A DNA stretch of 64,000 nt from a bacterium 1XD42-54. GTDB taxonomy: Bacteria; Bacillota; Clostridia; Lachnospirales; Lachnospiraceae. A program made the position numbers and the translations under genes. The notes below the pieces were generated by a model that saw nothing but the letters and a program-made list of their open reading frames with translations, searched no databases and was not told the origin of the DNA. Shown piece after piece: positions 1-64,000 of this stretch; within the stretch, counting starts at the first letter, position 1; each line of letters begins with the position of its first letter. The DNA lies in assembly GCA_003612585.1 (NCBI GenBank), contig RAZH01000001.1, forward strand, positions 434,001 through 498,000. Direction: 5' to 3'.

Positions 1-556
1 TCGCCCCCATCGTCGAGCGAATCACCTTTGGATTGTAAATATCCACACATCCCGGACTCATCAGAATGCCTGTAACCCCCGCGCCTTCCGCAGTGCGCAA
101 AATAGTACCGAGATTTCCGGGGTCCTGAATATTTTCCAAAATCATGACAAACGGCCGTTCTCCCAGAAGATCACGCAAACTGTAATGATACTGCCGCACC
201 AGGCACAATACGCCCTGCGGGGTTTTCGTATCGGAAATACTTTCAAAAACATGATCCGAAAGCAACATAAGCGGCGCTCCCTGCTGCGTCCCGGCAGGCC
301 CAACCTTTCTGCCATCTCTGTACTTACCGTCTCCGTCCTTCTCAAAACCCTCTTTATCCGCAAACAATTTCGTGTGCTTGCGGAAAAAGCTCTCGGAAAC
401 ATACGTCTGTACCAGGCGCTCACGCGGAACCTCCTGATACATCTTGATTCCTTCTACAATAAATACGTCCTTTTGTGTACGCTCCCGCGCTTTTTTCTGA
501 AGCTGCGCAAGCTGCCTCACCTGAGCGTTTGATGTGCTGGTAATCATTTCTTTCAT
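1..556 (-). CDS. TrmH/SpoU-family RNA methyltransferase (3' end outside window)
   Basis: Reading the minus strand from the ATG at 556 gives about 185 residues that run off the left edge. The N-terminus (MKEMITSTSNAQVRQLAQL) and the stretch DVFIVEGIKMYQE are typical of the substrate-binding domain of 23S rRNA ribose 2'-O-methyltransferases. Near the window edge NIQDPGNLGTILRTAEGAG is motif 1 of the SPOUT/TrmH catalytic fold, followed by the start of motif 2 (IYNPKVIRSTMGA). The SAM-binding knot at the C-terminus is missing only because the window stops. The gene starts 4 bp after the pfkA stop, so it is probably the third gene of a dnaE-pfkA transcript. The exact modified nucleotide cannot be told from the sequence. 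Confidence 0.88.
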   Translation of the reverse strand, partial: MKEMITSTSNAQVRQLAQLQKKARERTQKDVFIVEGIKMYQEVPRERLVQTYVSESFFRKHTKLFADKEGFEKDGDGKYRDGRKVGPAGTQQGAPLMLLSDHVFESISDTKTPQGVLCLVRQYHYSLRDLLGERPFVMILENIQDPGNLGTILRTAEGAGVTGILMSPGCVDIYNPKVIRSTMGA

Positions 557-560
557 GTTA

Positions 561-1535
561 TTAAATCGCCATCGCCTTCGCTACACGCACTACATACTCC
601 GGCAAATCCTTCTGCATAGCCAGTGCCTCATTAATATCAATATCCGTATAATTTCCGTCTTTAAATGCCACCACGCGATTCGACTTCCCTTCTGCAAGAA
701 GATCTGCCGCATAAGCCCCCATGACAGAAGCATACACACGATCCCGGCAGGTCGGGCTGCCGCCTCTTTGCATATGTCCGAGAATCGTGGCCCTTGTCTC
801 CACACCGGTGGCCGCCTCAATCCTTCTCGCCATACTGGTGGAATGCCCGATTCCCTCCGCGTTGATGATAATATGATGCTTTTTCCCACGCTTCCTGTTG
901 TGAATAATATTATTAATAAGCACCTGCTCATCATAATCATAGCGCTCCGGAAGAAGAATATCCTCCGCACCATTCGCAATGCCGCACCACAGCGCAATAT
1001 ACCCGGCATTTCTGCCCATTACTTCAATAATACTGCATCGCTCGTGGGACGTGGAAGTATCACGTACCTTGTCAATGGCTTCCATCGCCGTATTTACTGC
1101 CGTATCGAACCCAATCGTATAATCGGTACAGGCGATATCCAAGTCAATCGTCCCCGGCACGCCGATCGTATTAATGCCACGGGCTGCCAGCTGCTGCGCT
1201 CCCTTAAAAGAGCCGTCTCCTCCGATCACCACAAGCCCGTCAATCCCATGCTTTTTGCAGATCTGGGCGCCCAGATCCTGGCCTTCTGCTGTACGGAACT
1301 CAGAACAGCGCGCCGTATATAAAATGGTACCGCCCTTTGAAATCGTATCCGAAACAGAACGTGCATCCATATCTACAATCTCTTCATTTAAAAGACCCTT
1401 GTAACCCTGTGAGATTCCCTTTACCTTAAGCCCCCTTGCCAGAGCCTTGCGAACCACTGCCCGAATCGCCGCATTCATCCCCGGAGCATCGCCACCGCTG
1501 GTCAGTACGCCAATCGTCTCAATCTTTTTTTCCAT
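561..1535 (-). CDS. pfkA: ATP-dependent 6-phosphofructokinase
   Basis: A 324-residue cytosolic glycolytic enzyme converting fructose 6-phosphate to fructose 1,6-bisphosphate. The N-terminus IGVLTSGGDAPGMNAAIR is the ATP-binding loop, GGDGSFKGA the second nucleotide motif, and PGTIDLDIACTDYTIGFDTA carries the catalytic TIDxD pattern; the C-terminal LGHMQRGGSPT contacts the sugar phosphate. Length fits bacterial PfkA (about 320 residues). The reading frame stays open upstream, but the ATG at 1535 is preceded by AGGAGGTGC at 1540-1548, which fixes this start. It lies 157 bp downstream of dnaE and 4 bp upstream of the methyltransferase, an arrangement common in Clostridia. Confidence 0.97.
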   Translation of the reverse strand: MEKKIETIGVLTSGGDAPGMNAAIRAVVRKALARGLKVKGISQGYKGLLNEEIVDMDARSVSDTISKGGTILYTARCSEFRTAEGQDLGAQICKKHGIDGLVVIGGDGSFKGAQQLAARGINTIGVPGTIDLDIACTDYTIGFDTAVNTAMEAIDKVRDTSTSHERCSIIEVMGRNAGYIALWCGIANGAEDILLPERYDYDEQVLINNIIHNRKRGKKHHIIINAEGIGHSTSMARRIEAATGVETRATILGHMQRGGSPTCRDRVYASVMGAYAADLLAEGKSNRVVAFKDGNYTDIDINEALAMQKDLPEYVVRVAKAMAI

Positions 1536-1692
1536 ATCGCACCTCCTGCTTTTCCATAAGTCACAATTCTGACCGATCAAATCCTGCGCCGCGATGCGCT
1601 GCAAGCACCCTGTTATCTGTCAGATGACGGTATTCATTCTAATTCATTTTCTTCTATTTGTAAAGGCAACACTGCGCTTTTCCCTGTATCGT

Positions 1693-4600
1693 TTATCCTT
1701 TTCCCTGCACCACTTTGATATTCTCTTTCCCGAAAATGCCATAAAGTTCTTCCAGCAGCTCATCATTTGCATTTACGGTCCAGTTCTCACCAAGTCTTCT
1801 TACCGCCCGTTCACTTCGCACAAAAATCACAACGCGGTCCTTCCCCTCACAGTGACGCAGAACTCCGAACAAATCCTGTTCGCGCATTTCATAATCTTTC
1901 TTATCTGAAAACTGCACCCAAAGCTCCTGTGGAATTTCCTCAAATGTCCATATCTTTTCACAGATCAACTTACTTGGCCGGTCGTCCTCACAGCTCACGC
2001 GCCCCCGCACGAACACTTTACTGTCCTGTGTAAGCATCTGACTGTTTTTTTCATAATCCCGTGGAAACACAACGACCTCCACCGTCCCCACCAGATCTTC
2101 CAGCGTCAGAAACGCCATCGTTTTATTCGTCTTTGTATATTTAATTGTCTTGCCTGTAATCATGCCGCCAACAATCGCCGTACTGTTATCCAGTACCCGG
2201 GAAGCGCCCGTCTCCTCGTCAAGTGCAAAATCTGACGTCACGTTTGTGATTCCCTTTTTCCAAAGCTTTTCGTATTTTTCCAGCGGATGTCCACTGATAT
2301 AAATACCAAGCACTTCCTTTTCAAATGCCAGTACCTGCTCCTTGTCAAACTCTCCGACGTTTGGCATCTGCACCTGAAATTCCTTTTTTTCCTCATCGCC
2401 CATCAGATCAAACAGCGACATCTGGCCCGTAACAGAATGCTTCTTCTCCTGAACCGTATGATCCATAATCGCTGCATAGACCTGCATAAACTGTTTTCTG
2501 GTCCCGCCAAGACTATCCATGGCTCCCGATTTAATCAGGTTTTCCACCGCCCGCTTATTTATCTCACGCCCCGTTGTACGCTCAATAAAATCCGCAATGC
2601 TCTGATAGCGCCCATACGCCTCACGATTTTCAATAATCGCGTCAATCACCGGTTTTCCAAGACTCTTAATCGCAAAGAGACCATAACGGATGTTTCCGTT
2701 GTCCACAGAAAAATTCCCTACTCCAACGTTAATATCCGGCGGCAGAATCGCAATTCCCATCTGGCGGCAGGTCAGAATATATTCTGCCACCTTGCTCGGA
2801 TAGTCAATCACAGACGTCATAAGCGCTGCCATAAACTCTACCGGATAATAGTATTTCAGATAAGCCGTCTGATATGATACAACAGCATAGGCGGCAGCAT
2901 GCGATTTATTAAACGCATACTTCGCAAAATCTGTCATATCATCAAAAATCTTATTCGCTGTCTTTTCATCAATACCGTTCGCCGCACAGCCCGGTACGCC
3001 CTCCGTCTCATTTCCATAAACGAAATTTTGACGCTCCTTTGCCATGACGGCTGTTTTCTTCTTCGACATCGCTCTGCGCACAAGATCGCTGCGCCCCAGC
3101 GTATAACCGCCGAGGTCCCGCACAATCTGCATTACCTGCTCCTGGTAAACGATACATCCGTACGTTGCCTCCAGAATCGGTTCTAGCTGCGGACAGTCAT
3201 ACGTGATATCTTCCGGATGGTCCTTGCCGCGGATATACTGCGGAATAAAATCCATAGGCCCCGGACGGTACAGAGAAATCCCGGCAATAATATCCTCCAG
3301 GCTTCTCGGCCTCAGTTCCTTCATAAAGCTTTTCATCCCGGCACTTTCAAGCTGGAACACGCCTTCCGTCCTGCCTGTACCGATTGAATCAAGGACCGCC
3401 TTATCATTGTAATCAATTTCCTCCATCACGATCTTTTTCCCGCTGCTTTTTTCCGCAAGCCGCACGGCATTCTGAATCACTGTCAGCGTACGCAGACCGA
3501 GAAAATCCATTTTCAGAAGTCCCAGCTCTTCCAGCGTCGTCATTGTAAACTGCGTGGTAATTGTACCGTCCGATGCACGGGAGAGCGGCACATATTCGTC
3601 CACAGCCTTCTGGCTGATCACCACGCCTGCGGCATGCATCGACGTATGGCGCGGCAGTCCTTCCAAACGCTTGGACATATCAATCAACTCATGCACCTGC
3701 GCATCATTTTCGTACATTGTGCGCAGCTCCTGACTCATATGCAGCGCCTTGTCAATCGTAATATTCAGCTCCTGTGGAACCATTTTGGCAATCGTATCAC
3801 AAAGCGCATACGGAAGGTCCATGACACGCCCCACGTCACGAATCACGCCGCGCGCCGCCATGGTACCAAACGTAACGATCTGTACAACCCGGTCCTTCCC
3901 GTATTTTCGCACAACGTAATCAATAACCTCCTGCCTGCGTTCAAAGCAGAAGTCAATATCAATATCCGGCATTGATACACGCTCCGGATTCAGGAAACGC
4001 TCAAACAGAAGATTGTAACGGATCGGGTCAAGCTGCGTAATCCCAAGCGTATACGACACAACACTTCCTGCCGCTGAACCACGGCCCGGTCCTACAATAA
4101 TGTCATGTTCTCTCGCAAAACGGATAAAATCCCATACAATCAGAAAATAATCGACATAACCCATTTTCTGAATAACCGACAGTTCATATTCCAGACGCTC
4201 TTTGAGCTCTCCTGCTCTGTCTCCATACAGCCGTTCCAGACCTTCAAAGCACAGCTTATTCAAATACTCCCACGACGTATATGGTGACGGCACATCAAAC
4301 TTCGGCAGCTTTGTCACTCCAAATTCAATGTCCACTTGGCAGCGCTGCGCAATCTTATGTGTGTTCTCCAGCGCCTGCGGCGCATACGGAAAAAGCTCTG
4401 CCATCTGTTCTGGCGACTTCACATAGTACTGTCCGCCTTCATACCGCATACGGTTCTCATCCGCCAGCTTTTTTCCTGTCTGAATACACAGCAGAATATC
4501 GTGCGACGCCACATCATCCTCATACGTATAATGTACATCATTTGTCGCCACCAACGGAATATTCAGCTCACGGCTCATGCGCAGCAGCTGCTGGTTTACC

Positions 4601-5154
4601 ATTTTCTGCTCTGCAATGCCATGATCCTGCAGCTCTAGGAAATAATTGTTTTCACCAAAAATATCCCGGTACCGAAGCGCCGCCTCCTTTGCCTCCTCAT
4701 ACATGCCGCGCACAAGATACTTCTGCACTTCACCGGCCAGGCACGCACTTAATGCAATAATTCCTTCATGATATTCCCGCAGAATTTCCATATCAATCCG
4801 CGGTTTATAGTAAAAGCCCTCCGTGAAGCCCCGCGAAACGATTTTCATCAGATTTGCATAACCCGTGTTATTCTCCGCCAGAAGTACAAGATGGTAATAA
4901 CGGTCCTCATCATTCCCGATCTCACGGTCAAACCTTGAATTTGGCGCGACATACACCTCACAGCCCAGGACTGGATTGATGCCGGCTGCTTTTGCCTCCC
5001 GGTAAAAATCAATCACACCGTACATAACCCCATGGTCTGTAATCGCTGCGCTGTCCATTCCGAGCTCTTTAACGCGTGCAACATACTCTTTTATTTTATT
5101 CGAACCATCCAGCAGACTGTATTCCGTATGGACATGCAAATGCGTGAAATTCAC
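1693..5154 (-). CDS. dnaE: DNA polymerase III subunit alpha (DnaE type)
   Basis: A 1,153-residue replicative polymerase. It opens with a PHP domain (FTHLHVHTEYSLLDG), followed by the C-family catalytic core with GPGRGSAAGS and the PDIDIDF acidic motif near residues 395-405, then the palm/fingers region (YRPGPMDFIPQYI), helix-hairpin-helix and the C-terminal OB-fold (TGKTIKYTKTNKTMAFLTLED). No proofreading exonuclease insertion is present, so this is DnaE rather than PolC. The start is GTG at 5154, preceded by AAGGAGATATTACT. A strong promoter lies just upstream (5190-5218). It heads the dnaE-pfkA-methyltransferase cluster. Confidence 0.97.
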   Translation of the reverse strand: MNFTHLHVHTEYSLLDGSNKIKEYVARVKELGMDSAAITDHGVMYGVIDFYREAKAAGINPVLGCEVYVAPNSRFDREIGNDEDRYYHLVLLAENNTGYANLMKIVSRGFTEGFYYKPRIDMEILREYHEGIIALSACLAGEVQKYLVRGMYEEAKEAALRYRDIFGENNYFLELQDHGIAEQKMVNQQLLRMSRELNIPLVATNDVHYTYEDDVASHDILLCIQTGKKLADENRMRYEGGQYYVKSPEQMAELFPYAPQALENTHKIAQRCQVDIEFGVTKLPKFDVPSPYTSWEYLNKLCFEGLERLYGDRAGELKERLEYELSVIQKMGYVDYFLIVWDFIRFAREHDIIVGPGRGSAAGSVVSYTLGITQLDPIRYNLLFERFLNPERVSMPDIDIDFCFERRQEVIDYVVRKYGKDRVVQIVTFGTMAARGVIRDVGRVMDLPYALCDTIAKMVPQELNITIDKALHMSQELRTMYENDAQVHELIDMSKRLEGLPRHTSMHAAGVVISQKAVDEYVPLSRASDGTITTQFTMTTLEELGLLKMDFLGLRTLTVIQNAVRLAEKSSGKKIVMEEIDYNDKAVLDSIGTGRTEGVFQLESAGMKSFMKELRPRSLEDIIAGISLYRPGPMDFIPQYIRGKDHPEDITYDCPQLEPILEATYGCIVYQEQVMQIVRDLGGYTLGRSDLVRRAMSKKKTAVMAKERQNFVYGNETEGVPGCAANGIDEKTANKIFDDMTDFAKYAFNKSHAAAYAVVSYQTAYLKYYYPVEFMAALMTSVIDYPSKVAEYILTCRQMGIAILPPDINVGVGNFSVDNGNIRYGLFAIKSLGKPVIDAIIENREAYGRYQSIADFIERTTGREINKRAVENLIKSGAMDSLGGTRKQFMQVYAAIMDHTVQEKKHSVTGQMSLFDLMGDEEKKEFQVQMPNVGEFDKEQVLAFEKEVLGIYISGHPLEKYEKLWKKGITNVTSDFALDEETGASRVLDNSTAIVGGMITGKTIKYTKTNKTMAFLTLEDLVGTVEVVVFPRDYEKNSQMLTQDSKVFVRGRVSCEDDRPSKLICEKIWTFEEIPQELWVQFSDKKDYEMREQDLFGVLRHCEGKDRVVIFVRSERAVRRLGENWTVNANDELLEELYGIFGKENIKVVQGKG

Positions 5155-5189
5155 AGTAATATCTCCTTTTCCCGTAAAAAATTAGTTTC

Positions 5190-5218
5190 ATTATAAAGGA
5201 AATGGCGCTTGTTTTCAA
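5190..5218 (-). promoter_or_regulatory. Promoter of dnaE
   Basis: On the minus strand TTGAAA (5218-5213) and a perfect TATAAT (5195-5190) are separated by 17 nt, about 40 nt before the dnaE ribosome binding site. A near-consensus vegetative sigma-A promoter. Confidence 0.8.
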
Positions 5219-5240
5219 TTACAACCTTCCGGATAATTGG

Positions 5241-5274
5241 AAAAGCCACAAAATATACAGCGATACTTTGTGGC
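5241..5274 (-). terminator. Terminator of the bceAB-like operon
   Basis: GCCACAAA (5245-5252) is the inverted complement of TTTGTGGC (5267-5274). Read on the minus strand the hairpin is followed by TTTTCC, and it lies about 50 bp past the permease stop. It separates the ABC operon from the dnaE promoter. Confidence 0.7.
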
Positions 5275-5325
5275 CTTCCTATATTTTTCAGAACGAAATT
5301 CTGTACAAAACTTTTTTCTCAGTTT

Positions 5326-7377
5326 CTATCCGATCACTTCCCGCTTTGCAATCAGATACGTTGCCAGGTAATACAGAACATAGACAATTGTCATAACGCC
5401 TGCAATACTCCCTGCGACTGTGTAAAGCATTCCGGTCAGATTTCCCATATCACAAAGATCCAATAACCGTGCCCCGATCAGTGCAGTCGGAATACAAAGA
5501 ATCACGGGAATCAGAAACGGAACAAGAAAGAAGGTAAAGGTCTGCCAGAAAAGAGCCCTGCTCTGCTCTCTTCTTCCCGCACCCAGGCGCATCAGAATCT
5601 GATAGCGCTTCCGGTCCTCTCCAATCTGGGACAATGTTTTGAGCGCCAGAATTGCCATAGCCATTAATAAAAACACGGCGGCCAGGTACAACGCGCCGAC
5701 AACGAACACCGCAATCTGTTCATTCCTTTCCTGCTTGCTGCTTTCCCGGAAAAAATAATCGCACCGCGGTTCCTCGAACCTTTCCCCCATGTACTCGGTA
5801 TACACTTGATAAGTAAGTGCCTGCTCTGCTGCATCTATGGCGCTGCGATCAAAAGTGTCCGGCTCAAGTTCATAGGAAACAATTTCCTGTTCTGCAGTCA
5901 TTGCACGCACAGCCTCATCCGGCACAACCACAACACAGAGCAGGTAATTAAAAATCCGATACTTCTGCTGCGGCGCCTGCGTCCACCGATACGTCTCCCC
6001 ATTCAGCACAAGCTCTATCTTGCTCCAGTCCATCTGTTTCCAGGAAACATCGTTGGCAAGCACAAAAAATTCATGATCAAGCTCGATCGGCTCACAGCCA
6101 AGCGGCGTTACATACGCATTAAAATCACTCACTGTCATATAAGAATCATGCAGACTTGTTCCCGCCGCCCAGTCCACATACCGGTAAAAATTCTGTTTCC
6201 CATCCGTATACAGCGTGTAGGAATGTTTTTCCCGGACATCCACATATTTTCTGATCAGCTGTTCCGCCTCCTCGATCGACGGTCCTTCTCCGTGTTGCAC
6301 AAAACTGTCTCCCTCAAGTTGCCCTGTATAAAGAATGTCATATGGAAAATCACGGCGCAGCGCTTCCTCTTCCGTACCTTTTTGAATAAAAGAGAGGTTT
6401 GCCCCGACCACCGCAAAAGCAAGAAGCGAGGCCAGCAAGCCAAGCATCACTGAATTACTGCCAAGCGAGGCCGAAAGCTGCCGCAACACAAACGTATTTG
6501 TCCCCCGCGCAGCAAAACGCCTGCTCCTTTGCAAAAAGCTGATACCGCCCCTTGCAAATGCGATGTGGAACATGACAAGGCTGATGGCAAAAATCCCGAT
6601 ACAGCCGACTACACCGGACAGATCAGAGGAAGCAGTCTCCATCGCGCACCGCATACCCTCGTAAAACTGAAACCCACTGTACAAAAGCCCTGCCAGAAAA
6701 AGCAGAGTCAGCAATGCCCAGAAAAATGGATGGCGTACAGTCCGCTCGACCTTTTTTTCGCCATGCAGCAGACTGTAAATACGTACTCGCTTCAGATACA
6801 CAGCCGAACCAGCTGCCGATACGAGAAATAGCCCCGCCACCAGCGCTACCGTTCCGGCAAGCCCCTGCATGGAATACGCTGAAAATGTAAACGTAACGTC
6901 CAGCAGCTTCATCATAACCGCCATAAAAAACTGATAGACAAAAAGCCCCAGAAAAATTCCCGCCCCCAGCGCCGCCATGCAGATCAGAACCGTTTCTCCG
7001 AGAAATATTTTCAGGATATCCCGACGTGTCATTCCGAGTGTCAGATACGTACCAAACTCTCTTTTGCGTAGCCTCAGCATAAACGAAGTCGCGTAGCTCA
7101 GCACAAAAGCCACCACGAAGGAAATAAAAACCGTCAGCCCCTGAAGCAAGCTTGTCAGGTTCTCCGAACTCTTTGCCTTTTCCTGTAGCTCATTTCCATA
7201 GATAATATTGTTCATTGCAAACAGGAAAGCAACCGTAAAAGCGACTGTCATAAAATAAATCAGATAGCTTCTCATCTGCCGCTTAACATTGCGCAGCGCA
7301 AGTTTCCAGTACGGCATCGAAGCATAATCATCCGTCTTTTGTACCTCTCCATCCCTACCGTCTTTTTTCCTATACAT
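5326..7377 (-). CDS. BceB-like ABC transporter permease (FtsX family)
   Basis: About 683 residues with the BceB layout: one N-terminal membrane helix (YLIYFMTVAFTVAFLFAM), a cluster of helices around residues 75-330, a large mostly extracellular loop (about 345-570), and three C-terminal helices within an FtsX domain. In the family this permease works with BceA to free lipid II cycle intermediates from cationic peptide antibiotics and is also the sensor for the partner kinase. The GTG at 7386 is in frame but falls within the Shine-Dalgarno GGAGGTGAGG; the ATG at 7377 is correctly spaced. It overlaps the ATPase gene by 8 bp, implying translational coupling. The actual peptide substrate is unknown. 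Confidence 0.9.
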   Translation of the reverse strand: MYRKKDGRDGEVQKTDDYASMPYWKLALRNVKRQMRSYLIYFMTVAFTVAFLFAMNNIIYGNELQEKAKSSENLTSLLQGLTVFISFVVAFVLSYATSFMLRLRKREFGTYLTLGMTRRDILKIFLGETVLICMAALGAGIFLGLFVYQFFMAVMMKLLDVTFTFSAYSMQGLAGTVALVAGLFLVSAAGSAVYLKRVRIYSLLHGEKKVERTVRHPFFWALLTLLFLAGLLYSGFQFYEGMRCAMETASSDLSGVVGCIGIFAISLVMFHIAFARGGISFLQRSRRFAARGTNTFVLRQLSASLGSNSVMLGLLASLLAFAVVGANLSFIQKGTEEEALRRDFPYDILYTGQLEGDSFVQHGEGPSIEEAEQLIRKYVDVREKHSYTLYTDGKQNFYRYVDWAAGTSLHDSYMTVSDFNAYVTPLGCEPIELDHEFFVLANDVSWKQMDWSKIELVLNGETYRWTQAPQQKYRIFNYLLCVVVVPDEAVRAMTAEQEIVSYELEPDTFDRSAIDAAEQALTYQVYTEYMGERFEEPRCDYFFRESSKQERNEQIAVFVVGALYLAAVFLLMAMAILALKTLSQIGEDRKRYQILMRLGAGRREQSRALFWQTFTFFLVPFLIPVILCIPTALIGARLLDLCDMGNLTGMLYTVAGSIAGVMTIVYVLYYLATYLIAKREVIG

Positions 7378-8131
7378 CAGCCTCACCTCCCAGCGCTGCC
7401 GTTACGGACAGGATTTCCCGGTACATTTCCTGACGGCTCCGTCCTCCCTTGTATATCTCGCTCCAGATCTTTCCATCCTTCAAAAAGAGGACACGTCCGG
7501 CATACGAGCCCACCACTGCATCGTGAGTTACCATCAGAATCGTTGAGCCCAGCGTCTCATTCATCATCTGAAAGGTCTGCATCAACAGCTTTGAATTGCC
7601 GGAATCCAATGCCCCAGTAGGTTCATCAGCCAACACCAGCGCCGGATTTGTAATCACTGCCCGGGCGCACGCCGCCCGCTGCCGCTGACCGCCGGAGAGT
7701 TCATACGGAAATTTTTCCAGCTGATTTGCAATGCCAAGCGCCTCTGCCGCGCGCCGCAGCTCCATTTTCGTCTCCCGCACTCCCGAACGCCGCAAATTCA
7801 GAGGCAATACAATATTTTCCCCGATGGTAAGTGTATCCAGCAGATTGTAATCCTGAAAAATAAAACCCAGCTCATCGCGTCTAAATACCGACAATTCTTT
7901 TTCCTTCTTTTTGTTTAAGAGCTTTCCGCGAACCAGAATTTCTCCGGAGCTCACCTTGTCAATCGTCGAAATTACATTTAAAAGTGTACTTTTTCCGGAG
8001 CCCGAAGCTCCCATAATCGCTGTAAACTCTCCGGCCTCCACATCAAACGTAATCCCATCCAACGCCTTTGTGACAACACTGCCAAAGCCATAATATTTTG
8101 TCACATTCTTCAAACAAAGTATTTGTTCCAT
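7370..8131 (-). CDS. BceA-like ABC transporter ATP-binding protein
   Basis: A 253-residue ATPase. Walker A is GASGSGKST (about residues 40-48), the Q-loop is in IFQDYNLLDTL, the signature is ELSGGQRQR, Walker B is ALVLADEPTGALDS and the switch histidine is in VTHD. This is the MacB/LolD/BceA type that pairs with FtsX-type permeases. It is preceded by its own regulatory region with a BceR-type palindrome (8237-8254), so it is probably induced by the adjacent two-component system. A role in antimicrobial peptide resistance is inferred from the complete four-gene context. Confidence 0.93.
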   Translation of the reverse strand: MEQILCLKNVTKYYGFGSVVTKALDGITFDVEAGEFTAIMGASGSGKSTLLNVISTIDKVSSGEILVRGKLLNKKKEKELSVFRRDELGFIFQDYNLLDTLTIGENIVLPLNLRRSGVRETKMELRRAAEALGIANQLEKFPYELSGGQRQRAACARAVITNPALVLADEPTGALDSGNSKLLMQTFQMMNETLGSTILMVTHDAVVGSYAGRVLFLKDGKIWSEIYKGGRSRQEMYREILSVTAALGGEADV

Positions 8132-8236
8132 AGATATCCCTCCATTGCAGGGCTTATCGCTTCCTGTACTGCCCTGCTTCCGGTTCTACTTTAACACAAA
8201 AGCCCCCTCTTTTTTCTAACGGTACCAGGGCAGATT

Positions 8237-8254
8237 TCTTACAGTTTTGTAAGA
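8237..8254 (-). promoter_or_regulatory. BceR-type operator ahead of the ABC genes
   Basis: TCTTACAGTTTTGTAAGA is a 7-bp inverted repeat around a 4-nt spacer. It matches the TNACA-N4-TGTAA motif known for BceR-like response regulators in Firmicutes. It sits in the 145-bp gap between the kinase gene and the ATPase gene, about 105 bp before the ATPase start, where an activator site is expected. Confidence 0.75.
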
Positions 8255-8276
8255 CTTCAAATACGTCTCCAATCCA

Positions 8277-9302
8277 CTACGCTCCACTCTCTTCTTCCCC
8301 TTCAAAGTTCAGAACAACGCGCGTATAACTGCCTTCCTCTGACGCAATTTCCAGTCCGATATCCATCCGGCTGCACAGCTCTTTTACAATATAAAGTCCC
8401 ATACCTGTGCTTCCGCCAAGGCGTTTTCCATTGCTCCCTGTATAACCGCGCTGTGTCACCCGGCGCAGCTCGTGCGACGGAATACCAATCCCGTTATCCT
8501 CTACCGTAATCTTGCCATTCCCAGCACAGATGCAGATCTGACAGCCCGGACAGTATTTCGCACAGTTAATCAAAAGCTGCTTTAAAATAAAACAGACCGT
8601 CCTTCCGTCTGTATACATATCAAAATCGCCATCTACCTCGGCACAGATACCCGCCGCGGTCAAAAGTTCCATTTGACTCCACAGCGCTTCACGAATCAGC
8701 TCCGCAGCCCGCACCTGCCTGATCTGCGTTTCATTGCCAGCCCGGCGTATGCGCGCATAATAAAGAATACTCTCTGTGAGATTCTCTGCACGCTTTAGCT
8801 CCTGTTTCAGTTTCTGCGACACCTCTTCTGCTTTGTCCAGATCTTCCTTGCATTCCACAACCCCTTTCGCCCTGTCCAAGATCAATGAGCATGCCGTAAG
8901 CGGCGTGCGCATCTCATGAATCCAACATTCCACGTAATCACAATAATCCTCTTTCTCCCGTGTTGCCTGCTCAGCCACCTCTATGGCCGCCTGCGAAACC
9001 GTCTTCATGATTTCATAATACCGATATTCGACCGGCTGCACCGGCTTTGGAATTACCTCCCCCAGGAGATACTTCTCCGGCAGCTCATTCATCACCCGCT
9101 CCAGTTTCTGAAGCCTGGAATTTTCAATCAAAAAATCTGCCACAAGCCATAAAACCACCAACACCCCCGCTGCCGCATTGAGTACAAAAAGAAAGGCAAA
9201 CGGCACTTCCGCAAAAGCCAGAAAAATATCCAGAAACAACGTACCGATTCCAAGAAAACATAAAGTCACTGCTTTCGCATACAGATATTCTCCAAACCTC
9301 AT
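8277..9302 (-). CDS. BceS-like intramembrane-sensing histidine kinase
   Basis: A 341-residue sensor kinase. Two hydrophobic helices (about residues 12-30 and 36-57) are joined by only a few residues, so there is no extracellular sensor domain, as in BceS-type kinases that sense through their transporter. The phospho-acceptor is the His in WIHEMRTPLTA (about residue 129); the N box (INCAKYCP), G1 (VEDNGIGIP) and G2 (GGSTGMGLYIV) are all present. Its start overlaps the response regulator stop in an ATGA. It probably phosphorylates the neighbouring regulator upon peptide detection by the BceAB-like transporter. Confidence 0.92.
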   Translation of the reverse strand: MRFGEYLYAKAVTLCFLGIGTLFLDIFLAFAEVPFAFLFVLNAAAGVLVVLWLVADFLIENSRLQKLERVMNELPEKYLLGEVIPKPVQPVEYRYYEIMKTVSQAAIEVAEQATREKEDYCDYVECWIHEMRTPLTACSLILDRAKGVVECKEDLDKAEEVSQKLKQELKRAENLTESILYYARIRRAGNETQIRQVRAAELIREALWSQMELLTAAGICAEVDGDFDMYTDGRTVCFILKQLLINCAKYCPGCQICICAGNGKITVEDNGIGIPSHELRRVTQRGYTGSNGKRLGGSTGMGLYIVKELCSRMDIGLEIASEEGSYTRVVLNFEGEEESGA

Positions 9303-9988
9303 AAACGATACCCCACGCCCCGAACCGTCCGGATATAATCCTGCGCCCCGATTCCTCTGAGCTTCTCCCGCAGCCGATTGATATTTACATACAGTGTATT
9401 TTCATCAATATACAGACTGTTATTCCACAAATCCTCAATGATTTCGCTTCTTGTGCACAGCTCCTTCTGCATCAGACATGCCAGGATACGCGTCTCATTT
9501 TTCGTCAGCTCCGCCGTCTTGCCCGCAAAGCACACCGTCAGATCAGTCAGACTCAACGTCAACTCCCGAACCGACAGTACAGCACTGCTCTTTCGCTTCA
9601 ACAGCCGTGCAATCCTGGCCAGAAGGACCGACGAATGATACGGCTTGCGGATATAATCATCTGCTCCCACGCCAAATCCCAGAAGCTCATCTTCTGCTGA
9701 TTCCCGTGCTGTCAGAAAAATAACCGGCACATCAGACCTCTCCCTCAGCCTTCTGCAAAGCTCATACCCGCTCTGTCCTGGCAAGCCGATATCAAGAAGT
9801 GCCAGGTCGCAGTCCGGTATCTCGGTACGGTCCCCCTGCGTTTGGCCATGAGGCGCTGTCATTTCGTTCCCGTTCGGCGCCATACTGTCCGTCTGCAAGC
9901 AGACCACCTGATACCCGTTCGCCCGCAGCAGACCGCTCAATTCCTCCCGTATCACCCTGTCATCCTCCGCAATTAAAATCCTGTCCAT
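9299..9988 (-). CDS. BceR-like OmpR-family response regulator
   Basis: A 229-residue regulator with receiver and winged-helix domains. The acidic pair is AEDD (residues 8-10), the phospho-accepting Asp lies in LALLDIGLPG at about residue 66, the Thr in FLTARES and the Lys in RKPYHS; the C-terminal half ends in IRTVRGVGYRL. The Asp is about 14 residues later than usual because of a Gly/Asn/Thr-rich insertion (about residues 34-56) between the second and third strands, which may be a lineage-specific loop. The likely target is the palindrome at 8237-8254. Confidence 0.92.
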   Translation of the reverse strand: MDRILIAEDDRVIREELSGLLRANGYQVVCLQTDSMAPNGNEMTAPHGQTQGDRTEIPDCDLALLDIGLPGQSGYELCRRLRERSDVPVIFLTARESAEDELLGFGVGADDYIRKPYHSSVLLARIARLLKRKSSAVLSVRELTLSLTDLTVCFAGKTAELTKNETRILACLMQKELCTRSEIIEDLWNNSLYIDENTLYVNINRLREKLRGIGAQDYIRTVRGVGYRL

Positions 9989-10140
9989 GATCTGTACCCT
10001 CTTTATTCCTCTGCTTTACTATACTTTCTTCGCCTGTACAGTTTATCATAGCTCTCATAAATTAACCACCAAAATCTCTCCCAGGTCCTTTATCCTTCCC
10101 CCTTTTGCTTCAAACAAATTTAATACAGCTGCAAAACAGA

Positions 10141-10203
10141 AAACCGCTGCAAAATGCAAATGGAACGTTTATGTAGCTCCCATGCATTTTACAGCGGTTT
10201 TTG
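10141..10203. terminator. Long bidirectional hairpin between regulator and small-protein genes
   Basis: An 18-nt arm at 10141-10158 (starts AAACCGCTG) pairs, with one mismatch, with 10183-10200 (ends CAGCGGTTT). It is followed by T-rich sequence on the plus strand and preceded by A-rich sequence on that strand. It lies in the gap 9989-10279 and would terminate the minus-strand gene at 10280-10513. No coding evidence is seen in the rest of this gap. Confidence 0.6.
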
Positions 10204-10279
10204 TTTTTGATATGATTTTTTACACCGTGCAGTATTTCAGCACAAATGTGCTTTCAGGTATGTATTTCCAAGTTCCCTT

Positions 10280-10513
10280 TTACTCGTTCATCATGAAATC
10301 AATTAGCTTCTCCACATCCTGTGGCTCATATGCAATAATCTCAAGCTCCGGAATTTCTCCGTTCGAAAAAATATTTGCCATAGATACATACTGGCTCAGT
10401 TTTGACTTCAAGTTCAGTCTGTCTCCTTCTCCTGTTACCAGTTCTACCTTTCCCTTACAAGCATCCACTACCTGAAAGAATTTATCAATATTTCTAATAT
10501 TCTGTACTTTCAT
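10280..10513 (-). CDS. Small conserved protein, function unknown (77 aa)
   Basis: A 77-residue acidic protein starting MKVQNIRNIDKFFQVVDACKG, with a good ribosome binding site (AAAGGAGAACAAGCA). Its alternation of short strands and helices (KVELVTGEGDRLNLKSKL; LEIIAYEPQDVEKLIDFMM) suggests a compact alpha/beta domain, possibly HPr-like in topology. I recall similar small proteins in Lachnospiraceae carrying unreliable names, so I assign no function. It stands alone between a terminator-like hairpin and ridA. Confidence 0.75.
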   Translation of the reverse strand: MKVQNIRNIDKFFQVVDACKGKVELVTGEGDRLNLKSKLSQYVSMANIFSNGEIPELEIIAYEPQDVEKLIDFMMNE

Positions 10514-10677
10514 TGCTTGTTCTCCTTTCTTCTTACCTTATCTTCTACGCATTCAATATACGATGAAAAATCAGGAAAATCAAGCCTTTCTTTTATTTTC
10601 GGCAGTATTGCGGCATTTTCACACAACCACAAAATCCGCTTTGTCGGTATTGCTTTCTTTCCGTTTTTATGGTGCAA

Positions 10678-11052
10678 CTATTTTGTTGCTATTGCTTCCA
10701 CTTCCAGCAAAACATCCTTCGGTAAACGTGCAACCTCCACGCAAGAGCGCGCCGGGAACGTACCGGTAAAGTATTTTGCATACACTTCATTGATCTTTCC
10801 GAAATCATTCATTTCCTTAATAAATACGGTTGTCTTGATCACAGCCTCTATACTGGTGCCTGCTGCCTGCAACAGCGCTGCCATATTAGAAAACGCCTGC
10901 TCTGCCTGCGCTTCGACACCTTCCGGAATTTCTCCCGTAGCAGGATTTACCGGAATCACACCCGATGTAAAAACCATTCCGTTTACCTCAATTGCCTGTG
11001 AATACGGCCCGATCGCTGCCGGTGCCTTGTCTGTACTGATTGCCTTTTTCAT
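10678..11052 (-). CDS. ridA: RidA family reactive intermediate/imine deaminase
   Basis: A 124-residue member of the YjgF/YER057c/UK114 family, trimeric in known relatives, which hydrolyses reactive enamine/imine intermediates such as 2-aminoacrylate. Diagnostic stretches are APAAIGPYSQAIEVNG, FTSGVIPVNPATGE, and near the C-terminus FPARSCVEVARLPKDVLLEVEAIA, where the Arg of the RSC motif binds the substrate carboxylate. Length and start are typical. It lies 31 bp downstream of the cvfB-like gene and may be cotranscribed with it. Confidence 0.95.
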   Translation of the reverse strand: MKKAISTDKAPAAIGPYSQAIEVNGMVFTSGVIPVNPATGEIPEGVEAQAEQAFSNMAALLQAAGTSIEAVIKTTVFIKEMNDFGKINEVYAKYFTGTFPARSCVEVARLPKDVLLEVEAIATK

Positions 11053-11083
11053 AAATATAGTTCCTCCTTTGATTCTTTTAGCC

Positions 11084-11923
11084 CTACTCTTTTATCGCCC
11101 GGATATGTCCGTCACGGATCTCCACTCTGCCCTGCTTCATCAATCGGCCTACCGCACGTTTAAAAGCGTTTTTGCTGAGACCGAACTCTCTTTGAATCAG
11201 CTCCGGCGACGCCTTATCATCAAAAGGCAGGACGCCGTCAAATTCTCCGATTATCTCCATCACACATTCAGCATCTTCATCCATCTGTAAATATGCCTTT
11301 TCCCTGATTGAAAGATCGAGCTTGCCGTCCTCTTTGACGCCGCTTACTCTGGCCCGGACAATATTTCCCACCTTCAGTCCTGAGATGCCCTCACGTTTTG
11401 GAATCAGCCCCGAATACGTATCATCTACCGCGACAAATGCACCGAAATTATCGCTCAATTCATACACACGCCCACGCACCTGATCATCTATGCGGTATGG
11501 TGAATTTTTGCAAAGGTAGGGATATACCTTCATGGTTCCACAGAGGCGACCGCTTTTATCGAGATACAAGGCAATCACACACTCGTCTCCCGGATATACC
11601 TTACCTGTCTGCTCATGGAAGGGCAAGAACAGATCTTTCTCCAGCCCCCAGTCCAGGAAAGCCCCGATTTTCGTGACCTCCCTTACCTTCAAAACCGCCG
11701 TCTTTCCGATTGTCAGTAGTGGCTCCCTCCTTGTGGCAATGGGCCGGTCGCTGGAATCTCTGTACAGAAACACCGTCACCTTATCCCCGCATTGCATGCT
11801 TTCATCCGTTTCCTTTTTCGGAAGAAGCACTGTCTCCTCGTCTCCGGCTTTCTGCGCCAGATAAACCCCAAAGGTGACCTTTTTTACGATCATCAGCTCC
11901 TGCTTTTCTCCTATTGCTAACAT
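11084..11923 (-). CDS. cvfB: S1-domain RNA-binding protein, CvfB family
   Basis: A 279-residue cytosolic protein with the CvfB/YitL architecture: three OB-fold S1-like units (about residues 1-60, 65-135 and 145-215; for example VREVTKIGAFLDWGLEKDLFLPF and GLKVGNIVRARVSGVKEDGKLDLSI), then a C-terminal winged helix (LSKNAFKRAVGRLMKQGRVEIRDG). Family members bind RNA and affect virulence-factor expression in staphylococci; the target here is unknown. The ribosome binding site is weak (GGAGGCAGA before ATG at 11923). Confidence 0.9.
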   Translation of the reverse strand: MLAIGEKQELMIVKKVTFGVYLAQKAGDEETVLLPKKETDESMQCGDKVTVFLYRDSSDRPIATRREPLLTIGKTAVLKVREVTKIGAFLDWGLEKDLFLPFHEQTGKVYPGDECVIALYLDKSGRLCGTMKVYPYLCKNSPYRIDDQVRGRVYELSDNFGAFVAVDDTYSGLIPKREGISGLKVGNIVRARVSGVKEDGKLDLSIREKAYLQMDEDAECVMEIIGEFDGVLPFDDKASPELIQREFGLSKNAFKRAVGRLMKQGRVEIRDGHIRAIKE

Positions 11924-11994
11924 TCTGCCTCCATTTCTGTCTTACATGATCCTCTCTTAGATCTTCCCGCACCTTCGCTTGTCGTGCGCCTTAC

Positions 11995-12702
11995 TTACCG
12001 CGTATACTCTACAATCGCATACGGCTCTCCCTGTGAGTCGCACAAGCTCACAACCACCAGATCAGCCGCCGCATAAACCATTGGTACAATCGTATCATGA
12101 AGCTTTGCCTGCTTTCGATATTCCACCCTGAGCCATACCGGCTCAAAATCATCCGGCAAATACTCCTCTGCCATACGGATATACTGCCCGTTATTCACAT
12201 GCCGGTTCGTATCCAAATGATAGCTGCACACAAGAAGCGCCGCCATCTTCTCCTGCTCTTTCGGTACCTGAATCTTTCGCGAATGCTGCTTCATAGCAAG
12301 CGCAGGTTCCATCTCATAATCTGAAATCAACTCCGGAGAAAGTTTCGCCGGATGTCCGGTCTTCACATCCATAAAAGCCCACACGCTGTTCGCCTTTGCA
12401 AGCATCTCACCGGTCTCATCGTACATCACATAATTCCGGTATCCATAAAACGCCTTAAATCCATGCGGCCAGGTCTTCGTTACAATCCGTTCTCCGAGAC
12501 GCGGTCTTCTTATAATCTCAATCTGCCAGGACAGAATCATCCAGGCCCTGTCCAAACTTTTCAGATATTCCAGGCCATTCCCACAACTTTCCGACTGAAA
12601 CGTAGAACTGTCCTGAAAATAATCTACCAGAGAAACGCGTGTCAGCCTCTGCTCTATATCCATCTCACTGTAACGCACTCTGCTCTCAAACTGATATGCC
12701 AT
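11995..12702 (-). CDS. Acyl-ACP thioesterase
   Basis: About 235 residues of the FatA/FatB-like bacterial acyl-ACP thioesterase family with two hot-dog folds. The N-terminal fold begins YQFESRVRYSEMDIEQRLT; the second holds VCSYHLDTNRHVNNGQYIRMAEEYLP, which has the Asn/His of the catalytic site. It hydrolyses acyl-ACP to free fatty acid in the cytosol. The frame is open further upstream, but homology to relatives begins at the ATG at 12702 after GAAGGGAACAC, so I place the start there. Confidence 0.9.
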   Translation of the reverse strand: MAYQFESRVRYSEMDIEQRLTRVSLVDYFQDSSTFQSESCGNGLEYLKSLDRAWMILSWQIEIIRRPRLGERIVTKTWPHGFKAFYGYRNYVMYDETGEMLAKANSVWAFMDVKTGHPAKLSPELISDYEMEPALAMKQHSRKIQVPKEQEKMAALLVCSYHLDTNRHVNNGQYIRMAEEYLPDDFEPVWLRVEYRKQAKLHDTIVPMVYAAADLVVVSLCDSQGEPYAIVEYTR

Positions 12703-12849
12703 CGTGTTCCCTTCATTTCCAAAAACTATACGGAACTTTGCAAAAGCTTTGCTCTGCAATTCCATATCTGATTATTATACAAGCCAGACGAACGGAAAAC
12801 AAGCCCTTAATGGACAAATGTATGCTTTAAAACTTCTAAAAACGACAGT

Positions 12850-12884
12850 AAAAAAGGCGCCCCGATTTTTCGGACCCGCCTTTT
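12850..12884 (-). terminator. Terminator downstream of the Crp/Fnr gene
   Basis: On the minus strand AGGCG-GGT-CCG pairs with CGG-GG-CGCCT and is followed by TTTTTT. It lies directly after the Crp/Fnr-type gene stop at 12894. Confidence 0.75.
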
Positions 12885-12893
12885 CTGCTTTTT

Positions 12894-13601
12894 CTATACT
12901 GCCATTCTGGACACCTTTTCTGAATATCCGGCGCCTTTCCAGCCCAATACCTGAATACTTTTCCGTTTAATCTTGATAATCTTCTCTGCCTCCATCTTCT
13001 TGAGAAGCCTGGAAACCACCTCTCTCGACGTTGCAAGCTCGTCCGCCAAATTCTCATGCGTCACAAGAACTGTATCCGTTCTGTACTGATCACAGTATTC
13101 ATAAAGTTTTTTTCTCAGTCTTTCTTTCAATGAAAGGAAGCTCAGATCATTTATCAACTCCAGAAGCTTTGTAAACGCTTTCACATAACACTGCTCCTGC
13201 CACTTTCTCACATCTGCACACTCACTGTACATCCGCGCGCTCAGCTGTTCCGGAATATAGTACAACTCTGTCTCACCGACACATACGACCTCGATGCTGT
13301 ATTCGTGTGAATCCAGACACAATGCCGGCAAAGTAAATCCGGAATTCTCCGGAAGAATCTTCTGAAGTACGATCGTTCTTCCTTCTTCATCTCTCATAAT
13401 CAGATGCAGCTCCCCCTTCAGCAATGCCCAGATTTTCCTTCCGCTGAGTATTTCTTCTGCATCAACACTTTCTGAATCTTCAAATCTGCACAAAACGGCC
13501 TTTTCTCTGATTTCTGCCTTCATTTGAACCTTTAAGCTTTCCAAACACCCTCCCCCTAATATCGTCTGACACTTATCAAGAGTTGCTCTGCTTTTTTCCA
13601 T
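12894..13601 (-). CDS. Crp/Fnr family transcriptional regulator
   Basis: About 235 residues: a cyclic-nucleotide-binding-like beta-barrel (about residues 25-130) followed by a Crp-type helix-turn-helix. The recognition helix reads TSREVVSRLLKKMEAEKII, preserving the Arg-Glu-x-x-x-Arg pattern by which E. coli CRP reads TGTGA half-sites. No Cys cluster for an iron-sulfur centre is seen. The start at 13601 follows GGGAGGAGAATT. The gene lies beside the LacI-kinase gene and the nucleoside operon, which carries TGTGA-N6-TCACA operators (27032-27047; 22996-23011), so I infer it may activate that operon. The ligand is unknown. Confidence 0.9.
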   Translation of the reverse strand: MEKSRATLDKCQTILGGGCLESLKVQMKAEIREKAVLCRFEDSESVDAEEILSGRKIWALLKGELHLIMRDEEGRTIVLQKILPENSGFTLPALCLDSHEYSIEVVCVGETELYYIPEQLSARMYSECADVRKWQEQCYVKAFTKLLELINDLSFLSLKERLRKKLYEYCDQYRTDTVLVTHENLADELATSREVVSRLLKKMEAEKIIKIKRKSIQVLGWKGAGYSEKVSRMAV

Positions 13602-13710
13602 AATTCTCCTCCCAATACATAGCAAACCTGTGTTAGTGGCCTCATCATTTCATCACAATGTGCATATTATACTGTGAAATCTTTTTCCTAAAGCATTTTC
13701 TTATGTTATA

Positions 13711-13739
13711 ATACTATATTCTTTTCTTCCTTCTGTCAA
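13711..13739 (-). promoter_or_regulatory. Promoter of the Crp/Fnr gene
   Basis: On the minus strand TTGACA (13739-13734), a 17-nt spacer and TAGTAT (13716-13711) make a good sigma-A promoter, about 110 bp before the regulator's start codon. Confidence 0.7.
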
Positions 13740-13819
13740 TCACTTTTACATTTTTGATTTTTTTCACAAAAATCAGGTCTATTTTTCATTCACTTTGCCA
13801 TGTTTTTTGTTCATTTTTG

Positions 13820-13848
13820 TTGACATTTGTCACTTTTTCCCTCATAAT
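13820..13848 (+). promoter_or_regulatory. Upstream promoter toward the LacI-kinase gene
   Basis: TTGACA at 13820-13825, 17 nt, CATAAT at 13843-13848. It points right and would give a leader of about 240 nt before the start at 14094. No convincing small gene is seen in that leader. Confidence 0.55.
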
Positions 13849-14000
13849 ATAAAATATGTAAAGCATATTTTAGTGAGAGACAGTGTCTGCGTTTTCTCAA
13901 ATCCACTTTACCGGTTTTCGTTACATAAATTTGTAGAGAATATTTCATATTGGCCTCTTTGCATAAATTCACAAGCATATTTCCTATATTATTATCAAAG

Positions 14001-14029
14001 TTGCCATAAGATCAATTATCATATATACT
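14001..14029 (+). promoter_or_regulatory. Proximal promoter of the LacI-kinase gene
   Basis: TTGCCA (14001-14006), 17-nt spacer, TATACT (14024-14029), ending about 60 bp before the start codon. Together with the minus-strand promoter at 13711-13739 this explains the 490-bp intergenic region, which is AT-rich and otherwise featureless. Confidence 0.7.
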
Positions 14030-14093
14030 AATATAGAAGAATTACGAAAAATGTTATCCTATATTTCAACTACACACGCAGGGAGATTTTATC

Positions 14094-16001
14094 ATGACTA
14101 TTAAAGATATAGCCGGGTTAGCCGGTGTCTCAATATCCACAGTTTCCAAAATTATCAACGGCAAAGATGAACACATTAACCCCCAGACGCGTACAAGAGT
14201 TTTGCAGATTGTAAAAGAATACAATTTCACTCCATACGCTGCTGTCAAAAGCTCGCCGGATGCCAAAAAATTTCTGCTCGGTGTTCTGCTGCACTCTTCC
14301 CGCGCTTCTGCCTCGCTTCTCAGTGGCATTTTGCAGAGCGCCCAGGAACACAGTTATGGAATTTTGTTGTTAGAAAGCAAGGGCGATCCTCAGCAGGAAG
14401 CAAAGCATATTTCTACGCTCTGCCGTAATGGCATTGATGGCCTTCTCTGGGAACCAAGTTCTGCTGATCTTTCTTCCCACTGTGATTTTCTGAAACGCCA
14501 GAAAATACCATATTATTTTATTGGAAACACACCACATACCCCTGCTTTTGAAATTGACTTTTCCCAGCTCGGATACTATTTGGCAGATATTCTGATTCGC
14601 AAAAATCATACTTCGATCGTCTGTTTTCCCGGCGAAGACGGTCAGCGCTCAGCACTCTTTCAAAAAGGATTCTGCAAATGCCTTTATGAACATCAAATCT
14701 CCTGCCCTGAGCATCTGATTCAACGCACGTTTGATGAAACCTTTCTTCATAAAATCTTGCAGTATAATATCACAGCTGCAATTTGCGCCGACTTTAAAAC
14801 AGCACGCGCACTTTACGATGCACTGCAACGGCAGCATTACGAAATTCCTTCGGATTTCTCTTTGCTTAGCCTGAACGATCATGATAACCCGCACGAAAAT
14901 AACTTTGTTTCTGCGGTTATGATTCCATATCATGCCTTTGGACAGCACGCCTGCCAGGAACTGATCGGCATCTGCGAAAAATCATCCCAGGATAGCCCTG
15001 TATTCATGTATACGCCGTCTTGCAGCCTGAATCACGAATGTTCCATCAGCTATCCTGCCTTTATGCAGGAAAAGTTCTTTATTTCTGTCGGAAGTATTCA
15101 TAAGGATATTACGTTCAACGTAAATGCGCTTCCTCAGCTGGGAAGCACTCTGAAAATTCACAATTCTGCCACTTCAATCGGTGGAAAAGGAGCCAACCAG
15201 GCAGTGGGAGTGGCAAAGCTCGGACACGCGGTTCATCTGATTGGCGCAGTCGGAAATGATTTTGATGCTACTTTTATTTTAAATATGCTCGAAAAAGAAA
15301 ATGTCTCAACACAGGGAATCTTCCGAAACAAAAAGGCCAGGAGCGGAAAAGCATATATTTATGCAGAAAGCAGCGGCGAAAGTGCCATAACGGTTCTTTC
15401 CGGGGCCAACGACTGTCTGACACCAGAAAATATTCAAAACAGCGAATATCTCTTCAAAAACGCATGCTACTGCCTGATATCCGGTGAAATTCCATTAGAC
15501 ACCGTAATTCTTTCTGCCCAAATGGCCAAAAAACACCATGTTACAACTGTTTTCAAGCCATCTACGCTGGAGCAGCTGCCGGAAGCGCTGTATCAGACGG
15601 TCGACATGTTGGTTCCCAACCGTAAAGAAGCATCCTCGCTTTGTCCCGGTTGTACTTCTGTAGAGGAACAGGCAGAATACTTTTTTGGCAAAGGCATCCC
15701 CATCGTTATCATTACACTGGGGCACGAGGGATGTTACCTCAAAACAGCTGCTATTTCCCAGTATTTTCCGGCAGCCGAGATGGAAGCCTGCGATACCACA
15801 GGCGGCGCCGATGCATTTATTTCGGCACTTGTTTCTTATCTACATACAGGCTATTCGCTCACACGCTCTATACAAATTGCCATGTACGCATCTGCATTCT
15901 GTATCGCAAGGCAGGGCGTTACCTCTGCGTTGATCGACAAAACCAGTCTTGAGGTATATATTGGCAGGACACAGCCGGAGCTGCTCATTGAGCGAGACTG
16001 A
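14094..16001 (+). CDS. LacI-type regulator fused to a ribokinase (PfkB) domain
   Basis: A 635-residue fusion. Residues 1-50 are a LacI helix-turn-helix (MTIKDIAGLAGVSISTVSKI and hinge); about 55-320 form a degenerate periplasmic-binding-like sensor domain; about 325-630 form a ribokinase-fold domain (FISVGSIHKDITF; SIGGKGANQAVGVAKLG at about 363; IVIITLGHEGCYLKT; DTTGGADAF with the catalytic-position Asp at about 570). The usual ribokinase anion hole GAGD reads GGAD, but the Asp is kept. The gene converges on the rbsC-like gene across a shared terminator. It probably represses or activates the neighbouring nucleoside/ribose operon; whether the kinase domain is active or a sugar/ATP sensor cannot be told. 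No frameshift joins the two parts, so it is a true single ORF. Confidence 0.9.
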   Translation: MTIKDIAGLAGVSISTVSKIINGKDEHINPQTRTRVLQIVKEYNFTPYAAVKSSPDAKKFLLGVLLHSSRASASLLSGILQSAQEHSYGILLLESKGDPQQEAKHISTLCRNGIDGLLWEPSSADLSSHCDFLKRQKIPYYFIGNTPHTPAFEIDFSQLGYYLADILIRKNHTSIVCFPGEDGQRSALFQKGFCKCLYEHQISCPEHLIQRTFDETFLHKILQYNITAAICADFKTARALYDALQRQHYEIPSDFSLLSLNDHDNPHENNFVSAVMIPYHAFGQHACQELIGICEKSSQDSPVFMYTPSCSLNHECSISYPAFMQEKFFISVGSIHKDITFNVNALPQLGSTLKIHNSATSIGGKGANQAVGVAKLGHAVHLIGAVGNDFDATFILNMLEKENVSTQGIFRNKKARSGKAYIYAESSGESAITVLSGANDCLTPENIQNSEYLFKNACYCLISGEIPLDTVILSAQMAKKHHVTTVFKPSTLEQLPEALYQTVDMLVPNRKEASSLCPGCTSVEEQAEYFFGKGIPIVIITLGHEGCYLKTAAISQYFPAAEMEACDTTGGADAFISALVSYLHTGYSLTRSIQIAMYASAFCIARQGVTSALIDKTSLEVYIGRTQPELLIERD

Positions 16002-16089
16002 CATGTTTCGCTCCGTGTTTTTCTGCAGCCAGAACTGTTTTCCCTATTTTTCTCATATATAAGCAACATGTGAATGAAATAATCTAAAT

Positions 16090-16126
16090 AAAAAGCTTCC
16101 ACAGTATTTCGCTGTGGAAGCTTTTT
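16090..16126. terminator. Bidirectional terminator
   Basis: A perfect 15-bp inverted repeat (AAAAAGCTTCCACAG, 7-nt loop, CTGTGGAAGCTTTTT) with A and T tracts on both sides. It serves the converging LacI-kinase and rbsC-like genes. Confidence 0.92.
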
Positions 16127-16180
16127 ATTATATTTTCTCTTTCCCATTTCTGGTTACAGACACTTTATTGCTGTATCTGA

Positions 16181-17137
16181 TTATTTTTTCTGTTTCATCA
16201 ACATATTGCCCTGTACGATCTCAATGTAAGCTGCTACGATGATTACAAGACCTGTTACGATGAACTGATAGAATGTATCAACACCGAGTACGACAAGTCC
16301 AACCTTCAGCGCTGAGAAAAGTACAGCTCCGATTACAGTACCGAATACATTTCCGCGGCCACCTGCCATGGAAGTACCACCGATTGCTGCTGCTGCGATT
16401 GCATCAAGCTCATAGCCCTGACCTGTAGACGGGTCACCCGTTCCAAGACGGCCAATGATAACCAGAGCTGCCAGCGTTGTTCCCAGCATACCGATTCCAT
16501 ACAAAAGTACCTTTGTACGCTCTACACGTACACCGGAAAGTCTTGCTGCATCTTCATTACCACCAACTGCATACGCATATGTTCCGATTTTCATTTTCTT
16601 CAGAACAAAGGTAATAATAATTGCAAATACAAAGAATACAACTACAGAAAATGTAAATACAGAAGTAATCTTAAAGTTAAATACATTTCTGTACTCTCTC
16701 GGTACGTTCAGTACCGGGAATCCACCCGTTACTACGTAACCAATACCACGATAAACCTGCATAGTTCCCATCGTAGCAACAAACGGCTGCAGTTTCATAA
16801 CGCCAACCAGAACGCCGTTGATTGCTCCAAGCAGAAAACCAAGTCCGAGACACAGGATAATCCAAAGCGGGATCGGAACCCCTGCTTTTGCCATCTGTGC
16901 GCCTGCACACGCTACCAGAGCCAATACTGAACCAACCGAAAGGTCAATTCCGCCTGTGATGATAACGCATGTCATTCCAATACCCATCAAGCCATATGTA
17001 ACTGCCTGTGTAATAATCGTTGCAATATTCGTCGTAGAAAGATAGGAATGTTCCAATATACTGAATACAATAATCGTAACAAACAGTGCAATCAGAACGC
17101 TCCACTCTCTGCGGTATTTTTTATAAATAGCATTCAT
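16181..17137 (-). CDS. Ribose-type ABC transporter permease (RbsC family)
   Basis: A 318-residue membrane protein with 8-10 hydrophobic segments. It contains the family stretch GIGMTCVIITGGIDLSVGSV and the cytoplasmic EAA-like loop YAVGGNEDAARLSGVRV that contacts the ATPase; ATGGTSMAGGRG-like sequence (IGGTSMAGGRGNVFGT) is also diagnostic. It is the last gene of the operon and overlaps the ATPase stop by one base (TAATG). It imports a sugar, most likely ribose or a nucleoside-derived pentose given the neighbouring nucleoside hydrolases and ribokinase. Confidence 0.93.
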   Translation of the reverse strand: MNAIYKKYRREWSVLIALFVTIIVFSILEHSYLSTTNIATIITQAVTYGLMGIGMTCVIITGGIDLSVGSVLALVACAGAQMAKAGVPIPLWIILCLGLGFLLGAINGVLVGVMKLQPFVATMGTMQVYRGIGYVVTGGFPVLNVPREYRNVFNFKITSVFTFSVVVFFVFAIIITFVLKKMKIGTYAYAVGGNEDAARLSGVRVERTKVLLYGIGMLGTTLAALVIIGRLGTGDPSTGQGYELDAIAAAAIGGTSMAGGRGNVFGTVIGAVLFSALKVGLVVLGVDTFYQFIVTGLVIIVAAYIEIVQGNMLMKQKK

Positions 17138-18630
17138 TATACATCTTCCTCCACAGTATAATTCAGAATTCTTTCCTCAGAGAACTCTTCTTTCATAAGC
17201 TCTCCTGAGATCTCTCCTTCACGCATAACCAGGATACGATCACTCATACCCATAATTTCTGTCAGCTCCGAAGAAACCATGATGATTGCGATACCTTTTT
17301 CTGCCATCTTCTCCATCAGAAGGTAAATCTCTGATTTTGCACCGATATCAATACCCTTCGTCGGCTCGTCAAAAATCATGACAGATGCATCTGTTGACAT
17401 CCAGCGGGCAAGGATTACCTTCTGTGCATTTCCACCGGAAAGACTTACTGTCATAAATTCCGGATCGTTCGGCTTCAGGCCTACCTGAGTTCCCTTGTCC
17501 TTAGCATTTGCGTTCTTCTTTGCACTGTTAATTACAAAGCCTGACATGTATTTTTCCATGCTTGCCAGAGCCATGTTATCCATGTTGTTGAAGTTCGGCA
17601 TGATACCTTCTTCTTTACGGTTTTCTGAAATCAATGCAATTCCCTGCTTGATCGCATCATTCGGCAATTTGCAGTGGATCTCTTTTCCATTCAGGAAAAC
17701 CTGCCCTGATGTACGGGGATCTGCTCCGAAAATCGCACGCATAACTTCCGTACGTCCAGCTCCTACCAAGCCGAAAAATCCAAGAATTTCGCCCGGGTAC
17801 AGATCAAAGCTGACATTTTTAAACATGCCACCGCTTAAGTTCTTCACCTGAAGAACTGGCGTACTTCCTCTCTTCTGACAAGGCATTGTACGTTTTGCAA
17901 ACAGTGAAATGTCACGGCCTACCATAGCCTGAACCACTTCATCACGTGTTGTCTTGTCCATCTCAATTGTTCTAATAAACTTTCCATCGCGCAGTACCGT
18001 TGAACGATCACACATCCGGAAAATTTCATTCATTTTATGGCTGATATATAAAATCGTAATTCCCGCATTCTTCAGCTCATGCATGATTCCAAATAATGTC
18101 TCTACCTCTTTGTCACTCAGAGAGGCAGTCGGCTCGTCAAAGGAAATCACCTGCGCATTTACCTCCAGCGCCTTCGCGATAGCAATCATCTGCTTCTGTC
18201 CGGCTGATAAATCTCCCATCCGGTCTGTCGGCCGAAAGTCGCAGTTCAATCGCTTTAAAAGCTCTGCGGTATCTGCATTCATCTTCTGTTTATCAATAAT
18301 TCCGAACCTACCCGGCTCTTTTCCCATAAACATATTTTCAGCGACCGTCATATCCGGAATGCTGACGATCTCCTGGTGAACCTTTGCGATTCCAAAATCA
18401 ATCGCATCCGCTATATTGGAAAATTTTGCCGGCTTTCCCTCTATCCGGATCTCGCCTGAGGTCGCCGGAAAAACTCCGTGCAGAATATTAAGCAGCGTAC
18501 TCTTTCCCGCTCCATTTTCTCCGATGATCGCATGGATTTCTCCTTTGCGGATCGAAAAACTGACATCGTCCAGAGCCTTCTGCCCGGGGAAAGTCTTGAC
18601 AATATGTTCAAATTCAATGAATTTATCCAT
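17137..18630 (-). CDS. Sugar ABC transporter ATP-binding protein (RbsA family, duplicated ATPase)
   Basis: A 497-residue protein with two tandem ABC domains, as in RbsA/MglA. The first has GENGAGKST, DLSAGQKQM and ISFDEPTASL; the second has a degenerate Walker A (GLVGAGRTE), a good signature (SLSGGNAQKV) and MIFDEPTKGID. The asymmetry is usual for this family. It starts at ATG 18630 after GGAGGATGTATCA, 81 bp downstream of the binding-protein gene, and powers the RbsC-type permease. Confidence 0.95.
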   Translation of the reverse strand: MDKFIEFEHIVKTFPGQKALDDVSFSIRKGEIHAIIGENGAGKSTLLNILHGVFPATSGEIRIEGKPAKFSNIADAIDFGIAKVHQEIVSIPDMTVAENMFMGKEPGRFGIIDKQKMNADTAELLKRLNCDFRPTDRMGDLSAGQKQMIAIAKALEVNAQVISFDEPTASLSDKEVETLFGIMHELKNAGITILYISHKMNEIFRMCDRSTVLRDGKFIRTIEMDKTTRDEVVQAMVGRDISLFAKRTMPCQKRGSTPVLQVKNLSGGMFKNVSFDLYPGEILGFFGLVGAGRTEVMRAIFGADPRTSGQVFLNGKEIHCKLPNDAIKQGIALISENRKEEGIMPNFNNMDNMALASMEKYMSGFVINSAKKNANAKDKGTQVGLKPNDPEFMTVSLSGGNAQKVILARWMSTDASVMIFDEPTKGIDIGAKSEIYLLMEKMAEKGIAIIMVSSELTEIMGMSDRILVMREGEISGELMKEEFSEERILNYTVEEDV

Positions 18631-18711
18631 TGATACATCCTCCGTCTGAAGTTCTCTTTTTCTTTCATAAAGGAAAGGGGGCGCTTACGCTGCCCCCCTT
18701 TGTACTAACAA

Positions 18712-19785
18712 TTACTCAAAAATCGGGCTATACTCATAACCAAAGATTTCTTCGAAGGACTGCTCGATGTTAGAGGAGTCACGTACGCACTGCGGAGCGT
18801 AGATAACCTTCGGAAGTTCCTGGCCTGCAAGTTTACGAACCTGCATTTCAACTGCGATCTGAGACATAATGTTCGGGAAGAAGTCTACAGTACCATCAAG
18901 CTCACCAGCTTTGATAGACTCTGTTGCTTCACTTGTTCCGTCTGTACCAACGATTACACAGTCGCTTTCAGCAGCGATAACTGCTTCCAGAGCGCCCATT
19001 GCCATTGTGTCGTTGTTGCAGTAGATACCAGCCAGATCCGGATGCTGCTGAAGCAGTGTCTCTGTGATATCATAAGCTTTCTGACGATCCCAGTCACCAT
19101 TCTGAACTGCTACGATTTCGATGTCTGCTTTGTCTGCATAGAAGTCATTGAATCCCTGTGTACGAGCCTGAGCTGCCGTTGCCTGGGAAAGACCTGTGAT
19201 ACAAGCTACTTTGCCCTTCTGGCCGATTGTATTGTAGATCCACTCAGCGCCCTGTACGCCTGCCTGATAATGCCAAGCGCCTACTGTTGTAGATGCATAC
19301 GGTGTGAATGCGTCCATAACGGTTGTCATGTCAATGCCTGCTTCCAGAGCTGCTTCCATACCCGGAACAAGGTTTGCATCTGAAATACCAGAAACAAGAA
19401 CTGCATCGTATCCCTTGTTAACCATGTCAAGCATAAGTGTCAGCTGACCTTCTTCGTCTGTCTCAGTCTGAGCGCCACGAACGTCAAGTGTCAGATCATA
19501 TCCAGCGTCTGCGAAAGCTTTTCCAGCAATCTCAGCGCCTTCACCTTCCATACGCCAGAACTCGTTCTCGAATGTCTTTGTTGCGAAACCGATTGTAACA
19601 GCTTTGTCAAGCTTCGGAACTGCGCCAAGTTCTTCACGGATGTCGTTGTAGGAAACTGCATCTTTGTAGAAATCATATCCCTGCTCTGCTACATCTGCAC
19701 TCGGAAGATCTGCTTCTGCTGCAAATGCTGTCATGCTCATGGATGCTGCCATTGCCATAGCTGTTAATGCCATTAACTTTTTCAT
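18712..19785 (-). CDS. RbsB-type sugar-binding protein with plain signal peptide
   Basis: A 357-residue exported protein of the periplasmic-binding type I fold (VTIGFATKTFENEFWRMEGEG; YDAVLVSGISDANLVPGM; GIYCNNDTMAMGALEAV; VIVGTDGTSEA). The signal peptide (MKKLMALTAMAMAASMSMTAFA, about 22 residues) is followed by AEAD and has no lipobox cysteine. ABC binding proteins of monoderm bacteria are normally lipid-anchored, so this is odd: it may be wall-associated, released, or retained by partners. Gene order and the ABC genes downstream support a role in ribose or nucleoside-sugar uptake. The ribosome binding site AGGAGGACAAAAGTA is strong. Confidence 0.9.
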   Translation of the reverse strand: MKKLMALTAMAMAASMSMTAFAAEADLPSADVAEQGYDFYKDAVSYNDIREELGAVPKLDKAVTIGFATKTFENEFWRMEGEGAEIAGKAFADAGYDLTLDVRGAQTETDEEGQLTLMLDMVNKGYDAVLVSGISDANLVPGMEAALEAGIDMTTVMDAFTPYASTTVGAWHYQAGVQGAEWIYNTIGQKGKVACITGLSQATAAQARTQGFNDFYADKADIEIVAVQNGDWDRQKAYDITETLLQQHPDLAGIYCNNDTMAMGALEAVIAAESDCVIVGTDGTSEATESIKAGELDGTVDFFPNIMSQIAVEMQVRKLAGQELPKVIYAPQCVRDSSNIEQSFEEIFGYEYSPIFE

Positions 19786-19837
19786 TACTTTTGTCCTCCT
19801 AAATTATTACTTGTTTTATATATGTTACTTTGAAAAT

Positions 19838-19863
19838 CGGAGGGTTCTTATGTGAACCCGCCG
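19838..19863 (-). other. Intercistronic hairpin before the binding-protein gene
   Basis: On the minus strand CGG-C-GGGTTC, loop ACATAA, GAACCC-T-CCG, followed by ATTTTC. It lies between the small exported protein gene and the binding-protein gene. It may be a partial terminator or an mRNA-stabilising structure raising binding-protein expression. Confidence 0.5.
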
Positions 19864-19879
19864 TTTTTACCTGAATCTT

Positions 19880-20389
19880 TTACTCGAAGAAACAGAACTC
19901 TCCTTCTGTCAGCTCCAGCTCCGGAAGCATACCCGGTCTGTTATCATTTACATATCTGTCAGCGGTCGGTACCGTTACAGTAAATACGCCCTGTGTAATA
20001 CCTTCAGCTTCGCTTTCTTCCAGCGTAACCGTACTTACTACGTCCTTTCCCGCTGCTTTCTTTGCAAAATAATAGCCTGCAGAAGAGGTCTCGCTGCTCA
20101 TGATTTCGATCTGGGCAATCGCATTAGTATCCATCTCTTCACCAACTACCAGTTTCTTATTGAATACCAGAGCCATGGTAAAGTCATCGGATTTGAAGTT
20201 GTAAGTTGTACCAGTCATACCTTTCGTTGAACCGCTATACTCAAACTCTACTGCTTCGCCATTGATTTCAACTGCCAGCCAGCCAGTTCCTTCTTCCGGA
20301 GTATAGTTACGTTCTACATCTTCTGCTGCGCCTACGCTCATACCAACAAGCATCGTAGCTGCCAGAAGACCAATCATTTTCTTTTTCAT
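19880..20389 (-). CDS. Small exported protein of unknown function
   Basis: A 169-residue protein with a signal peptide (MKKKMIGLLAATMLVGMSVGA, probable cleavage near residue 21) and an acidic, beta-rich mature part (WLAVEINGEAVEFEYSGSTKG; GYYFAKKAAGKDV). There is no cysteine for lipidation and no transmembrane helix after the signal. I do not recognise the family. It sits in the operon between the second nucleoside hydrolase and the binding protein, so a role in binding or presenting nucleosides or sugar outside the cell is possible but unproven. Confidence 0.82.
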   Translation of the reverse strand: MKKKMIGLLAATMLVGMSVGAAEDVERNYTPEEGTGWLAVEINGEAVEFEYSGSTKGMTGTTYNFKSDDFTMALVFNKKLVVGEEMDTNAIAQIEIMSSETSSAGYYFAKKAAGKDVVSTVTLEESEAEGITQGVFTVTVPTADRYVNDNRPGMLPELELTEGEFCFFE

Positions 20390-20437
20390 ACGTCTTGTCC
20401 TCCTGAAATAGTTAATTATATGAAATTAAATTACAAT

Positions 20438-21559
20438 TTAGAACTGTGTACCGTAAAGCTGTGCTACGAACTGCCAGAATGCATCTCTGTCGATGTTAAA
20501 TACAACCTGTACATTTGTTGACTCGTACGGGCCCTCGCCAGTTGCCCATGTTACAGCATTTGCGTAGCTGTAGCTGGAACGGTTGCAGTCGATAGCCATA
20601 TCTCTGAACTCTGTTTCTGTGATCAGATCCGGGCAAAGGAAGATACCAGCTGTGATAGCATCCCAGCAGTAACCTGTCTTTGTCGGGTTTTCATCATATG
20701 TCGGTCCTACATTGTCGATGAATGCCTGAGAAACCGGTGTTCCCTGGTTGAACTCTTTGATCCAGTCGATAACGTCTTTTGCAAGAAGAACCTTGGAAGC
20801 GATGTCGTGCGGAACAACGATCTGATACGGGAAGTTATTGTTCAGACAGATCTGAACAGATTCCGGATCATAGAACCAGTTGAACTCACCACAAGCGTTT
20901 GCGTTACCAGGAACGTCAACAGCACCACCCATGTAAACGATACCTGCTGTGTTCTCAGCAAATGTCGGATCCATCATACAAGCAAGAGCTACGTTTGTAC
21001 AAGCACCGATAGCGAAGATCGTAACCTGTCCCGGGTTTTCTTTTACAGATTTGATCATGAACTCTGCTGCGTTCATATCTGTCTGTGCTTCTGTTGTTGA
21101 GTAACCATATTTCTCACTCTCAAGTGCGCCAAGATCATGATAGTTCTGCGGGCTTGTGTAGTTCTCAAGCTGACGGTATCCGCCTGTCCACATGAAACCA
21201 CCGGTAACCGGCTGATCTTTAGCCAGATCACGGAATCCCATAACCGGAACGTCTGTACCGATATAAACCGGGATGTCAGTACGCTCGATCATCTCAAGCT
21301 GATTCAGGATTGCGTTTACGCCTACTGCACAGATTTCGTTTCCACCTACAGATGTAACACCGAGGAAATCGACCCAGCCTGCTGCGTCTGCCTGTGCCAG
21401 AATAGACATACAGTACATGTCATCACCAAAATATCCCATATCACAGTCGAGGATAACTTTGTTGTCTTCTGCTGTAGTAACGATTTCATAATCCTCCAGT
21501 GCTGCGTATGCAGTTGCTGGTGCAAGCATTGTTCCCATCATGCCTGCTACCAGAGCCAA
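20438..21559 (-). CDS. Exported nucleoside hydrolase A (intact copy)
   Basis: About 373-380 residues of the inosine-uridine nucleoside hydrolase fold: VILDCDMGYFGDDMY near the N-terminus (Ca-binding Asp cluster, two residues longer than the classic DTDPGxDD), TIFAIGACTNVALA, YMGGAVDVPGNANACGEFNWFYDPE, and YCWDAITAG where many relatives have a His before the Asp. The hydrophobic segment ending APATAYAA is a signal peptide. TTG at 21559 is the first ordinary start, but it lacks the basic n-region; in-frame codons upstream encode Lys-rich residues and an ATA at 21580 is 10 nt from AGGAG, so translation may begin there. It would cleave nucleosides to base and ribose outside the membrane. Confidence 0.9.
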   Translation of the reverse strand: MALVAGMMGTMLAPATAYAALEDYEIVTTAEDNKVILDCDMGYFGDDMYCMSILAQADAAGWVDFLGVTSVGGNEICAVGVNAILNQLEMIERTDIPVYIGTDVPVMGFRDLAKDQPVTGGFMWTGGYRQLENYTSPQNYHDLGALESEKYGYSTTEAQTDMNAAEFMIKSVKENPGQVTIFAIGACTNVALACMMDPTFAENTAGIVYMGGAVDVPGNANACGEFNWFYDPESVQICLNNNFPYQIVVPHDIASKVLLAKDVIDWIKEFNQGTPVSQAFIDNVGPTYDENPTKTGYCWDAITAGIFLCPDLITETEFRDMAIDCNRSSYSYANAVTWATGEGPYESTNVQVVFNIDRDAFWQFVAQLYGTQF

Positions 21560-21613
21560 TGATAATACTTTCTTTTTTATAAGATTCTTTCTCCTTTTCT
21601 TTTTTATTATATT

Positions 21614-21639
21614 GCCGCAACCGTTTTCACCGTTGCGGC
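21614..21639 (-). other. Intercistronic hairpin between hydrolase genes
   Basis: GCCGCAAC (21614-21621) pairs with GTTGCGGC (21632-21639) around a 10-nt loop. On the minus strand it follows the hydrolase B stop and precedes the hydrolase A ribosome binding site; the downstream sequence is A-rich, not T-rich, so mRNA stabilisation or processing is likelier than termination. Confidence 0.55.
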
Positions 21640-21676
21640 GATATTTCGCAAATTAAATTTAGTGTAAAAATCCTAA

Positions 21677-22849
21677 TTACTGTACATCCATTGTCAGAAT
21701 GTCTACGTAGTAATTCCAGAATGCTTCTCTGTCGATATCGAATACTACGTCAACTTTCTGTACGCCGTACGGCATTCCTGTACCTGCTTCAACGTCACGG
21801 TTACGTGATGTCCACCAGCTTGTGGATCTTCCGTAGTTCGGGCCGTAAGTAGTATCTACTGTCAGGTAACGCTCCTGAACGTCTGTTGCGATTTCCGGAT
21901 GCATCCAGATAGCTGCTGTAATAGCATCCCATACGTAGCTGCTTGCTTCCGGGTTGTCCTCGAAACGCTGTTTCTGACCTTCTACGATCAGGTTAGAGAT
22001 TGCATTGCCCTGATTTTCAACAAGTCTGTCGTAAATGTCTTTGGTATAGAATACTGCTTCTGCTACATCGTTCGGAACGTCGATCTGGCTCTTCCACGGA
22101 GATTCCAGACAAATTCTGATACCTTCCGGATCGTAATACCAGTTGAACTCTGCCGCTGAACTGGAGTTTCCAGGAATATCAACTGCACCGCCCATGTAGA
22201 TAACACCTGCTGCATCCTCTACGATTGTCGGGTCTTTGCGAACTGCGAGCGCCATATTTGTACCAGCTCCGATTACAAAGATTGTAACTTCGCCCGGATA
22301 TTTATGTACCTGCTCGATGATGAAGTCAACTGCGTGCTCATCCTGTACTTCTGTCTCTGCATAGCCATATTTCGGCTCTGACGGCAGATTCTTGTAGTCT
22401 GTCGGACGCTCGTTTACGTCACAGAAATAGCTTGTGCCCCAATCCCAGTAAGCACCTGCGTACTCCGGCATACCCCAGATCTTGCTCTCTGCGTCAAGAT
22501 TGCGGAATCCCATCAGCGGCACATCGCATCCCAGGTATACCGGAATATCTTCACGGCCGATCAGCTCCAGCTGACGAAGTGCTGCGGTTGCTCCGGATGC
22601 ACACCAGGAGTTTCCTCCTACTGTTGTAATTCCAAGGAAATCACAGTTACCAAGTGAATCTTCCTGTGCAAGCATAAACATAACGATTGCATCGTCATTC
22701 AAATATCCCATATCTGTATCAAGAATCGCACGTTTCACTGCCGGTTCTGCTGCCTCTGATGCGGATACTGCTGCCGGAGCTGCCATTGTAAGTGCCATAC
22801 CTGCCGCGAGAGCCATTGCTACTAATTTCTTCATTTCTAATTTCTTCAT
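21677..22849 (-). CDS. Exported nucleoside hydrolase B (copy 1)
   Basis: A 390-residue exported protein. A signal peptide (about residues 1-30, ending AAPAAVSA) precedes AILDTDMGYLNDDAIV (Ca-binding Asp residues 44, 46, 52 and 53), VTIFVIGAGTNMALA, YMGGAVDIPGN and AEFNWYYDPEG, all hallmarks of nucleoside hydrolases; YVWDAITAAI carries Trp where the classic catalytic His stands. The start at 22849 follows AAGGAGGCAGAA; a 15-bp direct repeat encodes MKKLEMKKL. It has its own Crp-type site and candidate promoter upstream (22969-23011), so it may be expressed even though the kinase gene before it is broken. Predicted reaction: nucleoside plus water to ribose plus base. Copy 2 is identical in predicted protein. 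Confidence 0.93.
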   Translation of the reverse strand: MKKLEMKKLVAMALAAGMALTMAAPAAVSASEAAEPAVKRAILDTDMGYLNDDAIVMFMLAQEDSLGNCDFLGITTVGGNSWCASGATAALRQLELIGREDIPVYLGCDVPLMGFRNLDAESKIWGMPEYAGAYWDWGTSYFCDVNERPTDYKNLPSEPKYGYAETEVQDEHAVDFIIEQVHKYPGEVTIFVIGAGTNMALAVRKDPTIVEDAAGVIYMGGAVDIPGNSSSAAEFNWYYDPEGIRICLESPWKSQIDVPNDVAEAVFYTKDIYDRLVENQGNAISNLIVEGQKQRFEDNPEASSYVWDAITAAIWMHPEIATDVQERYLTVDTTYGPNYGRSTSWWTSRNRDVEAGTGMPYGVQKVDVVFDIDREAFWNYYVDILTMDVQ

Positions 22850-22968
22850 TTCTGCCTCCTTGTTAATTGCATATTGTTTTTGCCTTGGTCCGAATGTTTC
22901 TGCAATCGTGTTTTGGCGCCTTCCATACTGTCACAGAACATCCTGCCCCTGCGTTTTCATGTGACTTT

Positions 22969-23011
22969 ATTATCTACTTTTTCCTGTAATAAGTCTGTGA
23001 TACAAGTCACT
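22969..23011 (-). promoter_or_regulatory. Crp-type operator and promoter before hydrolase B (copy 1)
   Basis: TGTGATACAAGTCACT at 22996-23011 fits TGTGA-N6-TCACA with one mismatch. On the minus strand a GATAAT -10 (22974-22969) follows with no good -35 box. The site centre falls about 41.5 bp before the expected start point, the class II activator position. About 225 bp separate the kinase stop from the hydrolase start. Confidence 0.55.
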
Positions 23012-23073
23012 TTTGTTGGATTTTTTCAAGTCATTGTACAGCACTATTCAATTCTTCGGTGAAATGCACAATT

Positions 23074-23861
23074 TTAGCAAGCTACACTCTCTGTATCGTC
23101 TTTCACTTCTTCCATAGCCGGAATGGACGGCGCAGCCCCTGCACGGGACACTGCAATCGAAGAAGCCTTTGCCGCAAGCCGCAGCGCATCCTGCATGCTC
23201 TTACCTGCAATCACTGATGCAAGGAAAAAGCCGGTAAATGTATCTCCTGCTGCCGTTGTGTCCACGACATCCACTTTATAAATCTCCTGACACACCTTCT
23301 GCTTGCCGTCAAAAAATACAGAACCATTTTCTCCCAGCGTAAGTACGAATTTTGCTTTCGGAAAACGTTCTGCCAGACATGTCAGTATCTCATCCGCTTC
23401 TGTTCGGCCGGTAAACTGTCCTCCTTCAATCTCATTCAGAATAAACCAGTCGATCTTGGTCAAATCACACGCATCCAACTTACTATCAAACGGAGACGGA
23501 TTCAGTACGATCTTCATACCGCGCTCATACGCCTTTTCAATCACATAATCCAACAAATTAATCTCATTCTGCAGAACAATGTAATCTCCCTCTTCAAACT
23601 GTCCCAGCACTTCGTCAATATATTCTCTGGTCTGCATCTGGTTTGTTCCGCCATAGAGAATAATACAGTTCTGTCCGTTTTTGTCCGTTTGAATAATCGC
23701 ATGTCCACCCTTTGCCGGAAGCTTCTTTATATAAGAAGTATCCACTCCGTACTGCCGACAAATATCCAGAAGGAAATCCCCTTCCTCTCCAATCAAGCCT
23801 GCGTGATACACTGGAATCCCTGCCCTTGCAAGCGCAATGGACTGATTCAGCCCTTTTCCAC
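23074..23861 (-). pseudogene. Ribokinase, 5'-truncated duplicate
   Basis: This is the kinase copy cut by the duplication junction. It lacks about the first 36 residues, including the N-terminal strand, the lid and the first residues of the substrate-binding GGKG motif, while the catalytic DTTAAGDTF is intact. An in-frame GTG at 23811 could start a 245-residue product, but without the sugar-binding region an active kinase is unlikely. The rest matches the intact gene at 26069-26965 exactly. Confidence 0.9.
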
Positions 23862-24554
23862 ATCATAGAACCAGTTGAACTCACCACAAGCGTTTGCGTT
23901 ACCAGGAACGTCAACAGCACCACCCATGTAAACGATACCTGCTGTGTTCTCAGCAAATGTCGGATCCATCATACAAGCAAGAGCTACGTTTGTACAAGCA
24001 CCGATAGCGAAGATCGTAACCTGTCCCGGGTTTTCTTTTACAGATTTGATCATGAACTCTGCTGCGTTCATATCTGTCTGTGCTTCTGTTGTTGAGTAAC
24101 CATATTTCTCACTCTCAAGTGCGCCAAGATCATGATAGTTCTGCGGGCTTGTGTAGTTCTCAAGCTGACGGTATCCGCCTGTCCACATGAAACCACCGGT
24201 AACCGGCTGATCTTTAGCCAGATCACGGAATCCCATAACCGGAACGTCTGTACCGATATAAACCGGGATGTCAGTACGCTCGATCATCTCAAGCTGATTC
24301 AGGATTGCGTTTACGCCTACTGCACAGATTTCGTTTCCACCTACAGATGTAACACCGAGGAAATCGACCCAGCCTGCTGCGTCTGCCTGTGCCAGAATAG
24401 ACATACAGTACATGTCATCACCAAAATATCCCATATCACAGTCGAGGATAACTTTGTTGTCTTCTGCTGTAGTAACGATTTCATAATCCTCCAGTGCTGC
24501 GTATGCAGTTGCTGGTGCAAGCATTGTTCCCATCATGCCTGCTACCAGAGCCAA
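23847..24554 (-). pseudogene. Nucleoside hydrolase A, 3'-truncated duplicate
   Basis: It carries the signal peptide and the first about 230 residues of hydrolase A, up to GEFNWFYD, then runs into the kinase remnant and ends after four foreign residues (VEKG). The WDA region and the C-terminal helices are lost, so the product is probably inactive. The same unusual ATA codon (24575) stands where the intact copy seems to begin. Confidence 0.9.
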
Positions 24555-24671
24555 TGATAATACTTTCTTTTTTATAAGATTCTTTCTCCTTTTCTTTTTT
24601 ATTATATTGCCGCAACCGTTTTCACCGTTGCGGCGATATTTCGCAAATTAAATTTAGTGTAAAAATCCTAA

Positions 24672-25844
24672 TTACTGTACATCCATTGTCAGAATGTCTA
24701 CGTAGTAATTCCAGAATGCTTCTCTGTCGATATCGAATACTACGTCAACTTTCTGTACGCCGTACGGCATTCCTGTACCTGCTTCAACGTCACGGTTACG
24801 TGATGTCCACCAGCTTGTGGATCTTCCGTAGTTCGGGCCGTAAGTAGTATCTACTGTCAGGTAACGCTCCTGAACGTCTGTTGCGATTTCCGGATGCATC
24901 CAGATAGCTGCTGTAATAGCATCCCATACGTAGCTGCTTGCTTCCGGGTTGTCCTCGAAACGCTGTTTCTGACCTTCTACGATCAGGTTAGAGATTGCAT
25001 TGCCCTGATTTTCAACAAGTCTGTCGTAAATGTCTTTGGTATAGAATACTGCTTCTGCTACATCGTTCGGAACGTCGATCTGGCTCTTCCACGGAGATTC
25101 CAGACAAATTCTGATACCTTCCGGATCGTAATACCAGTTGAACTCTGCCGCTGAACTGGAGTTTCCAGGAATATCAACTGCACCGCCCATGTAGATAACA
25201 CCTGCTGCATCCTCTACGATTGTCGGGTCTTTGCGAACTGCGAGCGCCATATTTGTACCAGCTCCGATTACAAAGATTGTAACTTCGCCCGGATATTTAT
25301 GTACCTGCTCGATGATGAAGTCAACTGCGTGCTCATCCTGTACTTCTGTCTCTGCATAGCCATATTTCGGCTCTGACGGCAGATTCTTGTAGTCTGTCGG
25401 ACGCTCGTTTACGTCACAGAAATAGCTTGTGCCCCAATCCCAGTAAGCACCTGCGTACTCCGGCATACCCCAGATCTTGCTCTCTGCGTCAAGATTGCGG
25501 AATCCCATCAGCGGCACATCGCATCCCAGGTATACCGGAATATCTTCACGGCCGATCAGCTCCAGCTGACGAAGTGCTGCGGTTGCTCCGGATGCACACC
25601 AGGAGTTTCCTCCTACTGTTGTAATTCCAAGGAAATCACAGTTACCAAGTGAATCTTCCTGTGCAAGCATAAACATAACGATTGCATCGTCATTCAAATA
25701 TCCCATATCTGTATCAAGAATCGCACGTTTCACTGCCGGTTCTGCTGCCTCTGATGCGGATACTGCTGCCGGAGCTGCCATTGTAAGTGCCATACCTGCC
25801 GCGAGAGCCATTGCTACTAATTTCTTCATTTCTAATTTCTTCAT
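24672..25844 (-). CDS. Exported nucleoside hydrolase B (copy 2)
   Basis: Identical in predicted sequence to the protein at 21677-22849: signal peptide, DTDMGYLNDD metal site, MGGAVDIPGN and AEFNWYYDPEG. It follows the intact ribokinase gene by 224 bp, which include the second Crp-type site. Two full copies in one operon would raise the dose of this hydrolase relative to hydrolase A, of which only one copy is complete. Confidence 0.93.
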   Translation of the reverse strand: MKKLEMKKLVAMALAAGMALTMAAPAAVSASEAAEPAVKRAILDTDMGYLNDDAIVMFMLAQEDSLGNCDFLGITTVGGNSWCASGATAALRQLELIGREDIPVYLGCDVPLMGFRNLDAESKIWGMPEYAGAYWDWGTSYFCDVNERPTDYKNLPSEPKYGYAETEVQDEHAVDFIIEQVHKYPGEVTIFVIGAGTNMALAVRKDPTIVEDAAGVIYMGGAVDIPGNSSSAAEFNWYYDPEGIRICLESPWKSQIDVPNDVAEAVFYTKDIYDRLVENQGNAISNLIVEGQKQRFEDNPEASSYVWDAITAAIWMHPEIATDVQERYLTVDTTYGPNYGRSTSWWTSRNRDVEAGTGMPYGVQKVDVVFDIDREAFWNYYVDILTMDVQ

Positions 25845-25963
25845 TTCTGCCTCCTTGTTAATTGCATATTGTTTTTGCCTTGGTCCGAATGTTTCTGCAA
25901 TCGTGTTTTGGCGCCTTCCATACTGTCACAGAACATCCTGCCCCTGCGTTTTCATGTGACTTT

Positions 25964-26006
25964 ATTATCTACTTTTTCCTGTAATAAGTCTGTGATACAA
26001 GTCACT
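25964..26006 (-). promoter_or_regulatory. Crp-type operator and promoter before hydrolase B (copy 2)
   Basis: Duplicate of 22969-23011: TGTGATACAAGTCACT at 25991-26006 and GATAAT at 25969-25964 on the minus strand. Confidence 0.55.
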
Positions 26007-26068
26007 TTTGTTGGATTTTTTCAAGTCATTGTACAGCACTATTCAATTCTTCGGTGAAATGCACAATT

Positions 26069-26965
26069 TTAGCAAGCTACACTCTCTGTATCGTCTTTCA
26101 CTTCTTCCATAGCCGGAATGGACGGCGCAGCCCCTGCACGGGACACTGCAATCGAAGAAGCCTTTGCCGCAAGCCGCAGCGCATCCTGCATGCTCTTACC
26201 TGCAATCACTGATGCAAGGAAAAAGCCGGTAAATGTATCTCCTGCTGCCGTTGTGTCCACGACATCCACTTTATAAATCTCCTGACACACCTTCTGCTTG
26301 CCGTCAAAAAATACAGAACCATTTTCTCCCAGCGTAAGTACGAATTTTGCTTTCGGAAAACGTTCTGCCAGACATGTCAGTATCTCATCCGCTTCTGTTC
26401 GGCCGGTAAACTGTCCTCCTTCAATCTCATTCAGAATAAACCAGTCGATCTTGGTCAAATCACACGCATCCAACTTACTATCAAACGGAGACGGATTCAG
26501 TACGATCTTCATACCGCGCTCATACGCCTTTTCAATCACATAATCCAACAAATTAATCTCATTCTGCAGAACAATGTAATCTCCCTCTTCAAACTGTCCC
26601 AGCACTTCGTCAATATATTCTCTGGTCTGCATCTGGTTTGTTCCGCCATAGAGAATAATACAGTTCTGTCCGTTTTTGTCCGTTTGAATAATCGCATGTC
26701 CACCCTTTGCCGGAAGCTTCTTTATATAAGAAGTATCCACTCCGTACTGCCGACAAATATCCAGAAGGAAATCCCCTTCCTCTCCAATCAAGCCTGCGTG
26801 ATACACTGGAATCCCTGCCCTTGCAAGCGCAATGGACTGATTCAGCCCTTTTCCACCACTAAAAGTCTCCGACTTTGATGAAAGGATTGTCTCTCCACCC
26901 TCTACGATATGGTCTACTGTATAAACATAATCGATATTCAATGAACCAAAATTTAATACCTTCAT
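26069..26965 (-). CDS. Ribokinase-like PfkB family sugar kinase (intact)
   Basis: A 298-residue cytosolic kinase. NFGSLNIDYVYTVDHIVEGGET opens the fold, GGKGLNQSIALARAG (about residues 37-51) binds the sugar, NEIEGGQFTG and VLTLGENGSVFF are typical, and DTTAAGDTFTGFF carries the catalytic Asp243 with a complete anion hole. Ribokinase makes ribose 5-phosphate from ribose and ATP; the nucleoside hydrolases and RbsABC genes downstream make ribose the best guess, though other pentoses or nucleosides are possible. First gene of the operon, with ribosome binding site AAGGAGGCGGAAG, downstream of a near-palindrome and a Crp-type site. Confidence 0.9.
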   Translation of the reverse strand: MKVLNFGSLNIDYVYTVDHIVEGGETILSSKSETFSGGKGLNQSIALARAGIPVYHAGLIGEEGDFLLDICRQYGVDTSYIKKLPAKGGHAIIQTDKNGQNCIILYGGTNQMQTREYIDEVLGQFEEGDYIVLQNEINLLDYVIEKAYERGMKIVLNPSPFDSKLDACDLTKIDWFILNEIEGGQFTGRTEADEILTCLAERFPKAKFVLTLGENGSVFFDGKQKVCQEIYKVDVVDTTAAGDTFTGFFLASVIAGKSMQDALRLAAKASSIAVSRAGAAPSIPAMEEVKDDTESVAC

Positions 26966-26992
26966 CTTCCGCCTCCTTACACAAAAAAATAA

Positions 26993-27021
26993 GATCTTTA
27001 CAGTATCTTACCGTAAAGATC
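26993..27021 (-). promoter_or_regulatory. Near-perfect palindrome in the kinase operon promoter
   Basis: Thirteen-bp arms (GATCTTTACAGTA / TACCGTAAAGATC, one mismatch) flank TCT. It overlaps the expected -10 region and start point of the operon, 28 bp before the kinase ATG, and is followed on the minus strand by TTATTTTTTT. It could be the operator of the LacI-kinase fusion or an attenuator hairpin; position favours an operator. Confidence 0.55.
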
Positions 27022-27031
27022 CTCAATATGC

Positions 27032-27047
27032 TGTGATTTTCATCACA
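27032..27047 (-). promoter_or_regulatory. Crp/Fnr-family operator of the nucleoside operon
   Basis: TGTGATTTTCATCACA is a perfect TGTGA-N6-TCACA palindrome. A weak -10 (TAAGAT, minus strand 27010-27005) places its centre about 41.5 bp before the predicted start, as for class II activation. The Crp/Fnr protein at 12894-13601 has the matching recognition-helix residues. Confidence 0.65.
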
Positions 27048-27114
27048 CTACGATATGAATTTTATCTTTTCTCTTCTACAGATCAGTTTCAGCACCGCAT
27101 CTTTTTGCTCAGGG

Positions 27115-27147
27115 CACAAAAAAAGAGTATCCATTCGGATACTCTTT
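27115..27147 (-). terminator. Terminator of tRNA-Gln
   Basis: On the minus strand AAAGAGTATCC, loop GAAT, GGATACTCTTT, then TTTTTG, starting 3 nt after the tRNA end. Confidence 0.88.
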
Positions 27148-27149
27148 AG

Positions 27150-27221
27150 CAGGGCTACAAGGATTCGAACCTTGAAATGACGGAGTCAGAGTCCGTTGCC
27201 TTACCGTTTGGCGATAGCCCT
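27150..27221 (-). tRNA. tRNA-Gln (anticodon CTG)
   Basis: A 72-nt cloverleaf. Acceptor AGGGCTA pairs with TAGCCCT; the anticodon arm ACGGA-CTCTGAC-TCCGT gives CTG; the T arm contains GGTTCGAATCC. The CCA end is not encoded. The CTG isoacceptor reads CAG codons. Confidence 0.95.
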
Positions 27222-27356
27222 TTGTTCAACGCAAGAAGAATTATAACTCATGTTTTTGATTAATGCAAGTACTTTTTTTATTTTTTTTAATTTTTTTCTT
27301 CCATACCGCGAAAAATGTGATATAGTCATAAAAAACAGAGAAAAGGAGTGTTCCTG

Positions 27357-28823
27357 ATGAGTACTTTGAACCTTACCCTGCTGACTGACTTATACGAGCT
27401 TACCATGATGCAAGGATATTTTGAAAGCCAGTCCTCGGAAGTCGTAGTCTTCGACGCATTTTACCGGAAAAATCCCTGTGGCAACGGATATGCGATTGTT
27501 GCAGGATTGGAGCAGGTGATTGATTATATCAAAAACCTTCGCTTCTCCGACGAAGATATTTCCTATTTAAAAAGCCTCGGTATTTTCCATGACGAGTTTC
27601 TGAATTATCTGAAAAATTTTCGTTTTGAAGGAAGCATCTATGCAATCCCGGAAGGTTCTATTGCTTTTCCGCATGAACCGCTTTTGAAAGTAGTTGCCCC
27701 GATTATGCAGGCACAGCTGGTAGAAACAGCAATTCTCACTATTCTGAATCACCAGAGCCTGATTGCCACAAAGACAGATCGTATTGTCCGTGCCGCGCGT
27801 GGAGACGGTATTATGGAATTTGGTCTCCGCCGGGCCCAGGGGCCGGATGCCGGTGTTTATGGAGCCAGAGCCGCAATGATCGCAGGATGCATCGGCACCT
27901 CGAACGTCCTGGCCGGACAACTCTTTGATGTCCCTGTAAAAGGAACACATGCACACAGCTGGATTATGAGCTTCCCGGATGAATATACTGCATTTAAAAA
28001 ATACGCACAGCTTTATCCGAATGCCTGTACTTTGCTCGTTGACACTTACGATACGCTCCGTTCCGGAGTTCCGAATGCAATCCGAGTTTTCCGCGAAATG
28101 CGCGAAGCAGGCATTGAGCTGAAAAACTACGGAATCCGCCTCGACAGCGGCGACCTGGCCTACATGTCCAAAAAGGCACGCCGCCTTCTCGACGAAGCCG
28201 GTTTTGAGGATGCCATTATTTCCGCATCAAGCGACCTTGACGAATATCTGATTGACAGTTTAAAAACACAGGGCGCTGCCATTACTTCCTGGGGAGTCGG
28301 TACCAATATGATCACCTCCAAGGATTGTCCGGCGTTCGGCGGCGTCTACAAACTGGCGGCTGTTCTGGATGAGAAGACCGGAGAATTTACTCCAAAGATC
28401 AAGCTGTCTGAAAACACAGAAAAAATTACAAATCCAGGCAACAAAAAAATCTTTCGTATTTACGATAAAGAAACCGGAAAAATCCGCGCCGATCTGATTT
28501 GTCTGGAGGACGAACAGTTCGACACATCGGAAGATATGATTATTTTTGATCCGCTTGAAACCTGGAAAAAAACGAAAATCAAGGCCGGAACCTATACTTT
28601 AAGAGAGATGCTTGTCCCGATTTTCCTGAATGGCGAATGTGTCTATACTTCTCCTTCTGTCATGGAAATCCGCGATTACTGTACAAAGGAAAAAGAGACA
28701 CTCTGGGACGAAACCAAACGCTTTGCAAATCCGCACAAGGTTTACGTTGACCTTTCCGACAAGCTCTTTAAAATCAAAAGCGACCTGTTGGAACAGATGG
28801 GGCGGAAATCCCTGTCTCTGTAG
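27357..28823 (+). CDS. pncB: Nicotinate phosphoribosyltransferase
   Basis: A 488-residue cytosolic enzyme making nicotinate mononucleotide from nicotinate, PRPP and ATP in NAD salvage. LLTDLYELTMMQGYFE is the family N-terminus, DAFYRKNPCGNGYAI follows, EFGLRRAQGPDAG and KGTHAHSWIMSF (with the phosphorylated His region) mark the active site, and IRLDSGDLAYMSKKARRLL binds the product. The in-frame GTG at 27348 lies in the Shine-Dalgarno (AAAAGGAGTG); the ATG at 27357 is well spaced. Confidence 0.95.
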   Translation: MSTLNLTLLTDLYELTMMQGYFESQSSEVVVFDAFYRKNPCGNGYAIVAGLEQVIDYIKNLRFSDEDISYLKSLGIFHDEFLNYLKNFRFEGSIYAIPEGSIAFPHEPLLKVVAPIMQAQLVETAILTILNHQSLIATKTDRIVRAARGDGIMEFGLRRAQGPDAGVYGARAAMIAGCIGTSNVLAGQLFDVPVKGTHAHSWIMSFPDEYTAFKKYAQLYPNACTLLVDTYDTLRSGVPNAIRVFREMREAGIELKNYGIRLDSGDLAYMSKKARRLLDEAGFEDAIISASSDLDEYLIDSLKTQGAAITSWGVGTNMITSKDCPAFGGVYKLAAVLDEKTGEFTPKIKLSENTEKITNPGNKKIFRIYDKETGKIRADLICLEDEQFDTSEDMIIFDPLETWKKTKIKAGTYTLREMLVPIFLNGECVYTSPSVMEIRDYCTKEKETLWDETKRFANPHKVYVDLSDKLFKIKSDLLEQMGRKSLSL

Positions 28824-28959
28824 CTTTTGAACCCTGCAGAGGACATACTTTTTAAATTTCAGGCCTGCATTCAGAAAAATCCGGTATAAAATGCCTCCCT
28901 TTACAGATACTAGTACCATAAAAAGAAAACTACCAGTAAAGATAAATGGAGGAATTTTT

Positions 28960-29508
28960 ATGAAAGCCACTGGAATTGTTAGAAGAATTGACGATTTGGG
29001 ACGCGTGGTGATCCCAAAGGAAATACGCAGAACCCTTCGCATCCGTGAAAGTGACCCGCTGGAAATTTTCACAGATCGCGAAGGTGAGATTATATTAAAA
29101 AAATATTCTCCGATCGGAGAGCTCGGAAGTTTTGCAAAAGAATACGCCGAAGCGCTTGCTTCCGCCTCCGGTCACAGCGTATATATCACGGACCGCGATC
29201 AGGTTATCGCAGCAGCCGGCGGCATCCGCAAGGAAACGGTTGGCACACCAGTTACCGGCCAGCTCGAGGCAGTCATGAACGAACGCGAACACGTACTTGC
29301 AAACCAGACTTCCAAAACACATGTAAAAATCACAAGCGAAGACATGGACGATGAGATGCCCCAGGTCATCAGCCCGATTCTCTGCGAAGGAGACGTGATC
29401 GGGTCTGTGATCCTGCGAAGCAAAGATACCTCCCGCAAAATGGGAGAAACCGAACAGGTGCTGGCAAAATGTGCCGCCGGTTTTATGGGACGGCAAATGG
29501 AACAATAA
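28960..29508 (+). CDS. spoVT: Stage V sporulation protein T, AbrB/GAF regulator
   Basis: A 182-residue transcription factor. Residues 1-50 are the swapped-hairpin AbrB domain (MKATGIVRRIDDLGRVVIP, EIRRTLRIRESDPLEIF); the remainder is a GAF-like domain (SGHSVYITDRDQVIAAAGG). In Bacillus and Clostridia SpoVT controls late forespore genes. The start at 28960 follows TGGAGGAATTTTT; upstream in-frame residues are not homologous. It supports an endospore-forming host. Confidence 0.95.
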   Translation: MKATGIVRRIDDLGRVVIPKEIRRTLRIRESDPLEIFTDREGEIILKKYSPIGELGSFAKEYAEALASASGHSVYITDRDQVIAAAGGIRKETVGTPVTGQLEAVMNEREHVLANQTSKTHVKITSEDMDDEMPQVISPILCEGDVIGSVILRSKDTSRKMGETEQVLAKCAAGFMGRQMEQ

Positions 29509-29523
29509 TGCACCAGATGACGG

Positions 29524-30168
29524 CTATCTGATCCGCGGCAGATTCCACCGGTAATGCGCTGCCAGAAAGCGGATCAGCATCACAGCCGCCGCACCCATCA
29601 GCATACACGAAAGTCCGCCAAGATACGGAAGAAGCGCTACATAAAACAAGGCGCCTGTCAAAGATGCCACAGCATAAACATGTTTCACAAAAATGTAAGG
29701 CGTATTGCCCGCAAGTACATCCCGTATTACTCCGCCGCCCACTCCCGTCATTACTCCCACAAAAATCAACAAAAACCGATCGCCCCCATACCCTGCCGTA
29801 ATCGCCGTATGGACTCCTACCACCGTAAAAATTCCAAGACCGATCGTATCCCCTGTCAGCAAAAGCAGTTCCCGCGTTCTTCCGTATTTTCCTGATCCCC
29901 CCTCTGTCCTTACATACAAAAAAAGAAACAGAATTGTTGATGTAAGCACAGCAGTCAAGGCATACTGCGGATTCTGGAACATGACCGGCGGATTAATTCC
30001 CAGAATCAGATCCCGGATCAGACCTCCGCCCACGGCGGTTGTGACACCAAGCACATTTACGCCAAACAAGTCCATCCTTCGCTGAATCCCTGTCATCGCC
30101 CCTGATGCTGCAAACGCTACCGTACCTATGATTTCCATTGCAAAAACGATCATATCCGAATAAACCAT
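29524..30168 (-). CDS. TRIC-type cation channel family protein (UPF0126/YadS-like)
   Basis: A 214-residue membrane protein with about seven hydrophobic helices in two repeated halves. Each half carries the glycine-rich motif of the family (ASGAMTGIQRRMDLFGV with TAVGGGLIRDLILG; VGVMTGVGGGVIRDVLAG). Prokaryotic TRIC homologues form trimeric K+/monovalent cation channels. It converges on spoVT with only 15 bp between stops. Ribosome binding site AGAGGAAGAACG. Confidence 0.9.
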   Translation of the reverse strand: MVYSDMIVFAMEIIGTVAFAASGAMTGIQRRMDLFGVNVLGVTTAVGGGLIRDLILGINPPVMFQNPQYALTAVLTSTILFLFLYVRTEGGSGKYGRTRELLLLTGDTIGLGIFTVVGVHTAITAGYGGDRFLLIFVGVMTGVGGGVIRDVLAGNTPYIFVKHVYAVASLTGALFYVALLPYLGGLSCMLMGAAAVMLIRFLAAHYRWNLPRIR

Positions 30169-30315
30169 CGTTCTTCCTCTCTAAAATCAGCCTTCCCTTT
30201 TTCGTATCATTTTATAACGCATATTTTCCACTGTCAAATCTTTCAATAATCAGCCTGTATGGGTCCAAAAGATTGTTAAATTATTATCTTTTTTCAAAAA
30301 ACTGAAGAATTTTTA

Positions 30316-30343
30316 TTGATTTTATTTTTTTATTATGTATACT
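30316..30343 (+). promoter_or_regulatory. Promoter of pckA
   Basis: TTGATT (30316-30321), 16 nt, TATACT (30338-30343). The transcript leader of about 120 nt can form GGAAGCG/CGCTTCC (30355-30376 region) and CCTGC/GCAGG hairpins. Confidence 0.6.
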
Positions 30344-30472
30344 ATGAAACAGGGGAAGCGGTAACCTCGCTTCCATAGCAAATAAGATACGTAAGTCCTG
30401 CGTTTTTGCATCTGCAGGCAGTTATCGTCGAGCAACTACACACTATTTTTTCGAAAAAGGAGATTATGAAAA

Positions 30473-32077
30473 ATGGCAGAGATCAATTTAAGCAAGTATG
30501 GTATCAGCGGAACCACTGAAATCGTACGTAACCCTTCTTATGAAATGCTGTTCGAGGAAGAAACCAGACCGGAACTGGAAGGTTTTGAGAAAGGTCAGGA
30601 AAGTGAACTTGGCGCTGTCAACGTAATGACTGGTATCTACACAGGCCGTTCACCGAAAGACAAATTCATCGTAATGGATGACAATTCTAAGGATACCGTA
30701 TGGTGGACCTCTGACGAATACAAGAATGATAATCATCCGGCTTCACAGGAATGCTGGGATGCTGTAAAAGAAATCGCTCTCAAAGAGCTCTCCAATAAGA
30801 GACTGTTCGTTGTTGACGCATTCTGTGGCGCAAACAAAGACACACGTATGGCAATCCGTTTCATCGTGGAAGTTGCTTGGCAGGCTCACTTCATTAAAAA
30901 CATGTTCATCCAGCCGACTGACGAAGAGCTTGAAAACTTCGAGCCGGACTTCGTTGTTTACAACGCTTCCAAGGCAAAAGTAGAAAACTACAAAGAACTT
31001 GGCCTGAATTCCGAGACAGCTGTAGTCTTCAACATCACAAGCCGTGAGCAGGTTATCATCAATACATGGTACGGCGGAGAAATGAAAAAAGGTATGTTCT
31101 CCATGATGAACTACTATCTGCCGCTGAAGGGCATCGCTTCCATGCACTGCTCTGCAAATACAGATATGAACGGTGAAAATACAGCGATCTTCTTCGGTCT
31201 CTCCGGAACAGGTAAAACAACTCTGTCCACAGATCCGAAGCGTCTCCTGATCGGTGATGACGAGCACGGCTGGGATGACAACGGCGTATTCAACTTCGAA
31301 GGTGGCTGCTACGCAAAAGTTATCAATCTTGACAAAGAGTCTGAGCCGGACATCTACAATGCAATCAAGCGCAACGCTCTTCTTGAGAACGTAACACTGG
31401 ATGCAGAAGGCAAGATCGACTTCAACGACAAGAGCGTTACAGAGAATACTCGTGTATCCTACCCGATCGACCATATCCAGAATATTGTTCGTCCGGTATC
31501 CGCTGCACCGGCAGCTAAGAACGTAATCTTCCTGTCCGCAGATGCTTTCGGCGTACTTCCGCCAGTATCTATTCTGACTCCGGAGCAGACACAGTACTAC
31601 TTCCTGTCAGGTTTCACAGCTAAGCTTGCTGGTACAGAGCGTGGAATCACAGAGCCGACACCGACCTTCTCCGCTTGCTTCGGACAGGCATTCCTTGAGC
31701 TGCATCCGACAAAATACGGCGAAGAGCTTGTTAAGAAGATGGAACAGAACGGTGCAAAGGCATACCTTGTAAATACCGGATGGAACGGTACAGGCAAGCG
31801 TATCACCATCAAAGATACTCGTGGTATCATTGATGCAATCCTGAACGGCGATATCCTGAACGCTCCGACAAAGAAGATTCCGTACTTCAACTTTGAAGTT
31901 CCGACAGAGCTTCCGGGCGTAGATACAGGTATTCTTGATCCGCGCGACACATATGCTGACGCTTCCGAGTGGGAGACAAAGGCAAAAGATCTGGCTCAGA
32001 GATTCATTAAGAACTTTGCAAAATATGAAGGCAACGACGCTGGAAAAGCACTTGTTTCCGCTGGTCCGCAGTTATAA
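30473..32077 (+). CDS. pckA: Phosphoenolpyruvate carboxykinase (ATP)
   Basis: A 534-residue enzyme interconverting oxaloacetate plus ATP with PEP, CO2 and [17 protein letters not shown] binds substrate, [16 protein letters not shown] is the kinase-1a P-loop, and [21 protein letters not shown] carries the metal-binding Asp residues. In gut anaerobes it often runs toward oxaloacetate in PEP carboxylation. The out-of-frame ATG 10 bp upstream is ignored; AAAGGAG serves the ATG at 30473. Codon use suggests high expression. Confidence 0.97.
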
Positions 32078-32127
32078 TCAGAAACTCTGAAAGTTTTGGA
32101 TCATTTATATCCATAAAAATTATTAAA

Positions 32128-32176
32128 AAAGGAGGTTTTCGCACTCATTCAATTTCGTGCGAAAGCCTCCTTTTTC
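32128..32176 (+). terminator. Terminator of pckA
   Basis: AAAGGAGG-TTTTCGCAC and GTGCGAAA-GCCTCCTTT form a long stem with a 12-nt loop, ending in TTTTT. Confidence 0.9.
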
Positions 32177-32185
32177 CTAGCAAAC

Positions 32186-32209
32186 GAAAAAGCCCTGGAA
32201 ACCAGGGCT
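32186..32209 (-). terminator. Terminator of tRNA-Thr
   Basis: On the minus strand AGCCCTGG, loop TTT, CCAGGGCT, then TTTTTCG. Confidence 0.88.
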
Positions 32210-32216
32210 CTCTCAG

Positions 32217-32289
32217 AGCTGATGACGGGAATCGGACCCGTGACCTCCTCACTACCAATGAGGTGCGCTACCGACTGTGCCACATCAGC
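32217..32289 (-). tRNA. tRNA-Thr (anticodon GGT)
   Basis: A 73-nt cloverleaf: acceptor GCTGATG/CATCAGC, anticodon arm CCTCA-TTGGTAG-TGAGG giving GGT, T arm with GGTCCGATTCC. CCA is not encoded. Confidence 0.95.
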
Positions 32290-32365
32290 ATAACTGTTCG
32301 TTACGGTTTATAATTTTACCACAGTTCCTTGCAACTGTCAAGGAAATCTTGTACATTTCACAGAC

Positions 32366-32626
32366 CTAATCTGAAAAATTCTCCTTATATTTCTGATTGA
32401 GCCACGCCACTGCCTGCTCGATCCCTTCATCAGACAAATCAAAATACTCTGATTGTTTCTGCTCCTCCGGCGTAGCTTCCCAGCAGTATGGTTCTGGATA
32501 AACCGAAGCGCACAACTTCTCCTCCTCTTTGCACAGCCTGTAACGCATATCTCCAAAGGAACCGCAAAAGCACTCTTTTTTGACGAGTGCAAGCGTAAAC
32601 ATTCCTTTTAAAGAAATTTCCTCCAT
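32366..32626 (-). CDS. Small acidic protein, function unknown (86 aa)
   Basis: An 86-residue protein starting MEEISLKGMFTLALVKKECF, with Cys residues in ECFCGSFGDMRYRLC and an acidic C-terminus. Two in-frame ATGs (32632 and 32626) follow GGGAGG; the second has the better spacing (9 nt). It lies 88 bp downstream of the helicase gene and may belong to that transcript. I do not recognise a family. Confidence 0.65.
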   Translation of the reverse strand: MEEISLKGMFTLALVKKECFCGSFGDMRYRLCKEEEKLCASVYPEPYCWEATPEEQKQSEYFDLSDEGIEQAVAWLNQKYKENFSD

Positions 32627-32714
32627 TTCCATCAGCCTCCCAAGTTCAGCTTTATATGATCTTATACCGCGTCTCCCAGGCTCTTCCCTACTGTTGTCCC
32701 GGTAACTCTGCCAC

Positions 32715-34652
32715 TCATTCCGGCAACTGCGAGCAGGCCTGACAGGTCCGATATGGATAACCAAGCGGAAGCGGCTTTGCGCAGTACTGGCATCTTGCAA
32801 TATAATTTGCCTTTCCTTTTGTCAGATAACGCATGATACTGGCTTCTGTTTTCTCCCGCTCCTGCCGCAGCCACTTTTCATCCACAATCTTGCCCATACG
32901 ATGGGAAAACTGATAGTACAAATCCAGCTGCTTGTAATACGTCTCATACTTCAATATACCGCCCCGGTCCCGCCGGTCAAGCTTTGGCCGCTCTAACGAG
33001 ACATCTGCGGAATAGTTCTGACAATAATCAAGCCACAAACCAACGACACGTCGATCTTTGATATCAATCGGACAGGTAATCATCCGATAAAGAATCCGTT
33101 TGTTTTCAAATCCTTCAATCCGCGCCCTCACCTTGCACGCACGTTCATAGAGGAACAATGCCTCCTCCACATTTTCTTTTTCAAATGGTTTGGAGGGTTC
33201 TACCGAATGCCATACCTTTAAAATTTCATTCAAAGGCTCATCAAGGTCGAGAAGTACCTGAGGAAAACCAAGATTTACCCTTGTAAGCGGAAGCTCTTCA
33301 TCCTCGAATTTCTCACGGATCTCATGCAGCATCTCCTCCCCCATTGCATTGACATAGCCTGTATCATAAATACCAAAACGCCCTGCGCGCCCGGAAATCT
33401 GCCGGATTTCTGACGTACACAGCGGTCTCCGGCCTGTGCCGTCGAACTTGTCTGCCTGCAAAAAAACGATCCTGCGAACCGGGAGATTCAGCCCCATGCC
33501 AATCGCATCCGTAGAAACAACTACCTCTGTCCGCTTGCTCGTAAACAAATGCATCTGACGGCGCCGTATTTCCGGCGGCAGGCTTCCGTAAATCACGCTG
33601 GCACTGATTCCGCGTTCCTCCAGACGTCCTGCGACATCCAGCACTGACTTTTTGGAAAATACAATCAGTGCATCTCCTCTGCGGACATCTTCCGGAAAAT
33701 CAAAGGCCAGATCTTCAAAAACAAGCGACGTTTTGCGCTCGTACCGATGCGCCTCCCACGTATCACCGGTCAGCTCGATCAGATGTTTCAACACCCCTTC
33801 TGCCGCAGGGCTCGTACAGACATGAATTTCACGCGCTTTCACGCCAAGTATGGCCTTTGTCCAGGAATGTCCCCGGTCTGTATCAGCCATAAGCTGCGCC
33901 TCATCAATCACCACAATATCATACAGCTCATCATAGTCCGCCATCTCAATGGTTGAAGCGACCACGCGGCTGTCCGGCTCTTCAATGCATTCCTGTCCTG
34001 TCAGCATGGTGCACGGAACACCGTATTCCTTCATCTTTTCATAGACTTCCAGCGCCAGCAACCGCAATGGCCCCAGATAGGCGCCCCGTCCTGCCGTTTT
34101 CAGGCGTTCCAGAGCCCGGAACGTCTTTCCGCTGTTCGTCGGACCAATGTGCAGAACAAAATGTCGCCGCATCTCAAGAACTTCCGAAAATTCCAGTTCA
34201 GGGCGCGCCGGAACTAGATCCAGAATTTTGTTCGTAAGCTGATGCTGCCGATAAAAGGGGTACAGCGAAAACAGCGACTTTGCACAGATTTTTCCAGGCA
34301 TCTGTCTGCGCAGAAATGCAAAAAATTCTCCGTCTATTCCCTCTCTTTGCTCCGGAAGCAAAAAAGCGACGTCAAGCTGTACTAGCTTTGGTATCATCTG
34401 CTGTTTTACCAACTCAAGCACAGCCTCCTGATGCTTCCGGTAAGCGTAAACCGCTATATTTTTAATCTGTTTATGGTAATCTTCCAGCACGGCGCTGTTC
34501 ACCCGCGAAGGTCTGGCACTTTTCAGAGTTCTGTTCAGCCGTTCCACCCTGCCTGGAAAATCGATGTAATTTACCGCTTTTTTCTGCCGTCTTTTCATCT
34601 GCTGTTCATACTGCGAAACATAAAACTGAACCATTTTCTTTGTCTGTATCAT
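32715..34652 (-). CDS. SUV3-like DExH RNA helicase
   Basis: About 645 residues. HIGPTNSGKTFRALERL is the Walker A region typical of SUV3, VIDEAQLMAD motif II, TSPAAEGV motif III; the second RecA domain has VFSKKSVLDVAGRLEERG, STDAIGMGLNLPVRRI and QISGRAGRFG (motif VI). An N-terminal helical region precedes, and the extreme C-terminus has a CQYCAKPLPLGYPYRTCQAC zinc-ribbon-like Cys quartet. SUV3 is best known as the mitochondrial degradosome helicase; bacterial relatives are little studied. The ATG at 34652 overlaps the TatD-type stop in an ATGA, which I prefer over the in-frame start at 34733. Confidence 0.85.
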   Translation of the reverse strand: MIQTKKMVQFYVSQYEQQMKRRQKKAVNYIDFPGRVERLNRTLKSARPSRVNSAVLEDYHKQIKNIAVYAYRKHQEAVLELVKQQMIPKLVQLDVAFLLPEQREGIDGEFFAFLRRQMPGKICAKSLFSLYPFYRQHQLTNKILDLVPARPELEFSEVLEMRRHFVLHIGPTNSGKTFRALERLKTAGRGAYLGPLRLLALEVYEKMKEYGVPCTMLTGQECIEEPDSRVVASTIEMADYDELYDIVVIDEAQLMADTDRGHSWTKAILGVKAREIHVCTSPAAEGVLKHLIELTGDTWEAHRYERKTSLVFEDLAFDFPEDVRRGDALIVFSKKSVLDVAGRLEERGISASVIYGSLPPEIRRRQMHLFTSKRTEVVVSTDAIGMGLNLPVRRIVFLQADKFDGTGRRPLCTSEIRQISGRAGRFGIYDTGYVNAMGEEMLHEIREKFEDEELPLTRVNLGFPQVLLDLDEPLNEILKVWHSVEPSKPFEKENVEEALFLYERACKVRARIEGFENKRILYRMITCPIDIKDRRVVGLWLDYCQNYSADVSLERPKLDRRDRGGILKYETYYKQLDLYYQFSHRMGKIVDEKWLRQEREKTEASIMRYLTKGKANYIARCQYCAKPLPLGYPYRTCQACSQLPE

Positions 34653-35605
34653 AATCTCATCCGTGCCTCGCTCTGCAATTCCTCTTCCAGTCCCTTTTCG
34701 CTTTTCCCGAGAAACTTTATCAGATTTTTCCACATTCTTTCGCGAAGCTCATCTCCCTGCATTTTTTTCACAGCTGCAATACAATCTATATTTCTATCCA
34801 GAACCTTCTGTATTTCCTGAAATTCTGCATCTTCCTGTCCGTTTGCCCATGCAATGGCGGAAACGCCATCCGTTTCCACAAACAGACGGTTCACGGGAAT
34901 CTCCCGGAGCATATATTGATACAATTCCCGACCGGCCCGTTCGCCGGACCATACAGAGAGACCTGAATTTTCTGCATCCTCCAAGCCATTTACAAGCCGT
35001 TTTTCTTCTCCTGCTACACTCCCGGCAAGATCTGGTCCCAGGGTAAAATAACAATCCTGTTCCAAAAACTTCTCTAAACTCTTCAAATCTCCGGAATACC
35101 AGTGCACACACACCGGCTCCGGAAACCCCTGAAGCATATCTGAAATTTCAGCTTCCATTCCCTTGGTATGCAAGATCACCGGTTTTTTCAGATCTGCTGC
35201 AATCTGCAGCTGACGCTCCAAAACCGCCCTTTGAACAGAAAGCGGAATCTCGCACCAGACACAGTCCATCCCTATTTCGCCCACCGCATCACACATCCGA
35301 TACGCATCTTCCAGATCCCGTTGTTCGACTGCCATATACTGTTCCGCATACCAGGGATGAATCCCGAAACTGAAAAGCAGCGATTCACTGCGTGCAAACT
35401 GCCTCATAAATTTCCATTCCCATGGCGTTCCACTGCTCAAAAAGGTAATCACACCCATCTCACGGCGCAGCGTAATTTCCCATTCCGCCATTGTACGCAG
35501 CATGTTTTCATCTGTTGTCTTTCCGTTTCTATCGGCCATACAAAACAGATGCGCATGCATATCCAGCAAACGCATCCGCCTGTCCAGTTTCCATTCTGAT
35601 GTCAT
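34649..35605 (-). CDS. TatD family metal-dependent hydrolase
   Basis: A 318-residue amidohydrolase-fold protein. Metal ligands are visible in order: LLDMHAHL, FGIHPWYAE, GEIGMDCVW, VILHTKG, VHWYSG and FVETDG. TatD proteins are 3'-5' nucleases acting on DNA or RNA. Sequence around the middle is more divergent than in YcfH/TatD itself, so substrate is uncertain. Coupling (ATGA) to the SUV3-like helicase suggests a helicase-nuclease pair in nucleic acid turnover. Confidence 0.85.
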   Translation of the reverse strand: MTSEWKLDRRMRLLDMHAHLFCMADRNGKTTDENMLRTMAEWEITLRREMGVITFLSSGTPWEWKFMRQFARSESLLFSFGIHPWYAEQYMAVEQRDLEDAYRMCDAVGEIGMDCVWCEIPLSVQRAVLERQLQIAADLKKPVILHTKGMEAEISDMLQGFPEPVCVHWYSGDLKSLEKFLEQDCYFTLGPDLAGSVAGEEKRLVNGLEDAENSGLSVWSGERAGRELYQYMLREIPVNRLFVETDGVSAIAWANGQEDAEFQEIQKVLDRNIDCIAAVKKMQGDELRERMWKNLIKFLGKSEKGLEEELQSEARMRL

Positions 35606-35919
35606 TTTCCACTGTTTTCCTTTATGTGAATTTACATATTAATTATAATACAATTCCCTATCCCCCACAAGAGCAGATTCCTTCAAAACATATAAGAAAT
35701 TATAATCCGAAAACTTGCAATTGAAAACCTCTGTCTTTGATGCTATACTCTTCTTCATCTGGGAAGATTTTCCTGTTTTTTACCTGTTACTACAGGGAAA
35801 ACTCATAAACAGGCACTCCCGTAAATATACATAAAATTGTATAGCATCCATACACATATGGCACCATTTTCTAATCGAAAAGACGCTATACTGGAAATAA
35901 TACGACAAGGAGACTTTTT

Positions 35920-36888
35920 ATGCTGATTCCTGTACTTCTTTTTATTGTCGGGCTTGTCCTGCTGATCTCCGGCGGTGACTGGTTTGTTGACGGAGCCACC
36001 GGTATTGCACACCACTTTCACATTCCGGAGCTTTTAATCGGTGCTACTGTCGTTTCCATCGGCACAACGCTTCCGGAGGTTATGGTATCCGCTACCTCCG
36101 CACTTGGCGGACACGGCGAGATTGCCTACGGAAACGCGATTGGCTCAATTATCTGTAATACTTCCCTGATTGCCGCGCTTACCGTTGCTGTGCGTCCCGG
36201 AAAAGTGGAACCAAAATCGTTGCTTGCACCGGTACTCTTTTTTATCGCAGCAGCCTCTTTCTATTCTTTCGTCGCTTACAGTACCGGATATTTCAGCCGG
36301 ACAAGCGGAATTGTCCTGCTGCTTCTTTTCCTGATTTATATCGTTTATACTATTCTGGAAATGAAAAATGCGCCTCACAGTGTCTCAGCCGAAGCCACAG
36401 AACCGGAAGCAGAAAGTTCCATTGGAAAGAACATTCTGTTCCTGATACTTGGCGCCGGAATCATCGCTGTGGGCGCTGACCTGCTGGTGGACAATGGCAC
36501 ACTGATCGCACAGGCACTTGGCGTTCCGGAATCTGTAATCGCGCTCACCTTCGTTGCACTTGGTACTTCACTGCCTGAGCTTGTAACTGCCATTACTTCG
36601 CTTGTCAAAGGATACGGCGCACTTTCTCTTGGCAATGTCATCGGCGCGAACCTCTTCAATCTGGTGCTGGTTTCCGGTATTTCCGTAACCCTGTCTCCTT
36701 TCCAAGTCCCGACAGGCTCCATGATTGCTGGAAAAAATGCATCCCTCGTGCTTGATATACCGCTTATGATCTTTGTCATGCTGTTTTTGACAGTACCGGC
36801 TCTGCTACGCAAACGACTCTCACGCGTACAGGGTATTGTACTGCTTGCCATTTATGCGGCTTACTGTATTTTCCAGTTTGCAATGTAA
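35920..36888 (+). CDS. Calcium/sodium antiporter (CaCA family, YrbG type)
   Basis: A 322-residue membrane protein with two inverted halves of five helices. Each has the alpha-repeat motif: SIGTTLPEVMVSATSALGGHGEIAYGNAIGS-type (about residues 47-80) and ALGTSLPELVTAITSLVKGYG (about 205-225), with GNxxGSN/GNVIGANLFN. The conserved Glu of each repeat binds Ca2+. The 314-bp region upstream holds no gene; GACAAGGAGAC precedes the start. Confidence 0.93.
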   Translation: MLIPVLLFIVGLVLLISGGDWFVDGATGIAHHFHIPELLIGATVVSIGTTLPEVMVSATSALGGHGEIAYGNAIGSIICNTSLIAALTVAVRPGKVEPKSLLAPVLFFIAAASFYSFVAYSTGYFSRTSGIVLLLLFLIYIVYTILEMKNAPHSVSAEATEPEAESSIGKNILFLILGAGIIAVGADLLVDNGTLIAQALGVPESVIALTFVALGTSLPELVTAITSLVKGYGALSLGNVIGANLFNLVLVSGISVTLSPFQVPTGSMIAGKNASLVLDIPLMIFVMLFLTVPALLRKRLSRVQGIVLLAIYAAYCIFQFAM

Positions 36889-36923
36889 GTCCGCACAGGT
36901 ATCTCCCTATGCATGCAACAACT

Positions 36924-38078
36924 TTATTTTCCAAACAGTTCTTTTGCCTGTCGCATATTTTCCATGACAGGCACTTCAAACGGACAGCGGCTCTCGCATG
37001 CCCCACAGCTGATACATTCTCCGCCATGGTGTGCGAGCAGCTCATAATGATTCTGCACGGTCTCCGGCATTTCTTTTTGTGCCTTAGCCAGATTCAAAAA
37101 TTTGGTCACTGACGCAACGTCGATTTGCTTCGGGCACGGCGCGCAGTGGCTGCAATACATACAGTGCCCCTTCCAGCTGATATTTGGGAAGGAGGCAAAC
37201 GCCAGCGCATAATCCTTCTCCTCTTCTGACGCATCCTCATAGGCAACGCTCGCTTTCAGCTGTTCTACGCTGTGCGCTCCCGCCATGACACTGGCAACTC
37301 CTGGACGGGTCAAGGCATAGTGCAGGCACTGAACCGGTGTCAAAGCCTTTCCTGCCGGAGAAAGCTTCTCATCTAGCAGATCACCGCCGCCAAATGCTTT
37401 CATGACCGTAATCCCGACACCAAGTCTCTGACATGTCTCATAAAGCTCCTGTCTCTCAGAATCCATATTGATGAGAGGCTGCTCATAATTCTTTCCATTC
37501 CAGAGTTCTTCTACATCTTCCCCGGCTGGCTGAAGATCATAACACGGATTTACGCTGAACATCAAAACCTCTATATACCCACTCTTTACCGCAGCAAGCG
37601 CCACCTCTGGGTTATGACTACTCATACCGATATGACGAACTACACCGTTCTTTTTTAATTCCAGAACATATTCTAACACCGGTCCCCCAACAATCTGCTC
37701 CCAGTCCTCCATGGAATCCACATAATGGATCATCCCCACATCAATATAATCCGTCTGGAACAGCTCCAGCATCTCATTCATACCCGCTTTCACTTCCTCA
37801 ATGCAGCGTGTCCGCATATACTGGCCGTTTTTCCACACAGAGCAGACATGAGATTGCAAATAAAACTGATCGCGCCTTCCTTTTAATGCCTCTCCAACCG
37901 CTGCCCGAATCCCGGGATCAGGCGTATAAAGATCAATATAATTCACACCATATTCCTGTGCGGCATCCATCAGCCGCCTTGTTTCCCCGCAATTATCATT
38001 CCCAAACCCTTCGCAACCAAGACCAATCTCACTGATTTTCAATCCCGTATTGCCCAGCTCACGATATTTCATATCCAT
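36924..38078 (-). CDS. Aldo/keto reductase with C-terminal 4Fe-4S domain
   Basis: A 384-residue oxidoreductase. The TIM barrel begins MKYRELGNTGLKISEIGLG with Asp/Tyr of the AKR tetrad in YIDLYTPDPG, and RHIGMSSHNPEVA is typical. The C-terminus adds ferredoxin-like clusters: CMYCSHCAPCPKQID and CISCGACESRCPFEV, enough for two 4Fe-4S centres. Such fusions are common in anaerobes, where the AKR domain often reduces quinone-like or aldehyde substrates; substrate here is unknown. Start at 38078 after GGAGGAAGC. Confidence 0.92.
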   Translation of the reverse strand: MDMKYRELGNTGLKISEIGLGCEGFGNDNCGETRRLMDAAQEYGVNYIDLYTPDPGIRAAVGEALKGRRDQFYLQSHVCSVWKNGQYMRTRCIEEVKAGMNEMLELFQTDYIDVGMIHYVDSMEDWEQIVGGPVLEYVLELKKNGVVRHIGMSSHNPEVALAAVKSGYIEVLMFSVNPCYDLQPAGEDVEELWNGKNYEQPLINMDSERQELYETCQRLGVGITVMKAFGGGDLLDEKLSPAGKALTPVQCLHYALTRPGVASVMAGAHSVEQLKASVAYEDASEEEKDYALAFASFPNISWKGHCMYCSHCAPCPKQIDVASVTKFLNLAKAQKEMPETVQNHYELLAHHGGECISCGACESRCPFEVPVMENMRQAKELFGK

Positions 38079-38211
38079 GCTTCCTCCTCCATAGTATTGT
38101 ATAATGAAACTTTAATGAACATCAGCAATTTAATTAAGTATACCTTCTTGAGTGCTTGTGGTTCAATCAATAGGTATATTTTCCTATAAAATTTCAATTT
38201 TTTAAAGTCAG

Positions 38212-38285
38212 TCCCCTGGTAAGTGATACAAAATAAGGGGTGACTTGTTTGTCGGAACCCCGTTTTTGTATCACTTACCAGGGGA
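38212..38285. repeat. 74-bp palindromic repeat-like element
   Basis: Perfect 22-bp arms (38212-38233, starting TCCCCTGGTAAGTG; and 38264-38285, ending CACTTACCAGGGGA) enclose a second stem GGGGT (38237-38241) / ACCCC (38257-38261). It is in the gap between two minus-strand genes and has no T-run, so it looks like a REP/MITE-type element rather than a plain terminator. Confidence 0.8.
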
Positions 38286-38306
38286 CGTCCTCCCTTCAAA
38301 AAACCC

Positions 38307-38924
38307 CTACCTTATAAAATTCGTATGTACCAAATCCTCTTTCTTTGGCAGCCCATACGCCTCTTTTCCAAGTGCAATACTCTTCATCAAAAAGGTCATA
38401 TTCCGCGCCAGCGTCCGCATGGTCTGAAGCCCCTCTTCATCCCCCGCTGCCTCCCCTGGCGTACGGCCATGAATGCTGTTCCAGTATTGGCTTGATGCGA
38501 TTGGCATTCCTGTAATGGTAAAATACTTGTTCAGCTCATCAAACGTCGCTGAAAGACCGCCGCGCCTTGCGGCTGCCACAGCTGCGCCAACTTTCATAGT
38601 TTTATTGAAATGCGTGCTGTAAAACAGACGGTCCAGAAACGCAACTAATGTCGCATTCGCAGATGCATAGTACACAGGCGTCCCCACCACAAGTCCGTCA
38701 CATTCCTCAAATTTCGGCGCTGTTTCATTTACAATATCTTCAAACACACAATGTCCCTTTTTTGCACATCCGCCACAGGCAATACAGCCGCGAACCGCCT
38801 GATTTCCCACCTGCACAATCTCTGTCTCAATACCGGCGTCTGCAAAAATTTTCTCCATCTCGTGCAAAGCCACATACGTATTTCCCTCTGCATGGGGACT
38901 GCCGTTGATCATCAATACTTTCAT
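38307..38924 (-). CDS. Flavodoxin-fold NAD(P)H-dependent oxidoreductase
   Basis: A 205-residue iron-sulfur flavoprotein-type protein. MKVLMINGSPHAEGNTYVAL binds FMN phosphate, CIACGGCAKKGHC (about residues 47-59) is the compact Cys motif of this family, and LVVGTPVYYASANATLVAFLDRLFY is the second FMN loop. It is cytosolic and probably passes electrons from NAD(P)H or ferredoxin. The start at 38924 follows GGAGGATTTGAT. Confidence 0.92.
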   Translation of the reverse strand: MKVLMINGSPHAEGNTYVALHEMEKIFADAGIETEIVQVGNQAVRGCIACGGCAKKGHCVFEDIVNETAPKFEECDGLVVGTPVYYASANATLVAFLDRLFYSTHFNKTMKVGAAVAAARRGGLSATFDELNKYFTITGMPIASSQYWNSIHGRTPGEAAGDEEGLQTMRTLARNMTFLMKSIALGKEAYGLPKKEDLVHTNFIR

Positions 38925-38967
38925 ATCAAATCCTCCATTCTGTGAGCCATTCATCCGTCATTTACTC

Positions 38968-39708
38968 CTATTCCGCTTCCGGGTTAAATATCTCCTTTGA
39001 AAACGGAACTGATTTGGTTTTATCATACCATACTCCTACTGCAACGCGCAATCTCTTATCAATATCTGCATACTTCAACCCGCGCATTTCTCCGCTCCTC
39101 ATACCAGTCCGGAGCATAACAGCAAAGAAATTATAGAAATAACTGTCTTTCGCATATGCCATAAACAATTCCTGCTGCTCTTTTGTTAACGCCTGCCGTG
39201 TCTTCTTTTCCGTCTGGCGCGGAAGTGTAGCCGCATCAATCGGATTTCTCTCAATTAGTCCATTCTTTAGCGCCTGGGAAAAACATCCATTTAATACTGC
39301 AGATACAATTTTAATACTTGATATAGCATAATCTTCTCTTGCCAGATCATTATACAATTTCTGAATATGTTCCCCACGGATATCTGTAATGTATGTGGTT
39401 CCAAATCGCTGTTTTATACAACCATTATAATATTTTTGATATGATACCAGTGTCCCAGTTTTCACACGCCTTTTTTTATATTCTTGTATCCAGGTATCAA
39501 ACCATTCTCCAAACGTAACCTTTTTCTTTTCAACAAATAATCCATGCGCAAGCTTATACTTTAATTCTGCCACCTCCTGCTGCACTTCTGCAATTGTCTT
39601 ACCATGGACAAGATATCTCTTTCCCTTTATCATGGGTCTTGCTTCATATCCGTCATAACGTTGCTGTATACCTTTAGGAAGTTTCCTACCACGTTTATCA
39701 ACCGCCAT
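38968..39708 (-). pseudogene. Tyrosine integrase of a conjugative/mobilizable element, C-terminally truncated
   Basis: A 246-residue remnant of a roughly 400-residue Tn916/phage-type integrase. An N-terminal arm-binding domain (about 15-55) and a core-binding domain (VTFGEWFDTWIQEYKKRRVKTGT) are present, and the first catalytic Arg lies in LRTGMRSGEMRGL. The sequence then ends after SKEIFNPEAE, so the Lys, the HxxR box and the nucleophilic Tyr are missing. It cannot recombine DNA on its own. It is preceded by two small overlapping ORFs, a typical integrase-operon order. Confidence 0.85.
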
Positions 39709-39709
39709 A

Positions 39710-39820
39710 CTACACCGCCTCTCTATTTTGATAAACAGGGCAGCAGGCCATTTGAACCATTCCAGCTAATCCCCCTTTGATGCTAATCAACATAATTTCT
39801 TTGTTCATCGGTTTACTCAT
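39710..39820 (-). CDS. 36-aa peptide in the integrase operon
   Basis: Starts MSKPMNKEIMLISIKGGLAG and ends before TAG at 39710, 1 bp before the integrase ATG. Its ATG overlaps the stop of the upstream 70-aa ORF by 8 bp, so the three genes are translationally coupled. It contains a Cys pair (ACCP). The function is unknown; excisionase-like or regulatory peptides often occupy this place. Confidence 0.55.
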   Translation of the reverse strand: MSKPMNKEIMLISIKGGLAGMVQMACCPVYQNREAV

Positions 39821-40025
39821 ACTTTCCCTCATCCTCTATAGCTGCCCGCTCCTCCAAATCAGCCGCTATTCGCTCTAAATAATTTGATATTCCAAAAAGA
39901 GCGTCATGTATTGATTGTGGAGTTAATGGATCAGCTTTATTATTCAATAATTGTTTAGATAAACCTGTAATTATCATTGCTAACCCGCTAATTTCCGCAG
40001 ACAAATCATATAAATCTCTTTTCAT
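39813..40025 (-). CDS. Small helical accessory protein of the integrase element (70 aa)
   Basis: A 70-residue, probably all-helical protein (MKRDLYDLSAEISGLAMIIT; two amphipathic helices, acidic tail DLEERAAIEDEG). Similar small proteins accompany integrases in gut Firmicutes elements. No catalytic motif is seen. Confidence 0.7.
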   Translation of the reverse strand: MKRDLYDLSAEISGLAMIITGLSKQLLNNKADPLTPQSIHDALFGISNYLERIAADLEERAAIEDEGKYE

Positions 40026-40098
40026 AAAGTCTTTCCTTATCCCCGGAAGTATGATAAAATAACACTATCCGGCTTTCATGATTGGTTGTCGGGTTACT

Positions 40099-40137
40099 GC
40101 CCTTATCGGAGTTGCCGCTCTGATAAGGGCTTTTCTT
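40099..40137 (+). terminator. Terminator-like hairpin in the leader of the integrase operon
   Basis: GCCCTTATC (40099-40107) pairs with GATAAGGGC (40122-40130), followed by TTTTCTTT on the plus strand. No plus-strand gene precedes it, so it may insulate against antisense transcription or act as a structured leader for the minus-strand small ORFs. Confidence 0.5.
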
Positions 40138-40461
40138 TATACTGGCTGAACCTGTGAAGCTCCAAAAAACCTTGCTTTATAAGTGACTCCACTTCCCTTG
40201 CTTCCCCAGATCAGTTCCGTACCAAATAAGGCCCTGCTGCCATGAATTACTTCATACCCCAGTTGTTCCAGCCGTTCCATGTGTTTATCTCTTCGTTGAC
40301 TCCTGCGACCGACTTTACCTCCTCAATGCGCATCTGATTAATTTCTGCCGCCTTTACACACTCAGCCATGATCTGTGTAGAGCTTCTGAGAATGTAATCT
40401 CTGCCTTTCTGAAAAGTGTCCATGCCTTTGTCATGATGTGGCTTAAATTGTATTTCTTCAT
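40137..40461 (-). pseudogene. Frameshifted plasmid/ICE-type small gene
   Basis: From the ATG at 40461 (after GGAGGTAGCACA) it reads MKKYNLSHIMTKAWTLFRKA and ALHRSWLS, then stops; the homologous reading continues in a second frame (KAAEINQMRIEEVKS) and a third (LGYEVIHGSRALFGTELIWG) to a TAA at 40137. Two frameshifts therefore break what would be a protein of about 105 residues, of a type seen on mobile elements of Firmicutes. Not functional as written. Confidence 0.65.
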
Positions 40462-40624
40462 TGTGCTACCTCCTGCATTTTATTGTCTTTCAGAAGAACT
40501 CCGGTCAAATCATCTTCCTGACTATTGCCGCCGTAATCGTTGGTTCACAGGTATATGGTTTTCAGCTTCACATCTTTTCGGGATGTTCGTTTACTCTTCC
40601 TTTAACTGCTTTTATTATAATATA

Positions 40625-40636
40625 TGTGTACACATT
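40625..40636 (+). promoter_or_regulatory. Palindromic operator candidate before the RHH gene
   Basis: ATGTGTACACAT is a perfect 12-bp palindrome; half-site variants recur at 40665-40672 (GTACACAT) and 40687-40693 (TATGTGT). TTGACA at 40644 and TTGTAT-17-TATATG at 40684-40712 are promoter candidates. Autoregulation by the RHH protein is inferred. Confidence 0.5.
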
Positions 40637-40787
40637 TATCAATTGACACATCTTACAAATATACGTACACATATTTGTCTATTTTGTATGTGTCCATATA
40701 TTAAATTATATGATATACTTACTGCATAATAGAGAAGGTGTCTACATTTTCCGCCAGCTCCTTCAACAAAGAAAGCAGGTGAACCTA

Positions 40788-40976
40788 ATGCCATTAACAG
40801 AAGCGCAAAAAAAGGCCAACATAAAGTACAGAGAGAAAAGCATAAAACGTATTCCTTTAGATGTCCAAAAGGAAAAATACGAAGAAATCAAAGCTGCCGC
40901 CGATGCAGCAGGTGAAAAAGTGAATGGCTACATCAAAAAAGCCATCGATGAAAGAATGCTACGTGAAGTTGAATAA
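40788..40976 (+). CDS. Ribbon-helix-helix antitoxin-like protein
   Basis: A 62-residue basic protein (MPLTEAQKKANIKYREKSI, RIPLDVQKEKYEEIKAAADA, VNGYIKKAIDERM) with the strand-helix-helix pattern of Arc/MetJ DNA-binding proteins. The start at 40788 follows CAGGTGAACCTA. It lies 45 bp before the Uma2-family gene, so they may form a small regulatory or toxin-antitoxin-like pair. Confidence 0.75.
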   Translation: MPLTEAQKKANIKYREKSIKRIPLDVQKEKYEEIKAAADAAGEKVNGYIKKAIDERMLREVE

Positions 40977-41021
40977 CGTTATTCCATCAGTTCCATACTA
41001 TCTATGAAAGGATGTGTTTCT

Positions 41022-41567
41022 ATGTCATTACCGAAAGAAAAGCTTTACACCATTGAGGATATTTACAACCTGCCAGAAGGAACCAGGGCAGAACTCATTG
41101 ACGGTCAGATTTATTACATGGCCCCACCTACTCGCCAACATCAGCAAATATTAAGTGCGTTGCACGCAGCCATTTACAACTATATTTCTGAACGCAACGG
41201 TCCCTGCGAGGTCTATCCTGCTCCATTCGCTGTTTTTCTGGATGAGGACGACACGAATTATCTTGAGCCAGATATCAGTGTAATATGTGATTCCTCTAAA
41301 TTGGACGACAAAGGTTGCAATGGTGCCCCTGACTGGATTATTGAAATCGTATCTCCCAGCAATCCAATGAATGATTATGTTGTTAAACTGTACAAGTATC
41401 AAGCTGCAGGCGTCCGGGAATACTGGATAGTTGATCCCAGAAATCAAATAATTACAGTATATAATTTTGAGAATCAAATCCTCGCCCAACGCTTTACATT
41501 TGCCGACACGATAAAGCCCTGCATCTATGACAATCTTATTATTGATTTTTCAAAATTCAATTTTTAA
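41022..41567 (+). CDS. Uma2 family PD-(D/E)XK endonuclease-like protein
   Basis: About 181 residues. YTIEDIYNLPEGTRAELIDG opens the fold; YLEPDISVICD supplies the active-site Asp, and DWIIEIVSPSN with DYVVKLYKYQAAGVREYWIVDP supplies the Glu-x-Lys region. This is the complete restriction-endonuclease fold of the Uma2/DUF820 family, whose biological role is unsettled (proposed mobile nuclease). The start at 41022 follows AAAGGATG. Confidence 0.88.
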   Translation: MSLPKEKLYTIEDIYNLPEGTRAELIDGQIYYMAPPTRQHQQILSALHAAIYNYISERNGPCEVYPAPFAVFLDEDDTNYLEPDISVICDSSKLDDKGCNGAPDWIIEIVSPSNPMNDYVVKLYKYQAAGVREYWIVDPRNQIITVYNFENQILAQRFTFADTIKPCIYDNLIIDFSKFNF

Positions 41568-41595
41568 CATTAGACAACAATCTTAAAAACTCATT

Positions 41596-41628
41596 GCAGC
41601 AGGTAGTCAACACACGCCTGCTGCTTTT
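41596..41628 (+). terminator. Terminator after the Uma2 gene
   Basis: GCAGCAGG (41596-41603) pairs with CCTGCTGC (41617-41624), followed by TTTTAAT. Confidence 0.8.
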
Positions 41629-41691
41629 AATATTTTGTACCGGTTCTCAGCGCCTATTTCCGGCTTAAAATTTAGTAATTTGGTACTTGAC

Positions 41692-41720
41692 TTGATTTTA
41701 TTCCTAAATCGTGTTATACT
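41692..41720 (+). promoter_or_regulatory. Promoter of queT
   Basis: TTGATT (41692-41697), 17 nt, TATACT (41715-41720), giving a leader of about 118 nt. Confidence 0.7.
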
Positions 41721-41791
41721 TCGTTCCGTTGCAGAGCCCATAAAAACAAGGTCTTTCCGGGCTTGCCGCCGATTCCCGGCGTTAAATGAGT

Positions 41792-41834
41792 CGAGTGTTC
41801 GAGACCTTCCACTCGTAAAACAAAACTAAAGGAG
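41792..41834 (+). promoter_or_regulatory. Probable preQ1-I-type riboswitch of queT
   Basis: Stem CGAGTG/CACTCG with loop TTCGAGACCTTC is followed by the A-rich tail TAAAACAAAACTAA running into the Shine-Dalgarno AAAGGAG. This one-hairpin-plus-A-tail layout is the compact preQ1-I aptamer, and the controlled gene is a queuosine-precursor transporter. CCTT in the loop can pair with AAGG of the ribosome binding site, a possible translational switch. Upstream, AAGGTCT (41748-41754) can pair with AGACCTT in the loop (41802-41808), an alternative fold. Class assignment is by eye only. Confidence 0.6.
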
Positions 41835-41844
41835 AAAACTGAAT

Positions 41845-42336
41845 ATGAAAGACAAAAAAGTACTGTTCCTCGTTCAAGGCGCAGCGATCGCTGCCATCTA
41901 CGTCGTGTTGACGGTTGTGTTTGCCCCCTTTGGGTTCGGAGAAATTCAGCTTCGTGTATCAGAAGCGCTGACCATTCTCCCGTACTTCACGCCTGCGGCA
42001 ATTCCGGGCCTGTTTGTCGGCTGTATCATCGGGAATACGCTCGGCGGCGCTATTCCGGTAGATATCATCTTCGGAAGCCTCGCCACGCTGATTGCAGCGG
42101 TATTTACATACCTGCTTCGCCACAGACGTTACCTGGCACCTGTTCCTCCTGTAGCAGCAAACGCTCTGATTGTTCCGTTTGTACTACGCTACGGTTATGG
42201 AGTACCCCTTCCGATTCCATTTATGATGCTGACTGTGGGAATCGGAGAAGTATTATCCTGCGGTGTTATGGGTATGGCCCTGTTGTTTGCCCTTGAAAAG
42301 TGCAGAGCAGTCGTCTTTAAACAGGCCACTATTTAA
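41845..42336 (+). CDS. queT: QueT family queuosine-precursor transporter
   Basis: A 163-residue membrane protein with about five helices, the substrate-binding S component of an ECF transporter for preQ1/queuine-type precursors. Family stretches: AIYVVLTVVFAPFGFGEIQLR, SEALTILPYFTPAAIPGLFVG and GGAIPVDIIFGSLATLIAA. The ribosome binding site AAAGGAG lies within the candidate riboswitch. The shared ECF energising module is not in this window. Confidence 0.93.
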   Translation: MKDKKVLFLVQGAAIAAIYVVLTVVFAPFGFGEIQLRVSEALTILPYFTPAAIPGLFVGCIIGNTLGGAIPVDIIFGSLATLIAAVFTYLLRHRRYLAPVPPVAANALIVPFVLRYGYGVPLPIPFMMLTVGIGEVLSCGVMGMALLFALEKCRAVVFKQATI

Positions 42337-42350
42337 AGGCTGTTGCATAT

Positions 42351-42399
42351 AAAAACGGATAGAATTGATTCACCATCTTGAATCTCTCTATCCGTTTTT
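42351..42399. terminator. Bidirectional terminator between queT and the cyclophilin gene
   Basis: AAAAACGGATAGA (42351-42363) pairs perfectly with TCTATCCGTTTTT (42387-42399). Confidence 0.88.
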
Positions 42400-42428
42400 C
42401 TGTCATATTATTATGGAATGCGATGCCT

Positions 42429-43034
42429 TTATTCCACGATCCGGATGCTCACTATTTCCGGCTGATCTTCTTTTGGCAGGACTCCATTTGCATCCTGTCC
42501 CGTAACCTTTTCGCAAATCTCATCCACTATATCCATTCCATCTATGACATGCCCGAAGCCTGCATACTGGCCATCGAGAAAATCACTGTCAGCCTGTACA
42601 ATAAAAAACTGCGAGCTGGCACTGTCCATATCCTGTGCGCGCGCCATAGAAAGAACGCCTCGTTTATGAGAAATCTTATTCTCCACACCATTCTGTGAAA
42701 ATTCACCCTTGATCTTCTGATCGGAGCCTCCTGTACCATCCCCATTCGGATCTCCTCCCTGTATCATAAAACCGTCAATAATCCGATGAAACGTCAGGCC
42801 ATCATAAAATCCTTCCTTCACAAGATTTACAAAATTTTCCACCGTCTCCGGCGCATTCTCACTGTCCAGAACAGCATGAATCGTTCCGTAATCCTCCACT
42901 TCAATTGCGATTTTCACGCCGTCTCCTGCTGCACCGCTTCCGGTATCCTCCTTCTTTGCGCCGCATCCTGTCGCCAGAAGGGCCGTCATGCCAAACACAA
43001 ATGTAAATATAATTGCTCTGGTGTTCTTTTTCAT
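42429..43034 (-). CDS. Cyclophilin-type peptidyl-prolyl isomerase lipoprotein
   Basis: A 201-residue exported foldase. The signal peptide ends in the lipobox LLATGC (Cys at about 24), so it is anchored on the outer face of the membrane. The cyclophilin domain shows NFVNLVKEGFYDGLTFHRIIDGFMIQGGDP, with the catalytic Arg in FHR, SMARAQDMDSASSQFFI and FGHVIDGMDIVDEI. Ordinary length for the single-domain type. Confidence 0.94.
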   Translation of the reverse strand: MKKNTRAIIFTFVFGMTALLATGCGAKKEDTGSGAAGDGVKIAIEVEDYGTIHAVLDSENAPETVENFVNLVKEGFYDGLTFHRIIDGFMIQGGDPNGDGTGGSDQKIKGEFSQNGVENKISHKRGVLSMARAQDMDSASSQFFIVQADSDFLDGQYAGFGHVIDGMDIVDEICEKVTGQDANGVLPKEDQPEIVSIRIVE

Positions 43035-43090
43035 TTCCTGTATCTCCTATTTCTGTTCTTCCTTTTTCCTATTTTATGCCTGTACCCGTT

Positions 43091-43507
43091 TTATGCCTGT
43101 GTCCGCTCTTTGTCATAATCCACAATCACCTTTTCCAACACATCTGCGGCTGTTTGAACGGTATTCAAACAGCGGATTTCTTTCTCAAAATATTCTGCTT
43201 TGATCTTACCGCAAAGCCTTGATCCAAATTTCTCCTGAAATGCGCGTACCAGCTTCAAAGTCACATCATGAAGCTCCTGCTTCTGAGCATGCGCCCGAGT
43301 TTCAATATATTTCGCTGAGATCACACACGCTGCCCCTGTCAGGGCTCCGCACACATCTCCCACCTGCATACCGCCTCCAAACGCGCCCACCATACGCATA
43401 TCATGTTCGCTAAGTCCAAGGCCGTAATACTCATTTCCGGCATGTACCATGGATTCCGCACAATTATAGTCCATATCATAATATTTCTGAGCCAGATCCT
43501 TTAACAT
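43091..43507 (-). CDS. C_GCAxxG_C_C family protein
   Basis: About 138 residues. Conserved cysteines lie in YNCAESMVHAGNEY, the GGGMQVGDVCGALTGA motif that names the family, and RLCGKI near the C-terminus. Members are probable redox-active proteins of anaerobes with unknown substrates. The start at 43507 follows GGAGGAGAAAAT and lies 15 bp after the dCMP deaminase stop. Confidence 0.85.
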   Translation of the reverse strand: MLKDLAQKYYDMDYNCAESMVHAGNEYYGLGLSEHDMRMVGAFGGGMQVGDVCGALTGAACVISAKYIETRAHAQKQELHDVTLKLVRAFQEKFGSRLCGKIKAEYFEKEIRCLNTVQTAADVLEKVIVDYDKERTQA

Positions 43508-43521
43508 ATTTTCTCCTCCGT

Positions 43522-44007
43522 TCACATTACAAATTCTATTTTTCGTCCTGTTCTCTGATACTGATAATACCGCACGCCTGCTGCATCCAGCATTCGTCTT
43601 GACGCGATCGTCGTCGGCGCATCGTGATATTTATCCTCATCATAGACAATCGTACTGATCCCCGCCTGAATGATAGCCTTCGCGCACTCATTGCACGGAA
43701 AGAGTGACACATAAAGCTTCGCGCCCTCGAGACTTCCGCCGCGGTAATTCAAAATCGCATTTAACTCGCTGTGCACCACATAAGGATATTTCTGATCCAA
43801 TACTTCTCCTTCCCGTGCCCACGGAAACTCATCGTCCGAACATCCCTTCGGAAACCCATTGTATCCCATTGACAAAATCTTATTGTCCTCGCTGACAATG
43901 CAGGCGCCCACCTGAGAATTCGGGTCCTTTGAACGCATGCCTGACAATCTGGCAACTCCCATAAAATACTCATCCCAGGAAATATAGCCTTTCCGTTTCT
44001 CCTCCAT
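43522..44007 (-). CDS. dCMP deaminase (ComEB type)
   Basis: A 161-residue zinc enzyme converting dCMP to dUMP for thymidylate synthesis. VHSELNAILNY carries the zinc His and catalytic Glu; SLFPCNECAKAIIQAG carries the two zinc Cys. GACIVSEDNKILSMGYNGFPKG is the usual N-terminal part. The start at 44007 follows AAGGAGGAGGAAG; 45 upstream in-frame codons are not homologous. Confidence 0.93.
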   Translation of the reverse strand: MEEKRKGYISWDEYFMGVARLSGMRSKDPNSQVGACIVSEDNKILSMGYNGFPKGCSDDEFPWAREGEVLDQKYPYVVHSELNAILNYRGGSLEGAKLYVSLFPCNECAKAIIQAGISTIVYDEDKYHDAPTTIASRRMLDAAGVRYYQYQRTGRKIEFVM

Positions 44008-44087
44008 CTTCCTCCTCCTTGTAAATAATCTGGCTTTCACGCCATTTTTCCTTCTTTCTCTATGGTTTATACGTGCTGCCTGGTAGT

Positions 44088-44561
44088 TTACCGTTCTTTT
44101 CCAACACGAGTATTCAAAATTTCCTGCAACAACGCTTCGCACCCCTCGAGTATATCCTTATACGTTGTCTCAAAATCCCCAGAATACCACGGATCATCTA
44201 TATCCCGCGGCCGCTTGGCATGATCCAGCAAACGACTCACCTTCCCCTGCGGATCATCTCCCAGAATACGCATCATATTGCGAATGTTATACTGCTCCAT
44301 TCCGATCAAATAATCGTATTCCTGGTAATCACGACGCTCCATTCTTCTGGCATGATGCCCCTCCGCACGGATTCCATACTCGGCAAGCTTACGTTTTGCC
44401 GGCGGATAAACCGGATTCCCGATTTCCTCCATACTTGTGGCCGCTGATGCAACTACAAACTCCGCGCTAAGGCCATGTTTGTTTACGAGATCGCGGAAAA
44501 TAAATTCAGCCATTGGGCTGCGGCAGATATTGCCGTGGCAGACGAATAATATTTTTATCAT
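44088..44561 (-). CDS. Low-molecular-weight protein tyrosine phosphatase
   Basis: A 157-residue phosphatase. The P-loop VCHGNICRSPMAEF holds the nucleophilic Cys and Arg (C-x5-R), and the general-acid Asp is in DIDDPWYSGDFE. The length is usual. Targets are unknown; relatives act on tyrosine kinases of capsule synthesis or on arginine phosphate. Confidence 0.93.
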   Translation of the reverse strand: MIKILFVCHGNICRSPMAEFIFRDLVNKHGLSAEFVVASAATSMEEIGNPVYPPAKRKLAEYGIRAEGHHARRMERRDYQEYDYLIGMEQYNIRNMMRILGDDPQGKVSRLLDHAKRPRDIDDPWYSGDFETTYKDILEGCEALLQEILNTRVGKER

Positions 44562-44713
44562 ATCTTTGAAACTCCTTGTATTTACTGTATTTCCTTGATT
44601 TATCGGCTTTTCCTGGGTCTTGCTTTAGCCTTTCGTCCGTGGCATATTGTAGTCTAAATTAGCATATCTTTGACCTCAAAAGTAGTAAATTGAGTGTGAT
44701 ATTGCTATTTTTA

Positions 44714-45378
44714 CTACTCGGCATTTGCCACCCGTTTCAGTTCCTCTTTCGCATCATCATAACCGATTCAGAGATACGAAGTCCTGTTTTAAATAAAATG
44801 TAGATTCCGTCATAGTATCTGCAAAAATGATTGTCCTGTGACACAAAGGCAAGCTGAAACTCAAACGGATTCTTGCGTATCAAATCATCATCGACAGCCA
44901 TTTGAAAAGCAGGTCTGACAACACCCCTCACAGAATGAATGGAACTGTAACCGCTTCCATCCTGCTACAATTTAATAAGCCAACATTTTGCATCCGACAA
45001 CTTTATTTTGTCGACTCGCTTCTTTCCGAAATCCTCTTTCTTAAAAATGTTTACCACAATATTATAATTGGCTTCGGTATTGTGCCGTACCCCCGTTTTC
45101 TGTAAGAGATACTTTTTAACCAGTTCCAGAACAGTCATTTCCCCACCACGGGGAAAATCGTATCATCAAGGTCTTTTAATATCAGCTTTATTTCTCCCTT
45201 AATGAAATATCATCCCGTTTGCCTTGTGGCGTTCTGTCCGTCTTTTCCAGTTTCCAACTGTAAACAAATTGCTGTTTGCCTGTGGCATCAATGTATTTAA
45301 ACGCATATCGTCCGTCTTGACGTTAGCTCTCTCCGTTGCGGAGAATACGATTTCTTTGTCCCATCTTTTTACGCTCAT
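44714..45378 (-). pseudogene. Decayed Tn916-family integrase
   Basis: Starting MSVKRWDK at 45378, then continuing in other frames as RILRNGES, RQDGRYAFKYIDATGKQQFV and SWKLEKTDRTPQGKRDD, the arm-binding domain of Tn916-type Int. Downstream fragments YLLQKTGVRHNTEANYN, VVRPAFQMAVDDDLIRKNPF and FKTGLRISE are core and early catalytic parts; after an internal deletion the C-terminal tail (YDDAKEELKRVANAE) reaches a stop at 44714. Several frameshifts and stops; clearly dead. Confidence 0.8.
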
Positions 45379-45526
45379 GTCAATGCTCCTTTCGTACCAA
45401 AAGAGCCCCTTCACGATATACTGTAGTATACCATAGACAAAGCTCTTTTGCCATCTTAAAAATGAAAGCAGCATTTGAAATAAGAATGCGGAAAACAACT
45501 ATTTTTGAAGCTGCCTGTATAACCTT

Positions 45527-45727
45527 CTAAATTGCCGTTAATCCTTCTAAATGCTCTTTAAAGCGTTTTTGCTTAATCAAAAATTTTACTCCGTTTTGAA
45601 TGATAAGTCCTGTATCCAAATTATCTGTTACGATTTTTCGCAGCTTCTTTTCGCCAATATTGAAATAAACAGATGCTTTATCAATGGTAAGAGCCTTATC
45701 CACTTTTGCCATCACCTTATCGGGCAT
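45527..45727 (-). CDS. xis: Tn916-type excisionase (Xis)
   Basis: A 66-residue winged-helix protein (ALTIDKASVYFNIGEKKLR, TGLIIQNGVKFLIKQKRF), matching excisionases that partner Tn916/Tn1549 integrases in directing excision. The frame is intact, but the adjoining integrase is broken, so it is probably a relic. Confidence 0.8.
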   Translation of the reverse strand: MPDKVMAKVDKALTIDKASVYFNIGEKKLRKIVTDNLDTGLIIQNGVKFLIKQKRFKEHLEGLTAI

Positions 45728-45882
45728 AATTCCTATATGCTGCTTTAGCCGCTGTTTAACAATCGTTCGTATCTGCTCAAGTAGAATAATTGAATCCTTA
45801 GGTTGTCAAGGAACTGTGGAAGCCCATAGAAAAGCCCCCTCACTTTTCCAAAGGAACAAATGATGGGATATGCACGGAAAAT

Positions 45883-46396
45883 TTAATTTTCCAAAAGTTT
45901 TTTGAGCTTTTGCAGGACTTTCAAAATGTGCCTGCTAACGCTTGACTGGTTAATACCATAGATGTGGCTTAACTCAACCTGCAATTTGCCCTCATAGAAA
46001 TGCTGTTGTATCAGTTTCCGTTCTTCTTCCGACAGTAATGCGAGAGAAGATTTCAGCTTGTCCAACATCATCCTATGGACGACGGTTTACGCAACATTTG
46101 CCGCTTCATCAGCAATAAAATCAAAGCCGTTACCACTGTCATCAGTGCTTTCAATGGATTCTAAGGTCAGCAGGCTGGTCTGTATCGAGCTTCTTCAGAT
46201 AACGCCACCGTTCCTTGTCCCGATAAAACTCGATGTAGTGTGTCTGTTTCGTCTCACTCAGGCAACCCTGCACGGGAATAAAGAGCTTGTCCTTATAAGC
46301 CCCATCCGTTTCCCTGCAGCGGCAGAAGTCCTCATAAGACAATTCCGTGTAGCCGCCGTTTTCTTTGATGTAGACCTTTCTTGATGCGTATTTCAC
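45883..46396 (-). pseudogene. Sigma-70-like regulator of a Tn916-type element, broken
   Basis: A GTG at 46396 after GGAGGTACTTACG begins VKYASRKVYIKENGGYTELS and runs to LDTDQPADLRIH; a frameshift near 46165 and an in-frame TAA near 46086 separate it from the C-terminal half (MLDKLKSSLALLSEEERKLI, HIYGINQSSVSRHILKVL), a sigma region 4 helix-turn-helix. Intact homologues regulate transfer in Tn916/Tn1549 elements. Confidence 0.75.
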
Positions 46397-46696
46397 CGTA
46401 AGTACCTCCAAACTACTACAATTTTTTATGGTTAATAAACCTTGCAACCAGTAAGGAATTATCCATCTTGTTGCTTAAGCTGTTATAATGAGTGGGCAAT
46501 CGGTATATCGGCTTCCAATTTTGGACTTCGCGTCCGTAACTTAGACTGATAACCAGCTCCTCATTCGCAGCGTTCGTTTTATGCAGGTTGAATTGCCTTA
46601 GGTGCATTCGTGTCACACCACAGTAGATGGAATAGGCAATGAGTAAAACTGGTATTTATTCCATTGCATAATCTGATTTTAAAGAGTGACAAATTT

Positions 46697-46912
46697 ATGA
46701 ACGCAGTCGGTATTGATGTTTCAAAAGGTAAAAGCATGGTCGCAATCATGAGACCATTGGGTGAGATCCTTTTTACACCGTTTGAAATCAAGCATACAAC
46801 CGGTAACATCAAATCTTTTGTTAAACTAATCAATTCTATCGAAGGTGAATCTCGAATCGTAATGGAGCATACAGGACGCTATTATGAAGTCCTTGCCTAT
46901 CAACTCTTAATT
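46697..46912 (+). pseudogene. IS110-family transposase, N-terminal fragment
   Basis: MNAVGIDVSKGKSMVAIMRP, the RNase H-like DEDD N-terminus, and VMEHTGRYYEVLAYQL are typical of IS110 transposases (about 400 residues when complete). Homology ends near 46912, where the frame runs into unrelated DNA. About 70 residues remain. Non-functional. Confidence 0.8.
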
Positions 46913-47030
46913 GTGAAAATCGCTAGAATCCAGATTGAAAGGCAGGGAACGGCATCCCACACGGCAGAAACAACCTTGCGGCGTGTTCCTACAAAAAACG
47001 ACAGTCGATAAACTGTGATTGCTCACTTGT

Positions 47031-47167
47031 TTATCGGCTCTGCGTCTTATGCGTCTGGCTCTGTGATGACGGCACTTGTAAGTCCTTGACTTCTATCAAT
47101 GTTTCCTGTTTGCATTTGGGGCAATAGAGCCGAAAATTCTTTAACTCTGTATCTTCTCCGTATTTCT
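47031..47167 (-). pseudogene. Cysteine-rich KTR protein, C-terminal half
   Basis: Minus-strand reading KYGEDTELKNFRLYCPKCKQE continues TLIEVKDLQVPSSQSQTHKT and ends QSR-stop at 47031. This is the C-terminal zinc-ribbon half of the small KTR family found on Tn916-like elements. The N-terminal CxxC half is missing here and appears at 56268-56339 in the same orientation. Confidence 0.65.
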
Positions 47168-47197
47168 AAAGATGTTGTCAAGGGGAAATGTAAGATT
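47168..47197 (+). repeat. Left imperfect terminal inverted repeat of the inserted segment
   Basis: AAAGATG followed by TTGTCAAGGGGAAATGTAAG and ATT. It resembles, in inverse orientation, 56251-56284 (19 of 23 positions in the inner block, plus AAAGATG). Together the pair flanks about 9.1 kb and sits exactly where the KTR gene is interrupted. Confidence 0.55.
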
Positions 47198-47234
47198 GAG
47201 TTTTTACCTTTTACTTTTTTATTCCTTCAAAGGC

Positions 47235-47267
47235 AACCGCCGCCACTCATATAGAGGGGCGGCGGTT
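47235..47267 (-). terminator. Hairpin downstream of hcp
   Basis: AACCGCCGCC (47235-47244) pairs with GGCGGCGGTT (47258-47267), 10 bp past the hcp stop. It lacks a clean T-run (GCCTTTG), so efficiency is uncertain. Confidence 0.6.
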
Positions 47268-47277
47268 ATAATCAGCA

Positions 47278-48879
47278 TTATTTCAGCAGTACCTCCAAAT
47301 CACTCTCCGGGGTTGTGATCGGGGCAATGTGATAATGCTCCGCCAGATACTGCAACACGTTGGGCGACAGGAACGCCGGAAGTGTAGGCCCCAAGCGGAT
47401 ATTTTGGATTCCCAGGTGCAAAAGCGTCAGCAGGATACACACAGCCTTCTGCTCATACCAGGAGAGAACCATTGACAGCGGCAGATCGTTTACACCACAT
47501 GCAAAAGCCTCTGCCAGGGCTACAGCCACCTGGATGGCACTGTATGCGTCATTGCACTGTCCCATATCCATCAGGCGGGGAAGTCCGGAAACGGTGCCAA
47601 GGTCCAGGTCATTGAACCGGTACTTGCCACAGGCAAGAGTAAGTACGATACTGTCAGGAGGTGTCTGCTTTACAAACTCAGTATAGTAGCTGCGTCCCGG
47701 CTTTGCTCCATCGCAGCCGCCAACCAGGAAGAAATGTTTGACCACTCCGCTTTTGACTGCTTTGACCACTTTGTCCGCAACGGACAAGACCGCGTGACGC
47801 CCAAAGCCGGTTGTGACGGTTCTTCCGCCATTGATACCAGTAAACTGCATGGCTGTGGGGTAGCCGCCCAGCTCCAAGGCTTTTTGGATTACCGGCGAGA
47901 AGTCCTTTTCCGGCCCAATGTGGGCCAGCCCCGGATATGCGACGGCTTCCGTCGTAAATACCCGGTCCGCATAGCTTGTTTTCGGCGGCATGAGGCAGTT
48001 TGTTGTAAAAAGGACCGGAGCGGGGATAGAAGCAAATTCCTTTTGCTGATTCTGCCAGGCAGTGCCGAAATTCCCTTTGAGATGGGGGTACTTTTTTAGT
48101 TCCGGATAACCGTGAGCCGGGAGCATTTCACCGTGGGTATAAATGTTGATGCCCTTGTCCTTGGTCTGCTCCAAGAGTTGTTTCAAATCAAAGAGGTCAT
48201 GACCGGAAATGATAATAAACGATCCTTTCTCTACAGTCAAACTTACTTCTGTTGGAACGGGATTGCCATAGGTTTCCGTATTAGCCTTATCCAGCAGTTC
48301 CATACATTTCAGGTTAACCGCCCCGACTTCCAGGACAATAGGAAGAAGTTCATCCATCCCCCAGTCCTCCATACCGACAGCAAAGAGGGCCTTATAAAAA
48401 AAGCGGTCTACTTCCGGGTCCGTATAGCCCAGGACAGCAGCGTGATACGCATAGGCGGCCATACCCCGGATGCCAAACAGAATCAGCGACTTCAGAGAGC
48501 GAATATCCTCCCCAGCAGTCCACAGATGCTCCATGTCATAGTCATCGTTCTTCCCGCAGGCTGAGGTACACTCATAGCAGAGAGGAACAATCTGCCGCTT
48601 TACCTCATCCACACGCCGGAGCAGAGCAGAAAGGGCCTCCTTGTCAAAATTTACATTCGTAATTGTCGCAAACAACCCTTCCCGCACAACCTGATTGGCG
48701 GCATGGCTAATCAGATGCCCATTTCCGTCTATGGTCCTTGCAAGGCCAATCAATTTCCCGGTAAGCTGATCCTGCATTTCAGCAATACCGGCCTGCTTGC
48801 CGCATACGCCAGAATTTCCAGTACAGCCTTTGCATCCCGCTGTCTGTTCACACTGGAAGCAAAACATTTTCTGTTCCAT
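47278..48879 (-). CDS. hcp: Hybrid cluster protein / hydroxylamine reductase
   Basis: A 533-residue cytosolic redox protein. The N-terminal FCFQCEQTAGCKGC and SGVCGK supply cysteines of the 4Fe-4S cluster (class I, C-x2-C-x7/8-C-x5-C spacing); C-terminal CYECTSACGK, HGEMLPAHGYPELKKYPH, TNCLMPP and LACGKYRFND provide ligands to the hybrid Fe-S-O cluster. Hcp reduces NO or hydroxylamine and protects from nitrosative stress. ATG at 48879 after AGGAGGAAACAGTG. First evidence for its regulator is the divergent Crp/Fnr gene. It lies between mobile-element remnants, so it is probably cargo. Confidence 0.95.
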   Translation of the reverse strand: MEQKMFCFQCEQTAGCKGCTGNSGVCGKQAGIAEMQDQLTGKLIGLARTIDGNGHLISHAANQVVREGLFATITNVNFDKEALSALLRRVDEVKRQIVPLCYECTSACGKNDDYDMEHLWTAGEDIRSLKSLILFGIRGMAAYAYHAAVLGYTDPEVDRFFYKALFAVGMEDWGMDELLPIVLEVGAVNLKCMELLDKANTETYGNPVPTEVSLTVEKGSFIIISGHDLFDLKQLLEQTKDKGINIYTHGEMLPAHGYPELKKYPHLKGNFGTAWQNQQKEFASIPAPVLFTTNCLMPPKTSYADRVFTTEAVAYPGLAHIGPEKDFSPVIQKALELGGYPTAMQFTGINGGRTVTTGFGRHAVLSVADKVVKAVKSGVVKHFFLVGGCDGAKPGRSYYTEFVKQTPPDSIVLTLACGKYRFNDLDLGTVSGLPRLMDMGQCNDAYSAIQVAVALAEAFACGVNDLPLSMVLSWYEQKAVCILLTLLHLGIQNIRLGPTLPAFLSPNVLQYLAEHYHIAPITTPESDLEVLLK

Positions 48880-48897
48880 CACTGTTTCCTCCTATTA

Positions 48898-49590
48898 TTA
48901 TTCTAAAATTCTTCCGTCCGTAGAAATAGTCACCACATTCCACGGAATGAACTTCCCGCTCTCCTGTAAGGCCTGTTTGACCGCGTTTTCGATTCCGCCG
49001 CAACATGGAACTTCCATTCGTACTATGGTTACGCTCTTGATGTCATTTCCAGAAATGATTTGCGTCAGCTTTTCAGCATAGTCCCCCTCGTCCAGCTTGG
49101 GGCAGCCGATGAGCGTCACATGGCTACGGATAAACGCATCGTGGAAATTGCCATAGGCATAGGCGGTACAATCTGCAGCGATGAGTAGCTTGGCACCGTT
49201 AAGGTATGGGGCGTTCACCGGCACCAGCTTAATCTGTACTGGCCATTGGGTCAGCTGGCTGGCGGCAGGCGTCTGTGCGGCAGGGGCAACGCAAGGATCC
49301 CGGTGAATCGTCTTTGCATTTGTTCCGGGACAGCCGCAGGGCAGAGGCGCACTCTTCTGTTTAGCGGCCGTCACAGCCGCATGGTCATAGGCGGGCGCTT
49401 CCCGCGTCTCAAAGCTGATTGCCTCCGTGGGGCAGGCGGGCAGGCAGTCACCCAGACCATCGCAGTAGTCCTCACGAGTGAGCCTCGCCTTACCGTCTAC
49501 CATCTCAATAGCGCCCTCATGACAGGCGGCGGCACAGGCTCCGCATCCGTTACACTTTTCTTCATCGATATGAATTATTTTGCGAACCAT
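48898..49590 (-). CDS. 4Fe-4S ferredoxin-type protein partnered with Hcp
   Basis: A 230-residue protein. VRKIIHIDEEKCNGCGACAA starts a two-cluster ferredoxin domain (CNGCGACAAAC; CDGLGDCLPACP), followed by a linker with PCGCPG and a C-terminal domain (LLIAADCTAYAYGNFHDAF; VPCCGGIENAVKQAL) as in iron-sulfur proteins that pass electrons to Hcp. It starts at 49590 after AAAGGAAAATTTT, is the first gene of the two-gene operon, and ends 19 bp before hcp. Confidence 0.9.
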   Translation of the reverse strand: MVRKIIHIDEEKCNGCGACAAACHEGAIEMVDGKARLTREDYCDGLGDCLPACPTEAISFETREAPAYDHAAVTAAKQKSAPLPCGCPGTNAKTIHRDPCVAPAAQTPAASQLTQWPVQIKLVPVNAPYLNGAKLLIAADCTAYAYGNFHDAFIRSHVTLIGCPKLDEGDYAEKLTQIISGNDIKSVTIVRMEVPCCGGIENAVKQALQESGKFIPWNVVTISTDGRILE

Positions 49591-49631
49591 AAAATTTTCC
49601 TTTCCGGTCAACTGTATTCTTTGAATCCCTG

Positions 49632-49660
49632 TTGACATCTTGGAATCAGTATAGTATGAT
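49632..49660 (+). promoter_or_regulatory. Promoter of the hcp-linked Crp/Fnr gene
   Basis: TTGACA (49632-49637), 17 nt, TATGAT (49655-49660), strong sigma-A promoter. A minus-strand -10 (TATACT, 49653-49648) for the ferredoxin-hcp operon overlaps it and lacks a good -35. Confidence 0.7.
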
Positions 49661-49674
49661 TTACGTGTTTTGTA

Positions 49675-49690
49675 TGTTGAAATTTCAACA
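49675..49690. promoter_or_regulatory. Crp/Fnr-type palindrome shared by the divergent promoters
   Basis: TGTTGAAATTTCAACA is a perfect 16-bp palindrome (core TTGA-N4-TCAA). Its centre is about 41.5 bp upstream of the expected ferredoxin-hcp start and about 15 bp downstream of the regulator's start, consistent with activation of hcp and autorepression. Confidence 0.65.
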
Positions 49691-49704
49691 AAGGGAACAA
49701 ATCT

Positions 49705-50379
49705 ATGGAAAAATATTTTGAAGTATTGTGCATGTGTCCGCTGTTTCGGGATATGGCGCATTGGGAACTGACTAAGGCTCTACGTTGCCTCAACGCCAGG
49801 GTATCTTCCTTTGAAAAAGGAGAAGCCGTGATGAACGAGGGTGAACCAGCAAAATATGTGGGAATTGTCCTAACGGGCAGTTTTCAAATTGTACGGACGG
49901 ATTTCTTTGGTAATCGAAGCATGATTGCCAACCTTGTTCCTGGTGAATTATTTGGGGAATCCTTTGCTTGTGCAGGAGTGGAGGCAGTCCCGGTTTCTGT
50001 GCTGGCATCGGAGGCTGCGGAGGTTATGCTGATTGACTGTTTGAAAATTTGTCATTCATGCAGTAATGCTTGTCAATTCCATCAACAGATGATTTATAAT
50101 CTTCTTCAAATTGTTGCGGCAAAGAATTTGATGTTTCACCAAAAAATCGAGGTCACATCCAAGCGCACGACACATGAAAAGCTGATGGCGTATCTGATGC
50201 TTCAAGCTAAACAATTTGGCAGTCTGGAATTTGAAATACCATATGATCGCCAGGAGTTGGCGGATTATCTGGAAGTAGAGCGCAGTGGTTTGTCGGCGGA
50301 AATCGGAAAACTGCGTCGGCAAGGGGTCATTGAAGCAGACCGCAGCAGATTCAAGATATACAAACCGTTTGATGTTTGA
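49705..50379 (+). CDS. Crp/Fnr family regulator of hcp
   Basis: A 224-residue regulator: effector barrel (about 10-120; VSSFEKGEAVMNEGEPAKYV, GELFGESFACAG), dimer helix, and a winged-helix C-terminus (IPYDRQELADYLEVERSGLS). The segment CHSCSNAC near residue 116 could bind a metal cluster or heme, suiting an NO or redox sensor of the HcpR kind. The recognition helix lacks the R-E-x-x-x-R signature, so it should read a site other than TGTGA, fitting the TTGAAATTTCAA palindrome. Confidence 0.9.
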   Translation: MEKYFEVLCMCPLFRDMAHWELTKALRCLNARVSSFEKGEAVMNEGEPAKYVGIVLTGSFQIVRTDFFGNRSMIANLVPGELFGESFACAGVEAVPVSVLASEAAEVMLIDCLKICHSCSNACQFHQQMIYNLLQIVAAKNLMFHQKIEVTSKRTTHEKLMAYLMLQAKQFGSLEFEIPYDRQELADYLEVERSGLSAEIGKLRRQGVIEADRSRFKIYKPFDV

Positions 50380-50410
50380 GGCACGTAAACATAGTGGTAG
50401 CAAGTAGCGG

Positions 50411-50904
50411 TAATCAGAAATCCCGTTTTATCAGAAATGCAGAGTGAAACCGTTGAAATACAAGGGAATTGCCGCAATAGATTTCTGATAAAAAAGTGGC
50501 TATTGACTGACCGTGCCTTATAACTATAGGACTGGCAGGAATAAAAATTTCTGATAAAATGTGTTCATAGTAATTCGGCTGCGGTCTGTTTTCAGAGTAT
50601 CAATTCTAAAGGAGGATTGGTTACTTTGGCGCATTGTCATAGATTCATGCCATTTTCTGCACAGGAAATCAGTTTATCATAGCATGGAATACTTGCTGCA
50701 GGTTTCCATATAAGCAATTTGCAGTTCATTTTTATCGGAAATTTTCATGTGAGCGGAGTATGCTGTTCCGGTCCAAGATGTAGGTAAATCTATATTTTTA
50801 TCAGAAACTTTTTCTGCCGTTGTCCAGTGTTTTCAATGCTTTCATAAATTATTTCCGATAAAAATGGATTTCTGGTTACCGCTAAAATCAGAAATTTCCG
50901 ATAA
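50411..50904. repeat. Cluster of iteron-like repeats, consensus ATTTCYGATAAAA
   Basis: At least seven copies in both orientations: 50426-50438, 50481-50493, 50547-50559, 50730-50742, 50796-50808, 50851-50863 and 50893-50904, with partial copies at 50411 and 50884. The 670-bp region 50380-51051 has no convincing gene. It lies at the left side of the mobilization module and may be an end, origin of transfer or regulator-binding array. Confidence 0.75.
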
Positions 50905-51051
50905 CATGGGCAAGCAATGCGCCGGTATATACCCGGCACGTGCTTGTTGGTGGCTGACCGCCCCCAAACCCCCGTAAGGACCGGCGCAACTGCGCTGGTC
51001 CTTTTAAGCCGCCTACGGCGTCTGCTGTTACCCACAGTGGGAGAAAAATCA

Positions 51052-52455
51052 TCATCGCGCCCCCTGCTGGCGGTTGCGATTTTTCTCTTTTTCGGTCACG
51101 CCCAAAATCCTCTCCACGTTGTTTTTGGCAGTGAGAAGTTCTATCATTTTTGCCTTGGCCTGCTTGTATTCTGGATACCGCTTTTTGTTCTCGGCATACA
51201 AGGTGGCATACTCCTGTTTCAGCGATTGTATGGACGGCAGTTTCTTCAAACCGAGGGAATCAAAATACCGCTTCGCCGCTTGACAGGTGGCGATTTCACT
51301 GCTATGCTGTTCATAAAATTTCTCCCTTTTCCTGCCTGTCAGTTTCCGATATTGGGCGTAAACTTCACGGGTCTTGGAGTACGTTCCAATGTGCCGTTGC
51401 AGTTCGGAAATGTCTTTCATTCTCTGTTCAGCGGCTTTCATCTGATCGCCCAAATCGTTGAATTTCTGTGCCGCCGCATCACAGGCTTTCTCCAATTCTC
51501 CGAGGTCAATCAGCCCGTTTTCCTGCAAATATATAACCGTCTTTGCCATCTCTTTGAGATTGAAAATCTTTGCCCACCGCTCAAATCCGGGAGTGTTGAT
51601 TTTCTGCATTTTCGCTTGAATGTCAATCAGCAAATTGGGTTTGGACCTCGCCGCCGCCTTTGCCCTTGGAGCGACAATCCGTTTACCGGAAATGCGCTCC
51701 ATAATCGCCGCTTCAGTGTAATCGTCACCGAGGGAATTACAGCGGACGAACCGTTTGCCGTTGGGGATTTTGAACGCAAGATGTTTGCCCCGCTTAACCT
51801 CCGCTCCCGCCGTTTTCATGGCAACGAGGAAGCTGTCAAAATCCTTGCATCCTTGACCGAGGGCGGTGTCGATTAAGCCCTCCAACTGGCCCCGGACGGT
51901 AGGCGGCTTACCCTCTCCCAGCCATGTGCCATAGCTGCCCCGGCTGGGCTTCGGCTCCGCAATCACCGACAGCCCATTTTCCAGGCACAGCATATCGGAG
52001 ATTCTCCGAACTGTGAATGAGGACCGCCAGAAGTTTCGGAATTTCCTGGTGCAGTCTATGGCAGTCGAGTTGAACACGATATGCGAGTGAATGTGGTGCT
52101 TGTCAACATGGGTGCAGACGATAAAAGCATGATTGCCCTTGGTCAGCGACATAGCGAGATCATAGCCGATCTTGTTCGCCAGTTCCGGTGTAATCTCCCC
52201 CGGCTTGAAGGACTGCCGCAGGTGGTAGGCGATCACATCATTGTCCTTCCGTTCCCTGCCGGTAATGGCGGCATACTGCCGCTTGGAAAAGAGAAACTCC
52301 TGGTCAGCGATAGACGGATTGCACTGATAGGCTGTGACCAAATCGCCGCCATTGGTTTTCTCTGGATTCTCCACATAGTCTGTTACCCGGCCCAGGGCCT
52401 CCGCCACGGTCCGGCCCTTTCCGCTGTGCAGGGGCATCAAGCGTGTTGTTGCCAT
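51052..52455 (-). CDS. Relaxase of a mobilizable element
   Basis: About 467 residues. The N-terminal relaxase domain (TTRLMPLHSGKGRTVAEALG) has the metal-binding triad in CTHVDKHHIHSHIVFNSTA; the central part is basic and the C-terminal third is helical (ISELQRHIGTYSKTREVYAQ). It should nick oriT and lead DNA transfer using a helper conjugation system, since no type IV secretion genes are nearby. ATG at 52455 after GGAGGATGTGAAG. GC content is visibly higher than in the chromosomal genes. Confidence 0.92.
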   Translation of the reverse strand: MATTRLMPLHSGKGRTVAEALGRVTDYVENPEKTNGGDLVTAYQCNPSIADQEFLFSKRQYAAITGRERKDNDVIAYHLRQSFKPGEITPELANKIGYDLAMSLTKGNHAFIVCTHVDKHHIHSHIVFNSTAIDCTRKFRNFWRSSFTVRRISDMLCLENGLSVIAEPKPSRGSYGTWLGEGKPPTVRGQLEGLIDTALGQGCKDFDSFLVAMKTAGAEVKRGKHLAFKIPNGKRFVRCNSLGDDYTEAAIMERISGKRIVAPRAKAAARSKPNLLIDIQAKMQKINTPGFERWAKIFNLKEMAKTVIYLQENGLIDLGELEKACDAAAQKFNDLGDQMKAAEQRMKDISELQRHIGTYSKTREVYAQYRKLTGRKREKFYEQHSSEIATCQAAKRYFDSLGLKKLPSIQSLKQEYATLYAENKKRYPEYKQAKAKMIELLTAKNNVERILGVTEKEKNRNRQQGAR

Positions 52456-52518
52456 CTTCACATCCTCCCCTCAAATGAAAAAGTGGTGGGCCGTAAAATG
52501 CGGCCTACCACCAGATTG

Positions 52519-52854
52519 TTATTTGATTTTCGATAGCTGCTCCAAAATGTTTCCGAACAGCCCGCTGGCGTCTGCCAGCTTGCCGCAGATTTCGTCCACC
52601 TCGTCAGGATAGACCCCACCGCCGGAATTTACCCGGCGGGCAATCTGATTCACATTGTTGGAAGTATGGCGCAGGAGCTTCGCGCACTCATCCAGCTCCT
52701 TGATTTGCAGTTGCACAATGTAGCCGTCTATGCACATCTTCCGAATGTAGGCGCTCATATTGTGAACGCCCATCGACGCCATTCTCTGTTTGATTAACTC
52801 CCGTTCCTCGTCCGTGACCTTGAAATAGATACCGCTGGTCTTTTCTTTCGCCAT
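52519..52854 (-). CDS. MobC-type relaxosome protein
   Basis: A 111-residue protein (TSGIYFKVTDEERELIKQRM, NMSAYIRKMCIDGYIVQL, SNNVNQIARRVNSGG) with an RHH-like N-terminus and the NxNQIAR motif of MobC proteins, which help the relaxase open oriT. ATG at 52854 after AAGGGGGACT. 63 bp upstream of the relaxase stop-to-start gap on the same strand. Confidence 0.9.
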   Translation of the reverse strand: MAKEKTSGIYFKVTDEERELIKQRMASMGVHNMSAYIRKMCIDGYIVQLQIKELDECAKLLRHTSNNVNQIARRVNSGGGVYPDEVDEICGKLADASGLFGNILEQLSKIK

Positions 52855-52862
52855 AGTCCCCC

Positions 52863-53072
52863 TTATCTCCGCTTCTGCCAAACGAGGTCATAGCCGAGAG
52901 CGTCAGCCAGTTCCACCGCCTCCTTGTAACGCAGGGATTCCCGGCGCAACTTGTCAGAGAGGTTGGGAACGCTGGGGCTCCATCCGTACTGTTCCGCCAG
53001 CTTTTCCACTAACTCGCTCATAGTGAAGCCCTCTCTGACAATGTAGGCTTTGATTTCGTTCCTGATATTCAT
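52863..53072 (-). CDS. Small HTH-like protein of the mobilization module (69 aa)
   Basis: A 69-residue protein (MNIRNEIKAYIVREGFTMSE, LVEKLAEQYGWSPSVPNLSD, LRRESLRYKEAVELADALGY) with the look of a Cro/C1-type helix-turn-helix. Start at 53072 chosen by 8-nt spacing to AAGGAG. It ends 8 bp before mobC. A role in regulating transfer is likely. Confidence 0.8.
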   Translation of the reverse strand: MNIRNEIKAYIVREGFTMSELVEKLAEQYGWSPSVPNLSDKLRRESLRYKEAVELADALGYDLVWQKRR

Positions 53073-53335
53073 AATCATATCTCCTTCGATAATCGTATTC
53101 GCCATCCGGCGTAGAATTTGAAAACACTCCCAGCGGCCTGGGCAGGCTGTTCACAATGCCCAGGTCACAGGAGCACACATCGGGTTTCAGCGTTCAGCGT
53201 GAAGCTATGCGAAACCGTGAATACCAGCAGAGGACAACGTACCGTGTTCGCTGTCCAGCGTTGCGTGTTTCCACGAAAAAGCGTCATGCTGATGCTGTTT
53301 TCTTCGCTGATTTCACATGGATTGAAAATTGAGAC

Positions 53336-53370
53336 GCAAAAAGGGCGGTCTGCTTGACGCAAACCGCCCT
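53336..53370 (-). terminator. Terminator of the serine recombinase gene
   Basis: On the minus strand AGGGCGGT-TTGCGTCAAGCAG-ACCGCCCT followed by TTTTTG, 12 bp after the recombinase stop. The following region 53106-53335 has no gene that I can support. Confidence 0.88.
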
Positions 53371-53382
53371 CCGGCAACGTAT

Positions 53383-55565
<2,183 letters not shown>

Positions 55566-55612
55566 ATCATCCCTTCACTAATAGGAGAAAAACCGGGGGT
55601 ATAACGGAACCA

Positions 55613-56100
55613 ATTTCAAAAAGTTTTTGAAAAATTCTTGGAGCGGCCCGGTTTGTTCGCCTATCTCTATTATACGGTCAAATTGGCCATGACCGCAAAA
55701 ATATGGCGATAATGCAAGATTTGACCGTCACTCTCGAAAAAATTGCAAAAATGCAAGATGAAATCATCCCGCCATTTTGCCGTTTTGATTCCGCGAAGGT
55801 GCTAACGGACACTGTGTCCGTTAGCACCAGGGAGAACGTGACCGTCATTTTGTCGGCCACGTTGCGGATAAATTGTCCGTTTGGTTTTGGTCTGCATCAT
55901 TTTGCCGCTGACCAGAACCAGAACGTCAAAATGTCGTTCTGATCAGTGGCGGTCAAAATGTCCGCCACTAGCAGGAGGAGGATCAAGATTACAAACTCGG
56001 TCCCTGGTACAACGTGGCGGAAATTTTTTCCGCGACGTTGCCAAAATCAGAATTGCATTTTGCATTTCTGATTTTCAAAGGCGCATTTTGCGCCTTTGAA
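55613..56100. repeat. Dense cluster of perfect and near-perfect hairpins
   Basis: In order: 55613-55635 (AATTTCAAAAA-G-TTTTTGAAAAATT); CGGTCAAAT 55675-55683 with ATTTGACCG 55719-55727; a perfect 14-bp-arm hairpin 55798-55828 (GGTGCTAACGGACA, loop CTG); 55945-55969 (AGTGGCGG/CCGCCACT); 56011-56039 (AACGT-GGCGGAA/TTCCGCG-ACGTT); 56043-56075 (AAAATCAGAATTGCA/TGCATTTCTGATTTT); 56074-56100 (TTCAAAGGCGCA/TGCGCCTTTGAA). About 490 bp without a supported gene at the right side of the mobile element; a candidate oriT, attachment or regulatory region. Confidence 0.8.
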
Positions 56101-56250
56101 CCGTTACAGCAACGTGGAGTGCAAAATGCGCCTCACGTCAAGCGAGTTCAACGTCAGATTGACGCCCGAAGCTGTGTTGCTGGTATCACCCCCCTCCCAT
56201 AGCACCGTCATTCACCACAAACGAGCCAGCCGCTATGTTGTATTAGGCGA

Positions 56251-56284
56251 AATCTTACTTTCACCCTTTACAACATACATCTTT
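56251..56284 (-). repeat. Right imperfect terminal inverted repeat of the inserted segment
   Basis: Read on the minus strand: AAAGATGTATG, TTGTAAAGGGTGAAAGTAAG, ATT. Counterpart of 47168-47197. It overlaps the point where the KTR N-terminal fragment stops being homologous. Confidence 0.55.
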
Positions 56285-56339
56285 GTACCCTTGTTTTATT
56301 GCCACAAACAGGACAGCGTATCCATTCAGTTGTTTTCAT
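56268..56339 (-). pseudogene. Cysteine-rich KTR protein, N-terminal half
   Basis: Reads MKTTEWIRCPVCGNKTRVQ, then RCML and a stop. TEWIRCPVCGNKTR is the hallmark N-terminus of KTR proteins, first CxxC included. The second half lies at 47031-47167, same strand, implying a single gene split by a 9-kb insertion. Confidence 0.6.
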
Positions 56340-56426
56340 TAGCATACTCCATATCCTTGTTGCAATTATTCTAACACAACACCTTTGCTTAGCTTACTTT
56401 TTGAATATATCAATCTAGGCCACACA

Positions 56427-56590
56427 TCAACGGCAAAAAACAACTGTCGTAACGACGGTGTTATTGTCTATGTAGTCGGCTGCGTCGAACAGGTTGGTAT
56501 AATCCTCTGTGGTGCAGTCCTTAATATAAATCTGGCACTTCAATTTGCTGCCCTCGGTCGTGATATAAATATCCTTTGCATGGCTTTTTC
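56427..56590 (-). pseudogene. C-terminal gene remnant, mobile-element type
   Basis: An open frame of about 50 residues without a start: KDIYITTEGSKLKCQIYIKD, then CTTEDYTNLFDAADYIDNNT, and TVVTTVVFCR-stop. Its coding look (codon bias, no shadow of another gene) suggests the tail of a lost ICE gene. Family not identified. Confidence 0.45.
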
Positions 56591-56603
56591 AATTTTCAAT
56601 CCT

Positions 56604-57827
56604 TTACGCTCTTGTGAAAACTGTGGTGACAGTGATGATGTCATCGTCGATCTGCGCAAAAATCTCGCCGTTCATCTTGCGCATGAGCTGTCTGCAAATG
56701 TAAAGCCCCAGCCCGCTGCCACCAATGTTTTCCGCATTTACTCCGCGCCAAAAGCTCTCGAAAATATGCGGCAAATCGTCCTTCACAAGCGTACAACCAC
56801 CGTTCATAATCGCAATTTGGACGCATTCGTCGTCCTCAGGGAAAATCAATTCCACACGTCTGCCGTCGCCGTATTTCAGGGCATTTTCCATAATGTTTTG
56901 CAGCACTTCAACGCTCCTGATCAAATCCCCCGAAAGCAGACAGTTTTTATATTTTCCGATAATAAGCTCTGTTTTGATAAGCGCCAGTTTTTCCCTATAA
57001 TATCCCGTAATTTTTTCAACAAGCTCCGAAAGATAAAACTCTCCTATATTCACTTCAAAGCTAAGGAAATCTTCTCTTGAAGCTGTTATGATCTGCAAAA
57101 CATAGCCTTCAATCTCGTCCGCTTTTTCAGTGATGTTATCAGCAATTTTTTGCTGTTTTTCCGTGTCTGAATACAAATTTCTCGACAGTGCAGCCGAGTA
57201 AAGTTTTATTGCGGAAAGCGGTGTTTTAATATCATGCGACAGTGATAACAGCAATGTTTTCTTTTCTTTCTGCATTTCCAGTTCGCGCTGCTTTTGCTGT
57301 TCGATGTTTTCGCGGAGAATATCAATTCCCCAAAGGAAATTTCCGAAAAAACGGTTTTTCGTTTCCTTTATCGGCGTGGTGAGATTCCCCTTTGAAAGTT
57401 CGTAGGGGATACTGCTCAAGCGTTCAAAGGGCGCAAGAATTGCGAATTTTATGTAAAGCATAACTGCGATAAATAAAATCGCCATAGCGCCGAGAACGGC
57501 ATTTACAATTCCCACAAGATGTGCCTTGTTGGAATAACCATTTGTACTGTAATCGAAGCGATAAAGTTCTCCGCTTATTTCATAGATAACATAGTCACTG
57601 TCCGTGCTATAAAATTTTTCTCTGTATCGTTCAATATTTGTTACATACACACATTCGGACATGTCGGCAGAACCATTCGTTTCTATTTCACGAACAAGAC
57701 GGCTTATCTCCACTCGATATGGCCTGCTCCCATCGGTTTTGTCGGCGGCAAGAATCATATTCACCACAGCAAATAATAGAATTATGGCAACCGTAACTGC
57801 CGAGAAAATTCTGTTAAACGCCTTCAT
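56604..57827 (-). CDS. Sensor histidine kinase with extracytoplasmic domain
   Basis: A 407-residue kinase: TM1 (about 8-28), an extracellular domain of about 85 residues, TM2 (GAMAILFIAVMLYIKFAIL), HAMP-like linker, H box SLSHDIKTPLSAIKLYS, N box (IMENALKYGDG) and GGSGLGLYICRQLM. The ATP lid is present but the D box is altered (IAIMNGGCTLVKDD instead of VxDNGxG), which is common in this subfamily. Overlaps the response regulator gene by 14 bp. Confidence 0.9.
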   Translation of the reverse strand: MKAFNRIFSAVTVAIILLFAVVNMILAADKTDGSRPYRVEISRLVREIETNGSADMSECVYVTNIERYREKFYSTDSDYVIYEISGELYRFDYSTNGYSNKAHLVGIVNAVLGAMAILFIAVMLYIKFAILAPFERLSSIPYELSKGNLTTPIKETKNRFFGNFLWGIDILRENIEQQKQRELEMQKEKKTLLLSLSHDIKTPLSAIKLYSAALSRNLYSDTEKQQKIADNITEKADEIEGYVLQIITASREDFLSFEVNIGEFYLSELVEKITGYYREKLALIKTELIIGKYKNCLLSGDLIRSVEVLQNIMENALKYGDGRRVELIFPEDDECVQIAIMNGGCTLVKDDLPHIFESFWRGVNAENIGGSGLGLYICRQLMRKMNGEIFAQIDDDIITVTTVFTRA

Positions 57828-58479
57828 ATTTATACCCCACTCCCCATACAGTCACTATTTTTTTAGGATTTGGGGGGATATCCTCTATTTTCTGCCGCAG
57901 CCATTTTATGTGTACTGTCAATGTCTGCTGTTCCGAAAAGCTGTCGTTGCCCCAGACCTGTCCGAAAATATATTCCTTGCTCAAAGCCCTGCCCTTATTC
58001 TCCATCAAAAGTAGAAGGAGCTCAAATTCCTTCGTGGTCATTTCGAGTTCTTTTTCATTTTTGCAAACAGTACGGCTCACCTTATTTATGCGTATATTGC
58101 CGTCGGTAATTTCGTCAAGAGCGTACCGCCGCTTAAAAATCCCGCTTATTTTTGCGAGCATGATATCAATATCATATGGCTTTTCAATGTAGTCGTCTGC
58201 GCCGAGATTCAGTCCGTTCAGCTTGTCCTCCTTCTCCGTTTTTGCACTTACAATCAGTACGGGGGTATTGCTTTTCGTCCGGATTTTTTCCAAAACATAA
58301 AATCCGTCCTTATCGGGCAGCATGATATCAAGCACGACAAGCCTTGCGCCGTATCTTTCGTACAGCAGCAAGGCTTTTTCGGCTGTTTGAACCGCCGATA
58401 CCGTATAATTTTCCGCGCGGAGAAAATCACACAGTAGATCAGCAAGCTCCTTGTTGTCCTCCACAATGAGAATATCCAT
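57814..58479 (-). CDS. OmpR-family response regulator
   Basis: A 221-residue regulator: DILIVEDNKELADLL, phospho-Asp in LVVLDIMLPDKDG (about residue 51), Thr/Ser in LIVSAKTE, Lys in EKPYDIDIM, then a winged helix (RALSKEYIFGQVWGND, WLRQKIEDIPPNPKKIVTVW). One base after the ABC ATPase stop, so the transporter and two-component genes form one operon. Confidence 0.92.
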   Translation of the reverse strand: MDILIVEDNKELADLLCDFLRAENYTVSAVQTAEKALLLYERYGARLVVLDIMLPDKDGFYVLEKIRTKSNTPVLIVSAKTEKEDKLNGLNLGADDYIEKPYDIDIMLAKISGIFKRRYALDEITDGNIRINKVSRTVCKNEKELEMTTKEFELLLLLMENKGRALSKEYIFGQVWGNDSFSEQQTLTVHIKWLRQKIEDIPPNPKKIVTVWGVGYKYEGV

Positions 58480-58480
58480 A

Positions 58481-59239
58481 TTACCACCCTAACTCCAGAA
58501 GCCAGTTATTCAATGCGCGCTCTCGTTCTCTCATCTGCGTGGAGCAGTCGCTTAAATCAAACTCTCCCTTTATGTTCCCGTCAACAATGTACATAACCCT
58601 TTTGCATTTTGCCGCGACCTTAACATCGTGAGTAACGAGCATAATCGTTGAGCCGCCGGAATTTAATTTTACAAGTTCCTCCATTACCTCGTCGGAGGAA
58701 GCGCGGTTCAAAGCCCCTGTCGACTCGTCGGCAAAAATCATTTTCGGGCCGTTTATCATACTGCGGCAGATGCACGCTCGCTGAAGCTGTCCGCCTGAAA
58801 CCTCGTTGATGTCGTTGCCGGCAATGTCGATAATGCCGAGTCTGCGCATGAAATCCTGACCGCGCCGCGCCGTTTCCCTGCGGGGTTCGCGCAGCTTTTT
58901 GGACTGCGTTGCGGGAAGTATGATATTATCCAATATCGTGAGGTTTTTCAGCATATACATCCGCTGAAAAATGAACCCCATTTCGTCAAGGCGCAGGTCT
59001 GCAAGTTCTCTTTCGCCCATTTGGGCGATGTTCTTCCCACAGAAGCTCACCTCCCCTGCGGTAAGATGATCCATGCCCGAAACCACGTACAGCAGCGTAG
59101 ATTTTCCGGAACCCGACGGCCCCATAACAGCGACCATCTCTCCCTCGCCAATCGCAAAATTGATGTTTTTCAGTACATTGTTCTGCCGTTTGTTTACGAT
59201 ATACGTTTTGCAGAGGTCTTTTACTTCGAGAATATTCAT
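58481..59239 (-). CDS. ABC transporter ATP-binding protein (MacB/LolD type)
   Basis: A 252-residue ATPase: MGPSGSGKSTLLYVVSG, IFQRMYMLKNLTIL, EVSGGQLQRACICRSM, MIFADESTGALNRASSDE and LVTHDVKVA. Partner of the upstream permease (15 bp gap). Substrate unknown; such four-gene operons often handle antimicrobial peptides or cell-envelope stress. Confidence 0.93.
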   Translation of the reverse strand: MNILEVKDLCKTYIVNKRQNNVLKNINFAIGEGEMVAVMGPSGSGKSTLLYVVSGMDHLTAGEVSFCGKNIAQMGERELADLRLDEMGFIFQRMYMLKNLTILDNIILPATQSKKLREPRRETARRGQDFMRRLGIIDIAGNDINEVSGGQLQRACICRSMINGPKMIFADESTGALNRASSDEVMEELVKLNSGGSTIMLVTHDVKVAAKCKRVMYIVDGNIKGEFDLSDCSTQMRERERALNNWLLELGW

Positions 59240-59254
59240 ATCAGATTTCCTTTC

Positions 59255-61630
59255 TTATTCTATATTAGCCGTGTCCAAGGCCGTTATCGTTTTGGTATAC
59301 AGCGAGGTGAGGAATGCGCTTGCCGCCGTAGCGGCGAGAATAACAAGCGGGAAAGCAAGGAACATTTCAAACGGATTTATCAAATAATCAAGAGCACGCA
59401 CCGAGCCCATCATCCTGAAAATCGGATCAATGAAAAGATGCGTAAGCGGCAGGGCGAAAAGTTCCGCTGCGATTACCGTCATACATCCGACGAAAACAAA
59501 TCGCAGGGTATGGTAAGCATAGATTTTTCCGTTTCGTGTGCCGATTGCTTTCATAAGCGCAATTTCGCCCTGCTCCTTAACGATAAAGGAGCGCTCCATA
59601 AGCACGGTGATCAGCACCGCTAAAATGAACGTGAGAACAACGACCATTTGTTTTACTGTATCAATAGTATCCACAACTTTGAGCAGATACGATATACTTT
59701 CGGCGCGATTGCTGACATCGTCAAGTTCGGGATAAAGCTTCTGAATTTTTTCCATACGGCGGGCTGTTTCCTTTTGATCGGGAGCGTCGGTGAATTTGAT
59801 CTGTGTGAAATATGCGCTCTGCGCTTGTATGTAATTGATCTCCTCGTCCTCGTGAAGCCGCACGCCCTCGCCCATATTGGACATAGACTGAAAAATTGCT
59901 GTTATTATCAATTCCTTGTCGCCGTCGATGGTTTTTATGGTAATCGTATCGCCGATATCCACTTTCAGCCTATCCGCAGAAAGACTGGTCAGCGCAGCCT
60001 CACCGACAGACTGCGGCGGCGTACCCTCGATGTACTCGTACATATCCGCGGTCGTTCCTGTGCCCTGATATATTATAACGCTGCTCTCGTTTTCACCGTG
60101 TGACACGGGCAGCTTGAACATTATTTCCTGCATACAGCGCGCGGGCATACCGTTTCGGGCGAGATTTTCCTCCATATCCGAAAGGTATTCCTTCAGCTTT
60201 TCGTGCCCGTTTTCTGTCATAAGCTCCATTACCTCGCCCTTTGCGGATATGTCGAAGTCCGCAATGCCGAAAACGTTGAAGAGCGTACCGCTTTTCGCCG
60301 TGGAAACCGTTGTCGAAAGTATAAGCAGAAGCGACAGGCAGAGGAAGAAAGCGAAGGTTATGATACCGAAACGTTTCGGGCTGCTTACGATATCGTTCAG
60401 CGCGAGAAACGACGCTGCAGGAAGCTTTGATTTCCCGAGGCTTATCATGCTCTTTTTGCGGAAGCGCTCGCCCGTCTGACCGTTTCGCACAGCGTCAATG
60501 GGCGACATTTTCCCAACCTTTCCCGTACAGCCGTAGCAGAACAGCATGATAACGCCAACCATGCACACCGCGCAAATGACATTGGAAAAAGCCGCGTTTT
60601 GATTGTTTATAATAATGGAGCTAGGTACAACACTTACCAGCAGTTCACTGAAAGGAAAGCTGAGCGCGAGGCCGGCCGCCGCGCCGATAACGGAAAGCGC
60701 CACGTATTTCACAAGGTACAGGCCCCGGATCTTCAGGTTGCGGAGACCGATCGCTTTCATAACGCCGATCTCGCGGAACTCCTCGGAAAGCGTGAACGCA
60801 ATGGTAAACCGCAGGATCACCAACGCAACGGCTACAAGAACAAGGCTCACCACAAGGAGGAGACCGACCACCATCATATCAAAAACATAAGACAATTTGA
60901 GAGTTGCCTTGTCTGCTGAAAAAAAGGCGTTGTCGATCACCGGCTTGATTTCGGAGATCATTTTTTCCATATCCGAGGCGCGTATATAAATCAGCTCGCC
61001 GCCATAAAATTGCTCGACATTTTCTGCGGAGATGAAATTTTCAATGTCACCGGCGCTTATGAAATAACGCTGTATGGATAGTCCGGTCGATCCAAGAACC
61101 GCGTCCTTGACACCGCCCGCGAACGTAAACACACAGCTTACGCCGCCGAGCTTTACAGTCATTTTATCTCCAATCGCAAGCCCGATGTCCTCCGCCGCGC
61201 CTGCCGTCATATAAAACTCGCCGCTCTTTACCGATTGAAGAATACCGCCGTCGTCAAGAATATAATTCATGGATATATCCTCATCACTCTGAAGAAGAAT
61301 CGGGTTTATGCTTGAGGCGGTTTTGCTTTCATCCTCAAAGGTGATATTATCGGACGTCATACACAGTATTTTTTCCTTACTGAAGCTTTCCACCGAAGCG
61401 GCAGAATTTAAAATCCCGTCGCGATCGGCCGCACAGGATTTGTTCATTGTCATCGCAAGGTAATCGGGCGCGTCCGCCATTTCAAGATAATCGTCAAGCG
61501 CCGTTGTAACGCTTATGATGTTATTCACACCAGATGATACGAACATTGATGCAAGTATGATAAATACAAGCAAAATCACGTTCATCGCCTTTTTGCGCTT
61601 AAGGTCTTTTTTCAGTATTTGTAAGTACAT
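59255..61630 (-). CDS. Large FtsX-family ABC transporter permease
   Basis: A 791-residue membrane protein with two FtsX domains: TM1 (about 17-37), an extracellular domain to about 250, three helices (to about 360; FREIGVMKAIGLRNLKIRGL), a middle helix (about 430), a second extracellular domain and three C-terminal helices (EIALMKAIGTRNGKIYAYHT). The layout resembles lipoprotein or peptide exporters (duplicated MacB-like), not BceB. ATG at 61630 after AAAGGAGCAGAGGAA. First gene of the operon. Confidence 0.9.
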   Translation of the reverse strand: MYLQILKKDLKRKKAMNVILLVFIILASMFVSSGVNNIISVTTALDDYLEMADAPDYLAMTMNKSCAADRDGILNSAASVESFSKEKILCMTSDNITFEDESKTASSINPILLQSDEDISMNYILDDGGILQSVKSGEFYMTAGAAEDIGLAIGDKMTVKLGGVSCVFTFAGGVKDAVLGSTGLSIQRYFISAGDIENFISAENVEQFYGGELIYIRASDMEKMISEIKPVIDNAFFSADKATLKLSYVFDMMVVGLLLVVSLVLVAVALVILRFTIAFTLSEEFREIGVMKAIGLRNLKIRGLYLVKYVALSVIGAAAGLALSFPFSELLVSVVPSSIIINNQNAAFSNVICAVCMVGVIMLFCYGCTGKVGKMSPIDAVRNGQTGERFRKKSMISLGKSKLPAASFLALNDIVSSPKRFGIITFAFFLCLSLLLILSTTVSTAKSGTLFNVFGIADFDISAKGEVMELMTENGHEKLKEYLSDMEENLARNGMPARCMQEIMFKLPVSHGENESSVIIYQGTGTTADMYEYIEGTPPQSVGEAALTSLSADRLKVDIGDTITIKTIDGDKELIITAIFQSMSNMGEGVRLHEDEEINYIQAQSAYFTQIKFTDAPDQKETARRMEKIQKLYPELDDVSNRAESISYLLKVVDTIDTVKQMVVVLTFILAVLITVLMERSFIVKEQGEIALMKAIGTRNGKIYAYHTLRFVFVGCMTVIAAELFALPLTHLFIDPIFRMMGSVRALDYLINPFEMFLAFPLVILAATAASAFLTSLYTKTITALDTANIE

Positions 61631-61811
61631 TTCCTCTGCTCCTTTCGCTTTGTGGTGTTATTGTAGCATAGAAGTTATTAAATAATCCTTAAATCGGTTT
61701 GCGGCAATCAAATCAAATTATAGCGTGATAATAATCATGCTGGAATTTTTGATTTTTTCATTCATTTTTATGCACGAATATCCCCGGCTATGGAACAGAC
61801 TTTCTAGAATT

Positions 61812-61846
61812 GTTACTTTGAGCGGTCCCAGCCCGTGAATAGTAAC
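61812..61846. repeat. REP-like palindrome, copy 1
   Basis: Begins GTTACTTTGAGCGGTCCCAG and ends GAATAGTAAC, with GTTACT/AGTAAC ends pairing. A further arm GTTACTA at 61856-61862 pairs with TAGTAAC (61840-61846). Lies in the 354-bp intergenic gap 61631-61984, otherwise empty of genes. Confidence 0.75.
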
Positions 61847-61984
61847 ATAAAGTTGGTTACTATATATACATTCCTAAATAAATCTTTATATTTTCTACGG
61901 TTCTCTCCTTAGGTCCGCGTTTTATACTTAAACCATCAAATAACAGCACAGCATGCTGAATTTATGATATGAGGAGGATTTTAT

Positions 61985-62623
61985 ATGTGGAAATTTTTAA
62001 GAGAATACATCAAAACTCCAAACACTATTGGAGCTGTCGCTCCCAGCAGCAGACATCTAGCGGCTGCCATGACTGCTTGGATCGATTTTAATAAAGCAAA
62101 GTGTATTGTAGAATATGGAGCCGGAACCGGCATATTTACCCGGGAAGTGTGTGCAAAAAAAAGACCTGGCACGGTTTATATTGTGATTGAACAAAATGAC
62201 CGTTTTTACAGCATGCTCCAGAAACAATTTCATGGAGTACCGGGTGTAGTACTGATCCATGGAGATGCCGGAAACGTCTGCAACTTTTTAAAAAAGCAGG
62301 GCTTCTCGCATGCGGATCATATTATTTCCGGCCTACCCTTTACCTCCCTGCCGGAGCCTGTGTCCCGCAGGATATTGTCCCAGACTCAAAAAGCTGTCGG
62401 AGCAAAAGGCGTATTTACTACCTTCCAGTATACTCTGCTCCGCAGGCAGTTTTTGGAGGAATACTTCAATATCCGGAAAATTGTACGCATCTGGCGCAAT
62501 CTGCCTCCGGCATATGTACTGAATATGAAATTAAAATGCAGTGAATCGGATATAAACGTTACTATGAACGGCCCCCAGGCCGCGAATAGTAACAATATAA
62601 ACTGCTGCTGGGAAGGTTTATGA
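61985..62623 (+). CDS. SAM-dependent methyltransferase, phospholipid methyltransferase-like
   Basis: A 212-residue class I methyltransferase. VGA/PSSRHLAAAM then CIVEYGAGTGIFTREV (SAM motif I, about residues 40-55), YIVIEQNDRFYSML (motif II), IHGDAGNVCNF (motif III), ISGLPFTSLPEPVSRRIL (motif IV-like). This set is typical of PmtA-like and rRNA-dimethylase-like enzymes; a phospholipid target is likely because a membrane protein gene overlaps downstream. The C-terminal about 20 residues are encoded by a REP-like palindrome. Confidence 0.85.
   Translation: MWKFLREYIKTPNTIGAVAPSSRHLAAAMTAWIDFNKAKCIVEYGAGTGIFTREVCAKKRPGTVYIVIEQNDRFYSMLQKQFHGVPGVVLIHGDAGNVCNFLKKQGFSHADHIISGLPFTSLPEPVSRRILSQTQKAVGAKGVFTTFQYTLLRRQFLEEYFNIRKIVRIWRNLPPAYVLNMKLKCSESDINVTMNGPQAANSNNINCCWEGL
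62558..62593. repeat. REP-like palindrome, copy 2, inside the methyltransferase gene
   Basis: Begins GTTACTATGAACGGCCCCCA and ends GCGAATAGTAAC. Closely similar to 61812-61846 (about 29 of 36 positions). It supplies the codons for VTMNGPQAANSN near the protein's C-terminus. Confidence 0.8.
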
Positions 62624-63171
62624 TGTGTTTCATTTATTTTCTTCTATGCGTACTTCTCCCCATATGTATTCCGGTACCAGAGGCCGCAGTGGTACTGTGG
62701 GGAACGGATCATCTTGGCAGTCTGCAAGCTTTTTTACTTGGTGTCACAGGTTCCGTGCTGGGCCTTGCAGTCATGTATACCCTGTCTGCACTGGCGGCCT
62801 GCCGCATTTTTAAGGGCAAAAAAGAAAGACGGCAGGCCCTTTGGCTGCAGCGGCTGACAAAGCAGCACCGCTGTCAGGCTCTGGGTATACTATTGATCGT
62901 TCCCCTGGTGTCCGATGAGGTACTATGCGCAGGCTCTGCACTTTTAAAAATACCCTTGTTCCAGTTCCTGAAAATTGGTATAATTGCGAAAATCATATCT
63001 GTCGGAATGATTTCCTTTTCAGGTTCATTCGGTGTCTTATGCGGCCTGGAACACTGGCAGATCATTGCCGCTGAGCTTCTAATAATGTTTCTTGCTTCGG
63101 CAGGCCTGCAGTATTTTTGCAAAGAGGAGGATGCAAAAAGAAATCATGAAAGAATTTATATTGATCATTGA
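62620..63171 (+). CDS. Multi-pass membrane protein, VTT/DedA-like
   Basis: A 183-residue protein with four to five hydrophobic helices (CFIYFLLCVLLPICIPVPEA; VTGSVLGLAVMYTLSAL; IAAELLIMFLASAGLQYF). The pattern with proline-containing re-entrant loops, G-x-x-x-G and a basic cytoplasmic stretch (KGKKERRQALW) suggests a VTT (SNARE-associated) domain, the fold of DedA-family lipid transporters/scramblases. It overlaps the methyltransferase stop (ATGA). Confidence 0.7.
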   Translation: MMCFIYFLLCVLLPICIPVPEAAVVLWGTDHLGSLQAFLLGVTGSVLGLAVMYTLSALAACRIFKGKKERRQALWLQRLTKQHRCQALGILLIVPLVSDEVLCAGSALLKIPLFQFLKIGIIAKIISVGMISFSGSFGVLCGLEHWQIIAAELLIMFLASAGLQYFCKEEDAKRNHERIYIDH

Positions 63172-63829
63172 TGATGATAAAGATATCTGTAAACTTTTGG
63201 GCATCTATCTGGGAAATGAGGGCTACCGCTACCTTGCCTGCGAAAATGCCAGGAAGGCTATGGATGTATTGGAACACTATCAAGTAGATCTGATCCTTCT
63301 GGATGTGATGATGCCAGGAATTGACGGTATCAGCGCCTGTCTCAAAATCAGGGAAACGAACAAAATGCCAATTATCTTCATGTCAGCGAAGTCGGAAGAT
63401 ATGGATATCATACAGGGACTCACAGCCGGCGGTGATGATTATGTGACCAAGCCTTTCAAGCCCATTGAGCTTCTTACCCGCATTAAGGCCCAGCTCCGCC
63501 GCTATAAGCAGTACAATGAGACAAAAATGCCGGCACATACGCTTCAGGCGGATGACCTGACGGTAGATACCAAAAGCCGCCAGGCGTGGGTAAGCGGGCG
63601 GGAAGTCCGGCTGACCCGCAAGGAGTACGATATTCTGGAATATATGCTGCGAAACAGGGGACAGGTACTGACGATGTCCAAGATTTATGAAGCAGTGTGG
63701 CACGAAGAGTTTTTTCACTCAGAAAATGCAGTGATGATGCATATTGCAAATCTGCGCAGCAAATTGAACTGGGACGGTGTTCATCCAGATTTTATCAGAA
63801 CATGCTGGGGAAGAGGGTATCAGATATGA
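63146..63829 (+). CDS. OmpR-family response regulator
   Basis: About 227 residues. MKEFILIIDDDKDICKLLGI supplies the acidic pocket, LILLDVMMPGIDG the phospho-Asp, FMSAKSED the Ser, TKPFKPIEL the Lys; the winged helix ends CWGRGYQI. Homology fixes the start at 63146, inside the previous gene by 26 bp; an upstream ATG (63131) is touching the ribosome binding site. It resembles VanR-type regulators. Confidence 0.9.
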   Translation: MKEFILIIDDDKDICKLLGIYLGNEGYRYLACENARKAMDVLEHYQVDLILLDVMMPGIDGISACLKIRETNKMPIIFMSAKSEDMDIIQGLTAGGDDYVTKPFKPIELLTRIKAQLRRYKQYNETKMPAHTLQADDLTVDTKSRQAWVSGREVRLTRKEYDILEYMLRNRGQVLTMSKIYEAVWHEEFFHSENAVMMHIANLRSKLNWDGVHPDFIRTCWGRGYQI

Positions 63830-64000
63830 CAGACTGGAGAATGATTCCTGACTATATCCTGATCAACAGCATTGTCATTGCCGGGACAATCCTGGTACTT
63901 TTTCTGGTTTACAGGAGATTGTCAGTATCTTTCCGAAAACGCCTTACGGCATATTTTCTGAGAGCCGCCTGTCATTCCCTTGTTATCAGCCTGATTGTAC
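63826..64000 (+). CDS. Sensor histidine kinase, N-terminal part (runs off window)
   Basis: The ATG at 63826 overlaps the regulator stop as ATGA. The 58 visible residues begin MTDWRMIPDYILINSIVIAG and contain one membrane helix (about 10-30) with a basic flank (YRRLSVSFRKRL). Identity as the cognate kinase is inferred from position. Confidence 0.75.
   Translation, partial: MTDWRMIPDYILINSIVIAGTILVLFLVYRRLSVSFRKRLTAYFLRAACHSLVISLIV

Follow-up and report, generated by a model that had tools for sequence, protein, structure and literature searches.

Bacterium 1XD42-54, of gut type, carries, within the 64,000-nt stretch of DNA analysed here (the window), a gene run for a kinase, putatively exported nucleoside hydrolases (NHs), a small protein, and an RbsABC-type importer, which faces a gene for a LacI–PfkB fusion. 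Judged from the sequence, the locus is probably a 'cut first, import after' module for nucleoside catabolism, with ribose imported after extracellular cleavage. The predicted gene order and protein families are confirmed by open reading frames and by Pfam and NCBIfam profiles, as follows.

12894..13625, minus strand: Crp/Fnr-family regulator (PF13545 over cut-off, PF00027 below)
14094..16001, plus strand: fusion of a LacI-family regulator with a ribokinase-like PfkB kinase, 635 aa, its gene convergent with the run (PF00356, PF13377, PF00294)
16181..17137, minus strand: sugar ABC transporter permease, single gene (PF02653)
17137..18630, minus strand: sugar ABC transporter ATPase with two ABC domains (PF00005)
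18712..19785, minus strand: RbsB/AlsB-type substrate-binding protein, predicted signal peptide without lipobox (PF13407)
19880..20389, minus strand: small, putatively exported protein of no known family, 169 aa (structure model, pLDDT 75)
20438..21580, minus strand: NH-B, full length, 380 residues, second putatively exported NH, probable ATA start (PF01156)
21677..22849, minus strand: NH-A copy 2, same sequence as copy 1 (AlphaFold2 pLDDT 82, NH fold)
23074..23811, minus strand: truncated rbsK copy, first listed start at residue 54, past the GGKG motif
23847..24575, minus strand: truncated NH-B copy with ATA start, ending after residue 238 of 380 at the duplication junction
24672..25844, minus strand: NH-A copy 1, putatively exported NH, 390 aa, signal-peptide-like N-terminus (PF01156)
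26069..26965, minus strand: ribokinase-like PfkB kinase (rbsK), 298 aa, leading the run (PF00294; GGKGLNQ and DTTAAGD motifs)
20867..23861, no strand: unit 1 of the tandem duplication (2,995 bp), matching unit 2 at 100% identity
23862..26856, no strand: tandem duplication unit 2
25992..26005, no strand: GTGA-N6-TCAC, a Crp-type palindrome upstream of the first NH, with a second copy at 22997-23010
27032..27047, no strand: Crp-type palindrome TGTGA-N6-TCACA upstream of rbsK

The original prediction recognized the two NH types of the run, but overlooked the perfect tandem repeat of 2,995 bp and the ATA codon. Because of this duplication, the run contains two identical NH-A genes, one full and one cut NH-B gene, and one rbsK fragment. 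No ATG, GTG, or TTG lies ahead of the Lys-rich start of NH-B, where ATA stands, and the first such start listed for this gene is TTG at 21559. In locus L041, from the closest relative, ATG occupies the position of the ATA.

Signal peptides had been noted for the two NHs, and export for the small protein. The N-termini of these three and of the binding protein are hydrophobic, begin with a Lys-rich stretch, and have an AxA-like end, consistent with export. These assignments were made by eye and, for the NHs, additionally by a hydrophobicity script; that for NH-B depends on ATA being taken as the start. The basic start, hydrophobic core, and AxA-like end are kept across aligned orthologues. The small protein consists mainly of β strands and is barrel-like in its model.

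NH-A and NH-B score 200 and 181 bits, respectively, against PF01156 (cut-off, 34.2). All three full NH copies in the window retain the calcium- and ribose-site residues D44, D46, D52, D53, N80, N228, E234, N236, and D308, and in all three Trp307 directly precedes the last calcium Asp (W307-D308). A Trp ahead of the last Asp is the state of group II, the purine-specific IAG-NHs (PMC8910321). The exported NHs keep the active site and have Trp at the position where cytosolic NHs have His, a replacement hinting that they may prefer purines. NH-A also has a Trp- and Tyr-rich insertion at about residues 125–142, where model confidence is low (the second Trp of group II lies in the β3–α3 loop). The solved structures that match the NHs best are mixed purine and pyrimidine enzymes; the trypanosomal IAG-NHs come low in the ranking. 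A point against the proposed pathway is that the genome of the window has no PF02872 5′-nucleotidase.

L041 and L042 retain the complete module, and L058 (Murimonas intestini) has it without NH-A. Identity to the window is 91–100% for eight of the nine module genes in L041 (78% for the small protein) and 56–87% in L042. Where an NH occurs together with a binding protein that can be classified, the exported NHs are accompanied by an RbsB-type protein at 14/14 loci and the cytosolic ones by a nucleoside-importer protein of the Bmp type at 19/19 loci; these are not 33 independent events, because the pairing largely reflects a single deep split in the NH tree. Both sorting profiles were built from some of the counted loci, and the exported loci were found via an exported-NH search. 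The count leaves out loci without either protein, L064 and L065 (weak, with scores of 93 and 86), and L166 (a duplicate of L058), and includes L053 as exported by inspection, the script having given no signal. Pfam was used to check the pairing in eight Bmp and seven RbsB-type loci and in the window. Within the fetched flanks, some of which end at contig ends, an RbsB-type protein is not strongly matched at 67 of 80 exported-type loci, and L046 (Paenibacillus) has binding proteins of both types. Elsewhere in the window's own genome, C31 carries a cytosolic NH, a Bmp protein, an ATPase, and two more transporter-like genes.

The LacI–kinase fusion is real, with LacI and PfkB domains within a single protein, but its distribution does not bear out the label 'dedicated'. 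It is present in 18 of 299 genomes of the family and lies beside an NH-family gene in 14 of the 18, mostly a cytosolic one; in a further genome it adjoins an ADP-ribosylglycohydrolase, and the other three stretches stop at a contig end. The expected co-occurrence holds for exported NHs and RbsB-type proteins, which recur together, but hardly for exported NHs and the fusion (2 of the 14 genomes with a neighbouring NH). For both the rbsK product and the kinase half of the fusion, the closest solved (PDB) relatives are ribokinases; rbsK and the fusion score 221 and 246 bits, respectively, below the TIGR02152 cut-off (299.65 bits), and are therefore termed ribokinase-like.

The Crp-type palindromes proposed for control are present, but are statistically weak in the window alone: three matches are found against 0.73 expected, three of 100 shuffles reach three, and two of the matches are duplicated copies of one another. 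Sites recur at both of the corresponding positions in L041, L042, and L058, that upstream of rbsK having one mismatch in L042, and the Crp/Fnr-family gene stays beside the module in all three.

In the proposed mechanism, NH-A and NH-B would act outside the membrane and hydrolyse nucleosides, those of purines probably, and the freed ribose would be bound and then imported via the ABC transporter. RbsK, the kinase half of the fusion, or both would convert it to ribose 5-phosphate, and the LacI half would keep the genes repressed as long as neither ribose nor its phosphate is present. In evolutionary terms, the module would replace, beside the same regulator family, the Lachnospiraceae layout of Bmp import followed by cytosolic splitting. 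In a more elaborate form, which we consider unlikely, the NHs, the barrel-like protein, and the non-lipidated binding protein of a Gram-positive cell that lacks an outer membrane would make up an extracellular or wall-held complex channelling ribose from purine nucleosides to the importer, the fusion would sense the ribose that it phosphorylates, and cut-first would have been exchanged for import-first beside one regulator family.

The transporter has the CUT2 set of PF13407 binding protein, double-ABC ATPase, and PF02653 permease. It is termed RbsABC-type, not RbsABC, because the curated ribose-specific NCBIfam cut-offs are missed (permease, 231 of 398 bits; RbsA, 499 of 745; RbsB, 105 of 337). 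An alternative is that, with the NHs still exported, the transporter serves a different cargo, such as an allose-like hexose or a modified pentose, the NHs taking unusual ribosides or acting separately. In its favour, the binding protein is closer to the D-allose binding protein (152 bits) than to RbsB, and the ATPase is closer to AraG (583 bits) than to RbsA, both under cut-off. The binding protein also begins with a KTxxNxFW pattern as in allose-binding protein and has Phe where 5/5 of the solved relatives listed have Gln, both presumably pocket positions. Overall, its sequence appears as similar to allose-binding as to ribose-binding proteins; it has a conserved N-terminal extension, no PF02608 (Bmp/PnrA) match, and no lipobox, in a presumed monoderm. 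Two other binding proteins diverge: that of L046 matches ribose-binding proteins less well than 5dte, 4yle, and allose-binding proteins, whereas that of L048 (Micromonospora) ranks 4yle and 5dte first and then D-ribose-binding proteins above allose-binding protein. Against another cargo, both kinases are closest to ribokinases, the ribose permease is the best NCBIfam match of the permease (under cut-off), and the fusion so often adjoins NH-family genes (14/18 genomes). Allose transport in E. coli, moreover, accepts ribose at low affinity. We regard a different cargo as unlikely; the recurrent pairing supports the extracellular pathway of the original prediction, in which, given the allose-like features, ribose is a probable rather than a certain cargo.

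Less probable still is a module whose main purpose is to obtain the base or to clear nucleosides from outside the cell (for nitrogen, purine salvage, or gut nucleoside signalling), with ribose uptake as a by-product. Nitrogen or base supply over carbon is argued for the periplasmic Nuh of Pseudomonas aeruginosa (PMC5437708), but the run includes genes for a sugar-type importer and for a ribokinase-like kinase, and Pfam and NCBIfam profiles recognize no base-handling gene within it. Least of all do we expect a decaying or partly misassembled locus of little contribution. Such an origin would suit the perfect repeat, with no evident homology at its junction, the truncated NH-B and rbsK copies, the ATA start, and the lack of a strong NH-A match in all 35 sampled genomes of the same genus, but every full-length gene of the run is an open frame, and L041 carries the equivalent module unduplicated.

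Extracellular cleavage followed by ribose import, the most likely reading, is a layout whose outline is already familiar from a small number of other bacteria, seen here in a rare version with its own regulator, so that the term 'undescribed system' is too strong. According to PMC5437708 and PMC5522865, Nuh frees ribose from adenosine or inosine outside the inner membrane, the products are then taken up, and the absence of known nucleoside importers is offered as a reason for its location. It resembles the module in being an exported hydrolase whose cleavage precedes uptake; it differs in its Gram-negative host and quorum-sensing control, and in a host with poor ribose use, for which base or nitrogen supply is argued as the aim (same papers). 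The ribose-utilisation systems of Bacteroides thetaiotaomicron (Glowacki et al., 2020), clusters for the use of nucleotides and nucleosides as carbon sources in the gut as cited in PMC11699363, also work alike in outline, but belong to a member of Bacteroidota. In Bifidobacterium, in a parallel to the control proposed here, a LacI-type RbsR controls rbsK and ribonucleoside hydrolase genes (RbsR2 regulon); there, however, regulator and ribokinase are separate genes, and ribonucleoside transporters are predicted, which implies import before cleavage (PMC4746261). Closer by, Lachnospiraceae clusters of Bmp/PnrA and cytosolic NH (L155, L156, L158, L160-L164) share the LacI–PfkB fusion and an NH with the module and, in five of the eight (L155, L156, L160-L162), a separate PfkB kinase. 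They differ in that the NH has no signal peptide and, with a single exception, His as the residue preceding the last Asp, the binding protein is a Bmp lipoprotein, and there are further permease genes.

These comparisons tie the working place of the NH to the type of transporter that accompanies it, and offer the residue before the last calcium Asp (aromatic or His) as a sequence marker for the two layouts. The LacI–PfkB fusion lends itself to testing the idea of an enzyme as the sensor of its own substrate. For the family, the prediction is that some gut Lachnospiraceae release bases and ribose, both in free form, into a medium shared with others, and such release would alter the traffic of inosine, adenosine, and other nucleosides between microbes and host.

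The module lies in a 3.70 Mb genome of 34 contigs and is arranged as follows, NH-A and NH-B being two types of nucleoside hydrolase (NH) with export-signal-like N-termini.

Immediately upstream of rbsK: tRNA-Gln
26965–26069, minus strand: rbsK, first in transcription order
25844–24672, minus strand: NH-A, first copy, after rbsK
Between the two NH-A copies, minus strand: truncated NH-B, then truncated rbsK
22849–21677, minus strand: NH-A, second copy
About 21580–20438, minus strand: NH-B
20389–19880, minus strand: predicted exported protein of 169 aa, after NH-B
19785–18712, minus strand: binding protein
18630–17137, minus strand: ATPase
17137–16181, minus strand: permease, last gene of the run
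14094–16001, plus strand: LacI–PfkB fusion of 635 aa, facing the run
13625–12894, minus strand: Crp/Fnr regulator, beyond the fusion

Predicted NH location and transporter type are tightly paired. The genome_contigs collection (84,980 species, one genome each) was scanned with an alignment of four exported NHs of this genome, which gave 119 confirmed stretches, and the best 80 of 119 were retained. The surroundings of the fusion were fetched from 17 other family genomes, together with L167 (an NH locus without the fusion). A further 20 NH loci came from an order-wide PF01156 search, in which every third row was chosen among the first 60 from other genomes. Predicted signal peptides served to sort the NHs, and two profiles the binding proteins. 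Predicted exported NHs are accompanied by an RbsB-type sugar-binding protein in 14 of 14 loci (the window, L041, L042, L046, L048, L049, L051, L053, L056, L058, L060, L068, L100, L104), and predicted cytosolic NHs by the nucleoside-importer protein Bmp in 19 of 19 (L155, L156, L158, L160–L164, L168–L177, L180; Fisher p about 1e-9), with eight Bmp and seven RbsB-type proteins plus that of the window confirmed by Pfam and the remainder assigned by the profiles. L053 was reassigned to exported after inspection, and L046 has both binding-protein types. The count leaves out 67 of the 80 exported-scan loci, which have no strong RbsB-type match (L064 and L065 among them have weak ones), 12 fusion-surroundings or order-wide loci with an NH and neither binding protein, six more fusion-surroundings loci with no NH by the profile used, and L166, which is the same locus as L058 (Murimonas intestini). 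The window's genome also carries the other layout: on contig C31, Bmp and ATPase genes come after a 314-aa NH without a signal peptide, and with them two further hydrophobic genes that are read as permeases.

In a tree of 99 NHs (the 40 Burkholderiales loci, L166 and NHs under 250 residues were left out), one side holds 40 cytosolic-labelled and two exported-labelled rows (support 99/97), and the other holds 51 exported-labelled and five cytosolic-labelled rows; support for the latter fork is only 83/28, and 53 of its 56 rows group at 100/99. L154 stands alone on a very long branch. Compartment labels change eight times, versus a shuffle mean of 33, and four of the seven odd labels proved on inspection to be script errors. 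Because of this split and the few label changes, the association, although clean, comes close to a single event in phylogenetic terms.

D44, D46, D52, D53, N80, N228, E234, N236 and D308 are present in all three full NHs of the window, in which Trp directly precedes the last Asp. This position is Trp in 18 and Tyr in two of 20 exported-labelled rows beside RbsB-type proteins, versus His in 29 and Asp in one of 30 cytosolic-labelled rows beside Bmp. All 53 exported-labelled rows comprise 43 Trp, six Tyr, two Phe, one His and one Asn; the His and the Asn belong to L167 and L181, which are mislabelled. According to one study, His marks group I NHs and Trp the purine-specific group II (PMC8910321). 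The NH-A model has an NH fold (pLDDT 82), and among solved structures its best match is a purine-specific NH of S. solfataricus, ahead of plant and pyrimidine-specific enzymes; given the Trp state and these mixed matches, a purine preference is a prediction. The calcium loop, DxDMGxxxDD, of the NHs in the window and of most relatives in the alignment is two residues longer than that of the solved enzymes compared.

For the importer, NCBIfam places the binding protein closer to the D-allose-binding protein than to RbsB, and the ATPase closer to AraG than to RbsA. The start of the binding protein reads KTxxNxFW, and Phe occupies a position that is Gln in all five solved relatives compared; K[ST]xxN is common to six exported-NH-linked binding proteins with a visible start (L046, L048, L053, L056, L068, L104). 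That of L046 has 5dte, 4yle and allose-binding proteins as its best matches, and that of L048 matches 4yle and 5dte first and D-ribose-binding proteins next. The window protein carries, after its signal peptide, a conserved extension about 35 residues long. The four predicted exported proteins of the module are unanchored. No lipobox was found in the binding proteins of the window, L041, L042, L058 and L060, or in the genome's own Bmp protein on C31 (L192:6714-7745), and one is present in all 20 Bmp proteins listed. This presumed monoderm thus has lipobox-less binding proteins in both its ribose-type (18712–19785) and its Bmp-type importer. No PF02872 5′-nucleotidase was found in the genome, and therefore converting nucleotides to nucleosides would take a different enzyme, unless the nucleosides come free.

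Within the run, 20867–23861 and 23862–26856 are identical across 2,995 bp, a perfect tandem duplication with no evident homology at its junction. It doubles NH-A and leaves a truncated NH-B, broken after 238 of 380 residues, and a truncated rbsK, whose first listed start is residue 54, behind the GGKG motif. Because the module genes are single-copy in L041, the closest relative found, where the duplication is absent, either it arose recently or the assembly produced it. An ATA codon (21580 and 24575) precedes the NH-B sequence KKKVLSLALVAG..., and L041 has ATG there in an otherwise nearly identical leader; the C23 paralogue begins MKKALAT, also with ATG. ATA is the probable NH-B start codon in place of ATG, and since both copies carry it, the change probably predates the duplication.

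The whole module recurs in L041 and L042, and in M. intestini (L058) without NH-A; each of the three also has the Crp/Fnr gene and, convergent with the run, the fusion. Partial versions occur in L043, L044, L045, L055, L060 and L062. The distribution is patchy, as the best NH-A match across 60 sampled relatives (35 same-genus) reaches E 8e-17, with 34% over 108 residues. At E 0.001 or better, the 169-aa protein matches 20 relatives, which all lack a Pfam domain; among the listed loci of the exported-NH scan it adjoins only NH genes. Four exported NH genes stand in tandem at L044:1489-6174, with rbsC and PfkB-kinase matches directly upstream and the small protein downstream. Two further exported NHs of the window's genome (L039:9240-10427 on C7; L040:9084-10205 on C23) lack adjoining importer genes, and an open frame of >3,000 codons follows the latter. 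Some NH-A relatives (P0036, P0062, P0068, P0107) are fused to PF02557 or PF01048 domains, the latter presumably of nucleoside-phosphorylase type.

The fusion is widespread: 502 of 7,994 scored candidates match at E 0.001 or better, all 120 matches listed have PF00356 and PF00294, and 18 of 299 family genomes encode it. Its kinase half is ribokinase-like. The original prediction assigned it specifically to the exported-NH locus, which does not hold: an NH-family gene lies within the fetched stretch in 14 of the 18 genomes (three stretches end at a contig end), and 12 of these NHs have no visible signal peptide, those of this genome and L166 being exported. In L150:1-1530, an ADP-ribosylglycohydrolase takes the place of the NH, and the fusion is therefore a general companion of enzymes splitting N-ribosyl bonds. 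Divergent NH-family proteins near the fusion in L151, L153 and L154 (e.g., with a DTDTYNEIDDQ motif), with SBP_bac-type binding proteins in L151 and L154, possibly represent a third layout. In the window, L041, L042 and L058, predicted Crp-type palindromes lie upstream of both rbsK and the first NH. A possible attenuator, an inverted repeat that resembles a hairpin and has a T run (26983–27021), separates the Crp-type site from the ribosome-binding site of rbsK; it is also present in L041, and inspection by eye did not show it in L042 or L058.

Cutting nucleosides before import has precedents. Pseudomonas aeruginosa, which uses ribose poorly, has a periplasmic NH, Nuh, whose products are imported afterwards and whose location is connected with missing nucleoside importers (PMC5437708, PMC5522865); ribose-utilization systems serve nucleosides in Bacteroides (PMC11699363); and in Bifidobacterium RbsR-type regulators accompany both a ribonucleoside hydrolase and transporters predicted to carry ribonucleosides (PMC4746261). 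Because of these precedents, the module is a variant of something known, here in a Gram-positive setting and with two types of predicted exported NH, an orphan partner that is likewise exported and a regulator–kinase fusion.
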